Positions 1-64,000 of a DNA stretch of 64,000 nucleotides are shown here, in pieces. Positions within the stretch are counted from its first letter, which is position 1; every line of letters starts with the position of its first letter. The notes under the pieces are model-generated. The model made no database searches and was not told the origin of the DNA. It saw nothing but the letters and a program-made list of their open reading frames with translations. The position numbers and the translations under genes were made by a program. The DNA is from Homoserinibacter sp. YIM 151385 (GTDB lineage Bacteria; Actinomycetota; Actinomycetes; Actinomycetales; Microbacteriaceae), in NCBI RefSeq assembly GCF_027912415.1, contig NZ_CP115175.1, positions 1,798,001 through 1,862,000 of the forward strand, written 5' to 3'.

Positions 1-279
1 GCGCTGGTAGCGGCGGTCGGCCGGTCCGGTCGCACCGCCGTCGCGCTGCTCGGGACGGTAGGGCGAGACGCTCGCGCCGGGCGCATCCGAGGCGCCGGCC
101 GCGGCCGCGCCGGCCGCGGCCGCGCCCGCACCGGCGAGCACCGCCTCCCGCTCTTGCACCGCGGCCGTCGGCCGGGCGGAGCGCTTCGCGAGATCGAGCG
201 TGTAGACGATGAAGGCGAGCGTGTAGACGACCGCCGCCGAGTACACGGCGATCAGCGACATATCGGCGAGGTCGTTCAC
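1..279 (-). CDS. ccsB: Cytochrome c maturation protein CcsB/ResC, N-terminal part (runs off window)
   Basis: Only the first 93 codons are present; the gene continues past base 1. The GTG start at 279 lies 9 nt after the resB stop, so the two genes are almost certainly co-transcribed. The N-terminus (VNDLADMSLIAVYSAAVVYT) forms a membrane helix over about residues 8-28, followed by an Ala/Gly-rich cytoplasmic linker, as in actinobacterial CcsB. In System II, CcsB and ResB together deliver haem to apocytochrome c outside the membrane. The assignment rests mainly on gene order (TlpA-like, CcdA, ResB, CcsB) plus the N-terminal topology; the haem-handling WWD domain lies outside the window. Confidence 0.8.
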   Translation of the reverse strand, partial: MNDLADMSLIAVYSAAVVYTLAFIVYTLDLAKRSARPTAAVQEREAVLAGAGAAAAGAAAAGASDAPGASVSPYRPEQRDGGATGPADRRYQR

Positions 280-288
280 GCGGTCATC

Positions 289-2001
289 CTAATCCCGGGC
301 CTCGGCCCGTGCCTCGGGGGCGGGATCGCCCAGCTGCTCCCGGTGACGCCAGGCCAGATCCTCGACGGCCCGCTCGAGCGTCGGGTCGTCGCCGCGGGCG
401 AGACCCGCGAACTCGATGCGACTCCCCGCACCGGCATCCGCCGCATCCACCGGCACGGCCGTCACCCACAGGCGCCGGCGCGGCACGAAGAGGCTCGTGA
501 GGAGGCCGGCGACCGCGAGCAGCGCGAACACCAGCACCCAGGTCTGGGAGCTGTCGTGGTGGATGTCGAGGGCGACGAAGCGCTTGAGCCCGGTGAACTC
601 GACCGAGCCGAGGCCGTCCGGCAGCTCGACCCGCTCGCCCTGCTTCAGCTCGAGCGCCGCCGTCCCCGAATCCTGTCCGGCGACGGCGGTCATCTCGCTC
701 GTGTCGAGGAGGTAGACGTTCCGCGCCACGCCGTCGTCGAGCCCGAGGTCGCCCGTGAAGACCTGGAGGGTGAGCAGGCTCGACTCCCCCGCCTCCGGAT
801 AGACGGAGGTGTACGGGCCGCCCTCCTCGCCGAAGGGGCTCGGGTAGAAGAAGCCGATGAGGCCGACCTGCTCCGCGAGGCCGTCGGGGACCTTGAGGAC
901 GCCGAGGCCCGAGAGGTTCGCATCCTGCGGGCGGAAGACGACCGGGCCCTCGTCGACGATGTTCCCGTCTGGGTCTCGCACCGTGATCTCGGGGGCGTAG
1001 CCGTTGCCGAGCAGGAAGACCTGCGTGCCGCCGACCTCGAGCGGGTGGTTGACCTTGATGCGCTCCTCGCGCCAGTCGCCGCCCTGCTCGCGCACCGACG
1101 CGAAGACCTCGAAGTCCTCCGCCTGCACCTTCCCGTTGACGGGGTTGATCGTGTACTCGCTCGTGAAGTCGTCGAGGCGGAGCGAGTACGGCGCGAGCCC
1201 CTCGCCGTCGACGAAGCGCCCCGGGTTGAAGGAGTCGTAGCCGGCGCGCGTGTTCGTGAAGGTGCTGTCCTGCACGAGGACCCGCTGTCCCGTGTAGCCG
1301 AAGCCCTGGCCGAGGCCGACCGCGAGGAGCACGCCGACGAGCGCCGCGTGGAAGACGAGGTTGCCGGTCTCGCGGAGGTACCCGCGCTCCGCCGAGACCG
1401 AGGTCCCGCCCCGCACGGGGTAGCGCTCGACGCGGTAGCCGCCGCGGCGCAGGAGCCGGGCCGCCTCCTCGATCGCCGTGTCGGCATCCGCCGCGCTCGT
1501 CGCCCGCTGGTACCCGACGAGCCGCGAGAGCCGTGCCGGCGTCTTCGGCGGCCGCGCCCGCAGCGCCCTGGCGTGGTGGAGCGTGCGCGGGATGATGCAG
1601 CCGATGAGCGAGATGAACAGCAGCAGGTAGATGGCCGAGAACCAGACCGAGCCGAAGGTGTCGAAGAGCTGGATGCCGTCGAGCACCTTGTAGAGCTCGG
1701 GGTCATCGATCTCGTACTGGCGGACGCCGTTCGGGTCGCTCGTGTTCTGCGGCACGAGGGAGCCGGGGATCGCGGCGAGCGCCATGAGCAGGAGCAGCAC
1801 GAGCGCGGTGCGCATGCTCGTCAGCTGCCGCCAGAAGAAGCGCAGGTAGCCGAGCGGGCCGAGGCGCGGCTGGGCGACGTCCTCGCGGGCGGCGGGCCGC
1901 GCATCCCGGTGGTCGTCGGGGCGCAGCGGGTCCTGCGCGGCCGCGCCCTGCTCGGCCGCGCCCTGCTCGGCGCCGTCGTCAGAGGGGGTTCTGGAAGCCA
2001 C
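289..2001 (-). CDS. resB: Cytochrome c biogenesis protein ResB
   Basis: 570 aa, GTG start, overlapping the end of ccdA by 23 nt. There are four membrane segments: three in the first third (near residues 60-85, then the FSAIYLLLFISLIG helix, then FHAALVGVLLAVGLG), a long extracytoplasmic domain of about 280 residues, and a last helix near the C-terminus (VFALLAVAGLLTSLF) followed by a basic cytoplasmic tail. This is the standard ResB (Ccs1) layout. ResB works with CcsB in System II haem attachment to c-type cytochromes on the outer face of the membrane. The length is normal for Actinobacteria. The first 50 residues are polar and Ala/Asp-rich, so the exact start could lie slightly downstream. 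Confidence 0.93.
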   Translation of the reverse strand: MASRTPSDDGAEQGAAEQGAAAQDPLRPDDHRDARPAAREDVAQPRLGPLGYLRFFWRQLTSMRTALVLLLLMALAAIPGSLVPQNTSDPNGVRQYEIDDPELYKVLDGIQLFDTFGSVWFSAIYLLLFISLIGCIIPRTLHHARALRARPPKTPARLSRLVGYQRATSAADADTAIEEAARLLRRGGYRVERYPVRGGTSVSAERGYLRETGNLVFHAALVGVLLAVGLGQGFGYTGQRVLVQDSTFTNTRAGYDSFNPGRFVDGEGLAPYSLRLDDFTSEYTINPVNGKVQAEDFEVFASVREQGGDWREERIKVNHPLEVGGTQVFLLGNGYAPEITVRDPDGNIVDEGPVVFRPQDANLSGLGVLKVPDGLAEQVGLIGFFYPSPFGEEGGPYTSVYPEAGESSLLTLQVFTGDLGLDDGVARNVYLLDTSEMTAVAGQDSGTAALELKQGERVELPDGLGSVEFTGLKRFVALDIHHDSSQTWVLVFALLAVAGLLTSLFVPRRRLWVTAVPVDAADAGAGSRIEFAGLARGDDPTLERAVEDLAWRHREQLGDPAPEARAEARD

Positions 2002-2713
2002 TGCTGAACCCTCCGATCGCGGTGATGACGAGCTGCCACAGGCCGGTCAGCATGAGCACGCCCACGACGATGAGGAGCACGCCCCCGATGATGTTGACGA
2101 GCCGGATCCGGCGGCGCACCCATCGGACCGAGCTCCCGACCCAGCCGAAGCCGAGGGCCACGAGGACGAAGGGGATGCCGAGCCCGATGCAGTAGGCGGC
2201 CGCGATGAGCGCGGCGCGGCCGGGGTCGCCCCCGAAGAGCGCGAGCGTCGACATCGCGGTGAGGGTGGGGCTGATGCAGGGCGTCCAGCCGATCGCGAAC
2301 ACGAGGCCGAGCAGCGGCGCCCCGAGGAGGCCGGTGCGCGGCTGCCAGCGCGGCTTGACGGTGCGCTGCAGCACCGTGACCTGGCCGATGAAGACGAGCC
2401 CCATGACGATGACGAGCGCGCCGCCGACGCGGAGCAGGACCGCCTGGTACTCGAGGATGAAGCGGCCGAGCGTGCCCGCGAGGATGAACAGCCCGAAGAA
2501 CACGATCGAGAAGCCCGCGATGAAGAGGGCCGCCCCGAGCGCCGTGCGGCGGCGACTGTGCTCGCGGCCGGAGGTCGCGCCGCTCACGTAGCCGAGGTAG
2601 CCGGGCACGAGCGGGAGCACGCAGGGCGAGAGGAAGGAGAGGAGCCCGGCGGCGAGCGCGATCGGCAGCGCCAGCTGGAGCCCGCCGCTCGTCACGATGT
2701 CGCCGGGGCCCAC
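1979..2713 (-). CDS. ccdA: Thiol-disulfide transport protein CcdA
   Basis: 244 aa, GTG start 1 nt after the stop of the upstream thioredoxin-like gene. It is a six-helix membrane protein of the DsbD/CcdA family. Two conserved Cys-Pro type motifs are visible, LSPCVLPLVPGYLGY near residue 30 and GWTPCISPTLTA near residue 147, which hold the redox-active cysteines. CcdA passes electrons from cytoplasmic thioredoxin to extracytoplasmic thioredoxin-like proteins, keeping the CXXCH cysteines of apocytochrome c reduced. The neighbours (TlpA-like partner upstream, ResB downstream) fit this role exactly. Confidence 0.94.
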   Translation of the reverse strand: MGPGDIVTSGGLQLALPIALAAGLLSFLSPCVLPLVPGYLGYVSGATSGREHSRRRTALGAALFIAGFSIVFFGLFILAGTLGRFILEYQAVLLRVGGALVIVMGLVFIGQVTVLQRTVKPRWQPRTGLLGAPLLGLVFAIGWTPCISPTLTAMSTLALFGGDPGRAALIAAAYCIGLGIPFVLVALGFGWVGSSVRWVRRRIRLVNIIGGVLLIVVGVLMLTGLWQLVITAIGGFSSGFQNPL

Positions 2714-2714
2714 C

Positions 2715-3320
2715 TCAGTCGCCCTCGGCGAGCGTGTCGTCGATGATGGTCGACACGAGCGCGGGGTCGGTGATGATGCCGCTGAAGCGGGCGGCGACGC
2801 GGCCCTCGCGGTCGAGGACGAGCGTCGTCGGCACCGCGTTCGGGGCGACGGTGCCGGCGAAGGCGAGCTGCACGGCGTTGTCGCCCTGGTCGAGGATCGA
2901 GGGGTAGCGGATGCCGTACTCCCGCGCGAAGCCGAGCGCGCGCGGCGCGGAGTCCTCGACGTTGACGCCGAGGAAGACGACGTCCTCGTCGGCCTCGTAC
3001 TGCTCGTGGAGCTCGGCGAGGTCGGGCGCCTCGGTGCGGCACGGCGGGCAGTTCGCGTACCAGAAGTTGAGGAGGGAGACCCTGCCCTCGAGCTCGGCGC
3101 TGTCGAAGCCCGCGCCCGTGTCGAGCTCGCCCGCGTAGGCCTGGACGGGCTTCCGGTCGCCGACGGCGACCGTCACGACGCTGCCGTCGCCCGAGATGTA
3201 GCCGCCCCCGGCATCCCCCTTCGTGTAGCTCTCGACGAGGTCGCCGGAGCCGCCGGAGGTGCACGCGGCGAGGAGGAGGGCCGCGGCGAGGGCGCCGACG
3301 GCGGATACGAGGCGCTTCAC
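2715..3320 (-). CDS. TlpA/ResA-like thioredoxin lipoprotein
   Basis: 201 aa, GTG start overlapping the stop of the phosphatase gene (GTGA). An N-terminal lipoprotein signal is clear, with lipobox LLAAC placing Cys20 as the lipidated residue. The thioredoxin fold follows, with active site WYANCPPC (Cys91 and Cys94) and a cis-Pro loop in AVPTTLVLD. It belongs to the TlpA/ResA family: membrane-anchored reductases that reduce apocytochrome c cysteines for haem attachment and are recharged by CcdA, encoded next. The CPPC dipeptide is unlike the CEPC of Bacillus ResA, which I read as ordinary family variation. Confidence 0.9.
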   Translation of the reverse strand: MKRLVSAVGALAAALLLAACTSGGSGDLVESYTKGDAGGGYISGDGSVVTVAVGDRKPVQAYAGELDTGAGFDSAELEGRVSLLNFWYANCPPCRTEAPDLAELHEQYEADEDVVFLGVNVEDSAPRALGFAREYGIRYPSILDQGDNAVQLAFAGTVAPNAVPTTLVLDREGRVAARFSGIITDPALVSTIIDDTLAEGD

Positions 3321-3946
3321 ACGGCTCCCAGGTCGATGGACTGCGCCAGCAAGTCTCTCGCGGGTTCCTGGTAGTCGACCTCCCGGAAGCGGTCGCCGCG
3401 CAGCTCGAGGCTCGTGATGCTCGAGAGGGTGCAGCGGCGGCGGCGCGGGTCGTGGGCGAGCGGGCGGCCCTGCACGCTGCGGGCGACCATCCAGATGGGG
3501 AGCTGGTGGGAGACGATGACGACCTCGCCGCCCTCGCTGAGATCCCAGGCGTCGCGGAGCGCCGAGAGCATGCGGCGGGCGATGGAGGCGAACGGCTCGC
3601 CCCAGCTGGGCAGTGCCGGGTTGGCGAGCCAGGGCCAGCGGGCCGGGTTGCGGAGCTCGCGGCGGATGTTCATGCCCTCGAAGCGGTTCGCGGGCTCGAT
3701 GACGCGGTGCTCGTGCACGGGCTCGAGGCCGAAGCGCGCGGCCCAGGGCGCGGCGCTCTCCTGGGTGCGCTCGAGGGGGCTGCAGTAGAGCGCCGTGACG
3801 GGGCGCCCCTCGAAGGATGCGGCGGCGGACTCGGCCATGCGCACGCCCAGCTCCGAGAGGTGGAAGTCGGGGAGGCGGCCGTAGAGGACCCGCGTCGGAT
3901 TGTGGACCTCGCCATGGCGCACGAGATGGATGCGGTCGGCGGGCAC
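3317..3946 (-). CDS. Histidine phosphatase superfamily protein
   Basis: 209 aa with the N-terminal signature LVRHGE (His11 is the expected phospho-acceptor) and a second catalytic His in the VIVSHQLP motif near residue 150, so it is a branch 1 histidine phosphatase (phosphoglycerate-mutase fold). The substrate cannot be read from sequence. It is the first gene of the minus-strand cytochrome c operon and overlaps the next gene by 4 nt. A phosphatase of this family commonly sits in front of resA-ccdA-resB-ccsB in Actinobacteria, but I know of no proven role in cytochrome maturation. A 99-nt divergent gap separates it from the AspRS gene. Confidence 0.88.
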   Translation of the reverse strand: MPADRIHLVRHGEVHNPTRVLYGRLPDFHLSELGVRMAESAAASFEGRPVTALYCSPLERTQESAAPWAARFGLEPVHEHRVIEPANRFEGMNIRRELRNPARWPWLANPALPSWGEPFASIARRMLSALRDAWDLSEGGEVVIVSHQLPIWMVARSVQGRPLAHDPRRRRCTLSSITSLELRGDRFREVDYQEPARDLLAQSIDLGAV

Positions 3947-4045
3947 ACTCGTATTCTACGCGCCGTCGAAATCGGCGCGGGCGCCGGCGTCCGCGCGAGC
4001 CGGCGTCGAGAGCGGGCGCCCGGCGCGCGACTAGACTCGGGCACC

Positions 4046-5365
4046 GTGACCGACCGCACCCTCGTCAAGCAGCTCGCCGCCTCCGCCGACGGACCCGTCC
4101 GGGTCTCGGGATGGGTCGAGACGGTGAGGGATCAGAAGAAGGTCCAGTTCGTCATCCTCCGAGACGAGTCCGGCTCGGTGCAGCTCGTGCACCCGCGCGT
4201 CGACCACGACGGCGTCACCCCCGACCCGCTCGCCGAGCAGATCTCGGCGCTCAGCACCGGCACCTTCCTCTCCGTGGAGGGCGAGCTCAAGCACGACGAG
4301 CGCGTCAAGCTGGGCGGCATCGAGGTGAAGCTCGCCTCGATCGAGGTGAGCGGCGCCCCCGCCCTCGAGTCGCCGATCGCCGACGACACCTCGATCGACA
4401 AGCGCCTCGACTGGCGCTTCCTCGACCTGCGCCGCCCCGAGCAGCAGCTCATCGCGCGCGTGCAGACGACCTTCGAGCACGCGCTGCGCAGCTGGTGGGT
4501 CGAGCGCGACTTCATCGAGATCCACACGCCGAAGCTCATGGCCTCCGCCTCCGAGTCGCGCGCCGAGCTCTTCGAGGTCGAGTACTTCGAGAACAAGGCC
4601 TACCTCGCCCAGAGCCCCCAGTTCTTCAAGCAGATGGCGCAGCCGGCCGGCTTCGGCAAGGTGTTCGAGATCGCGCCCGCCTTCCGCGCCGACCCGAGCT
4701 TCACGAGCCGCCACGCGACCGAGTTCACGAGCGTCGACATGGAGCTCAGCTGGGTCGACCACGAGGACGTCATGGCGATCCACGAGCAGCTCATCGTCGC
4801 GGGCCTCACCGCGGTGAAGGAGAAGCACGGCGACGACATCCGGGCGCTCTTCGACCTCGAGGTCGTCATCCCCTCGACGCCGTTCCCCCGCATCCCGCTC
4901 GCCGAGGCGAAGCGCGTCGTCGCCGAGCGCGGCTACACGGTGCCCCGTCAGGATGCCGACATGGACCCGGAGGGCGAGCGCCAGATCGCCGCGTGGGCGA
5001 AGGAGGAGCACGGCTCCGACTTCGTGTTCCTCACCGACTACGACACCTCGATCCGGCCCTTCTACCACGCGCGCCACGCGGACGACCCGCAGCTCACGAA
5101 GAGCTACGACCTCATCTTCCGCGGCACCGAGATCTCGACGGGCGCCCAGCGCGAGCACCGCGTCGACGTGCTCGAGGCGCAGGCCCGCGAGAAGGGCATG
5201 GACCCGGAGGAGCTCGGCTTCTACCTCGACTTCTTCCGCTACGGCGTCCCGCCGCACGGCGGCTTCGGCATGGGCCTCTCCCGCGTCATCATGCTGCTCC
5301 TCGAGCAGTCCTCGATCCGCGAGGTGACCTACCTGTTCCGCGGGCCGAACCGCCTCCTGCCCTAG
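4046..5365 (+). CDS. aspS: Aspartate-tRNA(Asn) ligase type, archaeal-like AspRS
   Basis: 439 aa from a GTG start. An N-terminal OB-fold anticodon-binding domain (VRVSGWVETVRDQKK onward) is followed directly by a class II catalytic core: motif 2 region FEIAPAFRADPSF and C-terminal motif 3 GFGMGLSRVIML. The protein lacks the roughly 120-residue GAD insertion of normal bacterial AspRS (about 590 aa), so it belongs to the archaeal/eukaryotic-type branch. Members of this branch often charge both tRNA-Asp and tRNA-Asn; the Asn product is then amidated by GatCAB. Discrimination cannot be decided by eye. A standard bacterial AspRS may be encoded elsewhere in the genome. Confidence 0.93.
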   Translation: MTDRTLVKQLAASADGPVRVSGWVETVRDQKKVQFVILRDESGSVQLVHPRVDHDGVTPDPLAEQISALSTGTFLSVEGELKHDERVKLGGIEVKLASIEVSGAPALESPIADDTSIDKRLDWRFLDLRRPEQQLIARVQTTFEHALRSWWVERDFIEIHTPKLMASASESRAELFEVEYFENKAYLAQSPQFFKQMAQPAGFGKVFEIAPAFRADPSFTSRHATEFTSVDMELSWVDHEDVMAIHEQLIVAGLTAVKEKHGDDIRALFDLEVVIPSTPFPRIPLAEAKRVVAERGYTVPRQDADMDPEGERQIAAWAKEEHGSDFVFLTDYDTSIRPFYHARHADDPQLTKSYDLIFRGTEISTGAQREHRVDVLEAQAREKGMDPEELGFYLDFFRYGVPPHGGFGMGLSRVIMLLLEQSSIREVTYLFRGPNRLLP

Positions 5366-5411
5366 GGCGTGCTGCTCGACCCCTCGGGGTCGCGGCACGA
5401 CCTCCGCGGTG

Positions 5412-5918
5412 TCAGGGCCGTGTCGCGGTGCCCTCGATGCGGGCGGCGAGCTCGGCGAAGGTCTCCGCGAGGAGCGCCGCCTCGGCGGGGGCGAGCTCGC
5501 CGAAGACGTCGGCGCAGTGCTGGTGGTACCGGGCGTAGGCGGCCGTGATCTTGTCGACGCCGGCGGGGGTGGCGGTGATGACGCGTTCGCGGCGGTCGGC
5601 GGGGTTGATGACGCGTTCGACGTCGCCGAGCGCCTCGAGTCGATCGACGACGTGCGTGACCGTGGCGGTGGTGACGTTCAGCATCGTGCACAGCTCCTTG
5701 GCCGTCACGGTCCGCTGCTCGCGTCGCGCCTGGGCGAGAAAGCGCAGGGCCTGGGTCTCGTTGCTGCTCAGGTCGAGGCGCCGCAGGACCTCTTTCGCCA
5801 TGGAGCGCTGTGCGTCGAGGAGGTGGAGGAGCTCGCGGACGGCGGCGGCGCCTTCGGGGCTGGCCGGCGGGGCGGCGTTGAGATGCAGTGCTTCACGGCG
5901 CACGAGGTTCTGGGGCAT
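5412..5918 (-). CDS. MarR-family transcriptional regulator
   Basis: 168 aa. The winged-helix core spans about residues 65-135: TAKELCTMLNVTTATVTHVV is the recognition helix region, and the wing carries the family hallmark DRRERVITAT. A longer than usual N-terminal extension (about 35 residues) precedes it. The gene stands alone, with its stop 47 nt past the convergent AspRS stop and about 300 nt of upstream non-coding DNA. A perfect dyad at 6000-6017, about 80 nt upstream of the start, is a plausible autoregulatory operator. No co-transcribed target gene is visible, so the effector is unknown. Confidence 0.88.
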   Translation of the reverse strand: MPQNLVRREALHLNAAPPASPEGAAAVRELLHLLDAQRSMAKEVLRRLDLSSNETQALRFLAQARREQRTVTAKELCTMLNVTTATVTHVVDRLEALGDVERVINPADRRERVITATPAGVDKITAAYARYHQHCADVFGELAPAEAALLAETFAELAARIEGTATRP

Positions 5919-5999
5919 GGTGGTCCTCCTCCGCCTCCGTATTGAACTCCGGCGGCGGTCGTTGCGACATACCCCCGAAGTGGGGAATATGCCGATCGA

Positions 6000-6017
6000 A
6001 TTCTCTTCGTAGAGAAT
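6000..6017. promoter_or_regulatory. Perfect dyad upstream of the MarR gene
   Basis: ATTCTCT-TCGT-AGAGAAT: 7-bp perfect arms with a 4-nt centre, in an AT-rich stretch of an otherwise very G+C-rich region. Size and symmetry match MarR-family operators. Its position upstream of the 5412-5918 regulator suggests autoregulation; this is inference. Confidence 0.55.
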
Positions 6018-6054
6018 CTAATCAGCCGGTCAGGGATTCGGGTTCCTTGATCCT

Positions 6055-6101
6055 CCAGCTCCTTCGGGTGGAGCTGATGCCAGCTCCTTCGGGTGGAGCT
6101 G
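6055..6101. repeat. Two tandem copies of a 22-nt hairpin unit
   Basis: The unit CCAGCTCCTTCGGGTGGAGC followed by TG occurs at 6055-6076 and again at 6080-6101. Each copy contains the inverted repeat AGCTCC/GGAGCT, so the DNA or RNA can form two adjacent small hairpins. The rest of the 303-nt gap between the two MarR genes (5919-6221) holds the dyad at 6000-6017, these repeats and the large hairpin at 6104-6131; I see no gene in it. Confidence 0.7.
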
Positions 6102-6103
6102 CC

Positions 6104-6131
6104 AGGGCCGCCGCTGGGGAGCGGCGGCCCT
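6104..6131 (-). terminator. Strong G+C-rich hairpin, likely terminator
   Basis: AGGGCCGCCGCT-GGGG-AGCGGCGGCCCT: a perfect 12-bp stem with a 4-nt loop. It lies 91 nt past the stop of the minus-strand MarR gene at 6222-6698. No U-run follows, which is usual for actinobacterial hairpin terminators. Confidence 0.6.
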
Positions 6132-6221
6132 CATCTTCTCTCCGATCCGGACCTCCCGGCCGTCACGACGCCGACGCCCCCTCGGGCGGACTCGGGCGGG
6201 CGCGGGCCGAGACCGGATCGC

Positions 6222-6698
6222 TCAGTCGCCGGTCTCGCTGCTCGCGTCGCGGAAGGCGACCGACACGCGCTCGGTGAACGCGATGAAGACGTCCACGGCG
6301 TCGATCGGCACGGACTGGGAGAGCGCTCGGCGGTAGGCCGCGCGCAGCGCACCCACGACCTGGGATCCTTCGGCGCTCAGCTCGATCCGCACGCTTCTGC
6401 GATCGGAGAGATTGCGGACCCGGTCGAGCAGTCCGCGCTTCGCGAGGCGATCGAGCAGCGCGGTGACGGCGCCGGTGCCCATCTCGAGGTACCGCCCGAG
6501 CTCCTTCGGCGTCCGGTCCTCGTCGACCGCGCCGAGGAACTTCAGCGCTCGGAGGTCGACCGGATTCAGATCGTGCAGGACCGCGAGGTGCTGCATCAGA
6601 TGGGCGTGCTCCACCTGCGCGCTGTAGAACGCGGTCACGGCGGCATCCAGGATGCGGTCCTCGTCCGCCCGCTCCGCGGCATCCTCGGGTTCGTCCAT
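6222..6698 (-). CDS. MarR-family transcriptional regulator, divergent from the signal peptidase genes
   Basis: 158 aa. The wHTH core is TPKELGRYLEMGTGAVTALL with the wing NLSDRRSVRIELSAEG, typical MarR. It is transcribed away from the TasA-like/signal peptidase genes. The 116-nt shared intergenic region holds a strong promoter and two dyads (AAACGTTT at 6717-6724 and GCTCGA-GTT-TCGAGC at 6772-6786). Control of both its own gene and the secretion genes is the simplest reading, but it is inferred from position only. The ligand is unknown. Confidence 0.88.
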   Translation of the reverse strand: MDEPEDAAERADEDRILDAAVTAFYSAQVEHAHLMQHLAVLHDLNPVDLRALKFLGAVDEDRTPKELGRYLEMGTGAVTALLDRLAKRGLLDRVRNLSDRRSVRIELSAEGSQVVGALRAAYRRALSQSVPIDAVDVFIAFTERVSVAFRDASSETGD

Positions 6699-6734
6699 GC
6701 GGGCATGCTAGTCGATAAACGTTTGAGTCGAAAA

Positions 6735-6786
6735 TTGACATGAACGTACTTCGAGTCATACACTGCAAGTAGCTCGAGTTTCGAGC
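6735..6786 (+). promoter_or_regulatory. Sigma-A-type promoter with overlapping dyads for the secretion genes
   Basis: TTGACA at 6735-6740, 18-nt spacer, TACACT at 6759-6764, predicting a start near 6771. The dyad GCTCGA-GTT-TCGAGC (6772-6786) lies right at the predicted transcript start, a classic repressor position. A palindrome AAACGTTT lies upstream at 6717-6724. The whole gap is unusually A+T-rich for this genome. Confidence 0.6.
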
Positions 6787-6814
6787 AGTACATTCGACTG
6801 AAGGAACCATCGTC

Positions 6815-7417
6815 ATGCGTCGCCCGAACCGCACCCTGTCCCGTATCGCCGCCTTCGCCGCGATCCCGTCCGCGCTCCTGGTCGCCGGCATCGCCGTGTC
6901 GACCGCGTCGTACTCGGCGTTCTCGGCGACCACCTCCGATGGCGCCAGCAACTGGTCGATGGGCTCCGTCGCGCTGAGCAGCGATGCCGCCAACGGTGCG
7001 CTGTTCTCGGCCGAGGACCTCAAGCCCGGGTCGACCGGGACCAACTGCATCGCCGTCACCTCCACCGGGTCGCTGGCGAGCGCGGTGAAGCTGTACGCGA
7101 CCGACGTGCACCAGACCAAGGGGCTGGCCTCGCACGTCACGCTGCGGGTGAAGCAGGGCTCGGGCGGCGGCTACGGCACCTGCAACGGCTTCACGCCGGC
7201 CTCCGGCGCGGAGGGCACCCTGTTCGACGACTCCCTCGCGACGTTCGCGACGAGCCGGACCGACTACGCGACCGGGATCGGCACGTGGAAGCCCGCCGGC
7301 AAGAAGGCCGAGACGCGGACCTTCCAGATCACCTACACCGTCTCGCCCGATGCACCGGCGTCGCTCATGGGAGCGTCGGCGAGCCTCGGCTTCACCTGGG
7401 AAGCCCAGAACTCCTAG
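6815..7417 (+). CDS. TasA/camelysin-like exported protein (SipW-class signal peptide)
   Basis: 200 aa. The signal region has basic residues, a hydrophobic stretch of about 20 residues (AFAAIPSALLVAGIAVSTA), then SYSAFSATTSDG, which resembles the SipW-cognate cleavage region seen in TasA and camelysin-like proteins. The mature part is Ser/Thr/Gly-rich with two cysteines (TNCIAV and GTCNGF) and reads as a small beta-rich domain. RBS AAGGA lies about 9 nt before ATG. The signal peptidase gene follows 28 nt downstream, so this is its likely substrate. TasA-like proteins form surface or matrix fibres in Bacillus; whether this one does is not known. Confidence 0.72.
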   Translation: MRRPNRTLSRIAAFAAIPSALLVAGIAVSTASYSAFSATTSDGASNWSMGSVALSSDAANGALFSAEDLKPGSTGTNCIAVTSTGSLASAVKLYATDVHQTKGLASHVTLRVKQGSGGGYGTCNGFTPASGAEGTLFDDSLATFATSRTDYATGIGTWKPAGKKAETRTFQITYTVSPDAPASLMGASASLGFTWEAQNS

Positions 7418-7445
7418 ACCGGAGCGGGGAGAAGGGGAGTCGGAC

Positions 7446-8423
7446 ATGCTGGCGTGGGGACGGTTCGCCGCGGTCGTGGCGGCGCGGGCACTGCTCGCGG
7501 CGATCGCCGGCCTGGCGTTCTGGGCGGCGGCGCCGATGGTGCTCGGCTGGCACAGCACGACCGTGATGACCGGGTCGATGGAGCCTGCGCTGCAGGTCGG
7601 CGACGTGGTCGTGAGCAAGCCGGTCGAGGCGCACGAGCTGCGGCCCGGGCAGGTCCTGCTCTTCCCCGACGCCGACCACCCCGGAACGCTCCGACTGCAC
7701 CGCTTCGACGCGATCGACGACGACGGGGGGCTGATCACCAAGGGCGACGCCAACGTCGCCGCCGACTCCACCCGCATCGACCGGGGGACGGTCTCCGGCG
7801 TCGGCTACCTCCGCGTGCCGCTGATCGGCACCCCCGCGGTCTGGATCTCGGAGCACCGCACCGCACCGCTCGTCGCCCTCGGCGCCGGGCTCCTCCTCCT
7901 CGCGGCGGTGGCGGTCGTCCCCGCGGTCGCCGGCGGCGACGCCGGCGAGCCCGCGCCCCGACGAGGACGACACCGCCGGCGCCGCCGTCTCGCGCGACCG
8001 CTCCCCCTCGGCGTCGCGGCGACCGCCGTCGTGATCGCGATCCTGGCCGTCCCCGCGCCGGCCGCGGCGGCCGCCTTCTCCGCCGCCACCGCCTCCGCGA
8101 GCACCATCTCGACCGCGGCGGCGACACCCGCGACCGGTCTGACCTGCACGAACAACGCCGACGGCTCCGTCACCGTGGGCTGGAAGTATGCCGGAGCCCG
8201 ACCGGAGCGCTTCACCACCATCGTCGACGGCACACCCGGCGCCGCCGTCGACGGCGCCGCCCGCTCCACCATCCTCAGCCCCGAGGGCCTGTTCTCCTGG
8301 CGGACCTCCACCGTGAGCATCCGCACCGACCTCACCAGCACCTGGACCACCGCGTCCACCGGCAGCGTCAAGATCACCACCGTCCGCTTCCTCGGATTCG
8401 GGCGGACCACCTGCGCCGCCTAG
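7446..8423 (+). CDS. SipW-type signal peptidase I with C-terminal substrate-like domain
   Basis: 325 aa. Residues 1-165 are a signal peptidase I of the SipW/ER class: membrane helix at 14-35, catalytic Ser44 in TGSMEPALQVGD, His85 in RLHRF in place of the usual Lys, then KGDAN (99-103), and a second helix at 141-163. The usual protein ends here. Instead an Arg-rich stretch (172-184) leads into a third hydrophobic segment (188-203) followed by AFSAATASA (210-218), a signal-peptide-like cleavage region resembling that of the preceding gene, and an exported Cys-containing beta domain (231-325, fibronectin III-like by eye). The reading frame is continuous. It appears to be a protease fused to a possible substrate of its own. 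Confidence 0.8.
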   Translation: MLAWGRFAAVVAARALLAAIAGLAFWAAAPMVLGWHSTTVMTGSMEPALQVGDVVVSKPVEAHELRPGQVLLFPDADHPGTLRLHRFDAIDDDGGLITKGDANVAADSTRIDRGTVSGVGYLRVPLIGTPAVWISEHRTAPLVALGAGLLLLAAVAVVPAVAGGDAGEPAPRRGRHRRRRRLARPLPLGVAATAVVIAILAVPAPAAAAAFSAATASASTISTAAATPATGLTCTNNADGSVTVGWKYAGARPERFTTIVDGTPGAAVDGAARSTILSPEGLFSWRTSTVSIRTDLTSTWTTASTGSVKITTVRFLGFGRTTCAA

Positions 8424-8433
8424 CGCTCGGCGA

Positions 8434-9420
8434 TCATCTCGAGCCCCGGCTGAGCTCCTCCGGCAGCTCGGCCACGGGGGCGATGACCATGTCCTGCACC
8501 TTCCAGTCCAGCTCGACGCAGCGCTCGCGCGCCGCCTCCAGCTGCGCGAGCGTCGGCATGCGGCCGCCCGCGGGGATCACGAAGGACTCCACGTGGAAGA
8601 CGTGGCCCTCGTCCCGCACGCGCGAGGCGGCATCCCCGACCCAGTCGATCGCGCGGAGGGTCTTGTCGATCTCCCGCCCGAGCGGATGCGGCTCGGCATC
8701 GTCGAAGGTCTTCGCGCGGCTGTCCATGAGGGCGGACACGGCGCGGCGGAGGTTCTTCCAGCCGTCCCGTGCGATCGAGGCGGCGATCACGAGCGCGGCC
8801 GCGGCATCCGCCCACCACAGCCCGACGCCGATGCCGAGGACGCCGACGATCGCGGCGCCGGCCGTCATCCAGTCCGCCTTGTTCATGTCGGCGTCGGCGT
8901 AGAGCACCTTGTCGTGCAGCGTCTCGGCGAGGCGCATCTTCTTCCGGCCCAGGATCACGGGCGCCGGGATCGTGAGCGCCATCGCCGGGATCATGAGCCA
9001 GCCCAGCCAGATCGTCTCGCCGAAGAGGGTGACCCCGCCGATCGCCGGATGCTCCGCGGCCAGCAGCTTCGAGCCGGAGTCGACGATGAGGTACGCACCC
9101 ATGACGAGCAGCGAGACCGCCGCGACGAGGTGCGCGATGCCCGTCGCGCGGTGGTAGCCGTAGGGATGCCGCTGATCCGGGCGGCGGCGCACGACGAGGC
9201 GGGCCGCGAGGAACGCGATCGGCGGGAGGAAGGAGAGCAGGTCCTCGATCCAGGCCGCCCGCATCGCCTGCGAGCTGCCGAGCACGAGCGCGACGATCAC
9301 GACGGTGACGGCGAGGAAGGCGATGCTCGCCCACTCCAGGCGGACGGCGAGACGCAGCGCGTCGCGCTGCTCGTCCGGCAGCTCCGTGCGCCCGATGCGG
9401 GCGCCCGGCTCAGCGCGCAT
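8434..9420 (-). CDS. Cation diffusion facilitator family transporter
   Basis: 328 aa, ATG at 9420, chosen because upstream sequence in this frame is shadow of the preceding gene. The N-terminal membrane domain has about six helices (for example FLAVTVVIVALVLGSS and VAAVSLLVMGAYLIVDSG) with the acidic ligand motif NKADWMTAGAAIVG in a late helix. A cytoplasmic domain of about 90 residues (DEGHVFHVESFVIP) follows, as in CDF metal/proton antiporters. The metal (Zn, Fe, Mn) cannot be told. It overlaps the solute-binding-protein gene by 11 nt, so the two are one transcript. Confidence 0.85.
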   Translation of the reverse strand: MRAEPGARIGRTELPDEQRDALRLAVRLEWASIAFLAVTVVIVALVLGSSQAMRAAWIEDLLSFLPPIAFLAARLVVRRRPDQRHPYGYHRATGIAHLVAAVSLLVMGAYLIVDSGSKLLAAEHPAIGGVTLFGETIWLGWLMIPAMALTIPAPVILGRKKMRLAETLHDKVLYADADMNKADWMTAGAAIVGVLGIGVGLWWADAAAALVIAASIARDGWKNLRRAVSALMDSRAKTFDDAEPHPLGREIDKTLRAIDWVGDAASRVRDEGHVFHVESFVIPAGGRMPTLAQLEAARERCVELDWKVQDMVIAPVAELPEELSRGSR

Positions 9421-9922
9421 CGTCGTGCTCCTGGAGGTAGCGGTCGAGCTCGAGCACGAGGCCGTTCTCGCCGAGCGGCGCGAGCATGACGAGCTCCTCG
9501 CGACGCTCGCCGCGAGCGTCGTCGAGGACGTAGGCCTGCGTCGTGCTCGCCCGGTCCGACCACGGCGTGTCCGGCCGGATCCCGCCCACGACGAGGTCGA
9601 CCGCCCCCGCATCGAGCTCCTCGACGAGACGCTGCTCGCTCTCCTGCCGCCACGTGATCCCGACCCCGAGCGACTCCGCGAAGCCCGCGACCAGGTCGAT
9701 CTCGGCGCCCGCCGGATCCTCGCCCTCCACGAGCTGCACCCAGCCGGGGCTCTCGGTCACGCCGACGCGCAGGCCGTCCTCGCGGATGCGGTCCAGCGCG
9801 CCATCCGGATCGGCCGGGATGCTCGGGACGCAGCCGGCCAGCGCCGAGGCCGCGACGACGGCGAGCGCCGACGTCGCGATCCGCACCGGGCTGCGCATCA
9901 TCCCGCGCCTCCTGAGACCCAT
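9410..9922 (-). CDS. Short family 3 solute-binding-like lipoprotein
   Basis: 170 aa. Lipobox SALAGC follows an N-terminal signal, preceded by MGLRRRGMMRSP; either Met could be the start. The remainder matches lobe 1 of amino-acid-type family 3 binding proteins (LRVGVTESPGWVQLVEGEDP, then DLVAGFAESLGVG) and a piece of the return (LVEELDAGAVDLVVGGI). Full family members are about 250 residues, so lobe 2 is largely missing. No ABC permease or ATPase is adjacent; the partner is a cation efflux gene. It may sense ligand or metal rather than deliver a solute; that is speculative. Confidence 0.7.
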   Translation of the reverse strand: MGLRRRGMMRSPVRIATSALAVVAASALAGCVPSIPADPDGALDRIREDGLRVGVTESPGWVQLVEGEDPAGAEIDLVAGFAESLGVGITWRQESEQRLVEELDAGAVDLVVGGIRPDTPWSDRASTTQAYVLDDARGERREELVMLAPLGENGLVLELDRYLQEHDDAR

Positions 9923-9991
9923 GCCGGGAACGCTACGCGCCGGCGCGGAGCGGTCCGCGAGCGCGCAGGCGGCACCCAGGTCGCCGGTCCC

Positions 9992-10558
9992 TCAGCCGGC
10001 GGGCGCGCTGAGCCCCGCGAGGTACCGGCGCGCCCGGAGCACCCCGACCCCCTGCGACACGAGCAGGACCACGAGGGATGCCGCGAGCAGCACCATGAGG
10101 ACGGTGCGGATCCAGGCGAGATCCGAGTCCGCCCCGATCGAGAGCTGCAGCGCGAGGAGCCCCGACAGCAGCGCCCCCTGCTGGAGCATCTGCCACGGGG
10201 CGTAGCGCGCGTAGACGGTCGCGTAGTCGCGGGCCGGCGCCGCGAGCTCCCCCGGCAGCTCGCCGCCGCGGAACACGGCCGCGCGCACGAGCCGGCGCTC
10301 CGCGTGGAGCAGGTGCCGGAGGTTCATCATGCGCGCGGGGGCCGGGAGGGCTGCGACGAGCGCCGCGATGCTCACGACCATGCAGCCGAGCGCGACGCCG
10401 GCCCACACGGTCCAGCTGCCGGGCGCCCAGAACGCGACCACGACGACCGCGCCCACGACGGCCGCGACGCCGACGAAGGGCAGGAGCTTGAGCCGCCTGC
10501 GGCGCAGCTCCTCGGGCGACGCCGCCAGCCACTCCAGCGAGGGCCGGTCGAGCGACAT
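9992..10558 (-). CDS. Membrane protein of unknown function, four helices
   Basis: 188 aa. Four hydrophobic segments are visible in two pairs: two near residues 25-65 (FVGVAAVVGAVVVVAFWAPG, then WAGVALGCMVVSIAALVAAL) and two near 130-175 (LLSGLLALQLSIGADSDLAW and LMVLLAASLVVLLVSQGVGV), separated by a charged cytoplasmic stretch. ATG overlaps the stop of the Dabb gene by 1 nt, so translation is coupled. I recognise no family motif. Being third in the glutaredoxin-Dabb operon hints at a stress role, weakly. Confidence 0.7.
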   Translation of the reverse strand: MSLDRPSLEWLAASPEELRRRRLKLLPFVGVAAVVGAVVVVAFWAPGSWTVWAGVALGCMVVSIAALVAALPAPARMMNLRHLLHAERRLVRAAVFRGGELPGELAAPARDYATVYARYAPWQMLQQGALLSGLLALQLSIGADSDLAWIRTVLMVLLAASLVVLLVSQGVGVLRARRYLAGLSAPAG

Positions 10559-10863
10559 CAGTGCTCGGACTCGAAGTCGATCGCCGCGCGGGAGGCGGCG
10601 TAGCCGCGGATCACGGCGGCCGCGGCCTCGTGCTCGGGATGCACCTGGTACGCCTGGAGCGCATCGCGGGACTCGAAGAGCGAGACGAGGACGACATCCG
10701 AGTTGCCCTCGGTCTCGTGCAGGTCGGCGTGCACCTCGAGCCACGCGAGGCCCTCCACGAGGTCGACGAGCGGGGAGAGCCTCGCGGCGATGTCGGCGAT
10801 CTGCGCCTGCCGCTCCGCGGCGTCCTCGGTCTTCAGCGTCCAGGCGACGATGTGCTTGATCAT
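10558..10863 (-). CDS. Dabb (stress-responsive alpha/beta barrel) domain protein
   Basis: 101 aa, the full length of a single Dabb domain. The start MIKHIVAWTLK is the family's first strand with its conserved histidine; the pattern SDVVLVSLFESRDALQAYQVHPEH near residues 55-78 is the characteristic second half. Dabb proteins are small dimeric barrels, some of which act in stress responses or as cyclases; the substrate here is unknown. Start and stop overlap the neighbours on both sides (ATGA with the glutaredoxin gene), so this is a tight three-gene operon. Confidence 0.87.
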   Translation of the reverse strand: MIKHIVAWTLKTEDAAERQAQIADIAARLSPLVDLVEGLAWLEVHADLHETEGNSDVVLVSLFESRDALQAYQVHPEHEAAAAVIRGYAASRAAIDFESEH

Positions 10864-11117
10864 GCTGATGCCTCCTCGGCGTCGGTGAGCGCGCGGCGCA
10901 GGCGGTCCGCATCCACGCGCCAGATGGTGTGCACGCGCTCCTCGATGAGCACCACCGGAATCTCCTCCACGAAGCGCTCGTGCAGCTCCGGGTCGTCGAG
11001 GATCGAGCGCTCCTCGAGCTGCGCGGACGGGAACTCCGGCAGGACCTCGGCCAGCACGGCGCGGGCGTCGTCGCAGAGGTGGCAGCCGGGCTTGCCGACG
11101 AGGGTGACGCGGGGCAC
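10860..11117 (-). CDS. Glutaredoxin-family thiol-disulfide protein
   Basis: 85 aa from a GTG start (VPRVTLVGKPGCHLCDD). The redox motif CHLC sits at residues 12-15 in the first strand-helix turn, and IPVVLIEERVH gives the cis-Pro loop, so the thioredoxin fold is complete though short. It belongs to the small glutaredoxin-like proteins encoded beside SerB-like HAD genes in many Actinobacteria. It is divergent from the HAD phosphatase with only 63 nt between. Confidence 0.86.
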   Translation of the reverse strand: MPRVTLVGKPGCHLCDDARAVLAEVLPEFPSAQLEERSILDDPELHERFVEEIPVVLIEERVHTIWRVDADRLRRALTDAEEASA

Positions 11118-11180
11118 GACTCCAGCGTAGACCGCGCGCTCCGCGGGCGGCGCGGAGCGCTCCGCTAGGCTGGCCCGACC

Positions 11181-12002
11181 ATGCCCGAGGTGAACGACGT
11201 CGACCCCGGCGGCCCCAGCTCGTCCCCGATCGTCGCCTTCTTCGACGTCGACAACACGCTCATGCGGGGCACGAGCCTCTTCCACCTCGGCATCGAGGCC
11301 TGGCGGGAGGGCGTCATCGGGCCCCGCGACATCCTCCCCTTCGCCTGGCACCAGATGCGCTTCATCGCGAAGGGCGAGAACGACGCCCATCTCAGCTCGG
11401 CGCGGGAGCGGGCGCTCGAGCTCATCGGCGGCCACAGCCCCGACGAGATCGAGGCGCTCGCCGAGCAGATCTGGGAGACCCGCATCCGCCCGCGGCTCTG
11501 GCCGGAGACCGTCGGGATCGCGCAGGAGCACCTCGCGAAGGGCCACGAGGTGTGGCTCATCTCCGCGACCCCGATCGAGGTCGGCCGGCTCATGGCCCGG
11601 CGGCTCGGGCTGACGGGCGCCCTCGGCACCGTCGTCGAGCGGGAGGACGGGATCTACACCGGCAAGCTCGTCGGCCACGTGCTCCACGGCGAGCAGAAGG
11701 CGGTCGCGGCGCGCGAGCTGACCGGCCGCATCGGCGCCCGCCTCGAGGACTGCTGGGCGTACTCCGACAGCCGCAACGACATCCCGCTCCTCTCCCTCGT
11801 CGGCAACCGGGTCGTCGTGAACCCCGACGTCCCGCTCCGCCTCCACGCGGCGAAGCACGACTGGCCCGTGCTGCAGCTCAAGCCCGCGAGCATCCGCGAG
11901 GCGCAGCGGCGGGTCAAGCGCGAGGCGCGGGCGGTGCGGAAGGACGCGCGGCGCACCGACCCCGGCGGCGGCCCGGACACGAAGAAGCGCCGGACCCCGT
12001 AG
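11181..12002 (+). CDS. HAD-IB family phosphatase (SerB1-like)
   Basis: 273 aa. HAD motif I is FFDVDNTL (first Asp at about residue 22), motif II is in LISATP, and motif III/IV lies in WAYSDSRNDIPLL. The alpha-helical cap between motifs I and II is of the C1/HAD-IB type shared with phosphoserine phosphatase. The C-terminal 40 residues are strongly basic (VKREARAVRKDARR), unusual for a soluble phosphatase, and could bind nucleic acid or membrane. Gene order with glutaredoxin, bS22, HTH protein and proC matches the mycobacterial serB1 neighbourhood. Confidence 0.85.
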   Translation: MPEVNDVDPGGPSSSPIVAFFDVDNTLMRGTSLFHLGIEAWREGVIGPRDILPFAWHQMRFIAKGENDAHLSSARERALELIGGHSPDEIEALAEQIWETRIRPRLWPETVGIAQEHLAKGHEVWLISATPIEVGRLMARRLGLTGALGTVVEREDGIYTGKLVGHVLHGEQKAVAARELTGRIGARLEDCWAYSDSRNDIPLLSLVGNRVVVNPDVPLRLHAAKHDWPVLQLKPASIREAQRRVKREARAVRKDARRTDPGGGPDTKKRRTP

Positions 12003-12030
12003 GGCCCGGCGCTCACGACCGCGAGGCGGT

Positions 12031-12129
12031 CTACTTCTTGTTGCGACGCTGGTGACGCGTCTTGCGCAGCAGCTTGCGGTGCTTCTTCTTGGCCATCCGC
12101 TTGCGGCGCTTCTTGATGACAGAGCCCAT
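12031..12129 (-). CDS. Small ribosomal protein bS22 (AURKAIP1/COX24 domain)
   Basis: 32 aa: [20 protein letters not shown], then a tail ending RHQRRNKK. It is almost entirely basic and matches the actinobacterial AURKAIP1/COX24-domain protein, a component of the small ribosomal subunit near the decoding region. It is too short for ordinary gene finders but the match is close to complete. It ends 28 nt from the convergent HAD gene. Confidence 0.92.
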
Positions 12130-12213
12130 GATTCACCTCATTCGTTCGGACTGATCGGACCACCGGGTCCGTGTCAGAACCTCGAGTAAGTCAACCTGGG
12201 GATTCTAGCCTGT

Positions 12214-12408
12214 TCAGCCGACCTGGGCGTCCCCGAGGCGGATCATCGCCGCCACGGCGGACTCGGGGATGCGGTACGAGCGCCCGAATCGGATAGCCGG
12301 CAGGTCGCCCGCCTTGACCATGCGGTACACGGTCATGTTCGAGACGCGCATCATCTCGGCCACCTCCGCGACCGTGAGGAAGCGCACGTCGTCGAGCTCG
12401 CCTGCCAT
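12214..12408 (-). CDS. Small excisionase-type/BldC-like HTH DNA-binding protein
   Basis: 64 aa from ATG at 12408. A MerR-type winged helix fills the whole protein: FLTVAEVAEMMRVSNMTVYR is the helix-turn-helix and IRFGRSYRIPESAVAAMI the wing. It lacks any dimerisation coiled coil or effector domain, as in BldC and in the mycobacterial HTH protein next to serB1. It is probably a small chromosomal regulator that binds cooperatively; targets are not evident. Longer upstream in-frame starts exist but add non-conserved sequence. Confidence 0.86.
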   Translation of the reverse strand: MAGELDDVRFLTVAEVAEMMRVSNMTVYRMVKAGDLPAIRFGRSYRIPESAVAAMIRLGDAQVG

Positions 12409-12513
12409 GTCCGTCCCTCGATCGAAGATGGGCGCCGTGTTGCCAGTGTGACTGGAGTGCCCAGGCGACACCCTAGGGGGTCGCGTCAGCGCCTGTAAAG
12501 ACTCAGGGGGTGC

Positions 12514-13029
12514 TCAGCTGCGGCCGGTGATCCGGGCGACGCCCTCCTGGAGCCGCTCCTGCGCGCCCTGGATGCGCTCCTGCGCGTCGTGCACGACGCT
12601 GCGGGCCGTGTGCGCCGTCTCCGCCGCGGCGCGGCCGAGCCGCGATCCCGCCTGCTCGGCGCCCGCCCAGGCCGCGAACGCCGCCGCGTACACGGTGTCG
12701 CCCTCGTCCCCGACCGCCGGGTCGTCGGCGCCGGCACGGCCGCCGAGACGATCCGCGAACGGCGCGATCCACCGGTCGAGCTCGCCGAGCGGGGAGCCGT
12801 CGAGACGGTAGTAGCGGTGCTGCCCCTCCTCGCGCACCTGCACGAGCCCGTGCTCGCGGAGCACCTTGAGGTGCTTCGAGACGGTCGGCTGGCTGATGCC
12901 GAGGGCCGCGACCAGCTCCCCGACGCTGATCTCGCCGCGGGCGCTGCCCGGATCCTCGGCGACCTCGAGGAGGCGGGTGAGCAGCTCGCGGCGGGTGGGG
13001 TCCGCGACGACGTCGAAGATGTCGGCCAT
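12514..13029 (-). CDS. ArsR/SmtB-family winged-helix regulator
   Basis: 171 aa. The N-terminal ArsR domain (residues 1-90) begins MADIFDVVADPTRRELLTRL and has the recognition helix in GISQPTVSKHLKVL and the wing EGQHRYYRLDG. No metal-binding Cys/His cluster is visible, so metal sensing is unlikely. The C-terminal half is Ala-rich helical sequence (TAHTARSVVHDAQERIQGAQ), a probable coiled coil. It is divergent from the potassium channel gene by about 45 nt, so it may control ktrBA and itself; that is inference. Confidence 0.86.
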   Translation of the reverse strand: MADIFDVVADPTRRELLTRLLEVAEDPGSARGEISVGELVAALGISQPTVSKHLKVLREHGLVQVREEGQHRYYRLDGSPLGELDRWIAPFADRLGGRAGADDPAVGDEGDTVYAAAFAAWAGAEQAGSRLGRAAAETAHTARSVVHDAQERIQGAQERLQEGVARITGRS

Positions 13030-13073
13030 GACGACAGGGTAGTCAGCACGGGCCGGGAGTACCATTGCCCCCC

Positions 13074-14519
13074 GTGCGCAGCAGTCCTGTCGCGGCGAAG
13101 GCCCGCCTCTCCGAGAACGCCTCGCTCGGCGACCGGATCCGCCACCGCATCGGCCACTTCGCCAAGACCTCGCCGTCGCGCTTCGCGATCCTCGTGTTCA
13201 CGAGCCTGATTGTCGTGCTCACGATCGTGCTCATGCTGCCGGTCTCGAGCGCGGGACCGGGCGGCACCTCGCTCGCCGACGCCCTGTTCACCGCGGTCTC
13301 GACCATCTGCGTGACCGGGTTGACCGTGGTCGACATGTCGACGCACTGGTCGACCTTCGGCAACGTCGCCATCCTGATCGGACTGCAGGTCGGCGGCATC
13401 GGCGTCCTGACCCTCGCGAGCATCCTCGGATTGGCGGTCTCGCGGAAGCTCGGCCTGCAGCAGCGGCTCATCGCCGCGAGCGACAGCAACCCCTCGCGCC
13501 TCAGAGTCGGACCGGTCGCCGAATCTCAGGCGGTCCGACTCGGCGAGATCGGCGGCCTCCTGGCGACCGTCGCGATCAGCGCCCTCGTCATCGAGCTCGC
13601 CCTCACCCTCGCGCTCGTGCCGAAGCTGCTGATCTACGGTCTGGATCCCTGGGCCGCGGTCTGGAAGAGCTTCTACTTCGCCGCGTCCGCGTTCACGAAC
13701 ACCGGGTTCGTGCCGACCGAGGCCGGGGTCGAGCCCTTCCGCCACGACCCCTGGTTCCTCAGCGTCATCGCGATCGGCGTGTTCCTCGGCAGCATCGGGT
13801 TCCCGGTCATCTTCGCGCTCGCCCGTCGGGTGCGGCTCCGGGCACGGCTGTCCGTGCACGCGCGGCTCACCATCTACACGACCCTCATCCTGATCGCGCT
13901 CGGCGGGCTGGCGATCCTCGCACTCGAGTGGGACAACCCGTCGACCCTCGGAGGGGAGGATCCATGGTGGCGGCCCGTGACCGCCGTCTTCACCTCCGTC
14001 ATGACCCGATCCGGCGGATTCTCGACCATCGACGTCGGGGAGATGAACGGCTCGAGCCTGCTCGCCATGGACATGCTGATGTTCGTCGGAGGCGGGTCGG
14101 CGTCGACCGCGGGCGGCATCAAGGTGACGACGCTCGCGGTCCTGTTCCTCGCCGCGATCGCCGAGGCGCGCGGCGACAACGACATGCAGGTCTTCGAGCG
14201 CCGCATCCCGACCGATGTCCTCCGCCTCTCGGTGAGCGTCGTGCTCTGGGGCGCGACGATCGTCGCCGCCGCCTCGATCGCGATCCTCCAGCTCACCGGC
14301 GAGCCGCTGGACCGGGTGCTCTTCGACGTCATCTCCGCGTTCGCCACCTGCGGTCTCAGCACCGGGCTCACCGAGTCGCTGCCCGATTCCGGCAAGTACA
14401 TCCTCTCCGCGACCATGTGGGCCGGTCGAGTCGGGACGGTTACGCTGGCCGCGGCGCTTGCTGCGTCGCAACGACGACAGCTGTACCGCAGAGCCGAGGA
14501 GCGGCCGATCGTCGGCTGA
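13074..14519 (+). CDS. ktrB: KtrB/TrkH-family potassium transporter
   Basis: 481 aa from GTG at 13074 (a TTG at 13065 is an alternative). Eight to ten membrane segments are arranged as repeated M1-P-M2 units; selectivity-filter-like loops are seen in STICVTGLTVVDMST, ASAFTNTGFVPTEAG, TRSGGFSTIDVG and FATCGLSTGLT, each with the single conserved glycine. It is the channel-like subunit of Ktr systems, importing K+ with Na+ or H+ coupling. The regulatory RCK subunit follows 51 nt downstream. The start has no clear RBS and the mRNA may be leaderless. Confidence 0.92.
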   Translation: MRSSPVAAKARLSENASLGDRIRHRIGHFAKTSPSRFAILVFTSLIVVLTIVLMLPVSSAGPGGTSLADALFTAVSTICVTGLTVVDMSTHWSTFGNVAILIGLQVGGIGVLTLASILGLAVSRKLGLQQRLIAASDSNPSRLRVGPVAESQAVRLGEIGGLLATVAISALVIELALTLALVPKLLIYGLDPWAAVWKSFYFAASAFTNTGFVPTEAGVEPFRHDPWFLSVIAIGVFLGSIGFPVIFALARRVRLRARLSVHARLTIYTTLILIALGGLAILALEWDNPSTLGGEDPWWRPVTAVFTSVMTRSGGFSTIDVGEMNGSSLLAMDMLMFVGGGSASTAGGIKVTTLAVLFLAAIAEARGDNDMQVFERRIPTDVLRLSVSVVLWGATIVAAASIAILQLTGEPLDRVLFDVISAFATCGLSTGLTESLPDSGKYILSATMWAGRVGTVTLAAALAASQRRQLYRRAEERPIVG

Positions 14520-14570
14520 GCAGCCGACCAGCACGCCCGACGCACCACCGTCTCGAGAGGACCGCACCCC

Positions 14571-15242
14571 TTGGTCGACAAGATCCCGCACGACGCACCC
14601 GTCCTGGTGATCGGGCTGGGGCGCTTCGGCGCCGCCACGGCAGGTCAGCTGCAGCGCCTCGACCGCGACGTGCTCGCGGTCGACGCCGACGAGTCGCTCG
14701 TGCAGAAGTGGTCGGAGCGCGTGACCCACGCCGTCCAGGCCGACGCCCGCTCGGTGGACGCCCTCCGCCAGATCGGGGCCCAGGACTTCTCGATCGCGGT
14801 CGTCGCGGTCGGCTCTTCGATCGAGGCGAGCGTGCTCATCACGGCGAACCTCGTCGACCTCAAGATCCCGCAGATCTGGGCGAAGGCGATCAGCCAGTCG
14901 CACGGCAAGATCCTCTCGCGCATCGGCGCGAACCACGTCATCTACCCGGAGGCGGAGGCCGGCGAGCGCGTCGCGCACCTGGTCTCGGGACGCATGATCG
15001 ACTTCATCGAGTTCGACGACGGCTTCGCGGTCGTCAAGATGTACCCGCCGAAGCCGATCCGCGGCGTCACGCTCGCGGAGTCGGGCGTGCGGAAGAAGTA
15101 CGGGATCACGGTCGTCGGCGTGAAGAGCCCCGGCAAGGACTTCACCTATGCGACGCCCGACACCGTCATCTCGAACCACGACCTCATCATCGCGAGCGGC
15201 TCCTCCGCCGACATCGAGCGCTTCGCGAGCGTCGCGGGCTGA
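14571..15242 (+). CDS. ktrA: KtrA/TrkA-family RCK regulatory subunit
   Basis: 223 aa from a TTG start. The N-terminal Rossmann RCK-N domain has VLVIGLGRFGAATAGQL with the GxGxxG nucleotide motif and the acidic strand end AVDADE. A C-terminal RCK-C domain begins near residue 140 (DFIEFDDGFAVVKMYPP). It forms the cytosolic octameric ring that gates KtrB in response to ATP/ADP or NAD(H) and, in some species, cyclic di-AMP. It sits directly downstream of ktrB and is co-transcribed. Confidence 0.93.
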   Translation: MVDKIPHDAPVLVIGLGRFGAATAGQLQRLDRDVLAVDADESLVQKWSERVTHAVQADARSVDALRQIGAQDFSIAVVAVGSSIEASVLITANLVDLKIPQIWAKAISQSHGKILSRIGANHVIYPEAEAGERVAHLVSGRMIDFIEFDDGFAVVKMYPPKPIRGVTLAESGVRKKYGITVVGVKSPGKDFTYATPDTVISNHDLIIASGSSADIERFASVAG

Positions 15243-15278
15243 GCCGCCCGCGCCGCCGCCCGCGCCGCCGGCCGCGCG

Positions 15279-16106
15279 TCAGCCGGCCGCGAGCTCCCGG
15301 GCCCGGGCCAGCGCCGCCGCCGTGGCGCGGTCGAACACGGCCGACAGCTCCGCCGCCTCGAGCTCGGCGATCGCGCGCTCCGTCGTGCCCTTCGGGCTGG
15401 TGACACGACGACGGAGCTCGGCCGGGTCGCCCTCCGAGCGGGCGAGCAGCTCGCTCGCGCCGCGGAAGGTCCCCTCGACCATGACCGCGGCCTGCTCGGC
15501 CGTGAAGCCCATCCCGACCGCCGTCCGGCTCAGCTGCTCGATGAGGAAGAAGACGTAGGCCGGCCCCGAGCCGCTGATCGTCGAGAGCGCGTCGATCTGC
15601 GACTCCGGCACCTCGAGGACCTCCCCGACCGTCTCGAAGACGGCGCGCACGAGGCCCAGATCCTCGGCATCCCCCCGCGACCCGGCCGCGATGCCGGTCA
15701 CGCCGCGCCCGACGAGCGACGGCGTGTTCGGCATGGCCCGCACGACGACGTTCGGCACGAGCGCCTCCATGGATGCGGTCGTCACCCCCGCCGCGACGCT
15801 CACGAGGATCGTGTCCGGCTCGAGCGCCGGCGCCACCTCGCGGAGGAGGTCCGCCACCATCCCGGGCTTCACGCCGATGATGGCGACCCGGGCGCCGGCG
15901 AGCGCGATGCGGTTCGCCTCCGGCTCCAGCTCGGTCGCGAGGGAGGTGACCTCGGGGGCGCGGAGGGCCGCCGCCTTCGCCTCGGTGCGGTTCGTGACGC
16001 GGATGCCGCCGTCGACGACGACGCCGTCCGCGGTGAGACCCGAGAGGATCGCACCGCCCATCGAGCCGGTTCCGAGGATCGCGATGCGGGGCAGGTCGAC
16101 GCTCAT
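15279..16106 (-). CDS. proC: Pyrroline-5-carboxylate reductase
   Basis: 275 aa, standard for the family. The N-terminal Rossmann fold starts IAILGTGSMGGAILSGL; the C-terminal helical domain contains the signature SQIDALSTISGSGPAYVFFL followed by the helix where the substrate carboxylate binds. It catalyses the last NAD(P)H-dependent step of proline synthesis. It is convergent with ktrA (36-nt gap) and divergent from the CDF gene at 16158. Its proximity to the serB1/bS22/HTH block is conserved in Actinobacteria. Confidence 0.95.
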   Translation of the reverse strand: MSVDLPRIAILGTGSMGGAILSGLTADGVVVDGGIRVTNRTEAKAAALRAPEVTSLATELEPEANRIALAGARVAIIGVKPGMVADLLREVAPALEPDTILVSVAAGVTTASMEALVPNVVVRAMPNTPSLVGRGVTGIAAGSRGDAEDLGLVRAVFETVGEVLEVPESQIDALSTISGSGPAYVFFLIEQLSRTAVGMGFTAEQAAVMVEGTFRGASELLARSEGDPAELRRRVTSPKGTTERAIAELEAAELSAVFDRATAAALARARELAAG

Positions 16107-16157
16107 GACTCCGAGTGTAGGTTGGAGGCCTCACCGGGACAGAGGGAGCGGGGCTGC

Positions 16158-17120
16158 ATGAGCGCGTCAGGCGGGGCGAAGGCGGTCGTGGCCGCGCTGC
16201 TGGCGAACACCGGGATCGCGGTGACGAAGTTCGTCGCCTTCCTCGTCTCGGGCTCCAGCTCGATGCTCGCCGAGAGCGTGCACTCCCTCGCCGACGCCGG
16301 CAACCAGCTGCTCCTGCTGCTCGGCGGTCGCCGGGCGCGCCGCGCGGCCGACGCCGAGCACCCCTTCGGCTACGGCCGCGAGCGCTACGTCTACGCCTTC
16401 GTCGTCGCGATCATCCTCTTCTCCGTCGGCGGCATGTTCTCGCTCTACGAGGGCATCGAGAAGATCCAGCACCCGCACGAGCTCGACAACGTGTGGCTGC
16501 CGATCATCGTCCTGCTCATCGCGATCGTGCTCGAGTCGCTGTCGCTGCGCACCGCCGTCCGGGAGTCGAACCACGTCCGCGGGAAGCAGGGCTGGGTGCA
16601 GTTCGTGCGCCGCGCGAAGAGCCCCGAGCTGCCGGTCGTGCTCCTCGAGGACGTCGCCGCGCTCACCGGCCTCGTGCTCGCGCTCCTCGGCGTCGGCCTC
16701 ACCGCCATCACCGGCGACGCCGTCTTCGACGCGATCGGCACGATCTGCATCGGCGTGCTCCTCGTGCTCGTGGCGATCATCCTCGGCATCGAGACGAAGA
16801 GCCTCCTCGTCGGCGAGGGCGCGACGCCGGAGGAGACGCAGCGCATCCGCGAGGTCTTCAACGCGCACCGCGAGGTCGAGGCGCTCATCCACATGAAGAC
16901 GCTCTACCTCGGGCCGGAGGAGCTCATGATCGCGGCGAAGGTCGCGTTCCCGAGCCAGACCCGTATCGCCGAGGTCGCCGCCTCCATCAACCGGCTCGAG
17001 GCGGACCTGCGCGAGACGATCCCGCACGCCCGCGTCATCTACATCGAGCCCGACATCTACGTGACGCCCGGCGAGGGCAGCCCCTCGACGGACGCGATCG
17101 TCATCAAGGCGAGCGACTAG
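16158..17120 (+). CDS. Cation diffusion facilitator family transporter
   Basis: 320 aa from ATG at 16158, preceded by a G-rich RBS. Six membrane helices are predictable; the metal-site motif HSLADAGNQ in helix 2 and EDVAALTGLVLAL in helix 5 supply the acidic and His ligands. The C-terminal cytoplasmic domain (near residue 235 onward) contains HREVEALIHMKTLYLGPEEL, the metal-sensing dimer domain. It belongs to the CDF branch often annotated as Zn/Co/Fe efflux. It differs clearly from the other CDF gene at 8434-9420, so the genome has at least two. Confidence 0.9.
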   Translation: MSASGGAKAVVAALLANTGIAVTKFVAFLVSGSSSMLAESVHSLADAGNQLLLLLGGRRARRAADAEHPFGYGRERYVYAFVVAIILFSVGGMFSLYEGIEKIQHPHELDNVWLPIIVLLIAIVLESLSLRTAVRESNHVRGKQGWVQFVRRAKSPELPVVLLEDVAALTGLVLALLGVGLTAITGDAVFDAIGTICIGVLLVLVAIILGIETKSLLVGEGATPEETQRIREVFNAHREVEALIHMKTLYLGPEELMIAAKVAFPSQTRIAEVAASINRLEADLRETIPHARVIYIEPDIYVTPGEGSPSTDAIVIKASD

Positions 17121-17124
17121 GCGC

Positions 17125-17205
17125 GCGCTCAGCGGTGCGCGCGCCGGGCGCGCTCAGCGGTGCGCGCTCAGCGGTGCGCGCTCAGCGGTGCGCGCTCAGC
17201 GGTGC
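17125..17205. repeat. 14-nt repeat, five copies, overlapping the tadA stop codon
   Basis: The unit GCGCTCAGCGGTGC occurs at 17125-17138, then four times in perfect tandem at 17150-17205. The last copy contains the tadA stop codon (TGA at 17198-17196 on the minus strand), so the array is a duplication of the gene's own 3' end into the gap between convergent genes. Confidence 0.85.
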
Positions 17206-17657
17206 GCGTCGAAGAAGGCTCGCAGCTGCGCCGAGGCCTCCTCGGCGAGCACGCCCGCGACGACCTCGACCCGGTGGTTGAGCCGGCGGTCGCGGAGCAG
17301 CTCGTGCACGCTCCCCACGGCGCCCGCCTTCTCGTCCCAGGCGCCGAAGACGACGCGCGGGATGCGGGCCGCGAGGATCGCGCCCGCGCAGAGCACGCAG
17401 GGCTCGAGCGTCACGACGAGGGTCGCGCCCTCGAGGCGCCACCCGCCCCGGGCCTCCGCGCCGCGGCGGATCGCGAGGACCTCCGCGTGCGCGGTCGGGT
17501 CGCCCAGCAGCTCGCGCTCGTTGCCGGCCTCCGCGAGGACCGCGCCGTCCGCATCCAGCAGCACCGCGCCGACCGGCACGTCGCCCGTCCGGGTCGCCGC
17601 CGCCGCGATCTCGAGCGCGCGCCGCATCCAGCGCTCGTCGTCCGCGTCGGGCCGCAT
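17196..17657 (-). CDS. tadA: tRNA adenosine deaminase TadA (nucleoside deaminase)
   Basis: 153 aa. The zinc-dependent deaminase signature is complete: THAEVLAI (His ligand and catalytic Glu) and TLEPCVLCAGA (two Cys ligands). TadA converts A34 to inosine in tRNA-Arg(ACG), and such a tRNA gene is present in this window at 55181-55253. The start is ATG at 17657 (MRPDADDERWMRRALEIA). The C-terminus FDAHR ends inside the 14-nt tandem repeat, so small changes in that array would alter the tail. Confidence 0.93.
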   Translation of the reverse strand: MRPDADDERWMRRALEIAAAATRTGDVPVGAVLLDADGAVLAEAGNERELLGDPTAHAEVLAIRRGAEARGGWRLEGATLVVTLEPCVLCAGAILAARIPRVVFGAWDEKAGAVGSVHELLRDRRLNHRVEVVAGVLAEEASAQLRAFFDAHR

Positions 17658-17699
17658 CCCGCATCCTCTCGCCGCCCGCTCGGACGGTAGCCTGAGCCT

Positions 17700-18335
17700 A
17701 TGCGAGTGCACGTTGCCGACCATCCCCTCGTCACCCACAAGCTGACGGTCCTCCGCGACGAGCGCACCCCCGCGCCGACGTTCCGTGCGCTCGCCGAGGA
17801 GCTCGTGACGCTCCTCGCCTACGAGGCGACGCGCGGCGTCCGCACGCAGGAGGTCACGGTGCGCACGCCGGTCGCCGAAGCGCGCGGGCTCGCCATCGCC
17901 GACCCGAAGCCGCTCGTCGTGCCCATCCTCCGCGCCGGGCTCGGGATGCTGGAGGGCATGGTCAAGCTGGTCCCGACCGCCGAGGTCGGCTTCCTCGGGA
18001 TGGTCCGCAACGAGGAGACGCTGCAGCCGGAGACCTACGCGGAGCGGCTGCCCGAGGACCTCTCCGACCGCCAGTGCTTCGTCATCGACCCGATGCTCGC
18101 GACCGGCGGCTCGCTCATCGCCGCGATCGACTTCCTGCTCGCGCGCGGCGCCCGGGATGTCACCGCGGTCTGCCTCATCGCCTCCCCCGAGGGCCTCGCC
18201 GCCGTCGAGCGGGCGATGGAGGGCCGGGCGGACGTGTCGATCGTGCTCGGCGCGGTCGACGAGAAGCTGAACGAGGTCGGCTACATCGTGCCCGGCCTGG
18301 GGGATGCGGGCGATCGGCTCTACGGCCTGGTCTGA
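17700..18335 (+). CDS. upp: Uracil phosphoribosyltransferase
   Basis: 211 aa, typical length. It begins [20 protein letters not shown] and contains the PRPP-binding loop [16 protein letters not shown]; the C-terminal [15 protein letters not shown] is the family's uracil-binding signature. It catalyses uracil + PRPP to UMP in pyrimidine salvage. It is divergent from tadA with 42 nt between, a common actinobacterial arrangement. A 64-nt hairpin element follows 20 nt after the stop. Confidence 0.96.
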
Positions 18336-18355
18336 CCCCCGCGCTCCTCTCGCGA

Positions 18356-18419
18356 TAGACATGTCTGCGGCGCGAGGGACGGCGTCGTGCCGGGGTCCGC
18401 GCCGCAATAGACATGTCTA
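18356..18419. repeat. 64-nt intergenic hairpin element with AGACATGTCT palindromes
   Basis: The 10-bp palindrome AGACATGTCT occurs at 18357-18366 and 18409-18418. Together with GCGGCGCG (18367-18374) and CGCGCCGC (18398-18405) they form a long inverted repeat with a 3-nt bulge. It lies just past the upp stop and may serve as a terminator. Confidence 0.65.
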
Positions 18420-18467
18420 CGGCGGGGTGCAGCGCAGGGTGCGGCGAGAGGTCGCCGCGAGCGCGGG

Positions 18468-18504
18468 TTGACAGATGTTGCGCGCGTGCAAGAAACTTGC
18501 ACGC
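18468..18504 (+). promoter_or_regulatory. Promoter with perfect 9-bp dyad abutting a start codon
   Basis: TTGACA at 18468-18473 followed by the perfect inverted repeat GCGTGCAAG-AAA-CTTGCACGC at 18484-18504, which ends at the base before ATG at 18505. The dyad covers the expected -10 region (17-nt spacing falls near 18491), so a bound repressor would block RNA polymerase. Transcription would begin at or near the ATG, giving a leaderless message. Confidence 0.6.
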
Positions 18505-18606
18505 ATGACCGCCCTTCCGCACACCCAGTTCGCCCGCGAGGTGGATGGGGTCGTCGGCATGATGATGCCGACGGACGCGGTCATGTGCTGTCGAATGTGC
18601 GCCTGA
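18505..18606 (+). CDS. Cys-rich-tailed short ORF, possible leader peptide
   Basis: 33 aa, MTALPHTQFAREVDGVVGMM onward, ending in the tail AVMCCRMCA with Cys at 28, 29 and 32. No database family is recognised by eye. Mycobacterial polycysteine leader ORFs are leaderless and sense cysteine-tRNA supply; this ORF shares the Cys cluster near the stop and the apparent leaderless start. A perfect 8-bp hairpin, GTCGGCAT-GATG-ATGCCGAC (18553-18572), lies within it, and another, GTCCGGG/CCCGGAC (18653-18680), lies between it and the next gene. It could equally be a short regulatory protein. The coding call depends on the promoter context. Confidence 0.45.
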   Translation: MTALPHTQFAREVDGVVGMMMPTDAVMCCRMCA

Positions 18607-18792
18607 GAGGCCGTTCCCGCCCGAGTCCCCATGGATCCCGCTGACGTGCATCGTCCGGGTCCAGGCGAGGACTCCCGGACCCCGTCGCGATCGACGGATG
18701 CGTCCGCACCTCTGCACGACGACGACACAGCGAGGCGAGCTCCGATGGATGAGACCCGGACGCCGCCCGCGCAGCCTGAAGGATTCGACACC

Positions 18793-19596
18793 ATGTCCCT
18801 CGCGACCATCGACACCATCCGCCCCGCCCGCCGCCGGCCCGCCGCGCCCGCCCCGGCATCCCCCGTCCGCGCCGTCCCGCCGATCGGCGACTCGGCGCCC
18901 GCCCCGGCTCCTGCGGCCGATGGCGCCGCCGCGGCCCCCGCGACCACGCCGTCATCCGCGGAGGCCGGCCGCATCCGCGCCGTGCCCGCCGGCACCGAGG
19001 CCCGCGGCTTCGCCCTGTACGTCGGCCTCGACGAGGAGACCGCGGTGCGCGCCGGCACCGACCTCGGCACCGTGGTCCAGGCGATCAAGCGCCTCCTCGG
19101 CGATCTCGTGCCCGGCGCCGAGACCTACGCGTCCGTCGCGCTCGCCCCCGTCGGCGCGGGCGGCCGCGACGTGGATGTCGTGCGGCTCGCCCTGCAGGAC
19201 CCGGCCGCGCTCGCGAAGCACCGCCAGGCGGCGGCGCCGGCCCAGGAGCCGGAGGCGCGCGGAGGTGTCGTGATCGACATCTCGCGCAAGCGCGTCCAGC
19301 TCGACGGCGAGACCGCGCCCCTCACCTACAAGGAGTTCGAGCTGCTGCAGTTCCTCGTGCTCCGCGAGGGCCGCACGATCGACCGGCAGGAGATCATCCA
19401 GTCGCTCTGGGCCGAGACGACCGAGGAGGAGGCCCCGAACGAGCGCACGATCGACGTGCACGTCCGACGCCTCCGCTCCAAGCTCGGCGCCTACGAGGAC
19501 ATCGTGCGCACCGTCCGCGGCGCCGGCTACCGCTTCGACCGCCACGCGGACGTCGCGATCCGCTGGGCGTCCACGCCCTCGCCCGACGTCTTCTGA
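18793..19596 (+). CDS. Winged-helix (OmpR/PhoB C-terminal type) transcriptional regulator
   Basis: 267 aa from ATG at 18793, preceded by the RBS-like GAAGGA; an upstream in-frame ATG at 18631 would add 54 low-complexity residues. Residues 1-65 are a Pro/Ala-rich linker. Residues 70-140 form a small alpha/beta domain (RGFALYVGLDEETAVRAGTD) that is not a receiver: no phospho-acceptor Asp pattern is visible. Residues 155-255 are the OmpR-type wHTH (LTYKEFELLQFLVLREGRTI, then TIDVHVRRLRSKLG and GAGYRF). No kinase is adjacent. The ligand or partner domain at the N-terminus is unidentified. Confidence 0.8.
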   Translation: MSLATIDTIRPARRRPAAPAPASPVRAVPPIGDSAPAPAPAADGAAAAPATTPSSAEAGRIRAVPAGTEARGFALYVGLDEETAVRAGTDLGTVVQAIKRLLGDLVPGAETYASVALAPVGAGGRDVDVVRLALQDPAALAKHRQAAAPAQEPEARGGVVIDISRKRVQLDGETAPLTYKEFELLQFLVLREGRTIDRQEIIQSLWAETTEEEAPNERTIDVHVRRLRSKLGAYEDIVRTVRGAGYRFDRHADVAIRWASTPSPDVF

Positions 19597-19651
19597 CCCG
19601 AGACGGCACGCGGCATCCGCGGCTGTCGGCGGGTCGCCGTAGCGTGATCGC

Positions 19652-20353
19652 ATGGACGTCATCCTCATCCCCGGCTTCTGGCTCGACGCGTCCTCCTGGG
19701 ACGCGGTGATCCCCGCGATCCGGGAGGCGGGGCACGAGCCGCGGCCGCTGACGCTGCCCGGTCTGGAGTCAGCGGCCTCGCCGCGGTCCGACATCGGCCT
19801 CGAAGACCACGTGGATGCGGTCGTCGCCGCGATCGACGCGGCCGACGGTCCCGTCGTCCTCGTCGGGCACTCCGGCGGCGGAGCGATCGCCTACGACGCA
19901 GCCGACCGGCGCGTGGACCAGGTGGCCCGGATCATCTACGTCGACTCCGGCCCGCTCTCCGAGGGAGCCGCGATCAACGAGGAGCTGCCCGCCGAGGGAG
20001 GCGAGATCCCGCTGCCCGACTGGAGCGCCTTCGAGGATGCGGAGCTCGCGGGCTTCGACGAGGGCGGCCTCGCCGCCTTCCGAGCGCGCGCCGTGCCGCA
20101 GCCGCTCCGCGTCGCGACCGACCGCCGCGTCCTCCGCGACGCGCGCCGACGCGACATCCCGGCGACCGTCATCTCGAGCACCATGTCGGCCGCGCTCATC
20201 CACGAGCTCGCGGCGGGCGGCCATCCCTTCATGGCCGAGTTCGCGACGCTCTCGGATGCCGTGATCGTGGAGCTCCCGACGGGCCACTGGCCGCAGCTCA
20301 CCCGCGGCGCCGAGCTCGGCGACGCGATCGCGGCGGCGCTGCCGGCGAGCTAG
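19652..20353 (+). CDS. Alpha/beta-fold hydrolase
   Basis: 233 aa. It begins MDVILIPGFWLDASSWDAVI, the first strand and oxyanion region of the fold. The nucleophile elbow is VGHSGGGAIAYD with Ser at about residue 71; the catalytic His is likely in ELPTGHWPQLTRG near residue 210. It is a small esterase/lipase-like enzyme of unknown substrate. It is monocistronic by position; its TAG stop overlaps the convergent VOC gene's stop inside CTAG. Confidence 0.85.
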   Translation: MDVILIPGFWLDASSWDAVIPAIREAGHEPRPLTLPGLESAASPRSDIGLEDHVDAVVAAIDAADGPVVLVGHSGGGAIAYDAADRRVDQVARIIYVDSGPLSEGAAINEELPAEGGEIPLPDWSAFEDAELAGFDEGGLAAFRARAVPQPLRVATDRRVLRDARRRDIPATVISSTMSAALIHELAAGGHPFMAEFATLSDAVIVELPTGHWPQLTRGAELGDAIAAALPAS

Positions 20354-20775
20354 CCGCGCAACTCGGTCCGGGCCGCTCCGGCACGGCTCACCCGCCAGGC
20401 GGTGTCGCCGTCGGGCGAGGCGTCGATGACGCAGAAGCGGTTGCCGTCGGGGTCCTCGAGGATCTCGTCGTCGGCCTCCGCCGGCCGCCCCGCCCAGTCG
20501 ATGTGCCGGGCGCCGAGGGCCAGCAGCCGCTCGACCTCCGCCGCCTGGTCGTCGGCATACAGGTCGAGGTGGATGCGCGGCGGCAGCGAGACCCGCGAGT
20601 GCCCGGCATCGAGCGACAGCGCGACGCCGCCCTCGCCGACGTTTCCCTCCGCCTCGAGGATCGCGAAGTCGACGTCCGGCTCGCGCCGCAGTCGCGCGTG
20701 CAGTGCGGCGCTCCAGAACTCGATCGCCCTCGCGAGGTCGTCGACGCCCATCACGATGCTCCCGATCCGCAGCAT
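20350..20775 (-). CDS. VOC-family (glyoxalase/bleomycin resistance fold) protein
   Basis: 141 aa from ATG at 20775, preceded by a run of G that can serve as RBS. It starts MLRIGSIVMGVDDLARAIEF and shows the paired beta-alpha-beta-beta-beta modules of the vicinal-oxygen-chelate fold, with EDPDGNRFCVIDA as the closing metal-binding strand. VOC proteins include glyoxalases, dioxygenases and drug-binding proteins; this one looks like the generic glyoxalase-like group. The start cannot be further upstream because no in-frame ATG/GTG with RBS exists. Confidence 0.85.
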   Translation of the reverse strand: MLRIGSIVMGVDDLARAIEFWSAALHARLRREPDVDFAILEAEGNVGEGGVALSLDAGHSRVSLPPRIHLDLYADDQAAEVERLLALGARHIDWAGRPAEADDEILEDPDGNRFCVIDASPDGDTAWRVSRAGAARTELRG

Positions 20776-20838
20776 CCCCCCATGCAACGCGCCCGCGCCC
20801 TCCCCGTCAACCGCCCCCCCTGCCGCCCGGCAGCCCGA

Positions 20839-21033
20839 CTTCCGAAATGCAGGACGATTCGCGGGCTGCGCCCGGCCTGCCGGGGCCTGCACGGCATCCC
20901 GGCGGCCCGCATCCTGCATTTCGGAAGGGGCGCCCGGCGGCGCTCTTCCGAAATGCAGGACGGGCTGCGCACCCGAGATCCGCCGCGCCCGAGAACTGCT
21001 GGGCGCACGCCGAACGGTCCTGCATTTCGGAAG
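20839..21033. repeat. Two tandem 89-nt hairpin elements with TTCCGAAATGCAGGA arms
   Basis: The 17-mer CTTCCGAAATGCAGGAC lies at 20839-20855 (+), 20911-20927 (-, one mismatch), 20945-20961 (+) and 21017-21033 (-). Each +/- pair encloses exactly 55 nt, so there are two 89-nt inverted-repeat units, 20839-20927 and 20945-21033. Both loops contain GGGCTGCGC, suggesting duplication of a single element. They fill the 301-nt gap downstream of the acyl-CoA oxidase gene (20776-21076); I see no gene there. Confidence 0.85.
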
Positions 21034-21076
21034 GGGTGCCCGGGGCGGGGGCGGGATGGTGTGGGGCGGTCCCGGG

Positions 21077-23164
21077 TCAGCGGCGCTTCGGGGAGGGCTC
21101 CGGGGTGGGCAGGGCGCCCGCCTCGCGGAGCTCCGTGTAGTGGGCGCGCGCCTCATCCTGGCGCGCGCGCTCGGCACCCGTCGCGATCTCGGCGCGAAGG
21201 TGCTCGGGGGCGAAGCCGAAGGCCTCGACGAGGTCGAGCGCCTGCGGCCGGAGGCGGGGCAGGAGCCGGTCGTCGATGTAGTCGGTGATCGCGTGCGCGC
21301 GGAAGGCGGAGAGCCGGCCGTTGAGGAGATACCAGGCGAGGTGCCGCTCGATCGTCGTGAAGCCGAAGAGGTCGCGGAGCCAGGTGAGGACCTGCCTCGT
21401 GCCGTCGTGCTCGATCGTCTCGAGCGCCTCCGTGAAGGCCTCCCACTGGAGGAGCTCGGCGTGCGCGATCGCGGTCTCGATGAGCTCGTTCTGGTTCTGG
21501 TTGAAGAGCTCGGCCGCGGCGTCCGCATCCAGCTTGGAGGCGTTGCGCATGCGGTTCGCGATCTCGCCCACCATGGTGTGCACGCGGTCGGTGAGGAGCT
21601 GCCGCTGCGAGTCGGCGTCGCGCACGAAGCCGACCGAGCGGGCGGTGGAGCCGAAGTCGGCGACCCGCTGCGCGAGCTGGCGGAGACCGGAGCGGTTGAG
21701 CGCCGCCTCCCCCACCTGGCCGGCGACGAACTGCGCGATGTCGCCGGCATCCGCCGAGCGCATGCGCTGCGCGAAGTCGCCGAGGAGGCGCTTCGCGACG
21801 AGCTGGAGGAGGACGTTGTTGTCGCCCTCGAAGGTCGCGTAGATGTCGAGGTCGGCACGGAGCTGCGTGAAGCGGTTCTCCGCGAGGAAGCCGGCACCGC
21901 CGCAGGCCTCGCGGCACTCCTGGAGGATGTCGAGTCCGGCCCAGGTGGAGAGCGGCTTGAGGGCGGCCGCGAGGGTCTCGAGATCCTGCCGGTCCTCGTC
22001 GGTGTCGTGCGCGCCGCTGAAGACGCCGTCGAACTTCTCGAGGAGACGCTCGTGCGCGAAGGACATCGCGTAGGTCTGGGCGAGGCGCGGCAGCAGCCGT
22101 CGCTGGTGGCGCTGGTAGTCGAGCAGCACGACCTCGGCGTCGTCGGCGCCGGCCGTGAACTGGCGGCGCTCGGCGGCGTAGCGGATCGCGATCGTGAGGG
22201 CGAGCTTCGCGGCGACCGTCGAGGAGCCGTCGAGCGAGACGCGGCCCTGCACGAGCGTGCCGAGCATGGTGAAGAAGCGGCGGCCGGGGCTCGCGATCGG
22301 CGAGGTGTAGGTGCCGTCGGCGGCGACCTGCCCGTAGCGGTCGAGGAGGTCGGTGCGCGGGATGCGGACCCGGTCGAAGTGGAGGCGCCCGTTGTCGATG
22401 CCGTTGAGCCCGCCCTTAAGGCCGTCGTCCTCGCCGCCGATGCCGGGCAGGAACGCCCCCGCCTCGTCGCGGATGGGCACATAGAAGGCGTGGACGCCGT
22501 GATCCACCCCCTTCGTGATGAGCTTCGCGAACAGCACCGCCGCGCGGCCGTCTTTCGCGGCGTTGCCGAGGTAGTCCTTCCAGGCGCCGCGGAAGGGCGT
22601 GTGGATGACGAACTCCTCGGCGGCCTCGTCGTAGGTGGCGGTCGTGCCGATGGAGGCGACATCCGAGCCGTGGCCGGTCTCGGTCATGGCGAAGGCGCCG
22701 GGCACGCGCAGGTCCATGGCGCCCGGGAGGTACGCCTCGTGGTGGCGCTCGGTGCCGAGGTGCAGGATCGCGGCCCCGAAGAGCCCCCACTGGACGCCCG
22801 CCTTGATCTGGAGGGAGGCGTCGCCGAGGACGAGCTCCTCGAAGGAGGCGATGTTGGCGCCGTGCGCCTCCTCGCCGCCGAGGGCGCGCGGGAAGGCGCG
22901 GTGGACGGCGCCGTCCGCGACGAGCTGACGCAGCTGCCCGAGGACGCGCTCGCGATGCTCGGCCATGCCGAGGCCGTCGATGCGGTGGTAGCGCTCCTCG
23001 CGGAGCAGCTCGCGCGAGTGCCGGCGCACCTCGCCCCATCGGCCGAGCAGGTGCTCGCCGAGCAGCGCGGTGTCGATGCTCGGGCCGGCGGCGGCCTCGC
23101 CGTCGTCGTGGTGGGCGGCGGGCAGCGCCTCGGCGGCGGGCTCGTCGAGCACTCGGGTGCGCAT
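21077..23164 (-). CDS. Acyl-CoA oxidase/dehydrogenase family flavoprotein
   Basis: 695 aa, the length of peroxisomal-type acyl-CoA oxidases rather than the 380 aa of short dehydrogenases. The FAD/substrate signature FAMTETGHGSDVASIGTTA lies near residues 160-180; EACGGAGFLAENRF and IYATFEGDNNVLLQLVAK (near 400-450) are typical oxidase-branch motifs, followed by the extra C-terminal helical domain. It is expected to oxidise acyl-CoA to trans-2-enoyl-CoA, reducing O2 to H2O2, in fatty-acid degradation. It is unlinked to other beta-oxidation genes here. A 197-nt gap with an imperfect dyad (about 23274-23311, CTGTCGA arms) separates it from the divergent MDR gene. Confidence 0.92.
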   Translation of the reverse strand: MRTRVLDEPAAEALPAAHHDDGEAAAGPSIDTALLGEHLLGRWGEVRRHSRELLREERYHRIDGLGMAEHRERVLGQLRQLVADGAVHRAFPRALGGEEAHGANIASFEELVLGDASLQIKAGVQWGLFGAAILHLGTERHHEAYLPGAMDLRVPGAFAMTETGHGSDVASIGTTATYDEAAEEFVIHTPFRGAWKDYLGNAAKDGRAAVLFAKLITKGVDHGVHAFYVPIRDEAGAFLPGIGGEDDGLKGGLNGIDNGRLHFDRVRIPRTDLLDRYGQVAADGTYTSPIASPGRRFFTMLGTLVQGRVSLDGSSTVAAKLALTIAIRYAAERRQFTAGADDAEVVLLDYQRHQRRLLPRLAQTYAMSFAHERLLEKFDGVFSGAHDTDEDRQDLETLAAALKPLSTWAGLDILQECREACGGAGFLAENRFTQLRADLDIYATFEGDNNVLLQLVAKRLLGDFAQRMRSADAGDIAQFVAGQVGEAALNRSGLRQLAQRVADFGSTARSVGFVRDADSQRQLLTDRVHTMVGEIANRMRNASKLDADAAAELFNQNQNELIETAIAHAELLQWEAFTEALETIEHDGTRQVLTWLRDLFGFTTIERHLAWYLLNGRLSAFRAHAITDYIDDRLLPRLRPQALDLVEAFGFAPEHLRAEIATGAERARQDEARAHYTELREAGALPTPEPSPKRR

Positions 23165-23361
23165 GCGTGACTCCTCTGCGGTGGGGACGGGATGACCGTA
23201 ACCCCGGCCGCCGACCTCGCCCCGAATGCTCGTGGAGGCCGACGAACCCGGCCCCGTGGCCTCCGCCCGCGTCTGTCGATGCCCTACAAGCTCCGGGCGT
23301 CTCGACAGGAGGAGTCCGCCGATTCCGGCACATGATCCGGATCGCCCCTAGCCTGTCGGGC

Positions 23362-24375
23362 ATGGCCCCCCAGCTCCCCGAGACCATGCCCGCCGTCTTC
23401 GCGACCGGCGGCCTCCCGCTCGACGATCCGCGTGCGCTCCGCGACGGCGAGGCGCCCGTCCCGAGTCCGGGTCCGCGCGACCTCCTCGTCGAGATCCGCG
23501 CCGTGTCGGTGAACCCCGTCGACCGCAAGCGGCGGGCGGTGTCGCCGGCGGACGGCAGCGCGATCCTCGGCTTCGACGCGGCGGGCGTCGTGGTCGCCAC
23601 GGGCCGGGGGGTGACGCGCTTCGCCGTCGGCGACGAGGTCTGGTACGCGGGCGACGTCGGCCGCCAGGGCACGAACGCCGCCTATCACGCGGTCGACGAG
23701 CGCATCGTCGGGCGCCGCCCCGCGAGCCTCGACTGGGCGGATGCCGCCGCCCTCCCGCTCACGGCCCTCACCGCCTGGGAGACGCTGTTCGACCGGTTCC
23801 GGGTGGATGCCGCCGCCGAGGGCACGCTGCTCGTCGTCGCGGGCGCGGGCGGCGTCGGCTCGATCCTCACGCAGCTCGCGAAGCGCCTCACCCGCCTCAC
23901 CGTCGTCGCGACGGCCGGGCGCCCCGAGTCGCGCGACTTCGCGGCGCGGATGGGCGCGGATCACGTCGTCGGGCACGCCGATCTCGTCGCCGAGGTGCGC
24001 GCCGTCGCCCCCGACGGCACGGACTACATCTTCACGCCGTACACCGAGCAGCACTTCGCCTCCTACGTGGAGCTCGCGAAGCCGTTCAGCCAGATCACCT
24101 CGATCGACGGGCCGCGCACGCTCGACCTGTCCGGCATCCCGCCGAAGAGCCTCACGCTGCACTGGGAGTGGATGTTCACGCGCGCCCGCAGCGCCACACC
24201 CGACATGGGCCGGCAGGGCGAGGCGCTCGACCGGGTCGCCGAGCTCGTGGATGCGGGCGAGCTCCAGACGACGGCCACCACCCGGCTCGAGGGGCTCGAC
24301 GCGGCGACGCTGCGCGAGGCGCACCGGCTCATCGAGTCGGAGGGGGTCGTCGGGAAGGTCGTGATCAGCCGCTGA
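23362..24375 (+). CDS. MDR-family NADPH:quinone reductase-like oxidoreductase
   Basis: 337 aa from ATG at 23362. The N-terminal GroES-like domain contains VEIRAVSVNPVDRKRR and GFDAAGVVVATG; the Rossmann domain has VVAGAGGVGSILTQLAK. No structural zinc Cys cluster is visible, so it belongs to the zinc-free quinone oxidoreductase branch, often annotated as zinc-binding alcohol dehydrogenase family. It reduces quinones or enones using NADPH. Its last 11 nt overlap the convergent DUF418 gene. Confidence 0.88.
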   Translation: MAPQLPETMPAVFATGGLPLDDPRALRDGEAPVPSPGPRDLLVEIRAVSVNPVDRKRRAVSPADGSAILGFDAAGVVVATGRGVTRFAVGDEVWYAGDVGRQGTNAAYHAVDERIVGRRPASLDWADAAALPLTALTAWETLFDRFRVDAAAEGTLLVVAGAGGVGSILTQLAKRLTRLTVVATAGRPESRDFAARMGADHVVGHADLVAEVRAVAPDGTDYIFTPYTEQHFASYVELAKPFSQITSIDGPRTLDLSGIPPKSLTLHWEWMFTRARSATPDMGRQGEALDRVAELVDAGELQTTATTRLEGLDAATLREAHRLIESEGVVGKVVISR

Positions 24376-25708
24376 CGGGCGGCGCGGCCGCGGGCGGCGG
24401 CGATCCCGTCGGCGCCGCCGGCCTCCCGCCGTAGGCGAGCCGCCGCAGCAGCACCTCCGCCGGCCCCCGGAGGCCGGCCCTCCCCATCCAGGCGGCGATC
24501 CCGAGCGTCGCGAGCCAGGTCGCGACGGCGACGAGGGTGATCGTGGCGGTCGTGAGGTGCTCGCCGAGTCCGAGCGCCCAGGCGCTCATGAGCGGGGCGA
24601 AGACGAGCGACTGCACGAGGTAGAAGGTCAGCGAGCGCTGGCCGAGCGCCTGCAGCGCCCGCAGCAGCCCGCCGGGGCCGGCGCCGCCCGAGGCCATGCG
24701 CTCCCGGACGTGCGCGGCGATGAGCGCGAAGACGGCGACGTAGCCGAGCCCGCAGGCGAGCCCCGCGAGCTGGTGGACGCCGAGGAGCATCCAGCTCGCC
24801 GCCTCCGGGATCGGGATCGCCCCGAGGTGCGTCGCCGCCGACACCGCGCCGACGACCCAGCCGATCGGGATGCCGATGCCGGCGACGAGGCGGAGCAGCC
24901 GCCGGTGGCGCTCCGGCTCCTCGAGCACGCCGCGGCGCGCGGCGAGGACGGCGAGCAGGATCGCGAGCGGCACGACCATGCCGAGCAGGCCCTGGGCGGG
25001 TGCCAGCACCGCCCAGAAGCCGAGTCGGGCGAGCGCCGCGAGGAGCGGATCCTCGATGCCGGCCGCGGTGGGGAGCATGCCGCCGTCGGTCGCGGCGAGG
25101 CCGGCCTCCGCCTCCGGCAGCCCCGCGACGACGATCCCGCCGATCAGCGACAGCGCCGCCCACTGCACGAGCAGGGCGAGGAGGACGACGCACCAGATGA
25201 CGATGGTGCGGTCCCGGCGGCGGATGAAGAGGGCGACGAGGACGAGCCCCGCGAGGCCGTAGGCGCCGATGATGTCGCCCATCCACAGCAGGAGCGCGTG
25301 CGCCGCGCCGAAGGCGACCATCCACCAGTGCCGGCGCCGCAGGATCCGACGGGCCTCGGCCTCACCCGAGCTCGCGACCTGGCGGCGGAAGAGCTGCCAG
25401 ATCCCGTAGCCGAAGAGGAAGGCGAACATCGGGTAGGAGCGTGCGTCGATCGCGATCATGGTGATCGCCTGCGCGACGGCGTCGGCGGCGCTCTCGGGCT
25501 CGGGATGGTTGGAGCCGAAGGACGCGCTCCCGCGCCCCCAGAGGTAGAACGGCGAGTTCGCGATGACGATGAAGAGCAGCATCGCCCCGCGGGCGACGTC
25601 GGGGGCGAGCGCGCGCTCCCGGAGCGGTGTCCCGGGACGGGATGCGCGCCGCGGCGGCGCGGGCTCGGCGGTCGCGGTGGTCGGGCGGTCGGTTCCGTCG
25701 GCGGCCAT
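24365..25708 (-). CDS. DUF418-domain membrane protein
   Basis: 447 aa from ATG at 25708. After a polar Pro-rich N-terminus, the family start APDVARGAMLLFIVIANSPF appears, followed by about ten membrane helices and the C-terminal DUF418 region (LGQRSLTFYLVQSLVFAPLM). This family (YeiB-like) is predicted to transport or acylate an unknown substrate; the DxxRG start is shared with membrane acyltransferases and heparan N-acetyltransferase-like proteins. The C-terminal tail is Pro/Ala-rich and low complexity. It is divergent from the serine hydrolase gene. Confidence 0.87.
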   Translation of the reverse strand: MAADGTDRPTTATAEPAPPRRASRPGTPLRERALAPDVARGAMLLFIVIANSPFYLWGRGSASFGSNHPEPESAADAVAQAITMIAIDARSYPMFAFLFGYGIWQLFRRQVASSGEAEARRILRRRHWWMVAFGAAHALLLWMGDIIGAYGLAGLVLVALFIRRRDRTIVIWCVVLLALLVQWAALSLIGGIVVAGLPEAEAGLAATDGGMLPTAAGIEDPLLAALARLGFWAVLAPAQGLLGMVVPLAILLAVLAARRGVLEEPERHRRLLRLVAGIGIPIGWVVGAVSAATHLGAIPIPEAASWMLLGVHQLAGLACGLGYVAVFALIAAHVRERMASGGAGPGGLLRALQALGQRSLTFYLVQSLVFAPLMSAWALGLGEHLTTATITLVAVATWLATLGIAAWMGRAGLRGPAEVLLRRLAYGGRPAAPTGSPPPAAAPPVSG

Positions 25709-25840
25709 GCCTCCAGGTTGGCAGGCCGGGCCGGGCTCGACAACCTGGGGCGCCGGGTCGCGACCGCCACTGTCCATCCGGCCAGGGCCATGGTCCGCAC
25801 GGCCGGGGTGCGCGGGCGCCCGCGCCGGAAGGCTCGAGGC

Positions 25841-27055
25841 ATGGAGAACGACACCTCGACCCAGTCCCCCCGTCCGCCGCGTCGACGCGGCCTCCGCATC
25901 GCGGCCATCGCCGCCGCCGGCGCGCTCCTCGCCTCCGCCGTAGGCCTCGGCGCCTGGGTCCGGAGCCAGCCGGCCGACGCGAGCACCGCGCCGCCGGCGC
26001 TCCAGAGCCGGATCGACGACCTCGTCGACGCCGGGTACCCCGGCGTGCTCGCGGCCGTCACCGACGCGCGCGGGGAGCAGATCGATGCGGTCGCGGGCGC
26101 CGGCGACCTCGAGACCGGCGAGGCGCCGCCCCGCGACGGCGCGGTCCGCATCGCGAGCAACACCAAGATGTTCGTCGCCGTGCTGGTGCTCCAGCTCGTC
26201 GACGAGGGCCTCGTCGAGCTCGACGAGCCGATCGAGGCCGTGCTGCCGGGGCTCGTCCGCGGCGACGGCATCGACGGCCGCGAGATCACGGTCCGCCAGC
26301 TGCTCCAGCACACGAGCGGCCTGCCCGAGTACGCCGACGAGGTCGCCGCCGACGCCTTCGGGGCGCAGCACCGCTACCTCTCGCCCCGCGACATGCTCGA
26401 CATCGCCCTCGAGAAGCCCGCGGGCTTCCGGCCCGGCGAGCGCTGGGAGTACAGCAACACCAACTACCTCCTCCTCGGGCTGCTCGTCGAGCGGGTCGTC
26501 GAGCGTCCCGTCGCGGAGCTCGTGCGCGAGCGCATCACGGAGCCGCTCGGCCTCGAGCGCACCGTCTTCCCGCAGCCCGGCGACGAGCGCATCCCCGGCG
26601 AGCACCCCGAGGGGTACCACCTCGACGGCGACGGCGAGCTGCGCGCGATCACCGAGCTCGACCCCGCCTTCGCCTGGGCCGCCGGGGCGATGATCTCGAC
26701 GCCCGGCGAGCTCAACCGCTTCATGCAGGCCCTGCTCGGCGGCGAGCTGCTGAGCGACGCCGCCCTCCGCGAGATGCAGGATGCCGTGCCGGCCGGCGAC
26801 GAGATCACTCCCGACGCGAGCTACGGCCTGGGCCTCCAGCGCTACCCGCTCAGCTGCGGCGGCGCGGCCTGGGGCCACGGCGGCGACATCCCCGGCATGC
26901 AGACCCGCAACGCGGTCGGCCCGGACGGCACCGCCGTCACGATCGCGGTGAACGCCCTCCCGTGGGCGGTCGTCGACCAGAGCGACGAGGAGCGGCTGCT
27001 GGACCAGTACCGGATCGTGCTCGACGCGCTCGACGAGACGCTGTGCGACCGCTGA
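25841..27055 (+). CDS. Secreted serine hydrolase, beta-lactamase/D-Ala-D-Ala carboxypeptidase family
   Basis: 404 aa from ATG at 25841 behind RBS GGAAGG. The N-terminus has an Arg-rich start then a hydrophobic segment (IAAIAAAGALLASAVGLGAW), giving export and probably anchoring. The class C/B12 serine fold shows SNTK (SxxK nucleophile, near residue 105), YSNTN as the YxN motif, and HGGDIPG as the third motif. It resembles the R61 DD-carboxypeptidase group acting on peptidoglycan or small esters. It is not likely a resistance enzyme by context. The two-component genes begin 59 nt downstream. Confidence 0.9.
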   Translation: MENDTSTQSPRPPRRRGLRIAAIAAAGALLASAVGLGAWVRSQPADASTAPPALQSRIDDLVDAGYPGVLAAVTDARGEQIDAVAGAGDLETGEAPPRDGAVRIASNTKMFVAVLVLQLVDEGLVELDEPIEAVLPGLVRGDGIDGREITVRQLLQHTSGLPEYADEVAADAFGAQHRYLSPRDMLDIALEKPAGFRPGERWEYSNTNYLLLGLLVERVVERPVAELVRERITEPLGLERTVFPQPGDERIPGEHPEGYHLDGDGELRAITELDPAFAWAAGAMISTPGELNRFMQALLGGELLSDAALREMQDAVPAGDEITPDASYGLGLQRYPLSCGGAAWGHGGDIPGMQTRNAVGPDGTAVTIAVNALPWAVVDQSDEERLLDQYRIVLDALDETLCDR

Positions 27056-27114
27056 TCGAGCAGGACGGTGCCCGGGCGGATGCGCCCGGGCACCGCTCGT
27101 GGTTGACTCGCGAG

Positions 27115-28359
27115 ATGATCGCCGAGCCGCCGCGGATCCCGCCGGCGCTGCTCCGGTCGCTGCCGCCGCTGCTCGTCGCGGCGAGCGCCGCCGGCTACCT
27201 CTGGCTCGACGCCCTGGAGGGCTCCGAGCACGCGACGCCGGGCCTGCCCGCCGCCGCCCATGCGGGCCTCGTCCTCCTCCAGGCCCTCGTGCTGCTGGCC
27301 CGGCACCGCGCGCCCGCCCCCGCGCTCGCCGCGATCGCGGCCGTGGATGCCGTCCTCCTCGCGACGAGCGGCGGCGAGCTCGGCATCGGCTCCCTCGCGG
27401 TCATGTTCGCCGCCTACGCCGCGACCGCCGCGCCGAGCCCGCCCCGGCGTCGCGCGCTCGCGCTCGGGGCCGCCGCCGCCGCGACCGCGGTGGTGGGGGG
27501 CGCCTCCCTCCTCGCCGCGGGCACGGCGCCGGCGCTCGCGGCGCTCGGCGTCGCCGCCGTGCGGGTGCTCCTCGACTACGCGGTGCCGGCGGCGATCGCG
27601 GAGGCGGTCCGCGGCCGCCGGCAGCTCGTCGAGGCCCTCCGGGAGCGCGCCGAGCTCGCGGAGCGCGAGCAGCAGGGCCGGATCGAGCGCGAGCGGCTCG
27701 CCGAGCGCACGGTGATGGCGCGCGAGCTCCACGACATCGCGGCGCATCACCTCTCGGGGATCATCGTCAGCGCCCAGGCCGTGGCCGCGCTCGTCGATCG
27801 CGATCCGGCCCGTGCCGGCGCGATGCTCGCCGCCCTCCAGCAGGACGCGCGGACGACGATGGCCGACCTGCGCAGCACGGTCGGCCTCCTCCGGGCGGAC
27901 GGCGACGGCGACGCCGACGGAGGCGAGGGCGGCGACCCGACCCCGGCGCCGACGCTCGCCCGCATCCCCGAGCTCGCGGACTCCGCCGTGCGGCGCGGGC
28001 GCCACGTCGAGCTGGAGGTCACGGGCGAGCCGATCGGGCTCGGCCCGCTCGCGGAGACGGCCGGGTACCGGATGGTGCAGGAGTCGCTCGCGAACGCCGC
28101 CCGCCACGCCCCGGGTGCCGCCTGCCGCATCCGCGTCGAGCACCGCGAGGACGAGATCGCCATCAGCGTCTCGAACGATCCGGCGCCGGGGGGCGCGGCC
28201 GCCCGCCGCCAGCGGGCCGCCTCGCGCGGCTACGGGCTGGAGGGCATGGAGGAGCGCGCCGAGCTGATCGGCGCCCGGCTCGACACGGGACCCACCGCCG
28301 ACGGCGGCTGGGCGAACCGCCTCCGCATCCCCCTCGATCGGAATCGGAGCATCGGATGA
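27115..28359 (+). CDS. Sensor histidine kinase, HisKA_3 (NarL-type system)
   Basis: 414 aa. The N-terminal 170 residues are five or six closely spaced membrane helices with no extracellular sensor domain, so it may sense membrane state. A short coiled coil (REQQGRIERERLAER) leads to the DHp motif MARELHDIAAHHLSGII with the phospho-His. The HATPase core follows: QESLANAARHAPGA (N box) and GYGLEGMEERAELIGA (G box). An acidic insert DGDGDADGGEGGD sits between the two. It pairs with the next gene by 4-nt overlap. Confidence 0.92.
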   Translation: MIAEPPRIPPALLRSLPPLLVAASAAGYLWLDALEGSEHATPGLPAAAHAGLVLLQALVLLARHRAPAPALAAIAAVDAVLLATSGGELGIGSLAVMFAAYAATAAPSPPRRRALALGAAAAATAVVGGASLLAAGTAPALAALGVAAVRVLLDYAVPAAIAEAVRGRRQLVEALRERAELAEREQQGRIERERLAERTVMARELHDIAAHHLSGIIVSAQAVAALVDRDPARAGAMLAALQQDARTTMADLRSTVGLLRADGDGDADGGEGGDPTPAPTLARIPELADSAVRRGRHVELEVTGEPIGLGPLAETAGYRMVQESLANAARHAPGAACRIRVEHREDEIAISVSNDPAPGGAAARRQRAASRGYGLEGMEERAELIGARLDTGPTADGGWANRLRIPLDRNRSIG

Positions 28360-29021
28360 TCACCCTCCTAGTCGTCGACGATCAGGCCGTCGTGCGCGCC
28401 GGCCTCTCGGTCATCGCGGGCGCCCAGCCCGACATCGAGGTCGTCGGCGAGGCCGCCGACGGCGCGGAGGCGATCCGGCTGGCGCGCGAGCTGCAGCCGG
28501 ACGTCGTGAGCATGGACCTGCGGATGCCGGGTCTCGGCGGCATCGAGGCGACCCGCGCGATCGCCGCCGATCCCGCCATCTCGAGCGAGGTGCTCGTGGT
28601 GACCACCTTCGACGTCGACGACGACGTGTTCGCGGCGCTCGAGGCGGGCGCGGCCGGCTTCATCCTCAAGGGCGCCGAGGAGGACCGCCTGCTCGGCGCG
28701 ATCCGCTCGGTCGCGGCCGGCGAGGGCACGCTCGACCAGCGCCTGACGCGACGCGTGCTCCGCGAGTTCACGAGCCGGCGGGCCGGCGGCCGGCCGGTGC
28801 CGCCGCCGTCCGGCTCGCATCCCCTGACGGACCGCGAGCTCGAGGTGCTGCGACTGCTCGCCGAGGGCCTCTCGAACGCCGAGATCTCGGCCCGGCTGTT
28901 CATCGAGCCGACGACGGTGAAGTACCACCTGGCGGGTCTCCTGCAGAAGACGGCCGCGCGGGATCGCCTGCAGGCGGTGCTGTGGGGCATCCGCACCGGG
29001 CTCGTGGAGGTGGGCGGCTGA
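28356..29021 (+). CDS. NarL/FixJ-type response regulator
   Basis: 221 aa. The receiver domain starts MITLLVVDDQAVVRAGLSVI, with the phospho-acceptor Asp in VVSMDLRMPG (about residue 53) and the Lys in FILKGAEEDRL. The LuxR-type HTH is LTDRELEVLRLLAEGLSNAE with TTVKYHLAGLLQK. It overlaps the kinase gene (ATGA), so the pair is stoichiometric. Adjacent targets could include the serine hydrolase upstream; no repeated binding site stands out. Confidence 0.94.
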   Translation: MITLLVVDDQAVVRAGLSVIAGAQPDIEVVGEAADGAEAIRLARELQPDVVSMDLRMPGLGGIEATRAIAADPAISSEVLVVTTFDVDDDVFAALEAGAAGFILKGAEEDRLLGAIRSVAAGEGTLDQRLTRRVLREFTSRRAGGRPVPPPSGSHPLTDRELEVLRLLAEGLSNAEISARLFIEPTTVKYHLAGLLQKTAARDRLQAVLWGIRTGLVEVGG

Positions 29022-29055
29022 CGCGCGAGCCGCTCCCAGCGGACTGGCAGGAAGA

Positions 29056-29100
29056 ATAACGATCCGGTAACTGGACACCGTTACCTCGTCGTTATACATT
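29056..29100 (+). promoter_or_regulatory. Promoter overlapped by a 16-bp imperfect dyad
   Basis: TGGACA (29072-29077), 17-nt spacer, TACATT (29095-29100). The inverted repeat ATAACGATCCGGTAAC / GTTACCTCGTCGTTAT (29056-29071 and 29080-29095; 13 of 16 positions pair) brackets the -35 and spacer, the layout of a repressible promoter. The A+T content is far above the local level. Confidence 0.55.
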
Positions 29101-29106
29101 TCAAGA

Positions 29107-29206
29107 GCGTCAGTTGTTTGCTGTGGCAGCGGACGCGGAATGTGATTGCAGGACACTCTTGGTGCAAGGGAAGAGAGCCGGCCGCACGCCTCTGCGGCCG
29201 GCTCTC
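29107..29206 (+). ncRNA. Candidate small RNA or terminated leader
   Basis: A transcript from the promoter above would start near 29107 and meet a very strong hairpin, GAGAGCCGGCCGCA-CGCCTC-TGCGGCCGGCTCTC (29173-29206, 14-bp perfect stem). The interval has no convincing ORF. About 100 nt between a good promoter and a terminator is the signature of a small RNA, or of an attenuated leader for the MarR/photolyase genes starting at 29276. I recognise no known RNA family. Confidence 0.4.
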
Positions 29207-29275
29207 GCTGTGTCCGGGAGGTGCGCCGCGTCACGCGGATCCCGCGGTGTCGGTCGCGCCCAATAGGGTGTGACG

Positions 29276-29740
29276 ATGAACTCGCGGAGGGATGCCGTCG
29301 ACGCCTGGGAGGCGCTCTACCGCGCCCAGGTCGCCGTCCTGCGGCACATCCGCTCCGAGTTCCCCGAGGGCGTGACCTTCACCGACTACGACGTCCTCTT
29401 CAACCTCTCGCGCCAGCCCGGCCGCCGCAGCCGCATCCGCGATCTCAACAAGCACCTGCTGCTGAGCCAGCCGAGCGTGAGCCGGCTCGTCGACCGACTC
29501 GCCGCACGCGGTCTCGTCGCGAAGGCGAGCGATCCGGACGACGCGCGCGGCACCGTCGTGGAGCTCACGCAGGCCGGGTGGGAGCTCTTCCGCCGGGCCG
29601 GCATCCAGCACTCCCGCGTCATCGCCGAGCGCATGAGCTCCGCGCTCACCGACGAGGAGCTCGCCGAGCTCGCACGGCTCACGAACAAGCTGCGACAGGG
29701 CGAGGAGCCCGCCGGACCCGAGGGGGCGGGTCGCGCGTGA
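29276..29740 (+). CDS. MarR-family transcriptional regulator, operon with photolyase
   Basis: 154 aa. The wHTH is RIRDLNKHLLLSQPSVSRLV with the wing SDPDDARGTVVELTQAG. The classic DRR of the wing is replaced by DDAR. Its stop overlaps the photolyase GTG start (GTGA), so the regulator and repair enzyme are translationally coupled. It may repress its own operon in response to light- or redox-derived signals; no chromophore site is visible. It is the third MarR family gene in the window. Confidence 0.87.
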   Translation: MNSRRDAVDAWEALYRAQVAVLRHIRSEFPEGVTFTDYDVLFNLSRQPGRRSRIRDLNKHLLLSQPSVSRLVDRLAARGLVAKASDPDDARGTVVELTQAGWELFRRAGIQHSRVIAERMSSALTDEELAELARLTNKLRQGEEPAGPEGAGRA

Positions 29741-31101
29741 GCCCCCGCCGCCCGGTCGTGGTCTGGCTGCGCGACGACCTCCGCCTCGCCGACAACCCGG
29801 CGCTGCGGGCCGCCGTCGACGGGGACCGTCCCGTCGTCGTGCTCTTCGTGCTCGACGAGGAGAGCCGCGAGATGCGCGAGCTCGGCGGGGCGAGCCGCTG
29901 GTGGCTGCACCACTCTCTCGCAGCGCTCGCGGCCTCCCTCGAGCAGCGCGGCGCGAGCCTGACGCTCCGCCGCGGCGCCGCCGAGACCGTCCTCCGCGAG
30001 GTGCTCGCGGAGACGGGGGCCGAGGGCATCCACTGGAACCGCCGCTACGGCCGCAGCCGCGAGATCGACGCCCGGCTCAAGCGGGAGCTCCGCGATGACG
30101 GCCTCGAGGTCGAGAGCCACGCGGCGAACCTGCTCGTCGAGCCCTGGGAGCTCACGACCGGGAGCGGCGAGGGGTACAAGGTCTACACCCCGTTCTGGAA
30201 CGCGCTGCGCGCGACCGAGCTGCGGCCCGAGCTGCCCGCCCCGCGCGAGATCGAGGGCCGCCGCGCCGAGGGCGACCGCCTCGACGACTGGGGGCTGCTG
30301 CCGACCCGCCCCGACTGGGCGGGCGGACTCCGCGAGACCTGGGAGCCGGGCGAGCTCGCGGCGCGGCGCCGCCTCGACGACTTCCTCGAGGAGCGGCTCG
30401 AGGACTACCACCGCAGGGACGAGCCGGGGGTCGACGCGACCTCCGGGCTCAGCCCCCACCTCCGCTTCGGCGAGGTCAGCCCCATCCAGATCTGGAACCG
30501 GACCCGGGCGGTCACCGCGGCGCCGGCGAAGAAGAACGCCGAGAAGTTCCTCTCCGAGCTGGCCTGGCGCGACTTCAACCACAGCATCCTGTTCCACGTC
30601 CCGACCCTCGACCAGGACAACTACCGCCCCGCCTTCGACGCCTTCCCCTGGCACCGCCCGGAGCCGGGCGAGCTCGAGGCCTGGCGCCGGGGCCGCACCG
30701 GCATCCCGCTCGTCGATGCGGGCATGCGCGAGCTCTGGCACACGGGCGTCATGCACAACCGGGTGCGGATGGTGTGCGCGAGCTTCCTCGTGAAGAACCT
30801 GCTCATCGACTGGCGCATCGGCGAGCAGTGGTTCTGGGACACGCTCGTGGATGCCGACGAGGCGAACAACCCGGGCAACTGGCAGTGGGTGGCCGGCTCC
30901 GGGGCGGACGCGGCGCCCTACTTCCGCGTCTTCAACCCGGAGCTGCAGGCCAAGAAGTTCGACCCGCGGAACGAGTACATCGCGCGCTGGGTGCCCGAGC
31001 TCGGCACGGAGGACTACCCCGATCCGATCGTCGACCTCAAGGCGACGCGGCAGGAGGCGCTCGACGCCTACGAGGCCGTGAAGGCCGCCGGACGCGGCTG
31101 A
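29737..31101 (+). CDS. phr: Deoxyribodipyrimidine photolyase (CPD photolyase)
   Basis: 454 aa from a GTG start. The N-terminal alpha/beta antenna domain begins VVVWLRDDLRLADNPALRAA. The C-terminal FAD domain contains GLSPHLRFGEVSP, ELAWRDFNHSILFH, TGIPLVDAGMRELWHTGVMH and NWQWVAGSGADAAPYFRVFN, the flavin and lesion-binding signatures of class I photolyases. It splits cyclobutane pyrimidine dimers using blue light. The antenna chromophore (MTHF or 8-HDF) cannot be assigned by eye. There is no sign of truncation. Confidence 0.95.
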   Translation: MSPRRPVVVWLRDDLRLADNPALRAAVDGDRPVVVLFVLDEESREMRELGGASRWWLHHSLAALAASLEQRGASLTLRRGAAETVLREVLAETGAEGIHWNRRYGRSREIDARLKRELRDDGLEVESHAANLLVEPWELTTGSGEGYKVYTPFWNALRATELRPELPAPREIEGRRAEGDRLDDWGLLPTRPDWAGGLRETWEPGELAARRRLDDFLEERLEDYHRRDEPGVDATSGLSPHLRFGEVSPIQIWNRTRAVTAAPAKKNAEKFLSELAWRDFNHSILFHVPTLDQDNYRPAFDAFPWHRPEPGELEAWRRGRTGIPLVDAGMRELWHTGVMHNRVRMVCASFLVKNLLIDWRIGEQWFWDTLVDADEANNPGNWQWVAGSGADAAPYFRVFNPELQAKKFDPRNEYIARWVPELGTEDYPDPIVDLKATRQEALDAYEAVKAAGRG

Positions 31102-31114
31102 TTGCCGGGCGCAC

Positions 31115-32005
31115 TCAGAAGGGCGGGCGTCCGCCGATCGCGAGGACCGCGCGCGCCGCGACCATGACCCCGCTCGCGGCCGCGGCATCCACATCGCCGT
31201 CCTGCGCCCAGCGATGCAGGAAGCCCGCCGCGAAGGCGTCGCCGGCGCCCGTCGGGTCGACGAGCCGGACGCGCGGGGCCGGCGTGCGGCGGGGCTCCTC
31301 GCCGCGACGGGCCGCGAGCACGCCCTCGGCCCCCATCGTGAGCGCCACGACCTCGTGGCGCTCGAGCAGGGATGCGACCATGCGGGCGGGGGTGCGCTCG
31401 CCCGTGAGCAGCTCGGCCTCGACGAGGTTCGGGAAGATCACCCGGACGCCCTCGGTCGCCTCGCGGAAGGCCGGCACGCCGAAGTCGCGGAGATAGCCGA
31501 TCGAGCCCGGATTGAGCGCGACGGGGACGCCGGCGGCGGTCGCCGCATCCACGATCTCCCGCGCTCCCTCGACGCCGAAGCCGTCGAGGAAGCTGTAGGC
31601 GCTGAGGTGCACGACGGACGCCGTCTCGAGGAGCGCGGGGGTGAGGGCGGCCGTGTCGAGGAGCGCGTTCGCGCCGCGCTCCGTGAGCATCGTGCGGCGG
31701 TCGCCCTCGATGACGATGACGACCGTGCCGGTCGGGACGCCCACCTCCACCTGCAGGTGCGCGCGCACCCCGGCATCCGCGAACATCTGCCGGTGGCGCG
31801 CGGCGTCGGCGCTGCCGACCGCGCCCACGTAGTCGACGTCGGCACCGAGCGAGGCCAGCCAGGCCGCCGTGTTGGCCCCCGAGCCGCCGGGGCGCTGCCG
31901 GATCGAGGCCGTCGTGTCGGTGTTGCGCTGGAAGCCGCCGCGCGGCACGGCCACGATGTCGTTGAGGAGGTCGCCGACGACGACGATGCGCTCGCGCGAC
32001 GTCAT
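31115..32005 (-). CDS. PfkB-family carbohydrate/nucleoside kinase
   Basis: 296 aa. The start MTSRERIVVVGDLLNDIVAV and the signature RPGGSGANTAAWLASLGADV give the ribokinase fold substrate side; VDPTGAGDAFAAGFLHRW carries the anion hole and catalytic Asp. It resembles the ribokinase/sugar kinase branch; the substrate is undetermined. It is convergent with the photolyase gene (13 nt gap). Upstream (32006 onward) there is no operon partner. Confidence 0.88.
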   Translation of the reverse strand: MTSRERIVVVGDLLNDIVAVPRGGFQRNTDTTASIRQRPGGSGANTAAWLASLGADVDYVGAVGSADAARHRQMFADAGVRAHLQVEVGVPTGTVVIVIEGDRRTMLTERGANALLDTAALTPALLETASVVHLSAYSFLDGFGVEGAREIVDAATAAGVPVALNPGSIGYLRDFGVPAFREATEGVRVIFPNLVEAELLTGERTPARMVASLLERHEVVALTMGAEGVLAARRGEEPRRTPAPRVRLVDPTGAGDAFAAGFLHRWAQDGDVDAAAASGVMVAARAVLAIGGRPPF

Positions 32006-32330
32006 CGGAGCGCGGCGGGCGCGGCGGCCGGGACGACCCGGATGGCGGCGGCGGAGGCGGAGCGGGTCACCGTGTCAGCCTAAAGGGGGACATGCGGCCG
32101 GATCGGGTGAGCGACGTTCGTGTCTGCGGCCCGGAGCCGACCCCCGAGGCGGATTGGTCGCGATCCCGATGCCCACACGACTGCCAGCGGGCTGCCACGA
32201 CCCTGCCAGCCCCACCCCCAAACGGGGGTGGTGGGGGCTCCGGAGCACCCATGTCGGCCGGATCGAACCGGTCCGACCGGCAACGGGTCACCCTGGCCTG
32301 TCCCCGAAAAATCTAGGAAGGGATTCACTC
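32006..32330. other. 325-nt non-coding gap with a C/G-tract hairpin
   Basis: No ORF is convincing. AGCCCCACCCCC (from about 32207) pairs with GGGGGTGGTGGGGCT through a short AAAC loop and a 3-nt bulge, giving a strong hairpin about 90 nt before the secreted-protein gene. A good RBS, AGGAAGGG, precedes the GTG at 32331. I cannot identify a clear -35/-10 pair. The hairpin could be a 5'-leader structure of the secreted protein mRNA. Confidence 0.4.
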
Positions 32331-32867
32331 GTGAACACCACCAAGAAGACCGCTTTCGGCATCGTCGGCGCTGCGGGCGCCGCGCTCCTCACCGTCGGCT
32401 TCGCGTCCCCCGCGATGGCCGCCACGGATGTGGAGACCAACGACAGCCACGACTCGACCGCGACCCACCTGCTGTCCGGCTCGGAGTTCACCGACCTCTT
32501 CGGCATCGGCGACGTGACGAACGCCTCGCCCATCGCCCTCGCCCCCGAGATCAGCACGGGTGACATCGCCTCCGGCAACGCCACCGCGTCGGGCAACGAC
32601 GTGACGGCCCCCGTCGCCTCGGGCAACGAGACGAACGCCGGCAACGGCAACGAGGCGAACGTCGGCAACGGCTCCGGCAACGGCAACTCGGTCGGCAACG
32701 TGACGAACGACGTCAGCGACGTCGTCGACACCACGACCGACGCGACCACGGATGTCACCACCGACGTGAAGGACGTCGTCAAGGACGTCACGAACGCGGT
32801 CGACGCCGACGCGATCGTCGAGGACGTGACCGACTCGGTCGACCTCGACAACATCCTCGGCCGCTGA
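32331..32867 (+). CDS. Secreted Gly-Asn/Asp-Thr-rich low-complexity protein
   Basis: 178 aa from GTG with RBS AGGAAGGG. A clear signal peptide ends in ASPAMA-ATD (cleavage near residue 30). Residues 75-125 are repeats built on SGN/GN units (SGNATASGNDVTAPVASGNE, NGNEANVGNGSGNGNSVGN), and 125-170 are Val/Asp/Thr heptad-like (TTDATTDVTTDVKDVVKDV). There is no Cys and no cell-wall sorting signal. The repeat style recalls rodlin and other amyloid-prone surface proteins of Actinobacteria, but there is no direct homology I can claim. A strong terminator follows immediately. Confidence 0.75.
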   Translation: MNTTKKTAFGIVGAAGAALLTVGFASPAMAATDVETNDSHDSTATHLLSGSEFTDLFGIGDVTNASPIALAPEISTGDIASGNATASGNDVTAPVASGNETNAGNGNEANVGNGSGNGNSVGNVTNDVSDVVDTTTDATTDVTTDVKDVVKDVTNAVDADAIVEDVTDSVDLDNILGR

Positions 32868-32895
32868 TCGTCTGAGCTGACGCAGCACCGACACG

Positions 32896-32925
32896 GAGGG
32901 CCCCCGCCGCATGGCGGGGGCCCTC
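32896..32925 (+). terminator. Intrinsic terminator hairpin
   Basis: GAGGGCCCCCGCC-GCAT-GGCGGGGGCCCTC, 13-bp perfect stem, 4-nt loop, 28 nt past the secreted-protein stop and followed by TTCGC. It is between that gene and the convergent alkyl-DHAP-synthase-like gene. Confidence 0.85.
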
Positions 32926-32975
32926 TTCGCGTGCGCGGGCGTCGTCGAGCGCCGCCTCGACCGGCGGAGGGCGCT

Positions 32976-34643
32976 TCAGCCGGTGATCTTGCCCGGGTTG
33001 AAGGTGCGCTTCGGGTCGGCCGCCTCGAACAGGCCGCGCATGACCGCGACGCCCTCCGAGGAGATGTCCTGCTCGAGCCACGGCGAGTGCTCGACGCCCA
33101 CGCCGTGGTGGTGCGAGATCGTGCCGCCGAAGTCGATGAAGGCCTGCTGGATGGCGCGCTTGACGATGTCGTACTCGCCGAGCGGGTCCTCATCCCCCAT
33201 CACGAACGCGAAGGTGAAGTAGAGGCACGCGCCCGAGTGGTACGAGTGCGAGAGATGCGACATGATCCAGCCCTTGCGGCCGATCTGCTCGTAGGCGGCG
33301 TTCGCGGCGGCGTAGACGCCGTCGTGGATGCCGGCCAGCTTCGACCACGGTCCGGCCGTCTCGCTGACGTCGCCGGCCGCGCCCATGTCGAGCAGGAAGT
33401 CGCGCAGGTAGGGGGTGTCGAACTTCTTCTGGTCGTAGAGGACGCCGGGACCCTTGCCGACGCCGAGGCCGTGGTGCTTGCGGACGATGCGGTCGACGAT
33501 CGCCTTCTGGCGCTTCGCGTGCGCCTCGCCGCCCTCGAAGCCGATGAAGGAGAGGCAGACCTCGTCCATGTCCCAGCCGCGGCCCTCGAGGAACGCGAAG
33601 AGGCCGTCCTGCACCTTCTTCGAGATGCCCTTCGACTCCTTGCTCGTCGCGAGCGAGAAGCCGGACTCGTTGGAGTCGGAGATGCGGGTGACGCTCGGCG
33701 TCGCATCCGACTCCGAGATCTCCTGCATGGCGGCGAGGCCGTCCTCCCAGGTCTTGAAGAAGTAGGCGAAGATGTCGCGCCGCTCCGGCACGCGGTGCAC
33801 CTGCACGGTGACCTCGGTGATGACGCCGAGGCGGCCCTCCGAGCCGAGGATCATCTCGCGGACGCTCGGGCCGGTGGAGGCCGAGGGGATGGCGCGGATG
33901 ACGAGCGTGCCGCCCGGGCGGACCACGCGGAGGCCCTTCGCGATGTCGGCGATGTCGCCGTACTTGTCCGACTGCATGCCGGAGGAGCGGGTCGCGACCC
34001 AGCCGCCGAGCGTCGAGTGGGTGAAGGAGTCGGGGAAGTGCCCGATCGTCCAGCCCTGCGCACCCAGCTGCGCCTCCAGGTCCGGACCCTGGGCGCCGGC
34101 CTGGATGCGGGCGAGACCGGAGGCCTCGTCGATCTCGAGCACCTGGTCGAGGCGGCCGAGGTCGAGCGAGACGATGACGCGGGTCTCCTCGCGCGGGGCC
34201 TCGAGGCTGCCGGCGATGTTGCTGCCGCCGCCGAAGGGGATGATGACGGCGTCCTGGGCGACCGCGGCATCGACGATCCGCTGCACCTCGGCCTCGTCGG
34301 CCGGGTAGACGACGATGTCGGGCACGCGGCCGAGGTCACCGGCGCGGACGCGGACCAGGTCGCGGAGGCTCTTGCCGTAGGCGTGGACGACGCGGGTCAT
34401 GTCGTCGACGTGCGCGTGCTCCTCGCCGACGATCTCCGCGAGCTTCGCCCGGAAGGGCGTCGTCGCCTTCGACTCCGGCACATCGAGGGCGTCGAAGTCG
34501 GGGCGCTCGGCCTTCTCGGCCGACCACAGGTCGAGCCCGACGGCGTCGAGCACGAAGGGCGCGAAGTTCGGCTTGTCCTCGTGGTGGAAGCCGACGCCCT
34601 CGCGGCCCCAGCCCCACCACTTCATGTGCTTGACGTCGGTCAC
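32976..34643 (-). CDS. Alkyldihydroxyacetonephosphate synthase-like FAD-linked oxidase
   Basis: 555 aa from a GTG start, AGGAG 7 nt upstream. The start MKWWGWG is the hallmark of the AGPS family. The PCMH FAD domain has VVYPADEAEVQRIV and the P-loop IPFGGGSNIAG near residue 140. The C-terminal domain holds SHSYHSGACLYFTF and ISHHHGVGVEH; the triple His (511-513) corresponds to the essential His cluster of AGPS. AGPS swaps the acyl group of acyl-DHAP for a fatty alcohol, forming the ether bond of ether lipids. Related family members oxidise D-hydroxyacids, so function is inferred from motifs plus the adjacent fatty-alcohol-forming reductase. Confidence 0.85.
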   Translation of the reverse strand: MTDVKHMKWWGWGREGVGFHHEDKPNFAPFVLDAVGLDLWSAEKAERPDFDALDVPESKATTPFRAKLAEIVGEEHAHVDDMTRVVHAYGKSLRDLVRVRAGDLGRVPDIVVYPADEAEVQRIVDAAVAQDAVIIPFGGGSNIAGSLEAPREETRVIVSLDLGRLDQVLEIDEASGLARIQAGAQGPDLEAQLGAQGWTIGHFPDSFTHSTLGGWVATRSSGMQSDKYGDIADIAKGLRVVRPGGTLVIRAIPSASTGPSVREMILGSEGRLGVITEVTVQVHRVPERRDIFAYFFKTWEDGLAAMQEISESDATPSVTRISDSNESGFSLATSKESKGISKKVQDGLFAFLEGRGWDMDEVCLSFIGFEGGEAHAKRQKAIVDRIVRKHHGLGVGKGPGVLYDQKKFDTPYLRDFLLDMGAAGDVSETAGPWSKLAGIHDGVYAAANAAYEQIGRKGWIMSHLSHSYHSGACLYFTFAFVMGDEDPLGEYDIVKRAIQQAFIDFGGTISHHHGVGVEHSPWLEQDISSEGVAVMRGLFEAADPKRTFNPGKITG

Positions 34644-35368
34644 GCGGGATCTCCTCGGGTGGTGTCGGGGTCGTGGGGTGCGGCCGGGCGGCCGAGGATG
34701 CGGCTCGCGTGCTCGGCGTGCATGGCCAGGATCGCATCGCGGATGCGGGTCGTGAAATCGACGGGCGTCTCGCCGGGCAGCGGGCGCATGGGCGCCCCGA
34801 AGACGACGCCGATGGGGAGGCGGCCGGGCTTCGGCCACTTCGAGCCGCGCGGGTGCGCCTCGTAGGCGCCGATGATCGCGACGGGGAGGACCGGAACCTC
34901 GGCGGACGCGGCGAGGGCGGCGGCGCCCGGCTTGAAGGCGGCGATCCGCCCCGAGCGGGTGCGCGTGCCCTCGGGGAAGACGAGGAGCGGGACGCCGCGC
35001 CTGAGGAGCTCCTTCGCGCTGACGCTCCGCTTCGCGGCGCCGGTGCGGTCGACCGGGAAGGCGTTGAAGAAGAGGGCCGTCAGCCGACGGCGCCACCACA
35101 CGTCGAAGAAGTAGTCGGCGGCGGCGCCGGCCGCGAGGTAGCGGCCGAGTCGACGCGGGATGGCGCCCTGGATGAGCGGGGCGTCGAGGTGCGAGCTGTG
35201 GTTCGCGACGACGACGTAGGAGGAGTCGACGCCCTTGAGCTGCTCGCGGCCGATCACGGTGACCCTGGTGATCGTCCAGACGACCGCCTTGAGCAGGCCG
35301 CGCTGGGCGACGAAGCGCGCGGCGGCTTGCGAGCGGGACGTGAAGCGGTCACGCGCCATCGCGGCCAT
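34640..35368 (-). CDS. PlsC-type 1-acylglycerol-3-phosphate acyltransferase
   Basis: 242 aa. Acyltransferase motif I is NHSSHLD (His57, Asp62), motif III is FPEGTRTRSG near 130-140, and motif IV is VPVLPVAIIG. A membrane-associated N-terminal helix precedes them. It transfers acyl groups to lysophosphatidate-like acceptors; in this operon the acceptor could be 1-alkyl-glycerol-3-phosphate or DHAP. The stop overlaps the GTG start of the AGPS-like gene by 4 nt. The C-terminal tail is polar and Pro-rich. Confidence 0.9.
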   Translation of the reverse strand: MAAMARDRFTSRSQAAARFVAQRGLLKAVVWTITRVTVIGREQLKGVDSSYVVVANHSSHLDAPLIQGAIPRRLGRYLAAGAAADYFFDVWWRRRLTALFFNAFPVDRTGAAKRSVSAKELLRRGVPLLVFPEGTRTRSGRIAAFKPGAAALAASAEVPVLPVAIIGAYEAHPRGSKWPKPGRLPIGVVFGAPMRPLPGETPVDFTTRIRDAILAMHAEHASRILGRPAAPHDPDTTRGDPA

Positions 35369-35495
35369 GGAACCCCTCCCGTGCGGGTCCGTGCCCGCGT
35401 CTGGTGGACGTACCGGGCAAGCCTACTGCCGGATGCCCGCAGCGGTATTCGGAGCCCTCGCGCGATCCGCTGGTCGGCGCGCGAGGCGGGCGGGG

Positions 35496-36260
35496 TCAGG
35501 CTCGCGAGGAGGAGATGCGGCGCGAGATCCAGCGGACCGTCGTGCGCGGGAGATGGCGGGTGAACCAGATGAGCACCCGGTACCGAATACTCGGCATGGA
35601 GATCACCCGGCCCCGGTCCACATCCCGCAGCGAGGTCGCGACGAGCGCGTCCGCATCCAGCCAGAGCGACTCGGGGATGCTCGACGAGCGGATGCCGGCC
35701 CGCTGATGGAACTCCGTGCGAACCCAGCCGGGGCAGAGGGCCGTCACGGTGACGCCCGTGCCGTGGAGCTCGTTCGAGAGCCCCTCCGTGTAGGAGGTCA
35801 CCCAGGCCTTGATGGCCGAGTATGCGCCCATCGTGATGAAGCCGGCCGTGCTCGAGACGTTGACGATCGCGCCGTGCCCGCGCTCGCGCATGGCGCGCCC
35901 CGCGGCGCCGCCGAGGACGAGCACCGCGCGCACCATGACCTCCATGGCGCGGTCGTGCACCTCGACGTCGCTCGCGGTGAGCTTCCAGTGCACGCCGAAG
36001 CCGGCGTTGTTGACGAGCAGGTCGACGGGCCTGGACGGGTCCTCGATGCGGGCGGCGACGCGATCCACGTCGGCGCGCACCGAGAGGTCGGCCGAGAGCA
36101 CCTCCACGTGGCGGCCGGTCGCGCGCAGCTCGGCCGCGGTCTCCTCGAGGCGGGCCTCGTCGCGCGCGACGAGGACGAGGTCGTGGCCGCGGGCCGCGAG
36201 CGCCCGCGCGAAGGCCGCGCCGATGCCCGAGGTCCCGCCCGTGACGAGCGCAGTTCCCAT
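35496..36260 (-). CDS. Short-chain dehydrogenase/reductase, candidate acyl/alkyl-DHAP reductase
   Basis: 254 aa. The NAD(P) motif is TGGTSGIG (residues 7-14), NNAG follows in LLVNNAGFGV, and the catalytic pair is Tyr147/Lys151 in AYSAIKAWV with Ser in VNVSSTAG. The C-terminal 45 residues are basic and hydrophobic (RYRVLIWFTRHLPRTTVRWI), suggesting membrane association, unlike ordinary classical SDRs of 250 aa. Membrane SDRs of this kind include the yeast/animal 1-acyl-DHAP reductases. It heads the minus-strand operon with PlsC and the AGPS-like gene (127-nt gap to PlsC). Substrate is inference. Confidence 0.85.
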   Translation of the reverse strand: MGTALVTGGTSGIGAAFARALAARGHDLVLVARDEARLEETAAELRATGRHVEVLSADLSVRADVDRVAARIEDPSRPVDLLVNNAGFGVHWKLTASDVEVHDRAMEVMVRAVLVLGGAAGRAMRERGHGAIVNVSSTAGFITMGAYSAIKAWVTSYTEGLSNELHGTGVTVTALCPGWVRTEFHQRAGIRSSSIPESLWLDADALVATSLRDVDRGRVISMPSIRYRVLIWFTRHLPRTTVRWISRRISSSRA

Positions 36261-36361
36261 AGCGCTTACGATACGGTGCTGGGGAGTCCTGCCCGGCGAC
36301 AGGACGGCATCCCCCGGACCCGCACCACGACGATCCGCTCCATCACGAAGGCGATCCCCGC
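36261..36361. promoter_or_regulatory. Divergent promoter region of the lipid gene cluster
   Basis: 101 nt between divergent ATGs. On the minus strand, TATCGT (36276-36271) lies just before the SDR start, implying a very short or absent leader. The dyad GTCCTG-CCCGGCGA-CAGGAC (36286-36305) sits near the middle and could serve a regulator acting on both operons. Confidence 0.45.
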
Positions 36362-37186
36362 ATGACCGCGAACGACGACACGGCGACCGCTCCCGAGCGG
36401 GCCGTCTTCGACGTCCGCGAGTTCGCGCGGACCGCCCGCGGCAGCCACCGCGACGCCCTCGACCTCTCGGGCCTGGAGACGCAGCCGCTGGACGCGGACG
36501 CCGCCCGCCTGGTGCGCGCGCTCCGTGATCTCGAGCGCGGCACGCTGCATCGCATGCGCGACCTGCTCGTGACGGCGACCCACAAGGACGCCCGCGTGAC
36601 CGCGTTCCTCACGACCTGGATGTACGAGAAGTTCTGGCTCGCCGACGCGCTCGACGCGGTCCTCGAGCAGAGCTCCGCCGCCGAGGACCTCCCGGCGAAG
36701 GACGGCGCCGCCCGCCGCACCCGGCGCGAGCGCGCCGAGCGCCGAGGCCCCATCCTCCGCGCCATCGCCTCGAACTTCGACGGCCCGCAGATCGTCGCCG
36801 CGCATGTGACGACCGGCCTCGTCGACGAGTGGATCACGCAGGCGGCATATCGGCGCCTCGCGGGCGCCGCGCACGCCCTCCACGGGCTCGTCGACACCGT
36901 CATCGAGGTCAAGGACCGCCACATCCGCTTCCTCCAGGAGGAGGCGGAGCGCCGCCTGCGCGTCTCGGAGCGGGCCCGCAAGCTGACCCGGCGCGAGCTC
37001 GATCGCGCCGCCTGGCCCATCGGCTCCGTCGGCCGCTCGGACGACGAGCGCAGCTTCTTCGAGCGCATGGTCTTCGGCTCCGACGAGGGCCGCGCCGAGG
37101 CGGGCGCCATCCGCCGCCTCCTCGAGCACCTCCCCGGCATCGGACCCGGTGTCGCCGCGAACGTCGAAGCGAGGCTCGTCCCGTGA
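36362..37186 (+). CDS. Ferritin-like protein with degenerate diiron site (paralog A)
   Basis: 274 aa. It aligns along most of its length with the gene at 39482: LRDLERGTLHRMRDLL, TTWMYEKFWLADALDAVLE, VDEWITQAAYRRLAG. In paralog B the ligands are E45, E77xxH80, E141, E171xxH174. Here E58 and the Glu of VDEW remain, but positions equivalent to E77, H80 and E171 are Lys90, Leu93 and Lys, so a normal diiron centre cannot form. It may be a non-catalytic subunit or scaffold for paralog B. A 30-residue charged insert (KDGAARRTRRERAERR) is present only here. It overlaps the reductase gene (GTGA). No database name is recognised by eye. Confidence 0.75.
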   Translation: MTANDDTATAPERAVFDVREFARTARGSHRDALDLSGLETQPLDADAARLVRALRDLERGTLHRMRDLLVTATHKDARVTAFLTTWMYEKFWLADALDAVLEQSSAAEDLPAKDGAARRTRRERAERRGPILRAIASNFDGPQIVAAHVTTGLVDEWITQAAYRRLAGAAHALHGLVDTVIEVKDRHIRFLQEEAERRLRVSERARKLTRRELDRAAWPIGSVGRSDDERSFFERMVFGSDEGRAEAGAIRRLLEHLPGIGPGVAANVEARLVP

Positions 37187-39477
37187 CCCCCAAGCGCGCC
37201 AAGATCGATCTCGGCGAGGCCCACGTCCTCCTCACGGGGGCGACCGGCTTCGTCGGCCAGGCGGTGCTCGAGCGCCTCCTCGCCGACCACCCCGGCACCC
37301 GCATCTCGATCCTGGTGCGCGGCAAGGGCAGCCAGACCGGCCAGGACCGCCTGCGCCAGCTCATGCGCAAGCCGGTCTTCAAGGCCTGGCGCGAGCGCCT
37401 CGGCACCGAGGCGGCCGATGCGGCGGTCGCCGCGCGCGTGAACGTGCTCGAGGGCAGCATGACGAGCATCCCGCCCCTCCCCGCCGACCTCGACGTCGTC
37501 ATCCACTCCGCCTCCACGGTGTCCTTCGACCCGCCCATCCACGAGGCCTTCGACACGAACGTCAACGGCGCCGTCTCGCTCTACTCGGCGCTCCGCGAGG
37601 CCGGCGGCGACCCCAGCGTCGTGCACGTCTCCACCTGCTACGTCGGGGGGCTCCGCCGCGGCGTCGTGCCGGAGGCGAAGCTCGAGCACGAGGTGGACTG
37701 GCGCCGGGAGTGGGAGTCGGCCCGCAGCGCGCACGACGGCACCGAGCTCGCCTCGCGCGAGCCCGCCGCCCTCGAGGGCTTCATCGCGGAGGCCACCCGC
37801 CGGCACGGCAAGGAGGGCCCCATCGCGGTCGCCCGCGCCAGCGAGGCGCTCCGCGTCGCGTGGGTGCGCGAGCAGCTCGTGGAGGCCGGCCGGCTCCGGG
37901 CGCGTAGCCTCGGCTGGACGGACGTCTACACCCTGACCAAGGCGATGGCGGAGCGCGCCGCCGAGGAGATGTGGGGCGAGGACGGCCACCGTCTCGCCGT
38001 CATCCGACCGGCGATCATCGAGAGCGCCCTGCAGCATCCCTTCCCCGGATGGATCGACGGCTTCAAGGTCGCCGACCCGCTGATCCTCGCCTACGGCCGC
38101 GGCCAGCTGCCCGAGTTCCCCGGCCTCCCCGACTCGATCCTCGACCTCATCCCGGTCGACTTCGTCGTCAACGCGATCATCGCGGCGGCGGCGAACCCGG
38201 TGAAGCGGAACGCGCCGGAGTACTTCCACATCGCCTCCGGCGCCTCGAACCCGCTGCCCTTCCACCGCATGTTCCAGAACGTGCGCGAGTACTACCTGGC
38301 GAACCCGATGCCGAAGGGCGACGGCGTCATCGAGGTCCCCGACTGGTCCTTCTCGGGCGAGCGGAAGTTCAACCGCGGGGTCGCCCTCGCGAAGCGCAAG
38401 GCGGAGCTCTCCGAGCTGTGGCTGCGCCGCCTCCCCAACGACGACCGGAAGCGGGCCAAGGAGGCCGAGCTCGCGAAGCTCAAGGCCGGCATCGACACGC
38501 TCGGCAACTTCACCGACCTCTACCGCGCCTACGTGCGGACCGAGATCATCTTCGACGACCGCCAGACGCGCGCCCTCGACGCCGCCCTCCCGGCGAGGCA
38601 CCGTGAGGACCGCGGCTTCGACGTCGAGCGCATCGACTGGGAGGACTACCTCCAGCGGGTGCACTTCCCGGCGATCACCGACATGACGCGCGCCTACCAG
38701 CGCCGCAAGCAGTCCGCGGCCGTGCCCGCCTCCGCCCGCCCGCGGAAGGCGCTCGCGGAGCGCTCGGACGTCGTCGCCGTGTTCGACCTCGAGGGCACCG
38801 TCGTCGAGTCGAACATCGTCGAGCAGTACCTCTGGGTGCGCTCGGCGGGCTACCGCAAGGCGGCCTGGCCGAAGGAGGTCGTCAACCTCCTCGGCTCGCT
38901 CCCCGGATACCTGCGCGCCGAGCGCCGCGATCGCGGCGAGTTCATCCGCGCCTTCCTGCGCCGCTACAAGGGGATGCCGGTCCGCCGCCTCGAGAAGATC
39001 GTCGAGCGCGGCTACGCGGACACGATGCTCCGCCACACGAGCGCGGAGGCCGTGGAGCGCATCCTCGAGCACCGCGCCGCGGGCCACCGCACCGTCCTCG
39101 TGACGGGCTCGATCGGCCTCCTCGCCTCCCCCCTCGCGGCGCTCTTCGACGAGGTCGTCGCCTCGAGCATGCACGAGCGCAACGGGCTGCTCACCGGCTA
39201 CCTCGCGAAGCCGCCGCTCGTCGACGAGGCGCGCGCCGCCTGGCTCGTGCAGTACGCCGATCGCCACGGCCTCGACCTGGCCGGCTCGTACGGCTACGGC
39301 GACAACCACTCCGATCTCTCGTGGCTCTCGCTGGTCGGGAACCCCACCGCGATCAACCCCGACTCCGAACTCTCTCGTGAGGCCCACCGCCGCCAGTGGT
39401 CGATCCACCGCTGGCGATCCGGCGGAGCAGGGGTCCGACGTGATGTGATCGCTGCGAAGGCAGCACGGAAGGACTAG
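37183..39477 (+). CDS. Fatty acyl-CoA reductase-like SDR fused to HAD-IB phosphatase
   Basis: 764 aa from a GTG start. Residues 10-400 are an extended SDR of the fatty acyl-CoA reductase type: TGATGFVG at 18-25, Tyr249/Lys253 in VYTLTKAM, and RPAIIESALQHPFPGW, the FAR substrate-domain signature. Residues 400-515 are the sterile-like C-terminal FAR region (YRAYVRTEIIFDD, IDWEDYLQRVHFP). Residues 525-760 are a HAD-IB phosphatase: motif I VFDLEGTVVES with Asp535 but Glu537 where Asp is usual, motif II VLVTGS, and GYGDNHSDLSWL as motif IV. The FAR part would make fatty alcohol from acyl-CoA; the HAD part would remove a phosphate, perhaps from a glycerolipid intermediate. It lies between the two ferritin-like genes. 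Confidence 0.85.
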   Translation: MTPKRAKIDLGEAHVLLTGATGFVGQAVLERLLADHPGTRISILVRGKGSQTGQDRLRQLMRKPVFKAWRERLGTEAADAAVAARVNVLEGSMTSIPPLPADLDVVIHSASTVSFDPPIHEAFDTNVNGAVSLYSALREAGGDPSVVHVSTCYVGGLRRGVVPEAKLEHEVDWRREWESARSAHDGTELASREPAALEGFIAEATRRHGKEGPIAVARASEALRVAWVREQLVEAGRLRARSLGWTDVYTLTKAMAERAAEEMWGEDGHRLAVIRPAIIESALQHPFPGWIDGFKVADPLILAYGRGQLPEFPGLPDSILDLIPVDFVVNAIIAAAANPVKRNAPEYFHIASGASNPLPFHRMFQNVREYYLANPMPKGDGVIEVPDWSFSGERKFNRGVALAKRKAELSELWLRRLPNDDRKRAKEAELAKLKAGIDTLGNFTDLYRAYVRTEIIFDDRQTRALDAALPARHREDRGFDVERIDWEDYLQRVHFPAITDMTRAYQRRKQSAAVPASARPRKALAERSDVVAVFDLEGTVVESNIVEQYLWVRSAGYRKAAWPKEVVNLLGSLPGYLRAERRDRGEFIRAFLRRYKGMPVRRLEKIVERGYADTMLRHTSAEAVERILEHRAAGHRTVLVTGSIGLLASPLAALFDEVVASSMHERNGLLTGYLAKPPLVDEARAAWLVQYADRHGLDLAGSYGYGDNHSDLSWLSLVGNPTAINPDSELSREAHRRQWSIHRWRSGGAGVRRDVIAAKAARKD

Positions 39478-39481
39478 GGCG

Positions 39482-40276
39482 ATGGCGTTCGACATCGACA
39501 AGTACACGAAGAACTCGGTCGGCGTGCAGTGGGCCGATCTGGACTTCGACGAGTTCGATCGAGACCCCCTGCCCGAGTCGACCCTGCGCACCCTCCGCTA
39601 CATGTGCGACATCGAGTACCACACGGTCTGCTACATGCGCGACATGCTCACGACCCCCTCGCACAACGAGCCCGAGGTGGGCGCGTTCATGACCATGTGG
39701 AACCGCGAGGAGTTCTGGCACGGCGAGGCGCTCGCCGCGGTGCTCGACCGGCACGGCATCACGGTCGACTTCGACCAGCTCAAGGCGACGCGCCTCAAGC
39801 TCGGCTGGAAGGACCGCCTCGACCCGATCAAGCAGAGCCTCATGGGCAAGCTCGTCGGCATGGACTTCGTGGCGGTCCACATGGCGTGGGGCGCCGCGAA
39901 CGAGTGGTCGGCGAACGCCGCGTACCACCGCCTCGCCGCGATGGAGTCGCACCCCACCCTGTCGCCGCTGCTCAAGCGCATCGCGCAGCAGGAGACGAAG
40001 CACGTCGCCTTCTACGCCTCGCAGGCGCGCGACCGCCTCGCGAAGTCGAAGAAGGCGCGCGTCATCGCGCGGTTCGCGCTCAACAACGCCTGGGGCCCGG
40101 TCGGCTCCGGTGTCATGGACGACGACGAGGTCACGCACGTCATGGGCCACCTCTTCGCCGGCCCCGAGGGGCGCAAGCTCATCCGCGACATCGACGCGCA
40201 CATCGCGAAGCTGCCGGGCCTCGACGGCCTCACGATCGTCGAGAACTCGCTCGAGAAGCGCGGGATCCGGGGCTGA
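39482..40276 (+). CDS. Ferritin-like diiron protein with intact ligand set (paralog B)
   Basis: 264 aa, 4 nt after the reductase-HAD stop. The four-helix diiron ligand pattern is complete: E45 (DIEYHTVCYM), E77xxH80 (EEFWHGEAL), E141 (NEWSANAAYH) and E171xxH174 (QQETKHVAFY). This E/ExxH/E/ExxH set is shared by acyl-ACP desaturases, aldehyde-deformylating oxygenases and N-oxygenases. I cannot assign the reaction. Next to a fatty acyl reductase and an ether-lipid synthase, oxidation of a fatty aldehyde, alcohol or alkyl chain (for example vinyl-ether formation) is a reasonable hypothesis. Confidence 0.8.
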   Translation: MAFDIDKYTKNSVGVQWADLDFDEFDRDPLPESTLRTLRYMCDIEYHTVCYMRDMLTTPSHNEPEVGAFMTMWNREEFWHGEALAAVLDRHGITVDFDQLKATRLKLGWKDRLDPIKQSLMGKLVGMDFVAVHMAWGAANEWSANAAYHRLAAMESHPTLSPLLKRIAQQETKHVAFYASQARDRLAKSKKARVIARFALNNAWGPVGSGVMDDDEVTHVMGHLFAGPEGRKLIRDIDAHIAKLPGLDGLTIVENSLEKRGIRG

Positions 40277-40336
40277 TCGCGCGTCGGCGCCCGGGCGCCG
40301 CATCCCCCTCCTCGCGCCCGCGCTAGGGTTCGAAGC

Positions 40337-41071
40337 GTGCCCCGCCCCTTCCTCCTCGTGACGACGCGCGACGACGACGTCGCCGCGCGCGGCGAGCGGG
40401 AGCTCTTCCTGCGGCTCATGGGCCTCGAGCCCGAGCGGCTGGAGCACGTCCGCGCCGAGCAGGCGCCGCTGCCGTCGATCGATCCCGCCGACTACGCCGG
40501 CATCCTCCTCGCGGGCAGCCCATACACCTCCACCGATCCCGTCGAGTCGAAGAGCGCGGCGCAGCTGCGGGTCGAGCACGAGGTGGCGGAGCTCCTCGAC
40601 CGCGTGATCGCGGCCGACGCGCCCTTCCTCGGCGCCTGCTGGGGCATCGGCACGCTCGGACTCCACCAGGGCGCCACGATCGACCGACGCTTCGGCGAGC
40701 AGACCGCCGCCGTGCCGATCACGCTCACCCCCGAGGGCGAGGCGGACCCGCTGTTCGGCCGCCTCCCCCGCGTCTTCGACGCCTTCGTCGGGCACAAGGA
40801 GGCCGTGAGCGAGCTGCCCCCGCACGCCGTCCTCCTCGCGACGGGCGCCGCCTGCCCGGTGCAGGCGTTCCGGGTCGGCACCCACCAGTACGCGACCCAG
40901 TTCCATCCCGAGCTCGATGCGACCGCGATGCTCGCCCGCGTCGCGCTCTACCGCACGAGCGGCTACTTCCCCGCGGACGAGGTGGATGCGGTCGCGGCCC
41001 GGGTGGCCGCGGCGGACGTGCGCGCGTCCCACCTCGTGCTGCGCGGCTTCGCGGAGCGATACGCAGGCTGA
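40337..41071 (+). CDS. Class I glutamine amidotransferase-like protein
   Basis: 244 aa from a GTG start. The nucleophile elbow GACWGIG places Cys101; His190 lies in QFHPELD, and a Glu follows two residues later. The protein resembles stand-alone GMP-synthase-like amidotransferases, in which the ammonia-acceptor domain is missing. Possible roles include hydrolysis of gamma-glutamyl compounds. It is 60 nt from the lipid cluster with no overlap, so it is probably a separate unit. Confidence 0.87.
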   Translation: MPRPFLLVTTRDDDVAARGERELFLRLMGLEPERLEHVRAEQAPLPSIDPADYAGILLAGSPYTSTDPVESKSAAQLRVEHEVAELLDRVIAADAPFLGACWGIGTLGLHQGATIDRRFGEQTAAVPITLTPEGEADPLFGRLPRVFDAFVGHKEAVSELPPHAVLLATGAACPVQAFRVGTHQYATQFHPELDATAMLARVALYRTSGYFPADEVDAVAARVAAADVRASHLVLRGFAERYAG

Positions 41072-41166
41072 CGGTGTGCGCAACCGCGGACGCCGGCCGC
41101 CGGAAGCGCTGACGACGGCGATCGCGGGCCGAATGTCCGACGTTACGCACGCCGGTGGCCAGCGGA

Positions 41167-41694
41167 TCAGGGCCGGCGGTACTCGGCGCCGTCCGCGGAG
41201 CGCTCCAGGAGCCCCTGGTCGACGAGCTCGCGGCGGACGAGCGCAGGGTCGGTCGTGATCGGCGCGAGCATCGTCATCAGCTCGTCCTCGCTCGCGCGCT
41301 CGAAGCGCGGAAGGACGGCGGCGATGCGCTCGGTGAGCTCGCGACGGAGCGCCGCGTCGACGGGCAGCCGCTCGACGATCCCGTCGGGCGCGACCGTCCG
41401 GAGCCGGGGCTCCTCGGCGGCGAGCGAGCCGAGCGGCAGCTCGGCGAGCGCCGCCTCCCGTGCGGCCGCGACCGCACCGGCGACCGCGACCACGCCGGCA
41501 CGTCCCGGCTCGACGAGGCCGGCGCCCGCCAGCACGGCGACGAGCTTGCGCACTCGCGACTCCGGCATCCCGAGCTCCGCGGCGAGGGCGGCGAAGCCGA
41601 GGCCCTCCGGCACGGCGCCCTGGAGGGCGGCGAGGCAGCGCAGGCGCGCGGGGTCGGCGAGCGCTCCGAGGACCCGGATCGCGCCCGCCGGCAT
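41167..41694 (-). CDS. ArsR-like HTH plus DUF2087 domain protein
   Basis: 175 aa. The N-terminal third is a winged helix of the ArsR type (IRVLGALADPARLRCLAALQ, then MPESRVRKLVAVLAGAGLVE). The C-terminal DUF2087 domain is visible as EDELMTMLAPITTDPALVRR, then LVDQGLLERSADGAEYRR. DUF2087 proteins are small putative regulators of unknown ligand. The ATG overlaps the upstream gene's stop by 1 nt, so the two are coupled. Confidence 0.8.
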   Translation of the reverse strand: MPAGAIRVLGALADPARLRCLAALQGAVPEGLGFAALAAELGMPESRVRKLVAVLAGAGLVEPGRAGVVAVAGAVAAAREAALAELPLGSLAAEEPRLRTVAPDGIVERLPVDAALRRELTERIAAVLPRFERASEDELMTMLAPITTDPALVRRELVDQGLLERSADGAEYRRP

Positions 41695-42149
41695 CACGCC
41701 TCCTGGAGCATGGTCGTCGCGTTCTGCAGGAGACCCTGCGCGTAGGACGCGGCGTTCTGGTCGCTCGAGGCGATCGAGCCCGCGATGAAGGCGATCACGA
41801 GCTGCTGGTGCGTGGAGAGCTGGGGCATCGTGCGGGCGACGGCCTCGGGGCCGTGGCGGTCGACGAGGCGCTTCATCGCCCACAGCGAATGGAAGGCGAG
41901 GTAGAGGGCGACGAGCTCGGTCGAGGCGGTCGCCGAGATCTCGGTGTCGATGACCTTCGTCTGGCCCGCGGCGTCGGAGGCGACGAGCTGGTAGTTGCCG
42001 GCGTGCTCGACGACGGTCACCGGATCCGCGTAGGGCCCGCGCACGATGACGCCCTCCGCGGCCGCACCGGCGACGAACTCGACCTGATGGCCGATGTTGA
42101 GACGCTGGAGTCGGGCGCGGAGGTCCTCGGTCACGGCCCGGGCATCCAC
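41694..42149 (-). CDS. Conserved hypothetical protein coupled to the DUF2087 regulator
   Basis: 151 aa from GTG at 42149. It opens VDARAVTEDLRARLQRLNIG, continues with an alternating beta pattern (VEFVAGAAAEGVIVRGPYAD, VTVVEHAGNYQLVAS), then is helical from residue 85 on with no membrane segments. I recognise no family. Its position upstream of and overlapping a DUF2087 regulator suggests a linked role; the start is uncertain because several GTG codons lie close together. Confidence 0.6.
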   Translation of the reverse strand: MDARAVTEDLRARLQRLNIGHQVEFVAGAAAEGVIVRGPYADPVTVVEHAGNYQLVASDAAGQTKVIDTEISATASTELVALYLAFHSLWAMKRLVDRHGPEAVARTMPQLSTHQQLVIAFIAGSIASSDQNAASYAQGLLQNATTMLQEA

Positions 42150-42219
42150 CCACTCAGGGTATCGGAATGCCTGATCCGCCGCCCCATCCCAAGTCGGGGG
42201 CCGGGGGTAGCCTTCGGCC

Positions 42220-42792
42220 ATGTCCTCCTTCGCCGAGAAGCCGCTGCTGCCGTTCACGACGCCGGCGGAGTGGGAGGCGTACCTCGCGGGCTCGCCGGAT
42301 CCCGACGGCGTGCGGCTCCTGATCCGCAAGAAGGGCGCCGTCGATCCGGGCCTCACGCGGCAGGAGGCCCTGGATGTCGCCCTCTGCCACGGCTGGATCG
42401 ACGGCCAGGCGGGCAGCCACGACACGCAGTTCTCGGTGCAGGCCTTCACGCCCCGTCGCCGCGCCAGCCCGTGGTCGATCGTCAACCGGGAGCACGTCGT
42501 GCGCCTCATCGAGGAGGGGCGGATGCGGCCGGCCGGCCAGGCGGAGATCGACCGCGCGAAGGCCGACGGGCGCTGGGATGCCGCCTACCGCCAGAAGGGC
42601 GTCGAGACCCCGGCCGATCTGCAGGCGGCGATCGACGCGGATCCCGCCGCGGCGGCCGCGTGGGCGGCGCTGGGCTCGACGGCGCGCTGGCCGTTCATCT
42701 TCCGGCTGACCTCGCTGAAGCGCGCCGAGACGCGCGAGCGACGGGTCCGCGAGTACGCGGCGCTGCTCGCGGCGGGCCGCACGCTGCGCTGA
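42220..42792 (+). CDS. YdeI/OmpD-associated family protein
   Basis: 190 aa. It contains the family pattern EWEAYLAGSPDPDGVRLLIR, EALDVALCHGWIDGQ, then FTPRRRASPWSIVNREHVVR and a helical C-terminus with LTSLKRAETRERRVREY. YdeI-like proteins in Bacillus and relatives are cytoplasmic and linked to resistance against cationic peptides; the mechanism is unknown. It is monocistronic, with 70 nt upstream to the divergent gene. Confidence 0.85.
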   Translation: MSSFAEKPLLPFTTPAEWEAYLAGSPDPDGVRLLIRKKGAVDPGLTRQEALDVALCHGWIDGQAGSHDTQFSVQAFTPRRRASPWSIVNREHVVRLIEEGRMRPAGQAEIDRAKADGRWDAAYRQKGVETPADLQAAIDADPAAAAAWAALGSTARWPFIFRLTSLKRAETRERRVREYAALLAAGRTLR

Positions 42793-42834
42793 GCGCCCGC
42801 AGATACAGGCGCAGGCGGGGCTCGGCCGCCGGGC

Positions 42835-43533
42835 CTACGGCCAGGCGTCCGCCGGCGCCCGCACGACGTCGTAGTCGTGATAGTGCCAGTGGGCGCCGTT
42901 CTGGTAATGGCTGGAAGCCCAGGGCGAGGCCCAGATGGCCCGCTCGATCTGCTCGGTCGGGGCGGAGGCCGCGAAGCCGGCCGCGATCTCCGGGTAGCGT
43001 CCGCTGTTGAGGTTGTCGGCGGCCATCTCCGCGGCGATGTTCAGGTCGTCGTAGCTGCCGAGGCCGGAGCCGCCGCCCGAGCCGAAGCCGTTGTTGAGCG
43101 GGTTGTTCCGCTGCCACCAGTTCTTCTCGTAGTTCTCCTGCCGCATCCACCGCATCATGACGGTCACGTTCGACTGCGTCATCGGCCAGCCGCCGTAGAG
43201 CATGACGAGCTTCGCCCAGTCCTCGTTCGTGCCGCCCGCGATGAGCGCCTCGTAGCCGGGAGCGGTGCCGACCTCGTCGCGCGGGGCGACCCGCGCGGAG
43301 GCGACCGCGTCCGAGACCTGGAAGCTCTGCGCGTCGATGACGGCCTCCTCCTCGAAGGCCGGGAGGGCGACTCCCGGTGCCGCGACGGCGACGCTGCCGA
43401 CGAGCGCGAAGGCGGCGAGCCCGGCTCCGATACGCGTCCGCGCGAGCGGCACACGGCCCATGCGCACGCCGGGACGCCGCCGGATGGGCGTCTGGGTGCG
43501 GCGGCGGGCGCTCGGCTGGGTGCGATTCGTCAT
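42835..43533 (-). CDS. Secreted protein with lysozyme-like domain
   Basis: 232 aa. A very basic N-terminus (twelve Arg in the first 35 residues) precedes a hydrophobic signal (GAGLAAFALVGSVAVAAPGVALPA). The mature domain has MMRWMRQENYEKNWWQRNNP, LNNG, DDLNIAAEMAADNLNSGRYP and IERAIWASPWASSHYQNG. This asparagine/tryptophan-rich pattern (NNPLN, then a periodic A..L..G.Y..I) is seen in glycan-cleaving domains of actinobacterial and phage cell-wall hydrolases. A catalytic acid may be the Glu in RQENYE. Peptidoglycan hydrolysis is therefore likely but unproven. Confidence 0.65.
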   Translation of the reverse strand: MTNRTQPSARRRTQTPIRRRPGVRMGRVPLARTRIGAGLAAFALVGSVAVAAPGVALPAFEEEAVIDAQSFQVSDAVASARVAPRDEVGTAPGYEALIAGGTNEDWAKLVMLYGGWPMTQSNVTVMMRWMRQENYEKNWWQRNNPLNNGFGSGGGSGLGSYDDLNIAAEMAADNLNSGRYPEIAAGFAASAPTEQIERAIWASPWASSHYQNGAHWHYHDYDVVRAPADAWP

Positions 43534-43592
43534 GGGCGTGGCGGGGTGGCCCCCGTGTCAGCGTGCCAGGGTACTCCGCTCGCCTGGACGCG

Positions 43593-43943
43593 TCAGCCCT
43601 CCGGCGGCGCCTTCGGCACGTAGACCCAGGCGGCGCGACCCGAGACGAGCGCGACCTCGACGCGGCGGTAGGCGGCCTCCTCGTAGCGGTCCGCCGCCGC
43701 GAGCTCGGCATCGTCGAGCTCGAGCACGGCGCCCTCGACGCGCGATCCGGCGTCCGCATCGAGGAGAAGGCCAGGGTGGAGGTCGGTCCCGCTCGCGGCG
43801 ATGACGGCCGGGTCGGTGATCCGCACCTCCCCGAGCCGGGCGCCCGCGAGCGCGTCCGGCGTCGTCGGGACGGCGCGGCCGAACAGCGCCTGCTGCACGC
43901 GATCGAGCCGGAGGGTGCCGAAGGAGAAGAGCGCGTGCGTCAT
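43593..43943 (-). CDS. AIG2/gamma-glutamylcyclotransferase-like protein
   Basis: 116 aa. The start HALFSFGTLRLD is the GGCT-like signature (usually YGTL; here FGTL), and the strand pattern VEGAVLELDDAELAAADRYE carries the expected catalytic Glu. The fold is a small beta-barrel that cyclises gamma-glutamyl amines or acts on related compounds. It lies downstream of hmuUV on the same strand but with a 103-nt gap, so co-transcription is possible, not certain. Confidence 0.82.
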   Translation of the reverse strand: MTHALFSFGTLRLDRVQQALFGRAVPTTPDALAGARLGEVRITDPAVIAASGTDLHPGLLLDADAGSRVEGAVLELDDAELAAADRYEEAAYRRVEVALVSGRAAWVYVPKAPPEG

Positions 43944-44046
43944 GCCCTCACGCTAAGGCGGCGACCCGCGATCCCGCGCGGGCCGGACGAGCATCGGCGG
44001 CATGGTGCGGTCGACCTGGCGGCGAGCGGACCGGGAGGGGGCGCGA

Positions 44047-44859
44047 CTAGGCCCGCACCGGCCGCACGCCGAGCCGGCCGGAGGGCTCGGGCGCGACGCG
44101 CACCGGCCAGCCGTAGACGCGCTCGAGCAGCGTCTCGTCGAGCGCCTCCGCCGGCGGGCCGTCGGCGACGATCCGGCCGCCCGAGAGGATCGCGATCCGG
44201 TCCGCGTAGGCCGCCGCGGCATCCAGGTCGTGCAGCACGACCAGCACCGCCGACCCGGCACGCGCCGCCGCACGGAGCACGCCGAGCACGGCCTCCTGGT
44301 GCGCGAGGTCGAGGGATGCGGTGGGCTCGTCGAGCAGGATCGTCGGCGACTCCTGCGCGAGCGCCCGCGCGAGCGCGACGCGCGCGCCCTCGCCGCCGGA
44401 GAGCTCGGTCACGGCGCGCTCCGCGAGGTGCTCGGCGTCGGCACGCGCGAGCCCCTCGGCGACGGCGCGCTCGTCGCCCGCCGACTCCGGCCTCCCCCGC
44501 CAGGGCGCGCGCGCGAGCGCGACGACCTCCCGCACGCGGAACGCGAAGGCGACGCGTTGGTGCTGCGTCATGACGGCCCGCCGCCGCGCGCGCTCCGGCA
44601 CCGCGACGCCCGCGAGCGGCATCCCGTCGAGCAGCACCTCGCCCGCCTCGGGGGCGCGATCGCCCGCGAGCACCTCGAGCAGCGTCGACTTGCCGCTGCC
44701 GTTGGGTCCCACGACGGCGAGCAGCTCGCCGGGCCGGAGCACGAGGTCCGCGCCGTCGAGGACGACCCGCCCGCCGCGGCGCACGACGATCCCCCGCGCC
44801 TGGATGCCGCTCGCGGCATGCGCCGTGGCGACCGGCTCGACGGGCTCCGCGGCGCTCAC
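44047..44859 (-). CDS. hmuV: Haem ABC transporter ATP-binding protein HmuV
   Basis: 270 aa. Walker A is GPNGSGKSTLLE, the signature is ELSGGEGARVALARALAQ, and Walker B is TILLDEPTASLD, followed by the H-loop VVLHDLD. The branch is FecE/BtuD-like, with the Q-loop in MTQHQRVAFAFRV. It overlaps the permease stop by 4 nt. It powers haem import with HmuU; the binding protein HmuT is encoded on the opposite strand at 50904-52040. Confidence 0.92.
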   Translation of the reverse strand: MSAAEPVEPVATAHAASGIQARGIVVRRGGRVVLDGADLVLRPGELLAVVGPNGSGKSTLLEVLAGDRAPEAGEVLLDGMPLAGVAVPERARRRAVMTQHQRVAFAFRVREVVALARAPWRGRPESAGDERAVAEGLARADAEHLAERAVTELSGGEGARVALARALAQESPTILLDEPTASLDLAHQEAVLGVLRAAARAGSAVLVVLHDLDAAAAYADRIAILSGGRIVADGPPAEALDETLLERVYGWPVRVAPEPSGRLGVRPVRA

Positions 44860-45947
44860 GCCCAGGATCCCGTCGCGCGGCGCATCCGACGCAGGAGGTA
44901 GAAGAAGTAGGGCCCGCCGATGAGGGTCGTGAGCATCCCGATCGGCAGCTCGGCGCCCGGCACGACGGTCCGCGCGGTCGTGTCGGCGGCGAGCACGAGG
45001 AGCGCCCCGCCGAGGGCCGAGACGGCGAGGAGGGGGCGGTGCGCGGGGCCGATCGCCATGCGCACGATGTGCGGCACGACGAGCCCGACGAAGCCGATGA
45101 TCCCGGTGAAGGCGACGGCGGTGCCGGTGAGGAGCGCGACGAGCACGATCGTCATGGTGCGGAGGCGCTCGACGTCGACGCCGAGATGCCCCGCCTCCCG
45201 CTCGCCGAGCGCGAGGGCGTCCAGTCGGCGCCCGAGCAGGACGGCGGCGACGATGCCGAGCAGCGCGATCGGGGCGAGGACCGCGAGCTCGTGCCAGCGC
45301 GTGCCGCCGAGGGTGCCGAGCTGCCAGAACACGATCTGCTCGCGGGTCGTCGTGTCGCCGAGGAAGGTCATGAGGGCGAGGCCGGCGCCCGAGAAGGCGG
45401 TGATCGCGATGCCGGTGAGCACGAGCGTGACGACCTCGGTGCGGCCCTCGGCGCGGGCGGTCGCGACGACGAAGAGTGTGGTGCCGAGGGCGGCGACGAA
45501 GGCGGCCGCGGCGACCGTCCAGCTGCCGAGCGCCGTCCAGCCGAGGACGATCGCGAGGGCGGCGCCGAGCGCGGCACCCGCCGAGACCCCGACGACGCCG
45601 GGGTCGGCGAGCGGGTTCGCGAACACGGCCTGCATGAGTCCGCCGCTCACGGCGAGCGCCGCGCCGACGAGGGCGGCGAGGAGGATGCGGGGCACGCGGA
45701 TGGTCCAGACGGCGCCCGCCGAGGCCGGGTCGATGCCGTGCCCGGCGGATGCGGCATCGGGCCCGGCGAGGAGCACGCGGAGCGTCTCCCCCGGTGCGAG
45801 CGCCAGCTGCCCGGCACCCGCCGAGACGACGATCGCGAGGACGATGGCCCCGGCGAGCACGGCGGCGACCGCGCCGATGCGGATGCGGCGGGCGGCCCGG
45901 CCGACGGTCGCGGCGGCGCGCTGCGGCTCGGCTCTGGTCGCGGTCAC
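44856..45947 (-). CDS. hmuU: Haem ABC transporter permease HmuU (FecCD family)
   Basis: 363 aa with nine or ten membrane helices. FecCD-family landmarks: TLRVLLAGPD, VWTIRVPRILLAALVGAALA, LIGGPYFFYLLRRMRR at the C-terminus, and FGIIGFVGLVVPHIVRM-like sequence (ITGIIGFVGLVVPHIVR read as FTGIIGFVGLVVPH). It forms the haem channel as a dimer. It is divergent from htaA with 175 nt between and two DtxR-like boxes there. Confidence 0.92.
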   Translation of the reverse strand: MTATRAEPQRAAATVGRAARRIRIGAVAAVLAGAIVLAIVVSAGAGQLALAPGETLRVLLAGPDAASAGHGIDPASAGAVWTIRVPRILLAALVGAALAVSGGLMQAVFANPLADPGVVGVSAGAALGAALAIVLGWTALGSWTVAAAAFVAALGTTLFVVATARAEGRTEVVTLVLTGIAITAFSGAGLALMTFLGDTTTREQIVFWQLGTLGGTRWHELAVLAPIALLGIVAAVLLGRRLDALALGEREAGHLGVDVERLRTMTIVLVALLTGTAVAFTGIIGFVGLVVPHIVRMAIGPAHRPLLAVSALGGALLVLAADTTARTVVPGAELPIGMLTTLIGGPYFFYLLRRMRRATGSWA

Positions 45948-45968
45948 CCGAGGACGATATCGCAGAAG

Positions 45969-45987
45969 TTAGGCAAGGCTAGCCTTT
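45969..45987. promoter_or_regulatory. DtxR/IdeR-like iron box 1
   Basis: TTAGGCAAGGCTAGCCTTT closely fits the DtxR consensus TTAGGNWAGNCTWNCCTAA. It is 22 nt upstream of the hmuU start, so iron-loaded DtxR would repress hmuUV. Confidence 0.8.
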
Positions 45988-46024
45988 GACAACCGGCCTG
46001 GCCTCGCCATAGGGTCAGCCATGG

Positions 46025-46043
46025 ATAGGTAAGGCATACCTAC
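46025..46043. promoter_or_regulatory. DtxR/IdeR-like iron box 2
   Basis: ATAGGTAAGGCATACCTAC, a second good match to the DtxR consensus, about 80 nt upstream of htaA. It likely represses the htaA-DUF2470-haem oxygenase-hmuT operon when iron is sufficient. Confidence 0.78.
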
Positions 46044-46122
46044 CCTAGCCGCATCTCGCGCGCCGAACCCGATCGGTCGCCGCATCCCGCACCCTCCGAA
46101 TCTCGCCACAGGACGTCCACGC

Positions 46123-49100
46123 ATGCCCACAGCACTCCGCACCCCCCTCGCCGCGCTCCTCGCGGCCGTGCTCGCGATCGGCGCCGCGCTCGGCGCCGGC
46201 CTCGCCCCGGCCGCGGCCGCCGACGGGCCGACCGTCTCCGTGTCGCCCTCGACCGGCATCGACCGGGACGTCGCGACCGTCCTCACGATCACGGGCGCGG
46301 GCTTCACCGGGCCGGGCGCCGCGAACGGCGCCTACGTCAACATCGGCACGGCCGACACCTGGCAGCCGGGCAGCGTCCCCGCCTCCTCCGGCTGGATCGC
46401 GAGCGGCTGGGTCCGCCCCGCCCAGATCGTCGACGGCGCCTTCACGACCACCCTCACCCTCCCTGCCGGCGCCGCCGCCGACGCCGCGCAGACCTACGGC
46501 GTCGCGACCTTCGCCGCCCACGGCCTCTCCGTCACCGACCGCACGCTCGACACCTGGAGCGCGCTCGCGTTCACGGCCGCCGCCCCGGACCCCGACCCCG
46601 AGCCTGAGCCTGAGCCGGAGCCCGCCCCTGCCGTCGACGCCGCCGTCTCCGTCTCCCCCTCGACCGGCATCGACCGCACCGCCGCGACCGTCCTCACCAT
46701 CTCCGGCACCGGCTTCACCGGACCCGGCGCCGCGAACGGCGCCTACGTCAACCTCGGCACCAAGACGGCCTGGCAGCCCGGCCAGGTGCCCGGCCAGGCC
46801 GGCTGGATCGCGAGCGGCTGGGTCCGCCCCGCCCAGATCGTCGACGGCGCCTTCACCACGACCCTCACCCTCCCCGCCGGCGCCGCCGTCGACCCCGACG
46901 AGACCTACGGCGTCGCGACCTTCGCCGCCCACGCGCTCTCCGCGACCGACCGCAGCCTCGACACGTTCACGCCGCTCTCCTTCAAGGCCGCGCCGGCGCC
47001 GAAGATCACGGTGAGCCCCTCGACGGGCATCGACCGGGAGGCCGCGACCGTCCTCACGATCTCCGGGACCGGCTTCACGGGGGCGGGCGCCGCGAACGGC
47101 GCCTACGTCAACCTCGGCGCGGCCTCCTTCTGGGAGCCGGGCACGGTCCCGGCAGGGTCCGGCTGGATCGCGAGCGGCTGGGTCCGCCCCGCCCAGATCG
47201 TCGACGGCGCCTTCACCACGACCCTCACGCTTCCCGCGGGTGCCGCCGCCGACGTCGACGAGACCTACGGCGTCGCGACCTTCGCCGCCCACCAGCTCGC
47301 CTTCACCGACCGGTCGCTCGACACCTTCACGCCCATCGCCTTCCGCGCACCCGCGCCGAAGCCCAGCGTCACCGTGACGCCCTCCGCGGGCATCGACCGC
47401 GAGGCGGCGACCGTCCTCACCATCACCGGGGAGCACTTCACGGGCCCCGGCGCCGCGAACGGCGCCTACGTCAACATCGGCACCGACGCCTGGCAGCCCG
47501 GCCAGGTCCCCGGCCAGGCCGGCTGGATCGCGAGCGGCTGGGTCCGCCCCGCCCAGATCATCGACGGCGCCTTCACCACGACTCTCACCCTCCCGGCGGG
47601 CGCCGCCGCCGACCTCGACGAGACCTACGGCGTCGCGACCTTCGCCGCCCACGGGCTCTCCGTCACCGACCGCACGCTCGACACCTTCACGCCCATCGCC
47701 TTCGCCGCGCCCGCCGTGGCACCGAAGGTGACCGTGAGCCCCGCGCGTGACCTCGACCCCGCGGTCGCGACCGTCATCACCATCACGGGCTCCGGCTTCA
47801 CCGGCCCCGGCGCCGCGAACGGCGCCTACGTCAACCTCGGCACCAAGGCGGCCTGGCAGCCGGGGCAGACCCCCGGCCAGGCCGGCTGGATCGCGAGCGG
47901 CTGGGTCCGCCCCGCCCAGATCGTCGACGGCACGTTCACGACCACGCTGACGCTGCCCGCCGGCGCGGCCGTCGACGCCGCCCAGGAGTACGGGGTCGCC
48001 ACCTTCGCGGCCCACGGCCTCTCGATCACCGACCGCAGCCTCGACACCTGGACGCCGCTCGGCATCCGCGAGCCCGAGGTCGCCCCGACCGCGACCACCG
48101 CATCCCAGACGCTCTCCGCGAGCCGGGTCGAGGCCGGCGCCGAGCTCCGCATCCGCAGTGCCGTCCAGCCGGCCGAGGCGGTCGGCGAGCTCCGGCTCCT
48201 CGTCGACGGCGAGGTCGTCGAGACCTCCGAGTCGGGCGCCATCGACTACCGCACCTCGAAGCTCGCGATCGGCGCGCACACCGTGCAGACCGTCTTCGTC
48301 AGCGGCGATGCCGCCTGGGCCGGGTCCACGACGGCCCGCTCGACCGTGACCATCGTCCAGAAGGCGGGGCCGGAGAGCGGCACGAAGGTCGCCGGCGAGC
48401 TCCGCTGGGGCGTCAAGTCGAGCTTCCGCAGCTACGTGACGGGCGGCATCGCGAAGGGCGCCATCACCGTCTCGGGCGGGGCGGCCTCCGCCTCCGACGG
48501 CCGCTTCGTCTTCCCGCAGTCGCAGGCCGAGCTCGCCGACGACGCGCGCACCGGCAGCGCCGCCTTCCGGGGCGCGGTGCGCTTCACCGGCCACGAGGGC
48601 GCGCTCGACCTGACGATCGCCTCCCCCGCCGTCCGCGTCGTCTCGGCGACGCGCGGCGAGCTCACCGCGACCGTCGCGGGCTCGCGCATCGTCCTCGCCG
48701 ACCTCGCGCTCGGCGGCGGCACCCGCTCGACGAGCGGCGGCGCGCTGCGCTACACGGGCGTCCCCGCGACCCTCACCGCGGCGGGCGTGTCCGCCTTCCA
48801 GGGCTTCTACCCCGCCGGCGAGCGCCTCGACCCCGTCTCCTTCACGATCGGCCGCAACTCGGCCGGGGTCGTCGGCGGCGGCTCGACGGGCCTCGTCGCG
48901 AGCGCCGCGGCCGACACCTCCTCCGCGATCCCGACGACCCCGCCCGCGACCACGGGGCTGGATGTCGAGTGGGGCGAGGGCGAGCTCGTCGCGGGCGACG
49001 AGGTGACGATCGGCGCGACCGGGTTCCGGCCCGGCGAGACCGGCATCAAGGTCGTCATCTACTCCGACCCCGTGCTGCTCGCGGACGACGTGACGGCGGA

Positions 49101-49923
49101 CGCCTCGGGCGCCGCGAGCTGGACGGGCCGGCTCCCCGCGGGCCTCGAGGGCACGCACACGCTCACCATCCAGGGCTCGGTCGCGCGCGGTGCGGTCCTC
49201 GAGATCGGGACGCGCACGGCCGAGGGCTGCGCGGTCGGCTCCGCCGAGCTCGTCTGGGGCGTCAAGGCCTCCTTCCGCTCCTACATCTCCGGCTCCATCG
49301 CGAAGGGCGAGTGGACCACGAGCGGCGACGTCGCCTACGCGACCCCCGAGTTCACCTGGACGGGCGCGAGCGGCGACCTGGATGCGGCGGCCGGCTCCGG
49401 CCTCGTCGCCTTCGACGGCGCGATCCGCTTCACCGGCCACGGCGGCGTCCTCGACACCACCGTCGCGAACCCGGCGCTCGAGCTCGCGGGCGACACCGCG
49501 TACCTCCTGCTCGACGTCACGGGCGAGACGCAGGGCGGCGAGGCGGTGGCGGTCAAGGCCGTGCGCTTCGCGGAGCTCGACCTCTCGGAGGCGGTCGTCG
49601 CCGACGGCGTCTACACGGTCGAGGACGCCCCGGCGGCCCTCACGACGCAGGGCGCCGAGGCCTTCGGCACCTACGAGCCGGGCGAGGAGCTGGACCCGGT
49701 CGACCTGTCGATCCAGGTCGATGCCGACTGCGCCGCGGCCGACACCCCGGACGAGCCCGAGGCGCCCGCCGCGGCACCCGCCGACGACGCGGCCGCCGAG
49801 CTCGCGCCGGCCGCCGACCAGGGCGGCATCGACGGATGGCTGATCGCCGCGATCGCCCTCGCCGCGCTCATCGCCGCCGTCGTCCTCGTCCTCGCGATCC
49901 GCGCCCGCGGGCGGCGCGCATGA
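46123..49923 (+). CDS. htaA: HtaA-domain haem-binding surface protein with five N-terminal repeats
   Basis: 1266 aa. Signal peptide 1-34 (ending AAA-DG). Residues 38-652 are five repeats of about 110-120 residues (see repeat entry), interrupted by a Pro-Glu-Asp linker near 153-170. An Ig-like segment spans 660-750. HtaA domain 1 begins GELRWGVKSSFRSYVTG (about 757-905) and domain 2 AELVWGVKASFRSYISG (about 1040-1205); each keeps the Tyr of FRSY and the His of RFTGH that bind haem in Corynebacterium HtaA. A C-terminal helix (WLIAAIALAALIAAVVLVLA) with a basic tail anchors it. It captures haem and passes it to HmuT. Confidence 0.9.
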   Translation: MPTALRTPLAALLAAVLAIGAALGAGLAPAAAADGPTVSVSPSTGIDRDVATVLTITGAGFTGPGAANGAYVNIGTADTWQPGSVPASSGWIASGWVRPAQIVDGAFTTTLTLPAGAAADAAQTYGVATFAAHGLSVTDRTLDTWSALAFTAAAPDPDPEPEPEPEPAPAVDAAVSVSPSTGIDRTAATVLTISGTGFTGPGAANGAYVNLGTKTAWQPGQVPGQAGWIASGWVRPAQIVDGAFTTTLTLPAGAAVDPDETYGVATFAAHALSATDRSLDTFTPLSFKAAPAPKITVSPSTGIDREAATVLTISGTGFTGAGAANGAYVNLGAASFWEPGTVPAGSGWIASGWVRPAQIVDGAFTTTLTLPAGAAADVDETYGVATFAAHQLAFTDRSLDTFTPIAFRAPAPKPSVTVTPSAGIDREAATVLTITGEHFTGPGAANGAYVNIGTDAWQPGQVPGQAGWIASGWVRPAQIIDGAFTTTLTLPAGAAADLDETYGVATFAAHGLSVTDRTLDTFTPIAFAAPAVAPKVTVSPARDLDPAVATVITITGSGFTGPGAANGAYVNLGTKAAWQPGQTPGQAGWIASGWVRPAQIVDGTFTTTLTLPAGAAVDAAQEYGVATFAAHGLSITDRSLDTWTPLGIREPEVAPTATTASQTLSASRVEAGAELRIRSAVQPAEAVGELRLLVDGEVVETSESGAIDYRTSKLAIGAHTVQTVFVSGDAAWAGSTTARSTVTIVQKAGPESGTKVAGELRWGVKSSFRSYVTGGIAKGAITVSGGAASASDGRFVFPQSQAELADDARTGSAAFRGAVRFTGHEGALDLTIASPAVRVVSATRGELTATVAGSRIVLADLALGGGTRSTSGGALRYTGVPATLTAAGVSAFQGFYPAGERLDPVSFTIGRNSAGVVGGGSTGLVASAAADTSSAIPTTPPATTGLDVEWGEGELVAGDEVTIGATGFRPGETGIKVVIYSDPVLLADDVTADASGAASWTGRLPAGLEGTHTLTIQGSVARGAVLEIGTRTAEGCAVGSAELVWGVKASFRSYISGSIAKGEWTTSGDVAYATPEFTWTGASGDLDAAAGSGLVAFDGAIRFTGHGGVLDTTVANPALELAGDTAYLLLDVTGETQGGEAVAVKAVRFAELDLSEAVVADGVYTVEDAPAALTTQGAEAFGTYEPGEELDPVDLSIQVDADCAAADTPDEPEAPAAAPADDAAAELAPAADQGGIDGWLIAAIALAALIAAVVLVLAIRARGRRA
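46234..48080 (+). repeat. Five in-frame protein repeats in htaA
   Basis: Units begin near 46234, 46651, 47005, 47362 and 47725. Each carries GFTGPGAANGAYVN (third copy GAGAANG), a Trp-Gly loop WQPG/WEPG, and the near-identical block GWIASGWVRPAQIVDGAF, followed by TYGVATFAAH. The DNA of the central block is conserved over about 60 nt in all five copies, so the units duplicated recently or are being homogenised by recombination. Confidence 0.88.
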
Positions 49924-50258
49924 GCCGCTTCGAGCCGGAGGTCGCGACCGCCGTCCTGCGCCACATGAACGAGGACCACGGCCGCGACAGCCTCCAGATC
50001 GTGCAGGCGCACGGCGCCCCCGAGGCGATCGCCGCGAGCATGGTCGACCTCGACCGCGAGGCCGGGGTGTGGGATGTCGTCGAGCCCGAGGGCGGGCGCA
50101 CCCTGCGGGTCGCGTGGCCGATCGAGGTGCGCGAGCGCGCCGACCTCCGCCGCGCCGTCGTCGAGCTGCACCGCATCGCGACCGGCGGGAACGACCCCCG
50201 CCACCGCGCCGCTGAGCAAACCGAGCACCCCCACCACGCCGAGACCGAGGAGTCCTGA
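49920..50258 (+). CDS. DUF2470-domain haem-utilisation-associated protein
   Basis: 112 aa. It contains VATAVLRHMNEDHGRDSLQI, the DUF2470 opening with its conserved MNxDH, and the closing RTLRVAWPIEVRERADLRR. DUF2470 occurs at the C-terminus of HugZ-type haem oxygenases and in haem/tetrapyrrole-linked plant proteins, so a haem-binding or haem-transfer role is plausible. It overlaps htaA by 4 nt (ATGA) and the haem oxygenase gene by 1 nt. The tail is His/Glu-rich. Confidence 0.85.
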   Translation: MSRFEPEVATAVLRHMNEDHGRDSLQIVQAHGAPEAIAASMVDLDREAGVWDVVEPEGGRTLRVAWPIEVRERADLRRAVVELHRIATGGNDPRHRAAEQTEHPHHAETEES

Positions 50259-50923
50259 TGAGCGAGACCACGCAGCCCGAGCCGTTCAGCGCGCGGCTCC
50301 GCGCCCGCACCTGGTCGGGGCACGAGACCAGCGAGGGCGCGACCTTCATGGCCGAGCTGCTCGACGGGACCCGCGGCGCGGAGGACTACGCCGCCCTCGC
50401 GGCGCAGCACCTCCACATCTACCGCGCGATCGAGGAGACGGGGCGCCTGGCGGCGGTCCGCCTGCCCCTCGGCGGGCTCCTCGATCCGGCGCTCGAGCGC
50501 GTGCCGAGCATCGTCGCCGACCTGCGCCACCTCGGCGTCGACCCGGACGGCGATGACGGCATCCTCGCGGCGCTCCCCGCGACCGCCGAGTACGCGGCGC
50601 GCGTGCGGCAGACGGCGTCCGAGCCCGTCGCCTACCTCGCGCACCACTTCACGCGCTACCTCGGCGACCTCTCGGGCGGGCAGATCATCCGCACCCTCCT
50701 CCAGCGCCGCTTCGGCTACGAGGCCGACGGCGTGCGCTTCTACCGCTTCGAGGGCATCGAGAAGCCGAAGGCGTACAAGGACGAGTACCGCACCCGCCTC
50801 GATGCGCTCGCCGAGACGTGGAGCGGCGAGGAGCAGGAGACGATGATCGCCGAGGTGCTCCGCGCCTACGCCTTCAACACCGCCGTCTTCGGCGACCTGG
50901 CCCGTGCGCACGTCCTCGCCTGA
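50258..50923 (+). CDS. hmuO: Biliverdin-forming haem oxygenase
   Basis: 221 aa, all helical. The proximal His is His22 in WSGHETSEGATFMAELL; the distal helix carries YLGDLSGGQIIRTLLQ, the Gly-rich haem-edge motif. It splits haem to biliverdin, CO and Fe2+ with electrons from reductase partners, releasing iron from imported haem. It lies between the DUF2470 and HmuT genes in one overlapping operon. The catalytic core length (about 215 aa) is standard. Confidence 0.93.
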   Translation: MSETTQPEPFSARLRARTWSGHETSEGATFMAELLDGTRGAEDYAALAAQHLHIYRAIEETGRLAAVRLPLGGLLDPALERVPSIVADLRHLGVDPDGDDGILAALPATAEYAARVRQTASEPVAYLAHHFTRYLGDLSGGQIIRTLLQRRFGYEADGVRFYRFEGIEKPKAYKDEYRTRLDALAETWSGEEQETMIAEVLRAYAFNTAVFGDLARAHVLA

Positions 50924-52040
50924 GCGCCCCGGCATCCCCCGCCGCCCCGCCCGCCTCGGCGCGCTGCTCGCGGCGACCGCCGTCGTCGCGCTCCTCAGCG
51001 GCTGCATGGCGGGCTCCGGGGATGCCGTCGAAGCGGCGGAGGCGGGCACCGTCCGCCTCGCCGACGCGAGCCCGCTCGCCGACCCGCACGACTGGGAGGG
51101 CCCCTCGACGGCGCTGCTGCCCGGCGGCGGCTCGGCGCTGTCGGTCGAGGCGGGCGAGCCGGAGCTGCCCGCGACCGTCACCTCGCACGACCTGCAGGGC
51201 GAGCGGGAGGTGGAGGTCGACGCCGCCGAGCGGATCCTCGGCATCGACATCTCGGGCTCCGTCGCGCAGACGATCTTCGCGCTCGGCCTCGGCGAGCGCG
51301 TCGTCGGCCGCGACATCTCGACGACCATTCCGGAAGCGGCCGAGCTCCCCGTCGTGACCGGCGACGGCCACACGGTCGAGGCGGAGTCCGTCATCGCGCT
51401 CCAGCCGGACGTCGTCGTGACGGACGGCTCGATCGGCCCCGACGACGTCGTGCTGCAGCTGCGCGACGTCGGCATCTCAGTCGTCTACGTCGACCCGGGC
51501 ACGGGGCTCGACGCGCCCGCCGAGCTGGCCCGCCAGGTCGGCGCCGCACTCGGCGTGCCCGACGCGGGCGAGGAGCTCGCGCGATCGCTCGACGAGGCGA
51601 TCGAGGCGAAGGCCGCCGAGATCGCGGCCGTCGCGCCGGCGGACCCGGGCGATCGGCTCCGGATCGTGTTCCTCTACATCCGCGGCGGCAGCGGCATCTA
51701 CTACCTGTTCGGCGCCGAGTCGGGCGCGGACTCGCTCATCGAGGCGCTCGGCGGCATCGACATCGCCGGCGAGCAGGGCTGGACGGGGATGCGGCCCATG
51801 ACCGACGAGGCGCTCGTCGCCGCCGACCCCGACCTCATCCTCGTCATGACGCACGGGCTCGAGTCGACGGGCGGCGTCGAGGGCCTCCTCGAGGCGCAGC
51901 CGTCGGTCGCGCTCACGACCGCGGGCGAGAAGCGCCGCATCGTCGACATGGAGGACGGGCAGATCCTCGCCTTCGGGCCGCGCACCCCCGAGGTGCTCGA
52001 CGCCCTCGCGGTCGCGATCTACGCTCCCGACGCGCGCTGA
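50904..52040 (+). CDS. hmuT: Haem ABC transporter substrate-binding lipoprotein HmuT
   Basis: 378 aa from GTG, starting 20 nt inside the haem oxygenase gene. The lipobox LLSGC gives a lipid anchor near residue 34. The class III binding-protein fold shows RILGIDISGSVAQTIFALGL, QPDVVVTDGSI and a long interlobe helix, as in HmuT/ChuT. An N-terminal extension of about 75 residues precedes lobe 1. It delivers haem from HtaA to HmuUV, whose genes are on the other strand of the same locus. Confidence 0.9.
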   Translation: MRTSSPERPGIPRRPARLGALLAATAVVALLSGCMAGSGDAVEAAEAGTVRLADASPLADPHDWEGPSTALLPGGGSALSVEAGEPELPATVTSHDLQGEREVEVDAAERILGIDISGSVAQTIFALGLGERVVGRDISTTIPEAAELPVVTGDGHTVEAESVIALQPDVVVTDGSIGPDDVVLQLRDVGISVVYVDPGTGLDAPAELARQVGAALGVPDAGEELARSLDEAIEAKAAEIAAVAPADPGDRLRIVFLYIRGGSGIYYLFGAESGADSLIEALGGIDIAGEQGWTGMRPMTDEALVAADPDLILVMTHGLESTGGVEGLLEAQPSVALTTAGEKRRIVDMEDGQILAFGPRTPEVLDALAVAIYAPDAR

Positions 52041-52105
52041 GCGCTCCGGGCGCCCGGCACCCGCATCCCGCCCACGCGCATCCCGTGAGGGGTCCGCACG
52101 CATCC

Positions 52106-52166
52106 CGTGAGGGGTCCCATATGACGACTTCGGGGCCGCGAAACCCGTCATATGGGACCCCTCACG
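52106..52166. repeat. 61-nt hairpin element with CATATG core (copy 1)
   Basis: A perfect 21-bp inverted repeat: arms at 52106-52126 (GTGAGGGGTCCCATATGAC inside) and 52146-52166, with a 19-nt loop containing TTCG...CGAA. A partial direct copy of the arm start (CGCATCCCGTGAGGGGTCC) lies just upstream at about 52078. It sits between the convergent hmuT and PBP genes and probably terminates both. Confidence 0.85.
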
Positions 52167-52212
52167 GTGCGCGAACCGGCCCGTGCCGAGCTCGGGAGGC
52201 CGGGACGCGCGG

Positions 52213-54459
52213 TCAGTCGCGGCCGGGGCCGCCGCGCCCGTTGCCGGGACCGCCGCGGTCGCGGTCGCGACCCCGACCGCGGTCGTCGTCCTCGTCGTCG
52301 TCCTGCTTCGGCGGGGCCGGGAAGTAGCCGGGGACGTAGCGCATGAGCTCGGGGTCCGGCGCCGCGAAGGCGCCGCCGGGGAGGGAGGCGTCGACCCGCA
52401 GGGCGATCGGCCGGAAGATGGAGTGGCGCAGCAGCGCGGCGCTCCGCCCGTTGACGGCGGCGCTGCGCATCGCGACCTTGCCCTTCGCGTTGCCCACCCA
52501 GACGGCGGTCGCGGCGCGGGTCGAGGAGCCGACCATCCAGGTGTGGACCGACTCGTCGGTCGTGCCCGTCTTGCCGATGTAGGGCGTGCCGTCGTTCGGG
52601 TTGGAGGCGCCGGCCGTGCCGAACATGACCTGCTGCATCGCGTAGGCGGCCGTGTTCGCGACGCCCGGCTTCAGCGCCTGGTGGCACTTCGCATCCTCGC
52701 CGGGCAGCTCCGCGCCATCCGGTCCGACGACCTTCTCGACCGCGATCGGGTTGCAGAACACGCCCTTGTTCGCGATCGCCGCGTAGGCGGCCGCCTGCGT
52801 GATCGGCGCGATGTTGTTCTCGCATCCCCCGATGACGCAGGAGGGCAGCGTGGAGAGGTCGCTGCCGTCGGCGGCGCCCTTCGCCCGGTGCACGCCGATC
52901 GAGCGCGCGATGTCGCGGATGTCGCACTGGTCGAGCTTCTCGGCCATCTGCAGGAAGACGGAGTTGATGGAGGCGGCGGTGCCGGAGACGCCCGTGTAGC
53001 GGCCGGTCTCGTAGGCGTCGTTGCGGAACTTGTACTGCCCGCCCGAGGCGCCGTTGCAGCGGTCTGCGAAGGCCGCCTGATCGAGCGTCGTGATGCCGGC
53101 GTTGAAGCCCTCGTTGACGCTGTTGCCGGCATCCAGCCAGGCGAGCAGCGTGTACGGCTTGTAGGTGGAGCCGGGCTGGAACCCGGCCGAGCCGCCGTGC
53201 TCGAAGTCGCTCGTGTAGTTGACGGCGGTCGTGCCCTTCGCGGGCTTGCTGCGGTTGTCGAAGTCGCGGTTCTGGGCCATCGCGAGGATGCGGCCCGTCC
53301 CGACCTGGACGGTCACGGCCGCGGCACCCAGGTTGAAGGTGGCGGCGTTCGGGTCGGCGTACTGCCGCACCGTCTGGCGCGCCACCTTCTGCAGCCCGGA
53401 GCTCAGCGAGCCGTAGAGGGTGTAGCCGCCGTACTTCCAGTTCGCGAGGCGCTCCTCGGGGCTGTCGCCGAGCGACTCGAGGTGCGGCACGGAGCGGACC
53501 ACGTAGTCGCAGAACCACTGGTAGTCCTTCTTCGCGGCGAAGCAGCCGTTCGACGGCTTGCTCTGCTTGAGGAACTTCTCGTCGACCGGGATCGCGATCG
53601 CCTCGTCGTGCTCCTCCTGGGTGATGTTCCCGTCGGCGAGCATGCGGTCGAGGATGAAGTCGCGGCGCGCCTGGTTGCGCTCGAAGTTCTTCGGGTTCTG
53701 GAGGCCGCGGGTGGTCGGGTTCTGCACGATCGCGATGAGGCTCGCCGCCTGCGCGTTCGTGATCTTCGAGGCGGGCCGCGAGAAGTACTGCTGCGCGGCC
53801 GCCTGCACGCCGTAGGTGTTGCCGCCGAAGTTCGCGATGTTGAGGTAGGCGGCGAGGATCTCGTCCTTCGAGTACGCCTTCTCGAGCCCGATCGCGAGCT
53901 TCATCTCGCGCAGCTTGCGGCCCGCGGTCGGCTCGGTCGCCTCCGCCTGGGCCGTCGCCCGCTCCTCCTCGGAGAGCGAGTCGTCGTTGAAGGCGCGCAG
54001 CAGCAGGATGTTGCGGACGGTCTGCATCGTGAGCGTCGAGGCGCCGCCGGTGTCCTTGCGCTTCGTGACGACGCCGACGAGCGCGCGGCCGACCGAGTTC
54101 GTGTCGATGCCGTTGTGCTCGTAGAAGCGGCGGTCCTCGCCCGAGATGGCCGCGAGCTTGAGCGCGTCGCTCATCTTCTCGAGCGGGATCTCCTCGCGGT
54201 TCTGGTCGTAGACCTGGGCGATCCGCATGGTGCCGCCGCCCGCCTTCTTGATCCGGATCTCGTTGCGCTGCTTCTGCTGGCCGATCTGGATGTACTCGGG
54301 CAGCGACTCGAAGACGCCGATGGTGCTCGAGGCGGCGCTGCCGGTGAGGACGACGGCGGGGGCGAGCATGACCGCGACGAGGGCGCCCGCGACGACCGAG
54401 GCGACGACGATCCCCGCGAGCGCGGCGAGCGTGCGGCGCAGTCGAGATCCGAGGTCCAT
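52213..54459 (-). CDS. Class A penicillin-binding protein (transglycosylase/transpeptidase)
   Basis: 748 aa. Membrane anchor near 10-40 (LAGIVVASVVAGALVAVMLA). GT51 domain near 90-280: EDRRFYEHNGID and the STLTMQTVRN motif. Transpeptidase: SxxK in GSTYKPYTLL, SxN in SGTAASINSVF and KTGTTDE. There is no C-terminal PASTA domain; instead the tail is an acidic run then Arg/Gly/Asp-rich sequence (DDDEDDDRGRGRDRDRGGPG). It polymerises and cross-links peptidoglycan. The basic/acidic tail may bind the wall or partners. Confidence 0.94.
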   Translation of the reverse strand: MDLGSRLRRTLAALAGIVVASVVAGALVAVMLAPAVVLTGSAASSTIGVFESLPEYIQIGQQKQRNEIRIKKAGGGTMRIAQVYDQNREEIPLEKMSDALKLAAISGEDRRFYEHNGIDTNSVGRALVGVVTKRKDTGGASTLTMQTVRNILLLRAFNDDSLSEEERATAQAEATEPTAGRKLREMKLAIGLEKAYSKDEILAAYLNIANFGGNTYGVQAAAQQYFSRPASKITNAQAASLIAIVQNPTTRGLQNPKNFERNQARRDFILDRMLADGNITQEEHDEAIAIPVDEKFLKQSKPSNGCFAAKKDYQWFCDYVVRSVPHLESLGDSPEERLANWKYGGYTLYGSLSSGLQKVARQTVRQYADPNAATFNLGAAAVTVQVGTGRILAMAQNRDFDNRSKPAKGTTAVNYTSDFEHGGSAGFQPGSTYKPYTLLAWLDAGNSVNEGFNAGITTLDQAAFADRCNGASGGQYKFRNDAYETGRYTGVSGTAASINSVFLQMAEKLDQCDIRDIARSIGVHRAKGAADGSDLSTLPSCVIGGCENNIAPITQAAAYAAIANKGVFCNPIAVEKVVGPDGAELPGEDAKCHQALKPGVANTAAYAMQQVMFGTAGASNPNDGTPYIGKTGTTDESVHTWMVGSSTRAATAVWVGNAKGKVAMRSAAVNGRSAALLRHSIFRPIALRVDASLPGGAFAAPDPELMRYVPGYFPAPPKQDDDEDDDRGRGRDRDRGGPGNGRGGPGRD

Positions 54460-54513
54460 GCCCGGAGGATACGTCAGCCCGCGGGGAGATTCACCCGGAA
54501 TGGACCGCTCGGG

Positions 54514-54966
54514 TCACCCCAGTCCGGGGCGGCGCATCCCGGTGTGGGGAATGCCGTCCTCCTCGTAGAGCTCGCCGGTCGGCCGGAAGCCGAAGCGGCC
54601 GTACCAGTCGGCGAGGTGCGCCTGCGCCCCGAGCTCGATCGGGGAGGCCGGGGCGAGCTCCTCGCAGCGCTCGACGGCGGCCCGCATGAGCGTGCTCGCG
54701 ACGCCGCGGCTGCGCGCCTCGAGCGCCGTCGCGACGCGCCCGATCCGCATCGCATCCCCCTCGTGCAGCACGCGGACGGTCGCGAGCACGCGACCGTCCT
54801 CCTCGGCCCAGAGCAGCTCCGCGCCGGGCTCGATGTCGCGGCCGTCGAGGTCCGGGTAGGCGGCGGCCTGCTCGACGATGAAGACCTGCACCCGCAGCTC
54901 GAGGATGCGGTACAGGGTCACGGGGTCCAGCTCGGCGGCGGGGGCGCGGCGGATGTCGACGGTCAC
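54514..54966 (-). CDS. ElaA-type GNAT acetyltransferase
   Basis: 150 aa from GTG. The ElaA pattern ILELRVQVFIVEQAAAYPDL followed by DGRD is clear, with acetyl-CoA loop TALEARSRGVASTLM (the Q/RxxGxG/A site reads RSRGVA). GNAT enzymes acetylate amines; the ElaA branch substrate is unknown. It is 54 nt from the divergent PBP start region and lies downstream of tRNA-Arg on the same strand. Confidence 0.87.
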   Translation of the reverse strand: MTVDIRRAPAAELDPVTLYRILELRVQVFIVEQAAAYPDLDGRDIEPGAELLWAEEDGRVLATVRVLHEGDAMRIGRVATALEARSRGVASTLMRAAVERCEELAPASPIELGAQAHLADWYGRFGFRPTGELYEEDGIPHTGMRRPGLG

Positions 54967-55024
54967 GTGCCGACGCTAGCGGAGCGGCGGGGGCTCAGGC
55001 GTCGGTTCAGCCGCCGATGTCGCC

Positions 55025-55091
55025 GTTCTGCAGGACCGCCGGGCCCAGCCCGCCATCGGATGCGTGTCCGGCTCGGGATCTCCTGCAGAAC
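55025..55091. repeat. 67-nt hairpin element with CTGCAG core
   Basis: GTTCTGCAGGA (55025-55035) and TCCTGCAGAAC (55081-55091) form an 11-bp perfect inverted repeat enclosing 45 nt; flanking CGCC/GGCG extend it with a small bulge. The arm shares TGCAGGA with the elements at 20839-21033. Confidence 0.7.
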
Positions 55092-55135
55092 AGGCGCACT
55101 CCGCCGACGGCTCGGACGAGGAGCGCGGGAATGAC

Positions 55136-55162
55136 GAAGGCCCCCGCGATGCGGGGGCCTTC
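55136..55162 (-). terminator. Intrinsic terminator of tRNA-Arg
   Basis: GAAGGCCCCCGC-GAT-GCGGGGGCCTTC, 12-bp perfect stem, 18 nt past the tRNA 3' end on the minus strand. Confidence 0.85.
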
Positions 55163-55180
55163 GGACTGTCTCAACCAGTG

Positions 55181-55253
55181 TGCGCCCGGAGGGATTCGAA
55201 CCCCCAACCTTCTGATCCGTAGTCAGATGCTCTATCCGTTGAGCTACGGGCGC
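55181..55253 (-). tRNA. tRNA-Arg(ACG)
   Basis: 73 nt. Acceptor arms GCGCCCG and CGGGCGC pair perfectly; D-arm, TCTGA-CTACGGA-TCAGA anticodon arm with ACG, and GGGTTCGAATCCC T-arm are all in place; CCA is not encoded. A34 should be deaminated to inosine by TadA, whose gene is at 17196-17657, to read CGU, CGC and CGA. Confidence 0.97.
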
Positions 55254-55346
55254 ATGACCGGCAGAGCCGATCGGATGTCGCGAACGCAACCTGACGACGA
55301 TATCACGGCACGAGGGGTACCCGATCCATCGATCGAGCTCACCGGC

Positions 55347-55784
55347 TCAGGCGGCGCCGGGCAGCCGACGCTGGGAGTGCCAGGTCTTCGCGACGATGCG
55401 GAAGCGCCCGTCGGCGCCCTGCACGAGGCTGAGATGGTCGACGAAGACCTCGTCGAGGATGCGCAGCCGCACCTTGACGACGGCGATCCGGGGCGAGAGC
55501 CAGTCGACGAGCAGCACCTCGTCGTGCCGGCTCTGGCCGGCATCGGCCGGCGAGCGGCGGCTGCGGACCTGCTCCCGCCACTCGGGGTAGGGCTCCGCGA
55601 GGAGCTCGCCGCCGTCCGCGTCGAAGAGCGAGGCGCGCGGGTCGAAGGCCGCGTCGAGGAGGTCGACGTCGCAGGCGTGGAGGGCGCGGAAATAGGTGTC
55701 GATCGTCTCGAGGAGAGCGGGCAGCGGGGCGGGCGCGGGGAGCTGCTCGTGCGAGGTCGGCTCGGTCGCGGCGGTGTCGGTCAT
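55347..55784 (-). CDS. NTF2-like/SnoaL-fold protein
   Basis: 145 aa. After a Pro-rich N-terminal stretch the fold starts ALLETIDTYFRALHACDVDL and closes DEVFVDHLSLVQGADGRFRI then VAKTWHSQ, the cone-shaped nuclear-transport-factor-2 superfamily that includes limonene epoxide hydrolases, polyketide cyclases and lumazine-binding-like proteins. Possible catalytic residues cannot be singled out. It appears monocistronic. Confidence 0.8.
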   Translation of the reverse strand: MTDTAATEPTSHEQLPAPAPLPALLETIDTYFRALHACDVDLLDAAFDPRASLFDADGGELLAEPYPEWREQVRSRRSPADAGQSRHDEVLLVDWLSPRIAVVKVRLRILDEVFVDHLSLVQGADGRFRIVAKTWHSQRRLPGAA

Positions 55785-55911
55785 GCCGCGACGCTACGGC
55801 CTCCCGCACCGCCGCCGACCGCATCCCGCCGTGTCTGGCAGGCCGTCGCGGGCCGACGGCAGGAACCCGTCGCCTCGCATCCGGCGCCGATCGCGTGGGA
55901 GGATGCCGGGC

Positions 55912-56310
55912 ATGGCCCGGCCCGACATCGTCGACATCATGCGCTCGCTCGAGCCGCAGGTGCGGCAGGGCGAGGTCGTCTTCGCGATCGGCGACGGCCT
56001 CCCGCCCGAGGTCGAGGTACTCGCGAGCGTCCGCGAGCCCGAGGGCCTGTCGGTCGTGATGAGCCGGGCCGAGGCGGACGCCCGCGGCATCTCCTACGAC
56101 TTCGTCGGCGCCTGGATCACCCTCTCGGTCGACTCGGCGCTCGACCTCGTGGGGCTCACCGCGGCCGTCTCGGGCGCGCTCGCGAACGCGAGCATCCCCT
56201 GCAACGTCATCGCGGGCCTCCGCCACGACCATCTCGTGGTGCCCGTGCACCGAGCCGACGACGCGCTCACGATCCTCCGGCGCCTCGCGGCCCAGCCCCG
56301 CCGACGCTGA
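55912..56310 (+). CDS. ACT-domain protein (predicted amino-acid sensor)
   Basis: 132 aa from ATG at 55912. The N-terminal region has EVEVLASVREPEGLSVVMSR then a core ACT-like stretch AWITLSVDSALDLVGLTAAV, with IPCNVIAGLRHDHLVVPVHR. It resembles the paired ACT/CASTOR-like proteins found alone in Actinobacteria, which bind amino acids. No enzyme domain is attached. It is followed by a CATATG hairpin element at 56372-56432. Confidence 0.75.
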   Translation: MARPDIVDIMRSLEPQVRQGEVVFAIGDGLPPEVEVLASVREPEGLSVVMSRAEADARGISYDFVGAWITLSVDSALDLVGLTAAVSGALANASIPCNVIAGLRHDHLVVPVHRADDALTILRRLAAQPRRR

Positions 56311-56371
56311 CGGCGGCGCTCGCGCCCGCGCCACCGCCTCCCGGTCCCGGCCCATCGGGGCGCGCCCCGCG

Positions 56372-56432
56372 CGTGAGGGGTCCCGAATGACCGGTTCGGG
56401 CACCCGAATCCCGTCATATGGGACCCCTCACG
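56372..56432. repeat. 61-nt hairpin element with CATATG core (copy 2)
   Basis: Same size and layout as 52106-52166. The right arm (56412-56432) is identical to that of copy 1; the left arm has GAATGAC where copy 1 has ATATGAC. The 19-nt loop carries TTCGGG..CCCGAA. It lies between convergent genes. Confidence 0.83.
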
Positions 56433-56496
56433 GCGTCCGGCCGACCGGAGCTCGACGGGGGCGCGGGACGGGCGCGCGCGGGACGGCCGTGTGCGG

Positions 56497-56727
56497 CTAG
56501 CGCAGCCCGAGGGCGGCGAGGCCCAGCTGCAGGAGCGGCACGAGGAGCACGAGCGCCACCCCGCCGAGCACCAGCCACAGCCCGGCGCGCCGGAGCGAGC
56601 GCCGTCGGTCCGCCCGCAGACGGGAGGTCACGGGCAGCAGGGCGGCGGCGAGCACGGGGACGCCGACCGCGAAGCCGATGACGCCGAGCTGCTGCACGGT
56701 GCGGCCGATGATCGCGAGGACGTCCAC
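56497..56727 (-). CDS. Small membrane protein of unknown function
   Basis: 76 aa from GTG. Two helices: VQQLGVIGFAVGVPVLAAALL, a basic loop RLRADRRRSLRRAG, then LWLVLGGVALVLLVPLLQLG. No motif is recognised. The positive-inside loop predicts both ends outside the cytoplasm. It sits between the ACT gene and the sugar phosphorylase genes but points away from the latter. The 262-nt gap upstream (56728-56989) shows no clear feature. Confidence 0.65.
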   Translation of the reverse strand: MDVLAIIGRTVQQLGVIGFAVGVPVLAAALLPVTSRLRADRRRSLRRAGLWLVLGGVALVLLVPLLQLGLAALGLR

Positions 56728-56989
56728 CCGCGCGACCCTACGCGACGACCCGGTCTGTCCTCCTGAGCGCGGACCGGCGCCGCCCGCGCGCCCGCACGGC
56801 GGGACGAGCGCGCGTCCCCCCGCCCTCGCGCACCCGCCGCACCCAGGATGTCGCCCCGCCGAATCCGCGCGAGCCGGTTCCGACGGGTGCCGCGAGTGCG
56901 CAAGACTGGTCCCCGCGCACCGACGCGCATCCCTGCCGATGCACCCCGCACCACATCCCGCGAACCACCCGAGACCAAGCGAAGGACCG

Positions 56990-57751
56990 ATGCGCACCCC
57001 GCTGCCGCTGGACGCCGCCCGCGCCATCCTCTACGACCTCGACGGGGTCCTCACCCCGACCGCCGAGGTGCACATGCGCGCCTGGGCGCGGCTCTTCACC
57101 GAGTATCTCGCCGCCCGCGGCGACGCGCGCCCGTACACGGATGCCGACTACTTCTCGTACATCGACGGCCGACCCCGCTACGACGGCGTCCGCGCGATGC
57201 TCGCCTCGCGCGACATCACGCTGCCCGAGGGCGAGCCGACCGACTCCGCCGAGGCGGAGACCGTCTGCGGGCTCGGCAACCGCAAGAACGCGGCCTTCAC
57301 GAGCGAGCTCGAGGAGCACGGCGTCGCCCCGTACCCGGGCTCGGTCGCGTTCCTGGATGCGGGCCTCGCCGCCGGCATCCGCGCGGCGGTCGTCTCGAGC
57401 TCGGCGAACGCGGTCCCGGTGCTGCGCGCCGCAGGCCTCCTCGACCGGGTCGAGCTCGTCGTCGACGCGCAGGTCGCCCGCGCCGAGCGGCTGCCCGGCA
57501 AGCCCGCGCCCGACACCTACCTCCACGCGGCGAGCGCCCTCGGCATCGCCCCGGAGCACTGCGTCGTCGTCGAGGACGCCCACTCCGGCGTCGAGGCGGG
57601 CGCCCGCGGCGGCTTCGGCCTGGTGCTGGGCGTGAACCGCGGCGTCGGCGCCGACACTCTGACGGCCTCGGGCGCCGACCTCGTGGTCGACGACCTGGCC
57701 GAGCTGACCCACGTGCTCGTCGGCGCATCCCGCCGCGACGGAGAGGACTGA
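56990..57751 (+). CDS. Beta-phosphoglucomutase-family HAD protein
   Basis: 253 aa from ATG at 56990 behind GAAGGA. HAD motif I is LYDLDGVLTP with Asp16 (nucleophile) and Asp18; motif II is VVSSSANAV, the Lys is in PGKPAPDTY, and motif IV is VVEDAHSGVEAG. Beta-PGM converts beta-glucose-1-phosphate to glucose-6-phosphate. The stop is 2 nt before the GH65 phosphorylase start, whose product is beta-G1P, so the two form one pathway. Confidence 0.92.
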   Translation: MRTPLPLDAARAILYDLDGVLTPTAEVHMRAWARLFTEYLAARGDARPYTDADYFSYIDGRPRYDGVRAMLASRDITLPEGEPTDSAEAETVCGLGNRKNAAFTSELEEHGVAPYPGSVAFLDAGLAAGIRAAVVSSSANAVPVLRAAGLLDRVELVVDAQVARAERLPGKPAPDTYLHAASALGIAPEHCVVVEDAHSGVEAGARGGFGLVLGVNRGVGADTLTASGADLVVDDLAELTHVLVGASRRDGED

Positions 57752-57753
57752 CC

Positions 57754-60243
57754 GTGCACCGCATCACCGCCGACCCCATGGACCGCACGCGGTTCCCCGT
57801 CGACGAGTGGTCGCTCATCGAGAGCGAGCTCCGCCGCGACGACCTCGGCGCCGTCGAGACCCTGTTCGCCGTGGGGAACGGCTATTTCGGGATGCGCGGC
57901 AACTTCGACGAGGGCCGCGACAGCCACATGGACGGCACCTTCGTCAACGGCTTCCACGAGACCTGGTCGATCCGCCACGCGGAGGAGGCCTACGGCTTCG
58001 CGCGGGTCGGGCAGACGATCGTCAACGTGCCGGATGCGAAGATCATCCGCCTCTACGTCGACGACGAGCCCTTCGTGCCCTTCGAGGCCGACATCACCGA
58101 GTACCGCCGCGCGCTCGACCTGAAGACGGGCGTCCTGACGCGCGAGCTCGTGTGGCGCACCCCGAGCGGCAAGCACGTGCGCATCCGCTCGCGCCGCATG
58201 GTCTCCTTCGTGGAGCGGCACCTCGGCGTCATCGACTACGAGGTGACGGTGCTCGACGCGCACGCCTCGGTGCTCATCTCGAGCCAGATGCTCAACCGCC
58301 AGGACGCGACCGACGAGTACCGCGCGAAGCCGCTCTCGGGCGACGAGGACTTCGACCCGCGCAAGGCGGAGTCCCTGACGGAGCGCGTCCTCATCCCGCA
58401 GCTCAGCCGCGAGCGCGGCGGGCGCTACCTGCTCGGCTACCGCGCCGCGAACTCCCGGATGACGGTCGCGGCGGGCATGGACCACCGCTTCGAGACGCTC
58501 GACGAGTGGGAGCAGTCGGCCCACCTCGACCAGGATCACGCGAAGCAGGTGTACCGGATCCGCGCGACGCCCGGCACGACCGCCCGCCTCACGAAGACGG
58601 TCACGTACCACTCCTCCCGCGGGGTGCCGACGCGCGAGCTCGCGGACCGCTGCGACCGCACGCTCGACCGCGCCGCCGAGGCGGGGGCCGTGCAGCTCTT
58701 CGCCGATCAGGCGGCATGGCTCGCCGACTTCTGGGAGCGCTCCGACGTCCGCATCGGGGGCGCCCCCGACATCCAGCAGGCGACGCGCTGGAACCTGTTC
58801 CAGCTCGCACAGGCGAGCGTGCGGACCGACGGCGGCGGCATCGCCGCGAAGGGCGTCTCGGGCTCCGGCTACGGCGGCCACTACTTCTGGGACGCGGAGA
58901 TCTACGCGCTCCCCTTCTTCAGCTACACGACCCCCGATGTGGCGCGCAACGCGCTGCGCTTCCGGCTCGGGATGCTGCCGGCCGCCCGCGAGCGCGCCGC
59001 CGAGCTGAACCAGCGCGGCGCCCTGTTCCCGTGGCGGACCATCAACGGCCTCGAGTCGAGCGCGTACTACGCGGCGAGCACCGCGCAGTACCACATCGAC
59101 GCCGACATCGCGCATGCGCTCATGCAGTACGTCAACGCGACGGGCGACCTCGACTTCGTGGCGCGCGGGGCGATCGACATCCTCGTGGAGACGGCCCGCA
59201 TGTGGGCGGATCTGGGCTTCTGGCGGGGCAACGGCGTGCGCGGCTTCCACATCCACGGCGTCACCGGCCCCGACGAGTACACGACGGTCGTCAACGACAA
59301 CCTGTACACGAACGTCATGGCGAAGGCGAACCTCCAGGCGGCCGTCGACATGTGCGACCGGCTGCTCCGCGACGACCCCGACGCCTACGCGCGGATGGCG
59401 CTGCGCGTCGACCTCGACACGGCGGAGCTCGCGGAGTGGCGGGATGCGGCCCAGGCGATGCACATCCCCTACGACGAGGGCCTGGGGGTGCACCCGCAGG
59501 ACGCGCAGTTCCTGGAGCGCGAGCTCTGGGATCTCGACAACACCCCCGACGACAAGCGGCCGCTGCTGCTGCACTACCACCCGCTCGTCATCTACCGCTT
59601 CCAGGTGCTCAAGCAGGCGGATGTCGTGCTCGCGCTCTGGCTGCAGGGCCACGAGTTCACGGCCGAGGAGAAGCGCCGAGACTTCGAGTACTACGACGCC
59701 CTGACCACCGGCGACTCGACGCTGTCGGCGGTCGTGCAGTCGATCGTGGCGGCGGAGGTCGGCTACGCGCACCTCGCGATCGACTACTTCACCTCCGCCA
59801 TCTACGTCGATCTCGCGAACCTGCACCGCAACACGGCGGACGGCATCCACGTCGCGTCCACCGGCGGCGTGTGGAGCGCGCTGACGAACGGCTTCGGCGG
59901 GATGCGGGATCGGGACGGGCAGCTCGACTTCGATCCGCGCCTCCCGGAGGCCTGGACGGAGCTGGCGTTCTCCATCGCGCTGCGCGGCTCGCGGCTGCGG
60001 GTCACGCTGACGCGCGAGGCGATCGCCTTCGAGATCGCGTCCGGCGAGGCCGTGACGGTCTCGGTGCGCGGCTCCGCCGTCGTCGTGATGCCGGGCCAGC
60101 CGGTCTCGGTGCCGCTCGCGCATCAGGGGGTCGTCATCGAGGGGACGCCCGCCTCGGCCGACATCGCGGGCCAGCGGCGCCCGGACGGCTCGGTCATCAC
60201 GGCGAGCATCCCCGCGCCGCTCGTCGGCGAGGAGCCCGAGTAG
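57754..60243 (+). CDS. GH65 disaccharide phosphorylase (maltose/trehalose/kojibiose type)
   Basis: 829 aa from a GTG start. N-terminal beta-sandwich (VGNGYFGMRGNFDEGRDSHM), then the (alpha/alpha)6 barrel with the catalytic acid Glu508 in VTGPDEYTTVVNDNLYTN, and the phosphate-binding region STGGVWSALTNGFGGMRD, then a small C-terminal sheet. GH65 inverting phosphorylases cleave alpha-linked disaccharides with phosphate to beta-G1P + glucose. Choice among maltose, trehalose and kojibiose cannot be made by eye. The companion mutase immediately upstream uses the beta-G1P. Confidence 0.93.
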   Translation: MHRITADPMDRTRFPVDEWSLIESELRRDDLGAVETLFAVGNGYFGMRGNFDEGRDSHMDGTFVNGFHETWSIRHAEEAYGFARVGQTIVNVPDAKIIRLYVDDEPFVPFEADITEYRRALDLKTGVLTRELVWRTPSGKHVRIRSRRMVSFVERHLGVIDYEVTVLDAHASVLISSQMLNRQDATDEYRAKPLSGDEDFDPRKAESLTERVLIPQLSRERGGRYLLGYRAANSRMTVAAGMDHRFETLDEWEQSAHLDQDHAKQVYRIRATPGTTARLTKTVTYHSSRGVPTRELADRCDRTLDRAAEAGAVQLFADQAAWLADFWERSDVRIGGAPDIQQATRWNLFQLAQASVRTDGGGIAAKGVSGSGYGGHYFWDAEIYALPFFSYTTPDVARNALRFRLGMLPAARERAAELNQRGALFPWRTINGLESSAYYAASTAQYHIDADIAHALMQYVNATGDLDFVARGAIDILVETARMWADLGFWRGNGVRGFHIHGVTGPDEYTTVVNDNLYTNVMAKANLQAAVDMCDRLLRDDPDAYARMALRVDLDTAELAEWRDAAQAMHIPYDEGLGVHPQDAQFLERELWDLDNTPDDKRPLLLHYHPLVIYRFQVLKQADVVLALWLQGHEFTAEEKRRDFEYYDALTTGDSTLSAVVQSIVAAEVGYAHLAIDYFTSAIYVDLANLHRNTADGIHVASTGGVWSALTNGFGGMRDRDGQLDFDPRLPEAWTELAFSIALRGSRLRVTLTREAIAFEIASGEAVTVSVRGSAVVVMPGQPVSVPLAHQGVVIEGTPASADIAGQRRPDGSVITASIPAPLVGEEPE

Positions 60244-60307
60244 CCACGAGCCGGGTGGCGGCTGAGACCCTGGCGACGGGGCCGTCGCGCTGCGCGAGAC
60301 TGCCGTC

Positions 60308-60490
60308 ATGGTCGAGGACATGACGGATGACGAGAAGCGGCACGATCAGCTGACCCGCGCCCCCAAGTCGGACGAACGGGATGCGGCGCCGCGCATCGAG
60401 ACGAGCGAGGGCGAGGACGGCCGGACCCGGATCGACGTCGCCGACACGGCGAGCGTGCGCCCCGGGAAGACGGTCCGCGAGGACGACTGA
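60308..60490 (+). CDS. Small acidic/basic hydrophilic protein, hypothetical
   Basis: 60 aa: MVEDMTDDEKRHDQLTRAPK, then DERDAAPRIETSEGEDGRTR and IDVADTASVRPGKTVREDD. Highly charged and without hydrophobic stretches; likely disordered. A second in-frame Met at 60320 is an equally good start. The coding call rests on length and charge pattern only. It sits 64 nt past the phosphorylase. Confidence 0.5.
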   Translation: MVEDMTDDEKRHDQLTRAPKSDERDAAPRIETSEGEDGRTRIDVADTASVRPGKTVREDD

Positions 60491-60550
60491 GCCGCCCGGG
60501 TGCTCGCGGGTGCGATGTCACACTTCGCGTCGTGCCGGGCATCTCCCTGT

Positions 60551-60571
60551 GACGGCGGAGGTCCCGCCGTC
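60551..60571 (+). promoter_or_regulatory. Leader hairpin ahead of the membrane protein/ECF operon
   Basis: GACGGCGG-AGGTC-CCGCCGTC, 8-bp stem, 20 nt before ATG 60591. Upstream, TGTCACA (60516-60522) is followed about 17 nt later by GCATCTC, loosely resembling ECF-type promoters; autoregulation by the sigma factor encoded downstream is possible but unproven. Confidence 0.3.
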
Positions 60572-60590
60572 GCAGATGGATGGGGCAGGC

Positions 60591-61217
60591 ATGAGCAAGC
60601 GCAGCGTTGATGAGGTCCTGTCGGGCAGCAACCCGACCTTCGTCCCCTCGGTCGCGACGGAGGCGGCGCTCGACGCGCTCGTCCTCGAGTCGCGCAACGC
60701 GGGGTCCGGGCGTGGAGGCAGACGGCGGAAGCAGCTGCTCTGGCTCGTCCCGGGAGCGGTGATCGCGGCGGGCGCGTTGACCGCCGGCGCCGTCGTGGCC
60801 GAGCAGATGACGCGGCTGGACGTGCCCATCGCGGTCGAGTACACGACCGACACGGGCGTGACGGTGTCCTGCACCGCCCACATCTCGAGCTCCCTCTTCT
60901 CGCCGCGGCTCGCGGACGTCGCCGAGTACTACTCGACGCACGAGTTCGCCGCCGACGGGATCGGCCAGCGCATCTACGACTACGCGCTCGTCCTCGCCGG
61001 GGACGAGCAGGGCACCCCGGCCGACCTCCCCGACTCCGTGGGCTGGCTCCCCGGCGACGGGAGCAGTCCCGACTGGGAGCCCCTGCCGGACCGCAGCGCG
61101 CTCACCGAGTCGATGCTGAACTTCATCGTGCTCGATGTCGAGAACGAGCTCGGACTGTCGTCGGGCCAGAGCGGCGCGGCCGAGCTGCAGACCGACTGCG
61201 CGGGACAGCTGCATTGA
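60591..61217 (+). CDS. Single-pass membrane protein coupled to ECF sigma factor
   Basis: 208 aa. Residues 1-46 are cytoplasmic and polar (SKRSVDEVLSGSNPTFVPSV), ending in GRRRKQLL; the helix LVPGAVIAAGALTAGAVVAE spans about 52-71; the rest is extracellular with two Cys (VSCTAH and TDCAG) likely disulfide-bonded. The stop overlaps the TTG of the sigma gene. Such position suggests an anti-sigma factor, but no zinc-binding anti-sigma motif (HxxxCxxC) is present, so it would be an atypical one. Confidence 0.65.
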   Translation: MSKRSVDEVLSGSNPTFVPSVATEAALDALVLESRNAGSGRGGRRRKQLLWLVPGAVIAAGALTAGAVVAEQMTRLDVPIAVEYTTDTGVTVSCTAHISSSLFSPRLADVAEYYSTHEFAADGIGQRIYDYALVLAGDEQGTPADLPDSVGWLPGDGSSPDWEPLPDRSALTESMLNFIVLDVENELGLSSGQSGAAELQTDCAGQLH

Positions 61218-61759
61218 CCGGCGCGGCGACGATGTCGACTCCAGCGCGGGTGAGCGCAGATCTGACGGAGGCGTTCCGGCGCGAGGCGGGCGGCCTGCTG
61301 GGGTTCTTCATCAAGCGCGGCGTTCCAGCGGAGGACGCCGCCGACCTGGTGAGCGACACGTTCCTCGCAGCCTGGCAGTCCAGCCGGACGAGCACGGTCG
61401 AGCCGGATCTGCTTCGCGCCTGGCTGTTCGGCATCGCCCGGAAGACGATGTCCAGGTACCGTCGCGGACGGGGCCGGCGCTCCGCGTTGAGCGACCGTCT
61501 GCGGACGACGCTCGCGGCAGAGCTCGACACCCGGCAGGCCTCTGCCGCGGACGATCACGAACTGGAGCATGTCCGCTCGCTGATCGCCCGCCTCCCCGAG
61601 ATCGACCAGGAGATCGTGCGCCTGGTCTACTGGGACGGCTTCACGCAGGAGGAGGTCGCGACGGTGCTCGGCAGGCCGGCCCCCGCGATCCGCGCCCGCC
61701 TCTCCCGCGCGCGGAAGGTGCTGCGAGATCAGCTGGCGGAGACCGGCGACATCGAGTGA
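61214..61759 (+). CDS. ECF-family RNA polymerase sigma factor
   Basis: 181 aa from TTG (TTGA overlap with the previous stop); ATG 61232 is an alternative. Sigma region 2: AEDAADLVSDTFLAAWQS; region 4: LPEIDQEIVRLVYWDGFTQE followed by EVATVLGRPAPAIRARLSRA. The linker is short, as in two-domain ECF sigmas. Co-translation with a single-pass membrane protein suggests a surface-signal-controlled regulon; target promoters are not visible apart from the weak candidate near 60516. Confidence 0.9.
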   Translation: MTGAATMSTPARVSADLTEAFRREAGGLLGFFIKRGVPAEDAADLVSDTFLAAWQSSRTSTVEPDLLRAWLFGIARKTMSRYRRGRGRRSALSDRLRTTLAAELDTRQASAADDHELEHVRSLIARLPEIDQEIVRLVYWDGFTQEEVATVLGRPAPAIRARLSRARKVLRDQLAETGDIE

Positions 61760-61898
61760 CGCGGCGCGGCACGCCCTGGCGCCGGGCACGGTGACAGGAC
61801 GTCGATGATGGTCGTGCGCATGGCCGGGAGATGGCCCCGAACAGGGGCTGGAACACGAAAGCGAGCAACCGCCGACGTTCTCGCTCCTGCCGACCGGG

Positions 61899-62057
61899 AT
61901 GACCTGTCGGTTCGCTCGCGCCGCGGGGGGCGAGCTCTCGGTGTTCGTCGAAGGCGGGACCGTCATCACCGTCCTCGGTCTCGCCATGATCGCCGGCGCC
62001 ATCGCGGCCACGGCGTTGCTCGGAGTCCGCCGGGCGCGATCCCTGCAGAAGGCCTGA
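61899..62057 (+). CDS. 52-aa membrane microprotein (candidate)
   Basis: MTCRFARAAGGELSVFVEGG, then a strong hydrophobic helix TVITVLGLAMIAGAIAATAL and a basic tail RRARSLQKA. Frame and composition (positive-inside tail, third-position G/C) look protein-coding, but no upstream RBS is clear and the start is uncertain. It lies between the ECF gene and the MerR-type promoter, so it could be the last gene of the ECF operon. The alternative ORF on the same strand from 61805 is arginine-rich shadow and was not used. Confidence 0.42.
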   Translation: MTCRFARAAGGELSVFVEGGTVITVLGLAMIAGAIAATALLGVRRARSLQKA

Positions 62058-62067
62058 CCGATCCGAC

Positions 62068-62098
62068 TTGACCCTGCCCCAGGGGCAGGGTGTCTACT
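62068..62098 (+). promoter_or_regulatory. MerR-type promoter with 19-bp spacer and perfect dyad
   Basis: TTGACC (62068-62073), 19-nt spacer, TCTACT (62093-62098). The spacer contains the perfect 9+1+9 dyad CCCTGCCCC-A-GGGGCAGGG (62072-62090). A long spacer filled by a central dyad is the signature of promoters activated by MerR-family proteins through DNA twisting. The predicted start coincides with the ATG at 62105, giving leaderless mRNA for the ABC exporter. Confidence 0.8.
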
Positions 62099-62104
62099 GA
62101 CGGC

Positions 62105-63841
62105 ATGCTCGGCAGAATCCTCGTGCGCTTCCTGCGCGGCTCATGGCACCTCCTCCTGCTCGTCGTCCTGTTCCAGGCGGCGCAGTCCATCGCCTCCCTC
62201 GTGCTCCCGGCGCTCAACGCCGACATCATCGACGACGGGGTCGCGCAGGGCGACACGGGCCTCATCGTCGGGCTCGGCGTCGCGATGCTCGCGGTCACGC
62301 TCCTCCAGGTGGCGTGCACGATCGCCGCCGTCTACTTCGGGGCGCGCGCCGCGATGGGCTTCGGCGCCGACGTGCGGGCGGCGCTCTTCGCCCAGGTCGG
62401 CCGGTTCTCCGAGCAGGAGGTGAGCCGCTTCGGCCCGGCCTCGCTCATCACCCGCACGACGAACGACGTGCAGCAGGTGCAGATGCTCGTGCTCATGACC
62501 TGCACGATGATCGTGTCGGCGCCGATCCTCGCGATCGGCGGCGTCGTCTTCGCGCTGCGCGAGGACGCCGGCCTGTCCTGGATCCTCGCGGTCGCGGTCC
62601 CGGTGCTCATCCTGAGCGTCGGCCTCCTCATCGTGCGGATGACCCCGCTGTTCGGGCGCATGCAGGACCGCATCGACGCCGTCAACCGGGTGCTCCGCGA
62701 GCAGCTGACCGGCATCCGCGTGGTCCGCGCCTTCGTGCGCGAGCGCCGCGAGGTGGCGCGCTTCGCGGACGCGAACGCCGAGCTCACCGACACCGCGATG
62801 CGGGTGGGCCGCCTGTTCGCGCTCATGATGCCGCTCATCATGCTCGTGCTCAACGTGTCGGGTGTCGCCGTGCTCTGGTTCGGCGCGGCCCGCGTCGAGG
62901 ACGGCACGCTCCAGGTCGGCTCGCTCATCGCCTTCCTCAGCTACATCATGCAGATCCTCGGCGCCGTGCTCATGGCGACCTTCCTCGCCTTCCTGCTGCC
63001 GCGCGCGACCGTGTCGGCCGGCCGCATCGGCGAGGTCCTCGAGACGGCGTCGAGCGTGGTCCCGCCGAGCGACCCCGAGCCCGCGCCGCCCGCCCGCGGG
63101 GTGGTCGAGCTGCGGGATGTGACCTTCGCCTACCCGGGCGCCGAGGAGCCGGTGCTCCGCGGCGTCGACCTCGAGGCGCGCCCCGGCACGACGACGGCGA
63201 TCATCGGCAGCACCGGCTCCGGCAAGACGACGCTGCTCGGCCTCCTGCCGCGCATGTTCGACGCCTCCGCGGGCGCCGTGCTCGTCGACGGCGTCGACGT
63301 CCGGCGACTCGCCCCCGAGGCGCTCTGGTCGCGCATCGGCCTCGTGCCGCAGCGGGCCTACCTGTTCTCGGGCACCGTCGCCTCCAACCTCCGCTACGGC
63401 GACCCGGAGGCGGACGACGAGGCGCTCTGGCGGGCGCTCGAGATCGCCCAGGCGCGGGACTTCGTGGAGGCCATGCCGGGTCAGCTGGAGGCGCCGATCG
63501 CGCAGGGCGGCACGAACGTGTCGGGCGGGCAGCGCCAGCGGCTCGCGATCGCGCGGGCGCTCGTGAAGCGCCCGCCCGTGTACCTCTTCGGCGACTCCTT
63601 CTCGGCGCTCGACACCGCGACGGACGCCCGGCTCCGCGCCGCCCTCGACGCGGCCGTCCCGGAGGCGACGCGCATCGTCGTCGCGCAGCGCGTCGCGACG
63701 ATCGTGGAGGCCGACCAGATCCTGGTCCTCGACCACGGCGAGGTCGTCGGACGCGGCACGCACGCGCAGCTGCTCGAGACCTCCCCCGAGTACGCGGAGA
63801 TCGTGCAGAGCCAGCTCGCGGCCGAGGAGGCGGGACGATGA
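62105..63841 (+). CDS. ABC exporter subunit, membrane + ATPase, degenerate site
   Basis: 578 aa from ATG at 62105. Six membrane helices (residues 10-300) then the ATPase: Walker A GSTGSGKTTLLG, signature NVSGGQRQRLAIARAL, and Walker B YLFGDSFSALD. The residue after the Walker B Asp is Ser instead of the catalytic Glu, and the switch His is Gln (VAQRVATI), so its own composite site is degenerate, as in heterodimeric exporters such as TM287/288. The partner gene overlaps at 63838. Likely drug or lipid export, induced through the MerR-type promoter. Confidence 0.9.
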   Translation: MLGRILVRFLRGSWHLLLLVVLFQAAQSIASLVLPALNADIIDDGVAQGDTGLIVGLGVAMLAVTLLQVACTIAAVYFGARAAMGFGADVRAALFAQVGRFSEQEVSRFGPASLITRTTNDVQQVQMLVLMTCTMIVSAPILAIGGVVFALREDAGLSWILAVAVPVLILSVGLLIVRMTPLFGRMQDRIDAVNRVLREQLTGIRVVRAFVRERREVARFADANAELTDTAMRVGRLFALMMPLIMLVLNVSGVAVLWFGAARVEDGTLQVGSLIAFLSYIMQILGAVLMATFLAFLLPRATVSAGRIGEVLETASSVVPPSDPEPAPPARGVVELRDVTFAYPGAEEPVLRGVDLEARPGTTTAIIGSTGSGKTTLLGLLPRMFDASAGAVLVDGVDVRRLAPEALWSRIGLVPQRAYLFSGTVASNLRYGDPEADDEALWRALEIAQARDFVEAMPGQLEAPIAQGGTNVSGGQRQRLAIARALVKRPPVYLFGDSFSALDTATDARLRAALDAAVPEATRIVVAQRVATIVEADQILVLDHGEVVGRGTHAQLLETSPEYAEIVQSQLAAEEAGR

Positions 63842-64000
63842 GCTTCGGAGCACCCCCGCCCACCGGCAGGAGCGCGGCCTTCCTGCCCTCCGCGAAGCGC
63901 CTGCTCGGGCGCCTCCGCCCCGAACGCGCCGGGGTCGTCCTCGTCGTGCTGCTCGGGATCGTGAGCGTCGCGCTCGCGGTCGCCGGCCCCAAGGTGCTCG
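63838..64000 (+). CDS. ABC exporter partner subunit, N-terminal part (runs off window)
   Basis: 54 codons are present, starting MSFGAPPPTGRSAAFLPSAK with the first membrane helix RAGVVLVVLLGIVSVALAVA-like. The ATG overlaps the previous stop by 4 nt. It should supply the canonical catalytic site of the heterodimer, since the first subunit's Walker B Glu and switch His are lost; this can be checked in the adjacent sequence. Confidence 0.85.
   Translation, partial: MSFGAPPPTGRSAAFLPSAKRLLGRLRPERAGVVLVVLLGIVSVALAVAGPKVL

Follow-up and report, generated by a model that had tools for sequence, protein, structure and literature searches.

A six-gene cluster of Homoserinibacter and its relatives as a candidate oxygen-dependent ether-lipid pathway with a ferritin-like diiron pair

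A window of 64,000 nucleotides from Homoserinibacter sp. YIM 151385 (the whole stretch of DNA analyzed, to which all positions refer) has six ORFs in two divergent operons. A first-pass annotation, made before any database search, had proposed two such operons meeting at 36261-36361 and a set of an AGPS-like flavoprotein, a PlsC acyltransferase, a membrane-tailed SDR, a fatty acyl-CoA reductase fused to a HAD phosphatase, and two ferritin-like paralogs. All six ORFs were confirmed at the coordinates it gave, and both the operon arrangement and the gene set held:

32976 to 34643, minus strand: AGPS (alkylglycerone-phosphate synthase homologue), 555 aa from the GTG at 34643, identified by phmmer, active site, and tree
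34640 to 35368, minus strand: PlsC-type acyltransferase, 242 aa (PF01553, 9.7e-24)
35496 to 36260, minus strand: SDR reductase, 254 aa (PF00106, 1.5e-44)
36261 to 36361: divergent intergenic region, 101 bp between the two operons
36362 to 37186, plus strand: FERa, degenerate ferritin-like partner, 274 aa, 32% identical to FERb
37183 to 39477, plus strand: FAR-HAD, fatty acyl-CoA reductase fused to a HAD-IB phosphatase-like domain, 764 aa
39482 to 40276, plus strand: FERb, ferritin-like diiron protein, 264 aa, with six diiron ligands

The PlsC and AGPS ORFs overlap by GTGA, and the FERa and FAR-HAD ORFs do likewise. The membrane tail of the SDR did not hold: no membrane-spanning segment was found (best 19-residue hydropathy, 1.24) and the C-terminus is basic. 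The two ferritin-like proteins are indeed paralogs but are unequal, since FERb has the full ligand set and FERa is degenerate.

The AGPS protein has the FAD_binding_4 and FAD-oxidase_C domains (Pfam/NCBIfam). In a phmmer comparison with the PDB, it matched Dictyostelium AGPS at 1.3e-115 and guinea pig AGPS at 1.5e-85, whereas the best protein other than an AGPS reached only 4e-24. The MKWWGWG start and the HHH cluster noted in the first-pass annotation were both confirmed; numbered from the GTG start, MKWWGWG begins at residue 7, where an internal ATG lies, and HHH is residues 511-513. R320, Y475, and H511-513 align with R419, Y578, and H615-617 of guinea pig AGPS. Arg419, Arg515, Tyr578, and HHH 615-617 are taken here to be the AGPS active-site residues, and variants at 419 and 578 are present among the PDB chains matched. 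Equivalents of all of them are kept in the window AGPS and in 11 of 11 other aligned cluster AGPSs. Two GlcD-like rows of the alignment have lost these residues except for one His, while a third row labelled GlcD-like (L083) has every one but Arg515. In the tree, which has long branches, the window and cluster AGPSs group with the eukaryotic AGPSs (support 97/98). The score gap, the active site, and the tree all mark the flavoprotein as a genuine AGPS relative, and its acyl-to-alkyl exchange activity is inferred from the sequence. A flavoprotein that fell among the D-lactate/glycolate oxidases and lacked the AGPS active site had been named in advance as an outcome that would refute the ether-lipid reading; this was tested and not borne out, and such an identity is rejected on the scores, the active-site residues, and the tree. 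Other actinobacterial AgpS-like proteins, of which M. tuberculosis AgpS is taken to be a member, are 32-42% identical to the cluster AGPS and have the checked active-site residues in 12 of 13 aligned, but they lie outside the clade of cluster and eukaryotic AGPSs.

The PlsC-type protein has NHSSHLD and FPEGTR motifs and is a candidate acyltransferase for dihydroxyacetone phosphate (DHAP), 1-alkyl-G3P, or both, as inferred from sequence. The SDR (adh_short) has TGGTSGIG, NNAG, and YSAIK motifs; its top NCBIfam match, mycolate reductase, fell short of the cut-off (160 versus 380 bits), and it is likewise an inferred candidate, for acyl/alkyl-DHAP reductase. FAR-HAD combines NAD_binding_4 (PF07993, 4e-46) and HAD (PF12710, 7.1e-30) in one ORF, with GATGFVG, YTLTK (at 249), DLEGT, and GDNHSD motifs. 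It has the NAD_binding_4 Rossmann domain with YxxxK expected of a fatty acyl-CoA reductase. The Sterile C-terminal domain (PF03015) matched at 6.3e-07, its 29.9 bits not reaching the cut-off of 35.4.

FERb gave only weak Rubrerythrin, COQ7, and FA_desaturase_2 matches in Pfam/NCBIfam, all below the cut-offs, and FERa matched no family there. The diiron ligands of FERb are E45, E77, H80, E141, E171, and H174, and all six are invariant (23 of 23). The corresponding positions of FERa read E-K-L-E-K-H, so that two Glu are replaced by Lys and one His by Leu. FERb has the E, ExxH, E, ExxH ligand set and is predicted to adopt a ferritin-like diiron fold, while FERa fails at three of the six ligand positions. 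The AlphaFold2 models gave pLDDT 86.2 and pTM 0.86 for FERb and pLDDT 86.6 for FERa. In VIA-align, the best fold matches of FERb were acyl-ACP desaturases, with Z 18.1 for the ivy enzyme, 18.0 for castor, and 16.4 for M. tuberculosis DesA2, over most of the length. These soluble enzymes have the same ligand set, but their identity to FERb in the alignments is only 13-18% and they are not paired with a degenerate paralog as FERb is. For FERa, acyl-ACP desaturase and R2lox were tied (Z 16.5 and 16.3) and not separable. Foldseek with FERb returned no match at E ≤ 0.001; the acyl-ACP desaturase family came first, with a best E of only 1.7e-3. In a PDB profile search with FERb, the top match was a de novo designed helix bundle (7.1e-08), which was put down to a motif; DesA2 (0.0088) and weaker matches followed. 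The soluble acyl-ACP desaturase profile PF03405 scored the window FERb at 16 bits, below the gathering threshold of 22.7, and matched 22 of 42 FER proteins at E ≤ 0.01. A soluble acyl-ACP-desaturase fold with a diiron site is a prediction from the model, for which Foldseek alone is weak support.

Is this gene set a chance neighborhood? Of the 43 named actinobacterial loci, 40 have all six genes side by side, and this recurrence places their association above chance. The co-occurrence across Microbacteriaceae that had been suggested as a check was strongly positive: among 398 genomes of the family (AGPS at E ≤ 1e-100, FERb at E ≤ 1e-15), 114 have AGPS and FERb, 10 FERb only, 1 AGPS only, and 273 neither (phi 0.94). 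One FERb-only genome (G107) is a contig-end case, the sole AGPS-only genome is 85% complete, and among the 124 FERb matches that of G113 (2.7e-33) scores only at the level of FERa. Naasia also has the FER pair, on a different contig from the AGPS cluster. Nine genomes of three genera (99-100% complete) keep FERa and FERb without FAR-HAD or a close AGPS, although one of them has a 38% AGPS-like protein; their FERbs are nested inside the cluster FERbs in the tree. Outside the family, the FER pair was found in 3 of 7 AGPS-type FAR-HAD loci, in none of 11 loci of a second type, and in neither of 2 others (20 sampled loci in all). A phylum-wide tie of FERb-type proteins to AGPS was also looked for and was not found among solo FERb relatives of other families (AGPS-like genes in 7 of 20, compared with 10 of 17 tested genomes that lack FERb). 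No general conserved neighbor of solo FERb was found, only groups common to a few of 19 loci compared.

Two rivals bear on these data. FERb and FERa might be unrelated oxidative-stress or iron proteins carried by linkage, as the ferritin-like superfamily, the weak Rubrerythrin match, and the solo relatives without a nearby AGPS would allow. This is unlikely, given their co-inheritance with AGPS even when unlinked, as in Naasia, and the desaturase-type ligands and fold of FERb. Alternatively, the fatty alcohol or aldehyde might go to non-ether products, namely wax esters, or alkanes via FAR and an aldehyde-deformylating ferritin-like protein. It is favored by the occurrence of FAR-HAD in another context, alongside PlsC and a protein with a Lar_N domain, and by an aldehyde-deformylating oxidase among the FERb fold matches (Z 15.7). 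However, that match is 2.4 Z units below the acyl-ACP desaturases, none of the six proteins matched a wax-synthase domain (Pfam/NCBIfam), and the same gene set has an AGPS with AGPS active-site residues. This rival can almost be dismissed.

The preferred reading is a route in which FAR-HAD would reduce fatty acyl-CoA to fatty alcohol and PlsC would acylate DHAP; AGPS would exchange the acyl chain for the fatty alcohol to give 1-alkyl-DHAP, and the SDR would reduce this to 1-alkyl-G3P. The sn-2 position would be filled by PlsC or a housekeeping acyltransferase, and FERb, as a soluble diiron desaturase with degenerate FERa, would dehydrogenate the 1'-2' bond of the alkyl chain to a vinyl ether. 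Identities, motifs, predicted fold, and co-inheritance are shown; every reaction, the step order, the FERb substrate, and the role of the HAD domain are inferred. The aerobic ether-lipid route plus a diiron step of the first-pass annotation is supported, while the lipid, the enzyme activities, and the step of the diiron proteins remain inference. There is little doubt that the cluster encodes an ether-lipid pathway, although the analysis had no lipid data for the window organism.

The animal aerobic pathway consists of FAR1, GNPAT, AGPS, PexRAP/AGNPR, an acyltransferase, and PEDS1 (PMC9131029). Its FAR, AGPS, reductase-like, and acyltransferase-like genes all have counterparts in the cluster, and the AGPS is homologous with its active-site residues. 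In contrast, the cluster has no separate GNPAT gene, its FAR is fused to a HAD domain, and a soluble ferritin-like diiron pair is present where PEDS1/CarF was not found. In Myxococcus xanthus, the elb operon and MXAN_1676-1674 serve aerobic ether lipids and plasmalogen, and CarF makes the vinyl bond (PMC9131029). Both systems have an AGPS homologue, FAR and acyltransferase domains, and a HAD protein (ElbB in M. xanthus), but none of the six proteins is an ElbD-type multidomain protein (FAR, ligase, carrier, acyltransferase). The anaerobic reductive PlsA/PlsR route (PMC9702350) would have the same end product, whereas the cluster is of the DHAP/AGPS type. PF09989, taken to be the PlsA domain, had no match in 17 genomes, of which 16 carry the cluster and one is a planctomycete; 4 of 14 controls gave a signal. 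The CarF/PEDS1 family PF10520 likewise had no match in the 17, which is weak evidence without a positive control; FERa and FERb do not belong to it either, having no PF10520 match and no membrane segment. Neither CarF nor PlsA was found as the vinyl-forming enzyme in these genomes, with the CarF part weak. FERb is a candidate plasmanyl (vinyl-ether) desaturase whose substrate and activity are inferred.

Dimethyl acetal (DMA), a plasmalogen marker, has been reported at about 21-29% of total peak area in four Subtercola species and at most 4% in Agreia, and a-15:0 aldehyde/DMA in Frigoribacterium adelgis and F. faeni. The cluster was found in the genomes of S. boreus, F. faeni, A. pratensis, and A. 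bicolorata. The new finding is that the aerobes with reported DMA include Subtercola, Frigoribacterium, and Agreia, in which the cluster is present. Since DMA is reported in cluster-bearing genera, plasmalogens are indicated, and the plasmalogen type that had been only a possibility now has this support from relatives. DMA was not reported for two other Frigoribacterium species compared, F. endophyticum and F. salinisoli, although the complete six-gene set is present in F. endophyticum (L029). The cluster is also present in Frondihabitans (L021, L023), a genus said to lack DMA. In one MIDI study, no DMA is listed for four Subtercola type strains in which others found it. In Subtercola, MIDI 14:0 2-OH follows i-16:0 DMA (r 0.98, four points only) and not a-15:0 DMA (r -0.70 in the same test). 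Whether this 14:0 2-OH is i-16:0 DMA is unresolved, and it clashes with the a-15:0 DMA assignment in Kineococcus. Simple misnaming is disfavored in F. adelgis because 14:0 2-OH and a-15:0 aldehyde/DMA are both given.

A third rival credits the cluster with alkyl-ether lipids but assigns any vinyl bond to a different enzyme, for example a membrane fatty-acid desaturase; FERb/FERa would then tailor the chain as a fatty-acyl or acyl-ACP desaturase/oxidase. This remains possible. The nearest fold of FERb is that of acyl-ACP desaturases, membrane desaturases (PF00487) are present in 16 of 16 genomes tested, the FER pair persists in nine genomes where FAR-HAD and a close AGPS are missing, no FER lies near 4 of the 7 AGPS-type loci sampled outside the family, and some carriers are reported without DMA. 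Against it, FERa and FERb track AGPS closely in the family, even when unlinked. The plasmalogen, desaturase, and overall claims were each set slightly lower because of F. endophyticum. Plasmalogen made via the cluster is still the likely end product in the DMA-positive relatives. That FERb/FERa make the vinyl bond could as well prove wrong as right. As a whole, an O2-dependent ether-lipid route ending in plasmalogens, with FERb/FERa instead of CarF at the vinyl-ether step, is favored by a narrow margin. A bolder reading, on which the balance tips slightly to the negative side, is that FERb/FERa are a third, independently evolved vinyl-ether route, in which a soluble ferritin-like diiron heterodimer of a catalytic and a degenerate subunit replaces membrane PEDS1/CarF in aerobic actinobacteria; this would account for the DMA reports, some perhaps hidden under MIDI 14:0 2-OH.

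In a review of the field, plasmalogens belong to animals and anaerobes, with myxobacteria as the exception among aerobic bacteria. DMA is nevertheless reported in aerobic Subtercola, Frigoribacterium, and Kineococcus, and in the last it was 'at first sight surprising' to its observers. The proposal for FERb/FERa would mean a desaturase unrelated to PEDS1, and some published 14:0 2-OH values in Microbacteriaceae may need re-reading. The cluster is a genetic candidate for the DMA chemistry of Subtercola and Frigoribacterium.

All six ORFs of the putative ether-lipid cluster are present at the positions given in the first-pass annotation, and two divergent operons flank a 101-bp gap. The features are as follows.

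31115-32005: PfkB-family sugar kinase, near the cluster and not part of the six-gene set
32976-34643, minus strand: AGPS-like flavoprotein, overlapping PlsC by GTGA
34640-35368, minus strand: PlsC acyltransferase, overlapping AGPS by GTGA
35496-36260, minus strand: SDR, candidate acyl/alkyl-DHAP reductase
36362-37186, plus strand: FERa, degenerate ferritin-like protein
37183-39477, plus strand: FAR-HAD, fatty acyl-CoA reductase fused to a HAD phosphatase-like domain, overlapping FERa by GTGA
39482-40276, plus strand: FERb, ferritin-like diiron protein
40337-41071: glutamine amidotransferase, near the cluster and not part of the six-gene set

Elsewhere in the window, two tRNA-Arg genes, both with the anticodon acg, lie about 150 bases apart on opposite strands, at 54933-55026 (plus) and 55180-55253 (minus). 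The former is predicted to have 94 bases, which is long for a tRNA-Arg, and is possibly an odd call.

Is the flavoprotein a true AGPS? Its best matches among solved structures are the AGPSs of Dictyostelium (1.3e-115) and guinea pig (1.5e-85); the next-best, glycolate oxidase and D-lactate dehydrogenase, score 4e-24 and weaker. It retains the HHH triad and the residues altered in the crystal variants R419H and Y578F. In a 30-row tree, 12 cluster AGPSs and two eukaryotic AGPSs form one group (support 97/98), and the remaining actinobacterial AgpS-like proteins fall apart from it. Since the eukaryotic branches are long, this grouping is support rather than proof. From the score gap, the active-site residues, and the tree, the flavoprotein is very likely an AGPS, its enzyme activity being inferred from sequence. 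The same three lines (4e-24 against 1.3e-115 for the scores) rule out a D-lactate or glycolate oxidase with a non-AGPS active site, the outcome that the first-pass annotation had said would refute its reading. In four places (L021:4639-6293, L039:3286-4937, G135:C1:2484542-2486181, and G390:C294:3286-4919), the AGPS match is split into two adjoining pieces, which may reflect sequencing error or decay.

A pattern-based scan of named genomes for FAR-HAD, which recovers only part of the carriers, found 43 loci in actinobacteria and another three in distant genomes. AGPS and SDR lie near FAR-HAD in all 43 actinobacterial loci, PlsC in 42, and both FER genes in 40. The scan loci include Streptomyces, Schumannella, Agreia, Frigoribacterium, Glaciihabitans, Frondihabitans, Labedella, Subtercola, Naasia, and Agrococcus. 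The window gene order prevails among the 43; locus L006 deviates, and a PlsC lies between FAR and FERb in L037, L038, and L040. Of the three loci lacking FER genes, that of Naasia has the pair on a separate contig; the remaining two come from MAGs, and no pair was found there. The suggested co-occurrence across Microbacteriaceae was confirmed: among 398 family genomes, 124 have FERb, 115 have AGPS, and 114 have both (phi 0.94). The 124 include G113 (77% complete), where only a FERa-level match was found. AGPS and FERb vary jointly within some genera, such as g9 and g17.

FAR-HAD is widespread beyond the family, occurring in 77 of 394 class genomes, only three of which belong to the family. Twenty outside loci were sampled: seven belong to the AGPS/SDR type (one of them on a contig that stops short of the expected AGPS position), eleven to the Lar_N-family type, named after a protein family with Lar_N in the members tested, and two to neither. 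FERa/FERb occur in three of the seven and are absent from all eleven. The Lar_N-family type is a second arrangement that comprises FAR-HAD, sometimes an alcohol dehydrogenase, a Lar_N-family protein, and usually PlsC, without a cluster-type AGPS or FER. It is found in class Actinomycetes (L171, L175-L177, L180-L182, and L184-L187) and at L038:11294-13548 of Subtercola boreus. Subtercola and Labedella have a PlsC between FAR and FERb, and in S. boreus a Lar_N protein adjoins that PlsC.

CarF/PEDS1 is the known enzyme of aerobic vinyl-ether formation. Its reported bacterial carriers are myxobacteria, a few Leptospira, and Alphaproteobacteria, and its function has been demonstrated for the first two (PMC9131029). 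In 16 cluster carriers and one planctomycete, neither the CarF/PEDS1 family PF10520 (no control matched either) nor PF09989, a PlsA domain (controls matched in 4/14), was found (0/17 each). FERb is possibly the missing vinyl-ether desaturase, for which it is the natural candidate; the activity is inferred from sequence and a predicted model and has not been shown. The AlphaFold2 model (pLDDT 86) aligned best, by VIA-align, with the acyl-ACP desaturases of ivy (Z 18.1, rmsd 3.2, 234 residues) and castor (Z 18.0, rmsd 3.3, 236 residues), followed by DesA2, R2lox, and RNR R2 (Z about 16). Foldseek alone again placed acyl-ACP desaturases first, with an E-value of only 1.7e-3. The ligands E45, E77, H80, E141, E171, and H174 are invariant (23/23). 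FERa has the same predicted fold, while its ligand positions read E-K-L-E-K-H. Yeast Rnr2/Rnr4 is an analogous pair with a structural partner, and by this analogy FERa may be the structural partner of FERb.

It is also possible that FERb acts on an acyl chain instead of making a vinyl ether. Three observations favor this and keep it open. First, nine genomes of three genera (99-100% complete) retain FERa/FERb but lack both FAR-HAD and a close AGPS, one having a 38% AGPS-like protein. Second, 20 of 396 phylum genomes have solo FERb relatives (identity mostly 37-45%), which show no tie to AGPS: they do not adjoin it, and AGPS-like genes are no commoner with them (7/20) than in FERb-negative genomes taken from the list (10/17). 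Third, a membrane fatty-acid desaturase is present in all 16 genomes tested. In the FERb tree, the FERbs of the nine genomes nest within the cluster FERbs; thus, the AGPS loss looks secondary, and the FER pair seems still functional in some way. At L059-L066 and L073 (genera g26, g57, and g79), the pair is present while the remaining four genes are missing from the sequence examined, and some FERas of this group have lost further ligand residues. The solo proteins (L114-L133, other Actinomycetota families) have six complete ligands in all 15 aligned of the 20; no general conserved neighbor was found for their genes.

Do the relatives make plasmalogens? Dimethyl acetals (DMA) from methanolysed cells are taken as a plasmalogen marker (PMC7472656). 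DMA sums to about 21-29% in Subtercola vilae, S. frigoramans, S. boreus, and S. lobariae and is at most 4% in Agreia; it is reportedly absent from Frondihabitans (PMC5945732). The 15:0 anteiso aldehyde/DMA was reported in Frigoribacterium adelgis and F. faeni and not in two other species compared (PMC12823222). The cluster was found in S. boreus, F. faeni, A. pratensis, and A. bicolorata. Since F. endophyticum (L029) and Frondihabitans sucicola also carry it, its presence is not always matched by reported DMA. In Kineococcus rubinsiae, the MIDI "14:0 2-OH" peak was a-15:0 DMA (2.9%) by GC-MS, and according to the same authors MIDI detects DMA only with the anaerobe library (PMC7472656). 14:0 2-OH is listed as a major acid of Frondihabitans (PMC5945732), and four Subtercola type strains analysed by MIDI yielded 14:0 2-OH and no DMA (PMC9287328). 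Such misnaming may account for both records. Against this, the Subtercola 14:0 2-OH figures agree with the earlier a-15:0 DMA figures in only two of four, a fifth species, S. endophyticus, has no 14:0 2-OH, and both 14:0 2-OH and a-15:0 aldehyde/DMA are recorded for F. adelgis (PMC12823222).

Neither the cluster nor a ferritin-like plasmalogen desaturase was found described in the open-access titles and abstract openings searched (subscription papers and preprints were outside the scope). No biochemical step has been shown. The ether-lipid interpretation of the first-pass annotation is supported and can be sharpened to a probable plasmalogen pathway with a candidate desaturase. The cluster is likely to represent an aerobic actinobacterial ether-lipid pathway, probably of the plasmalogen kind, and may bring with it a new candidate desaturase, FERb.
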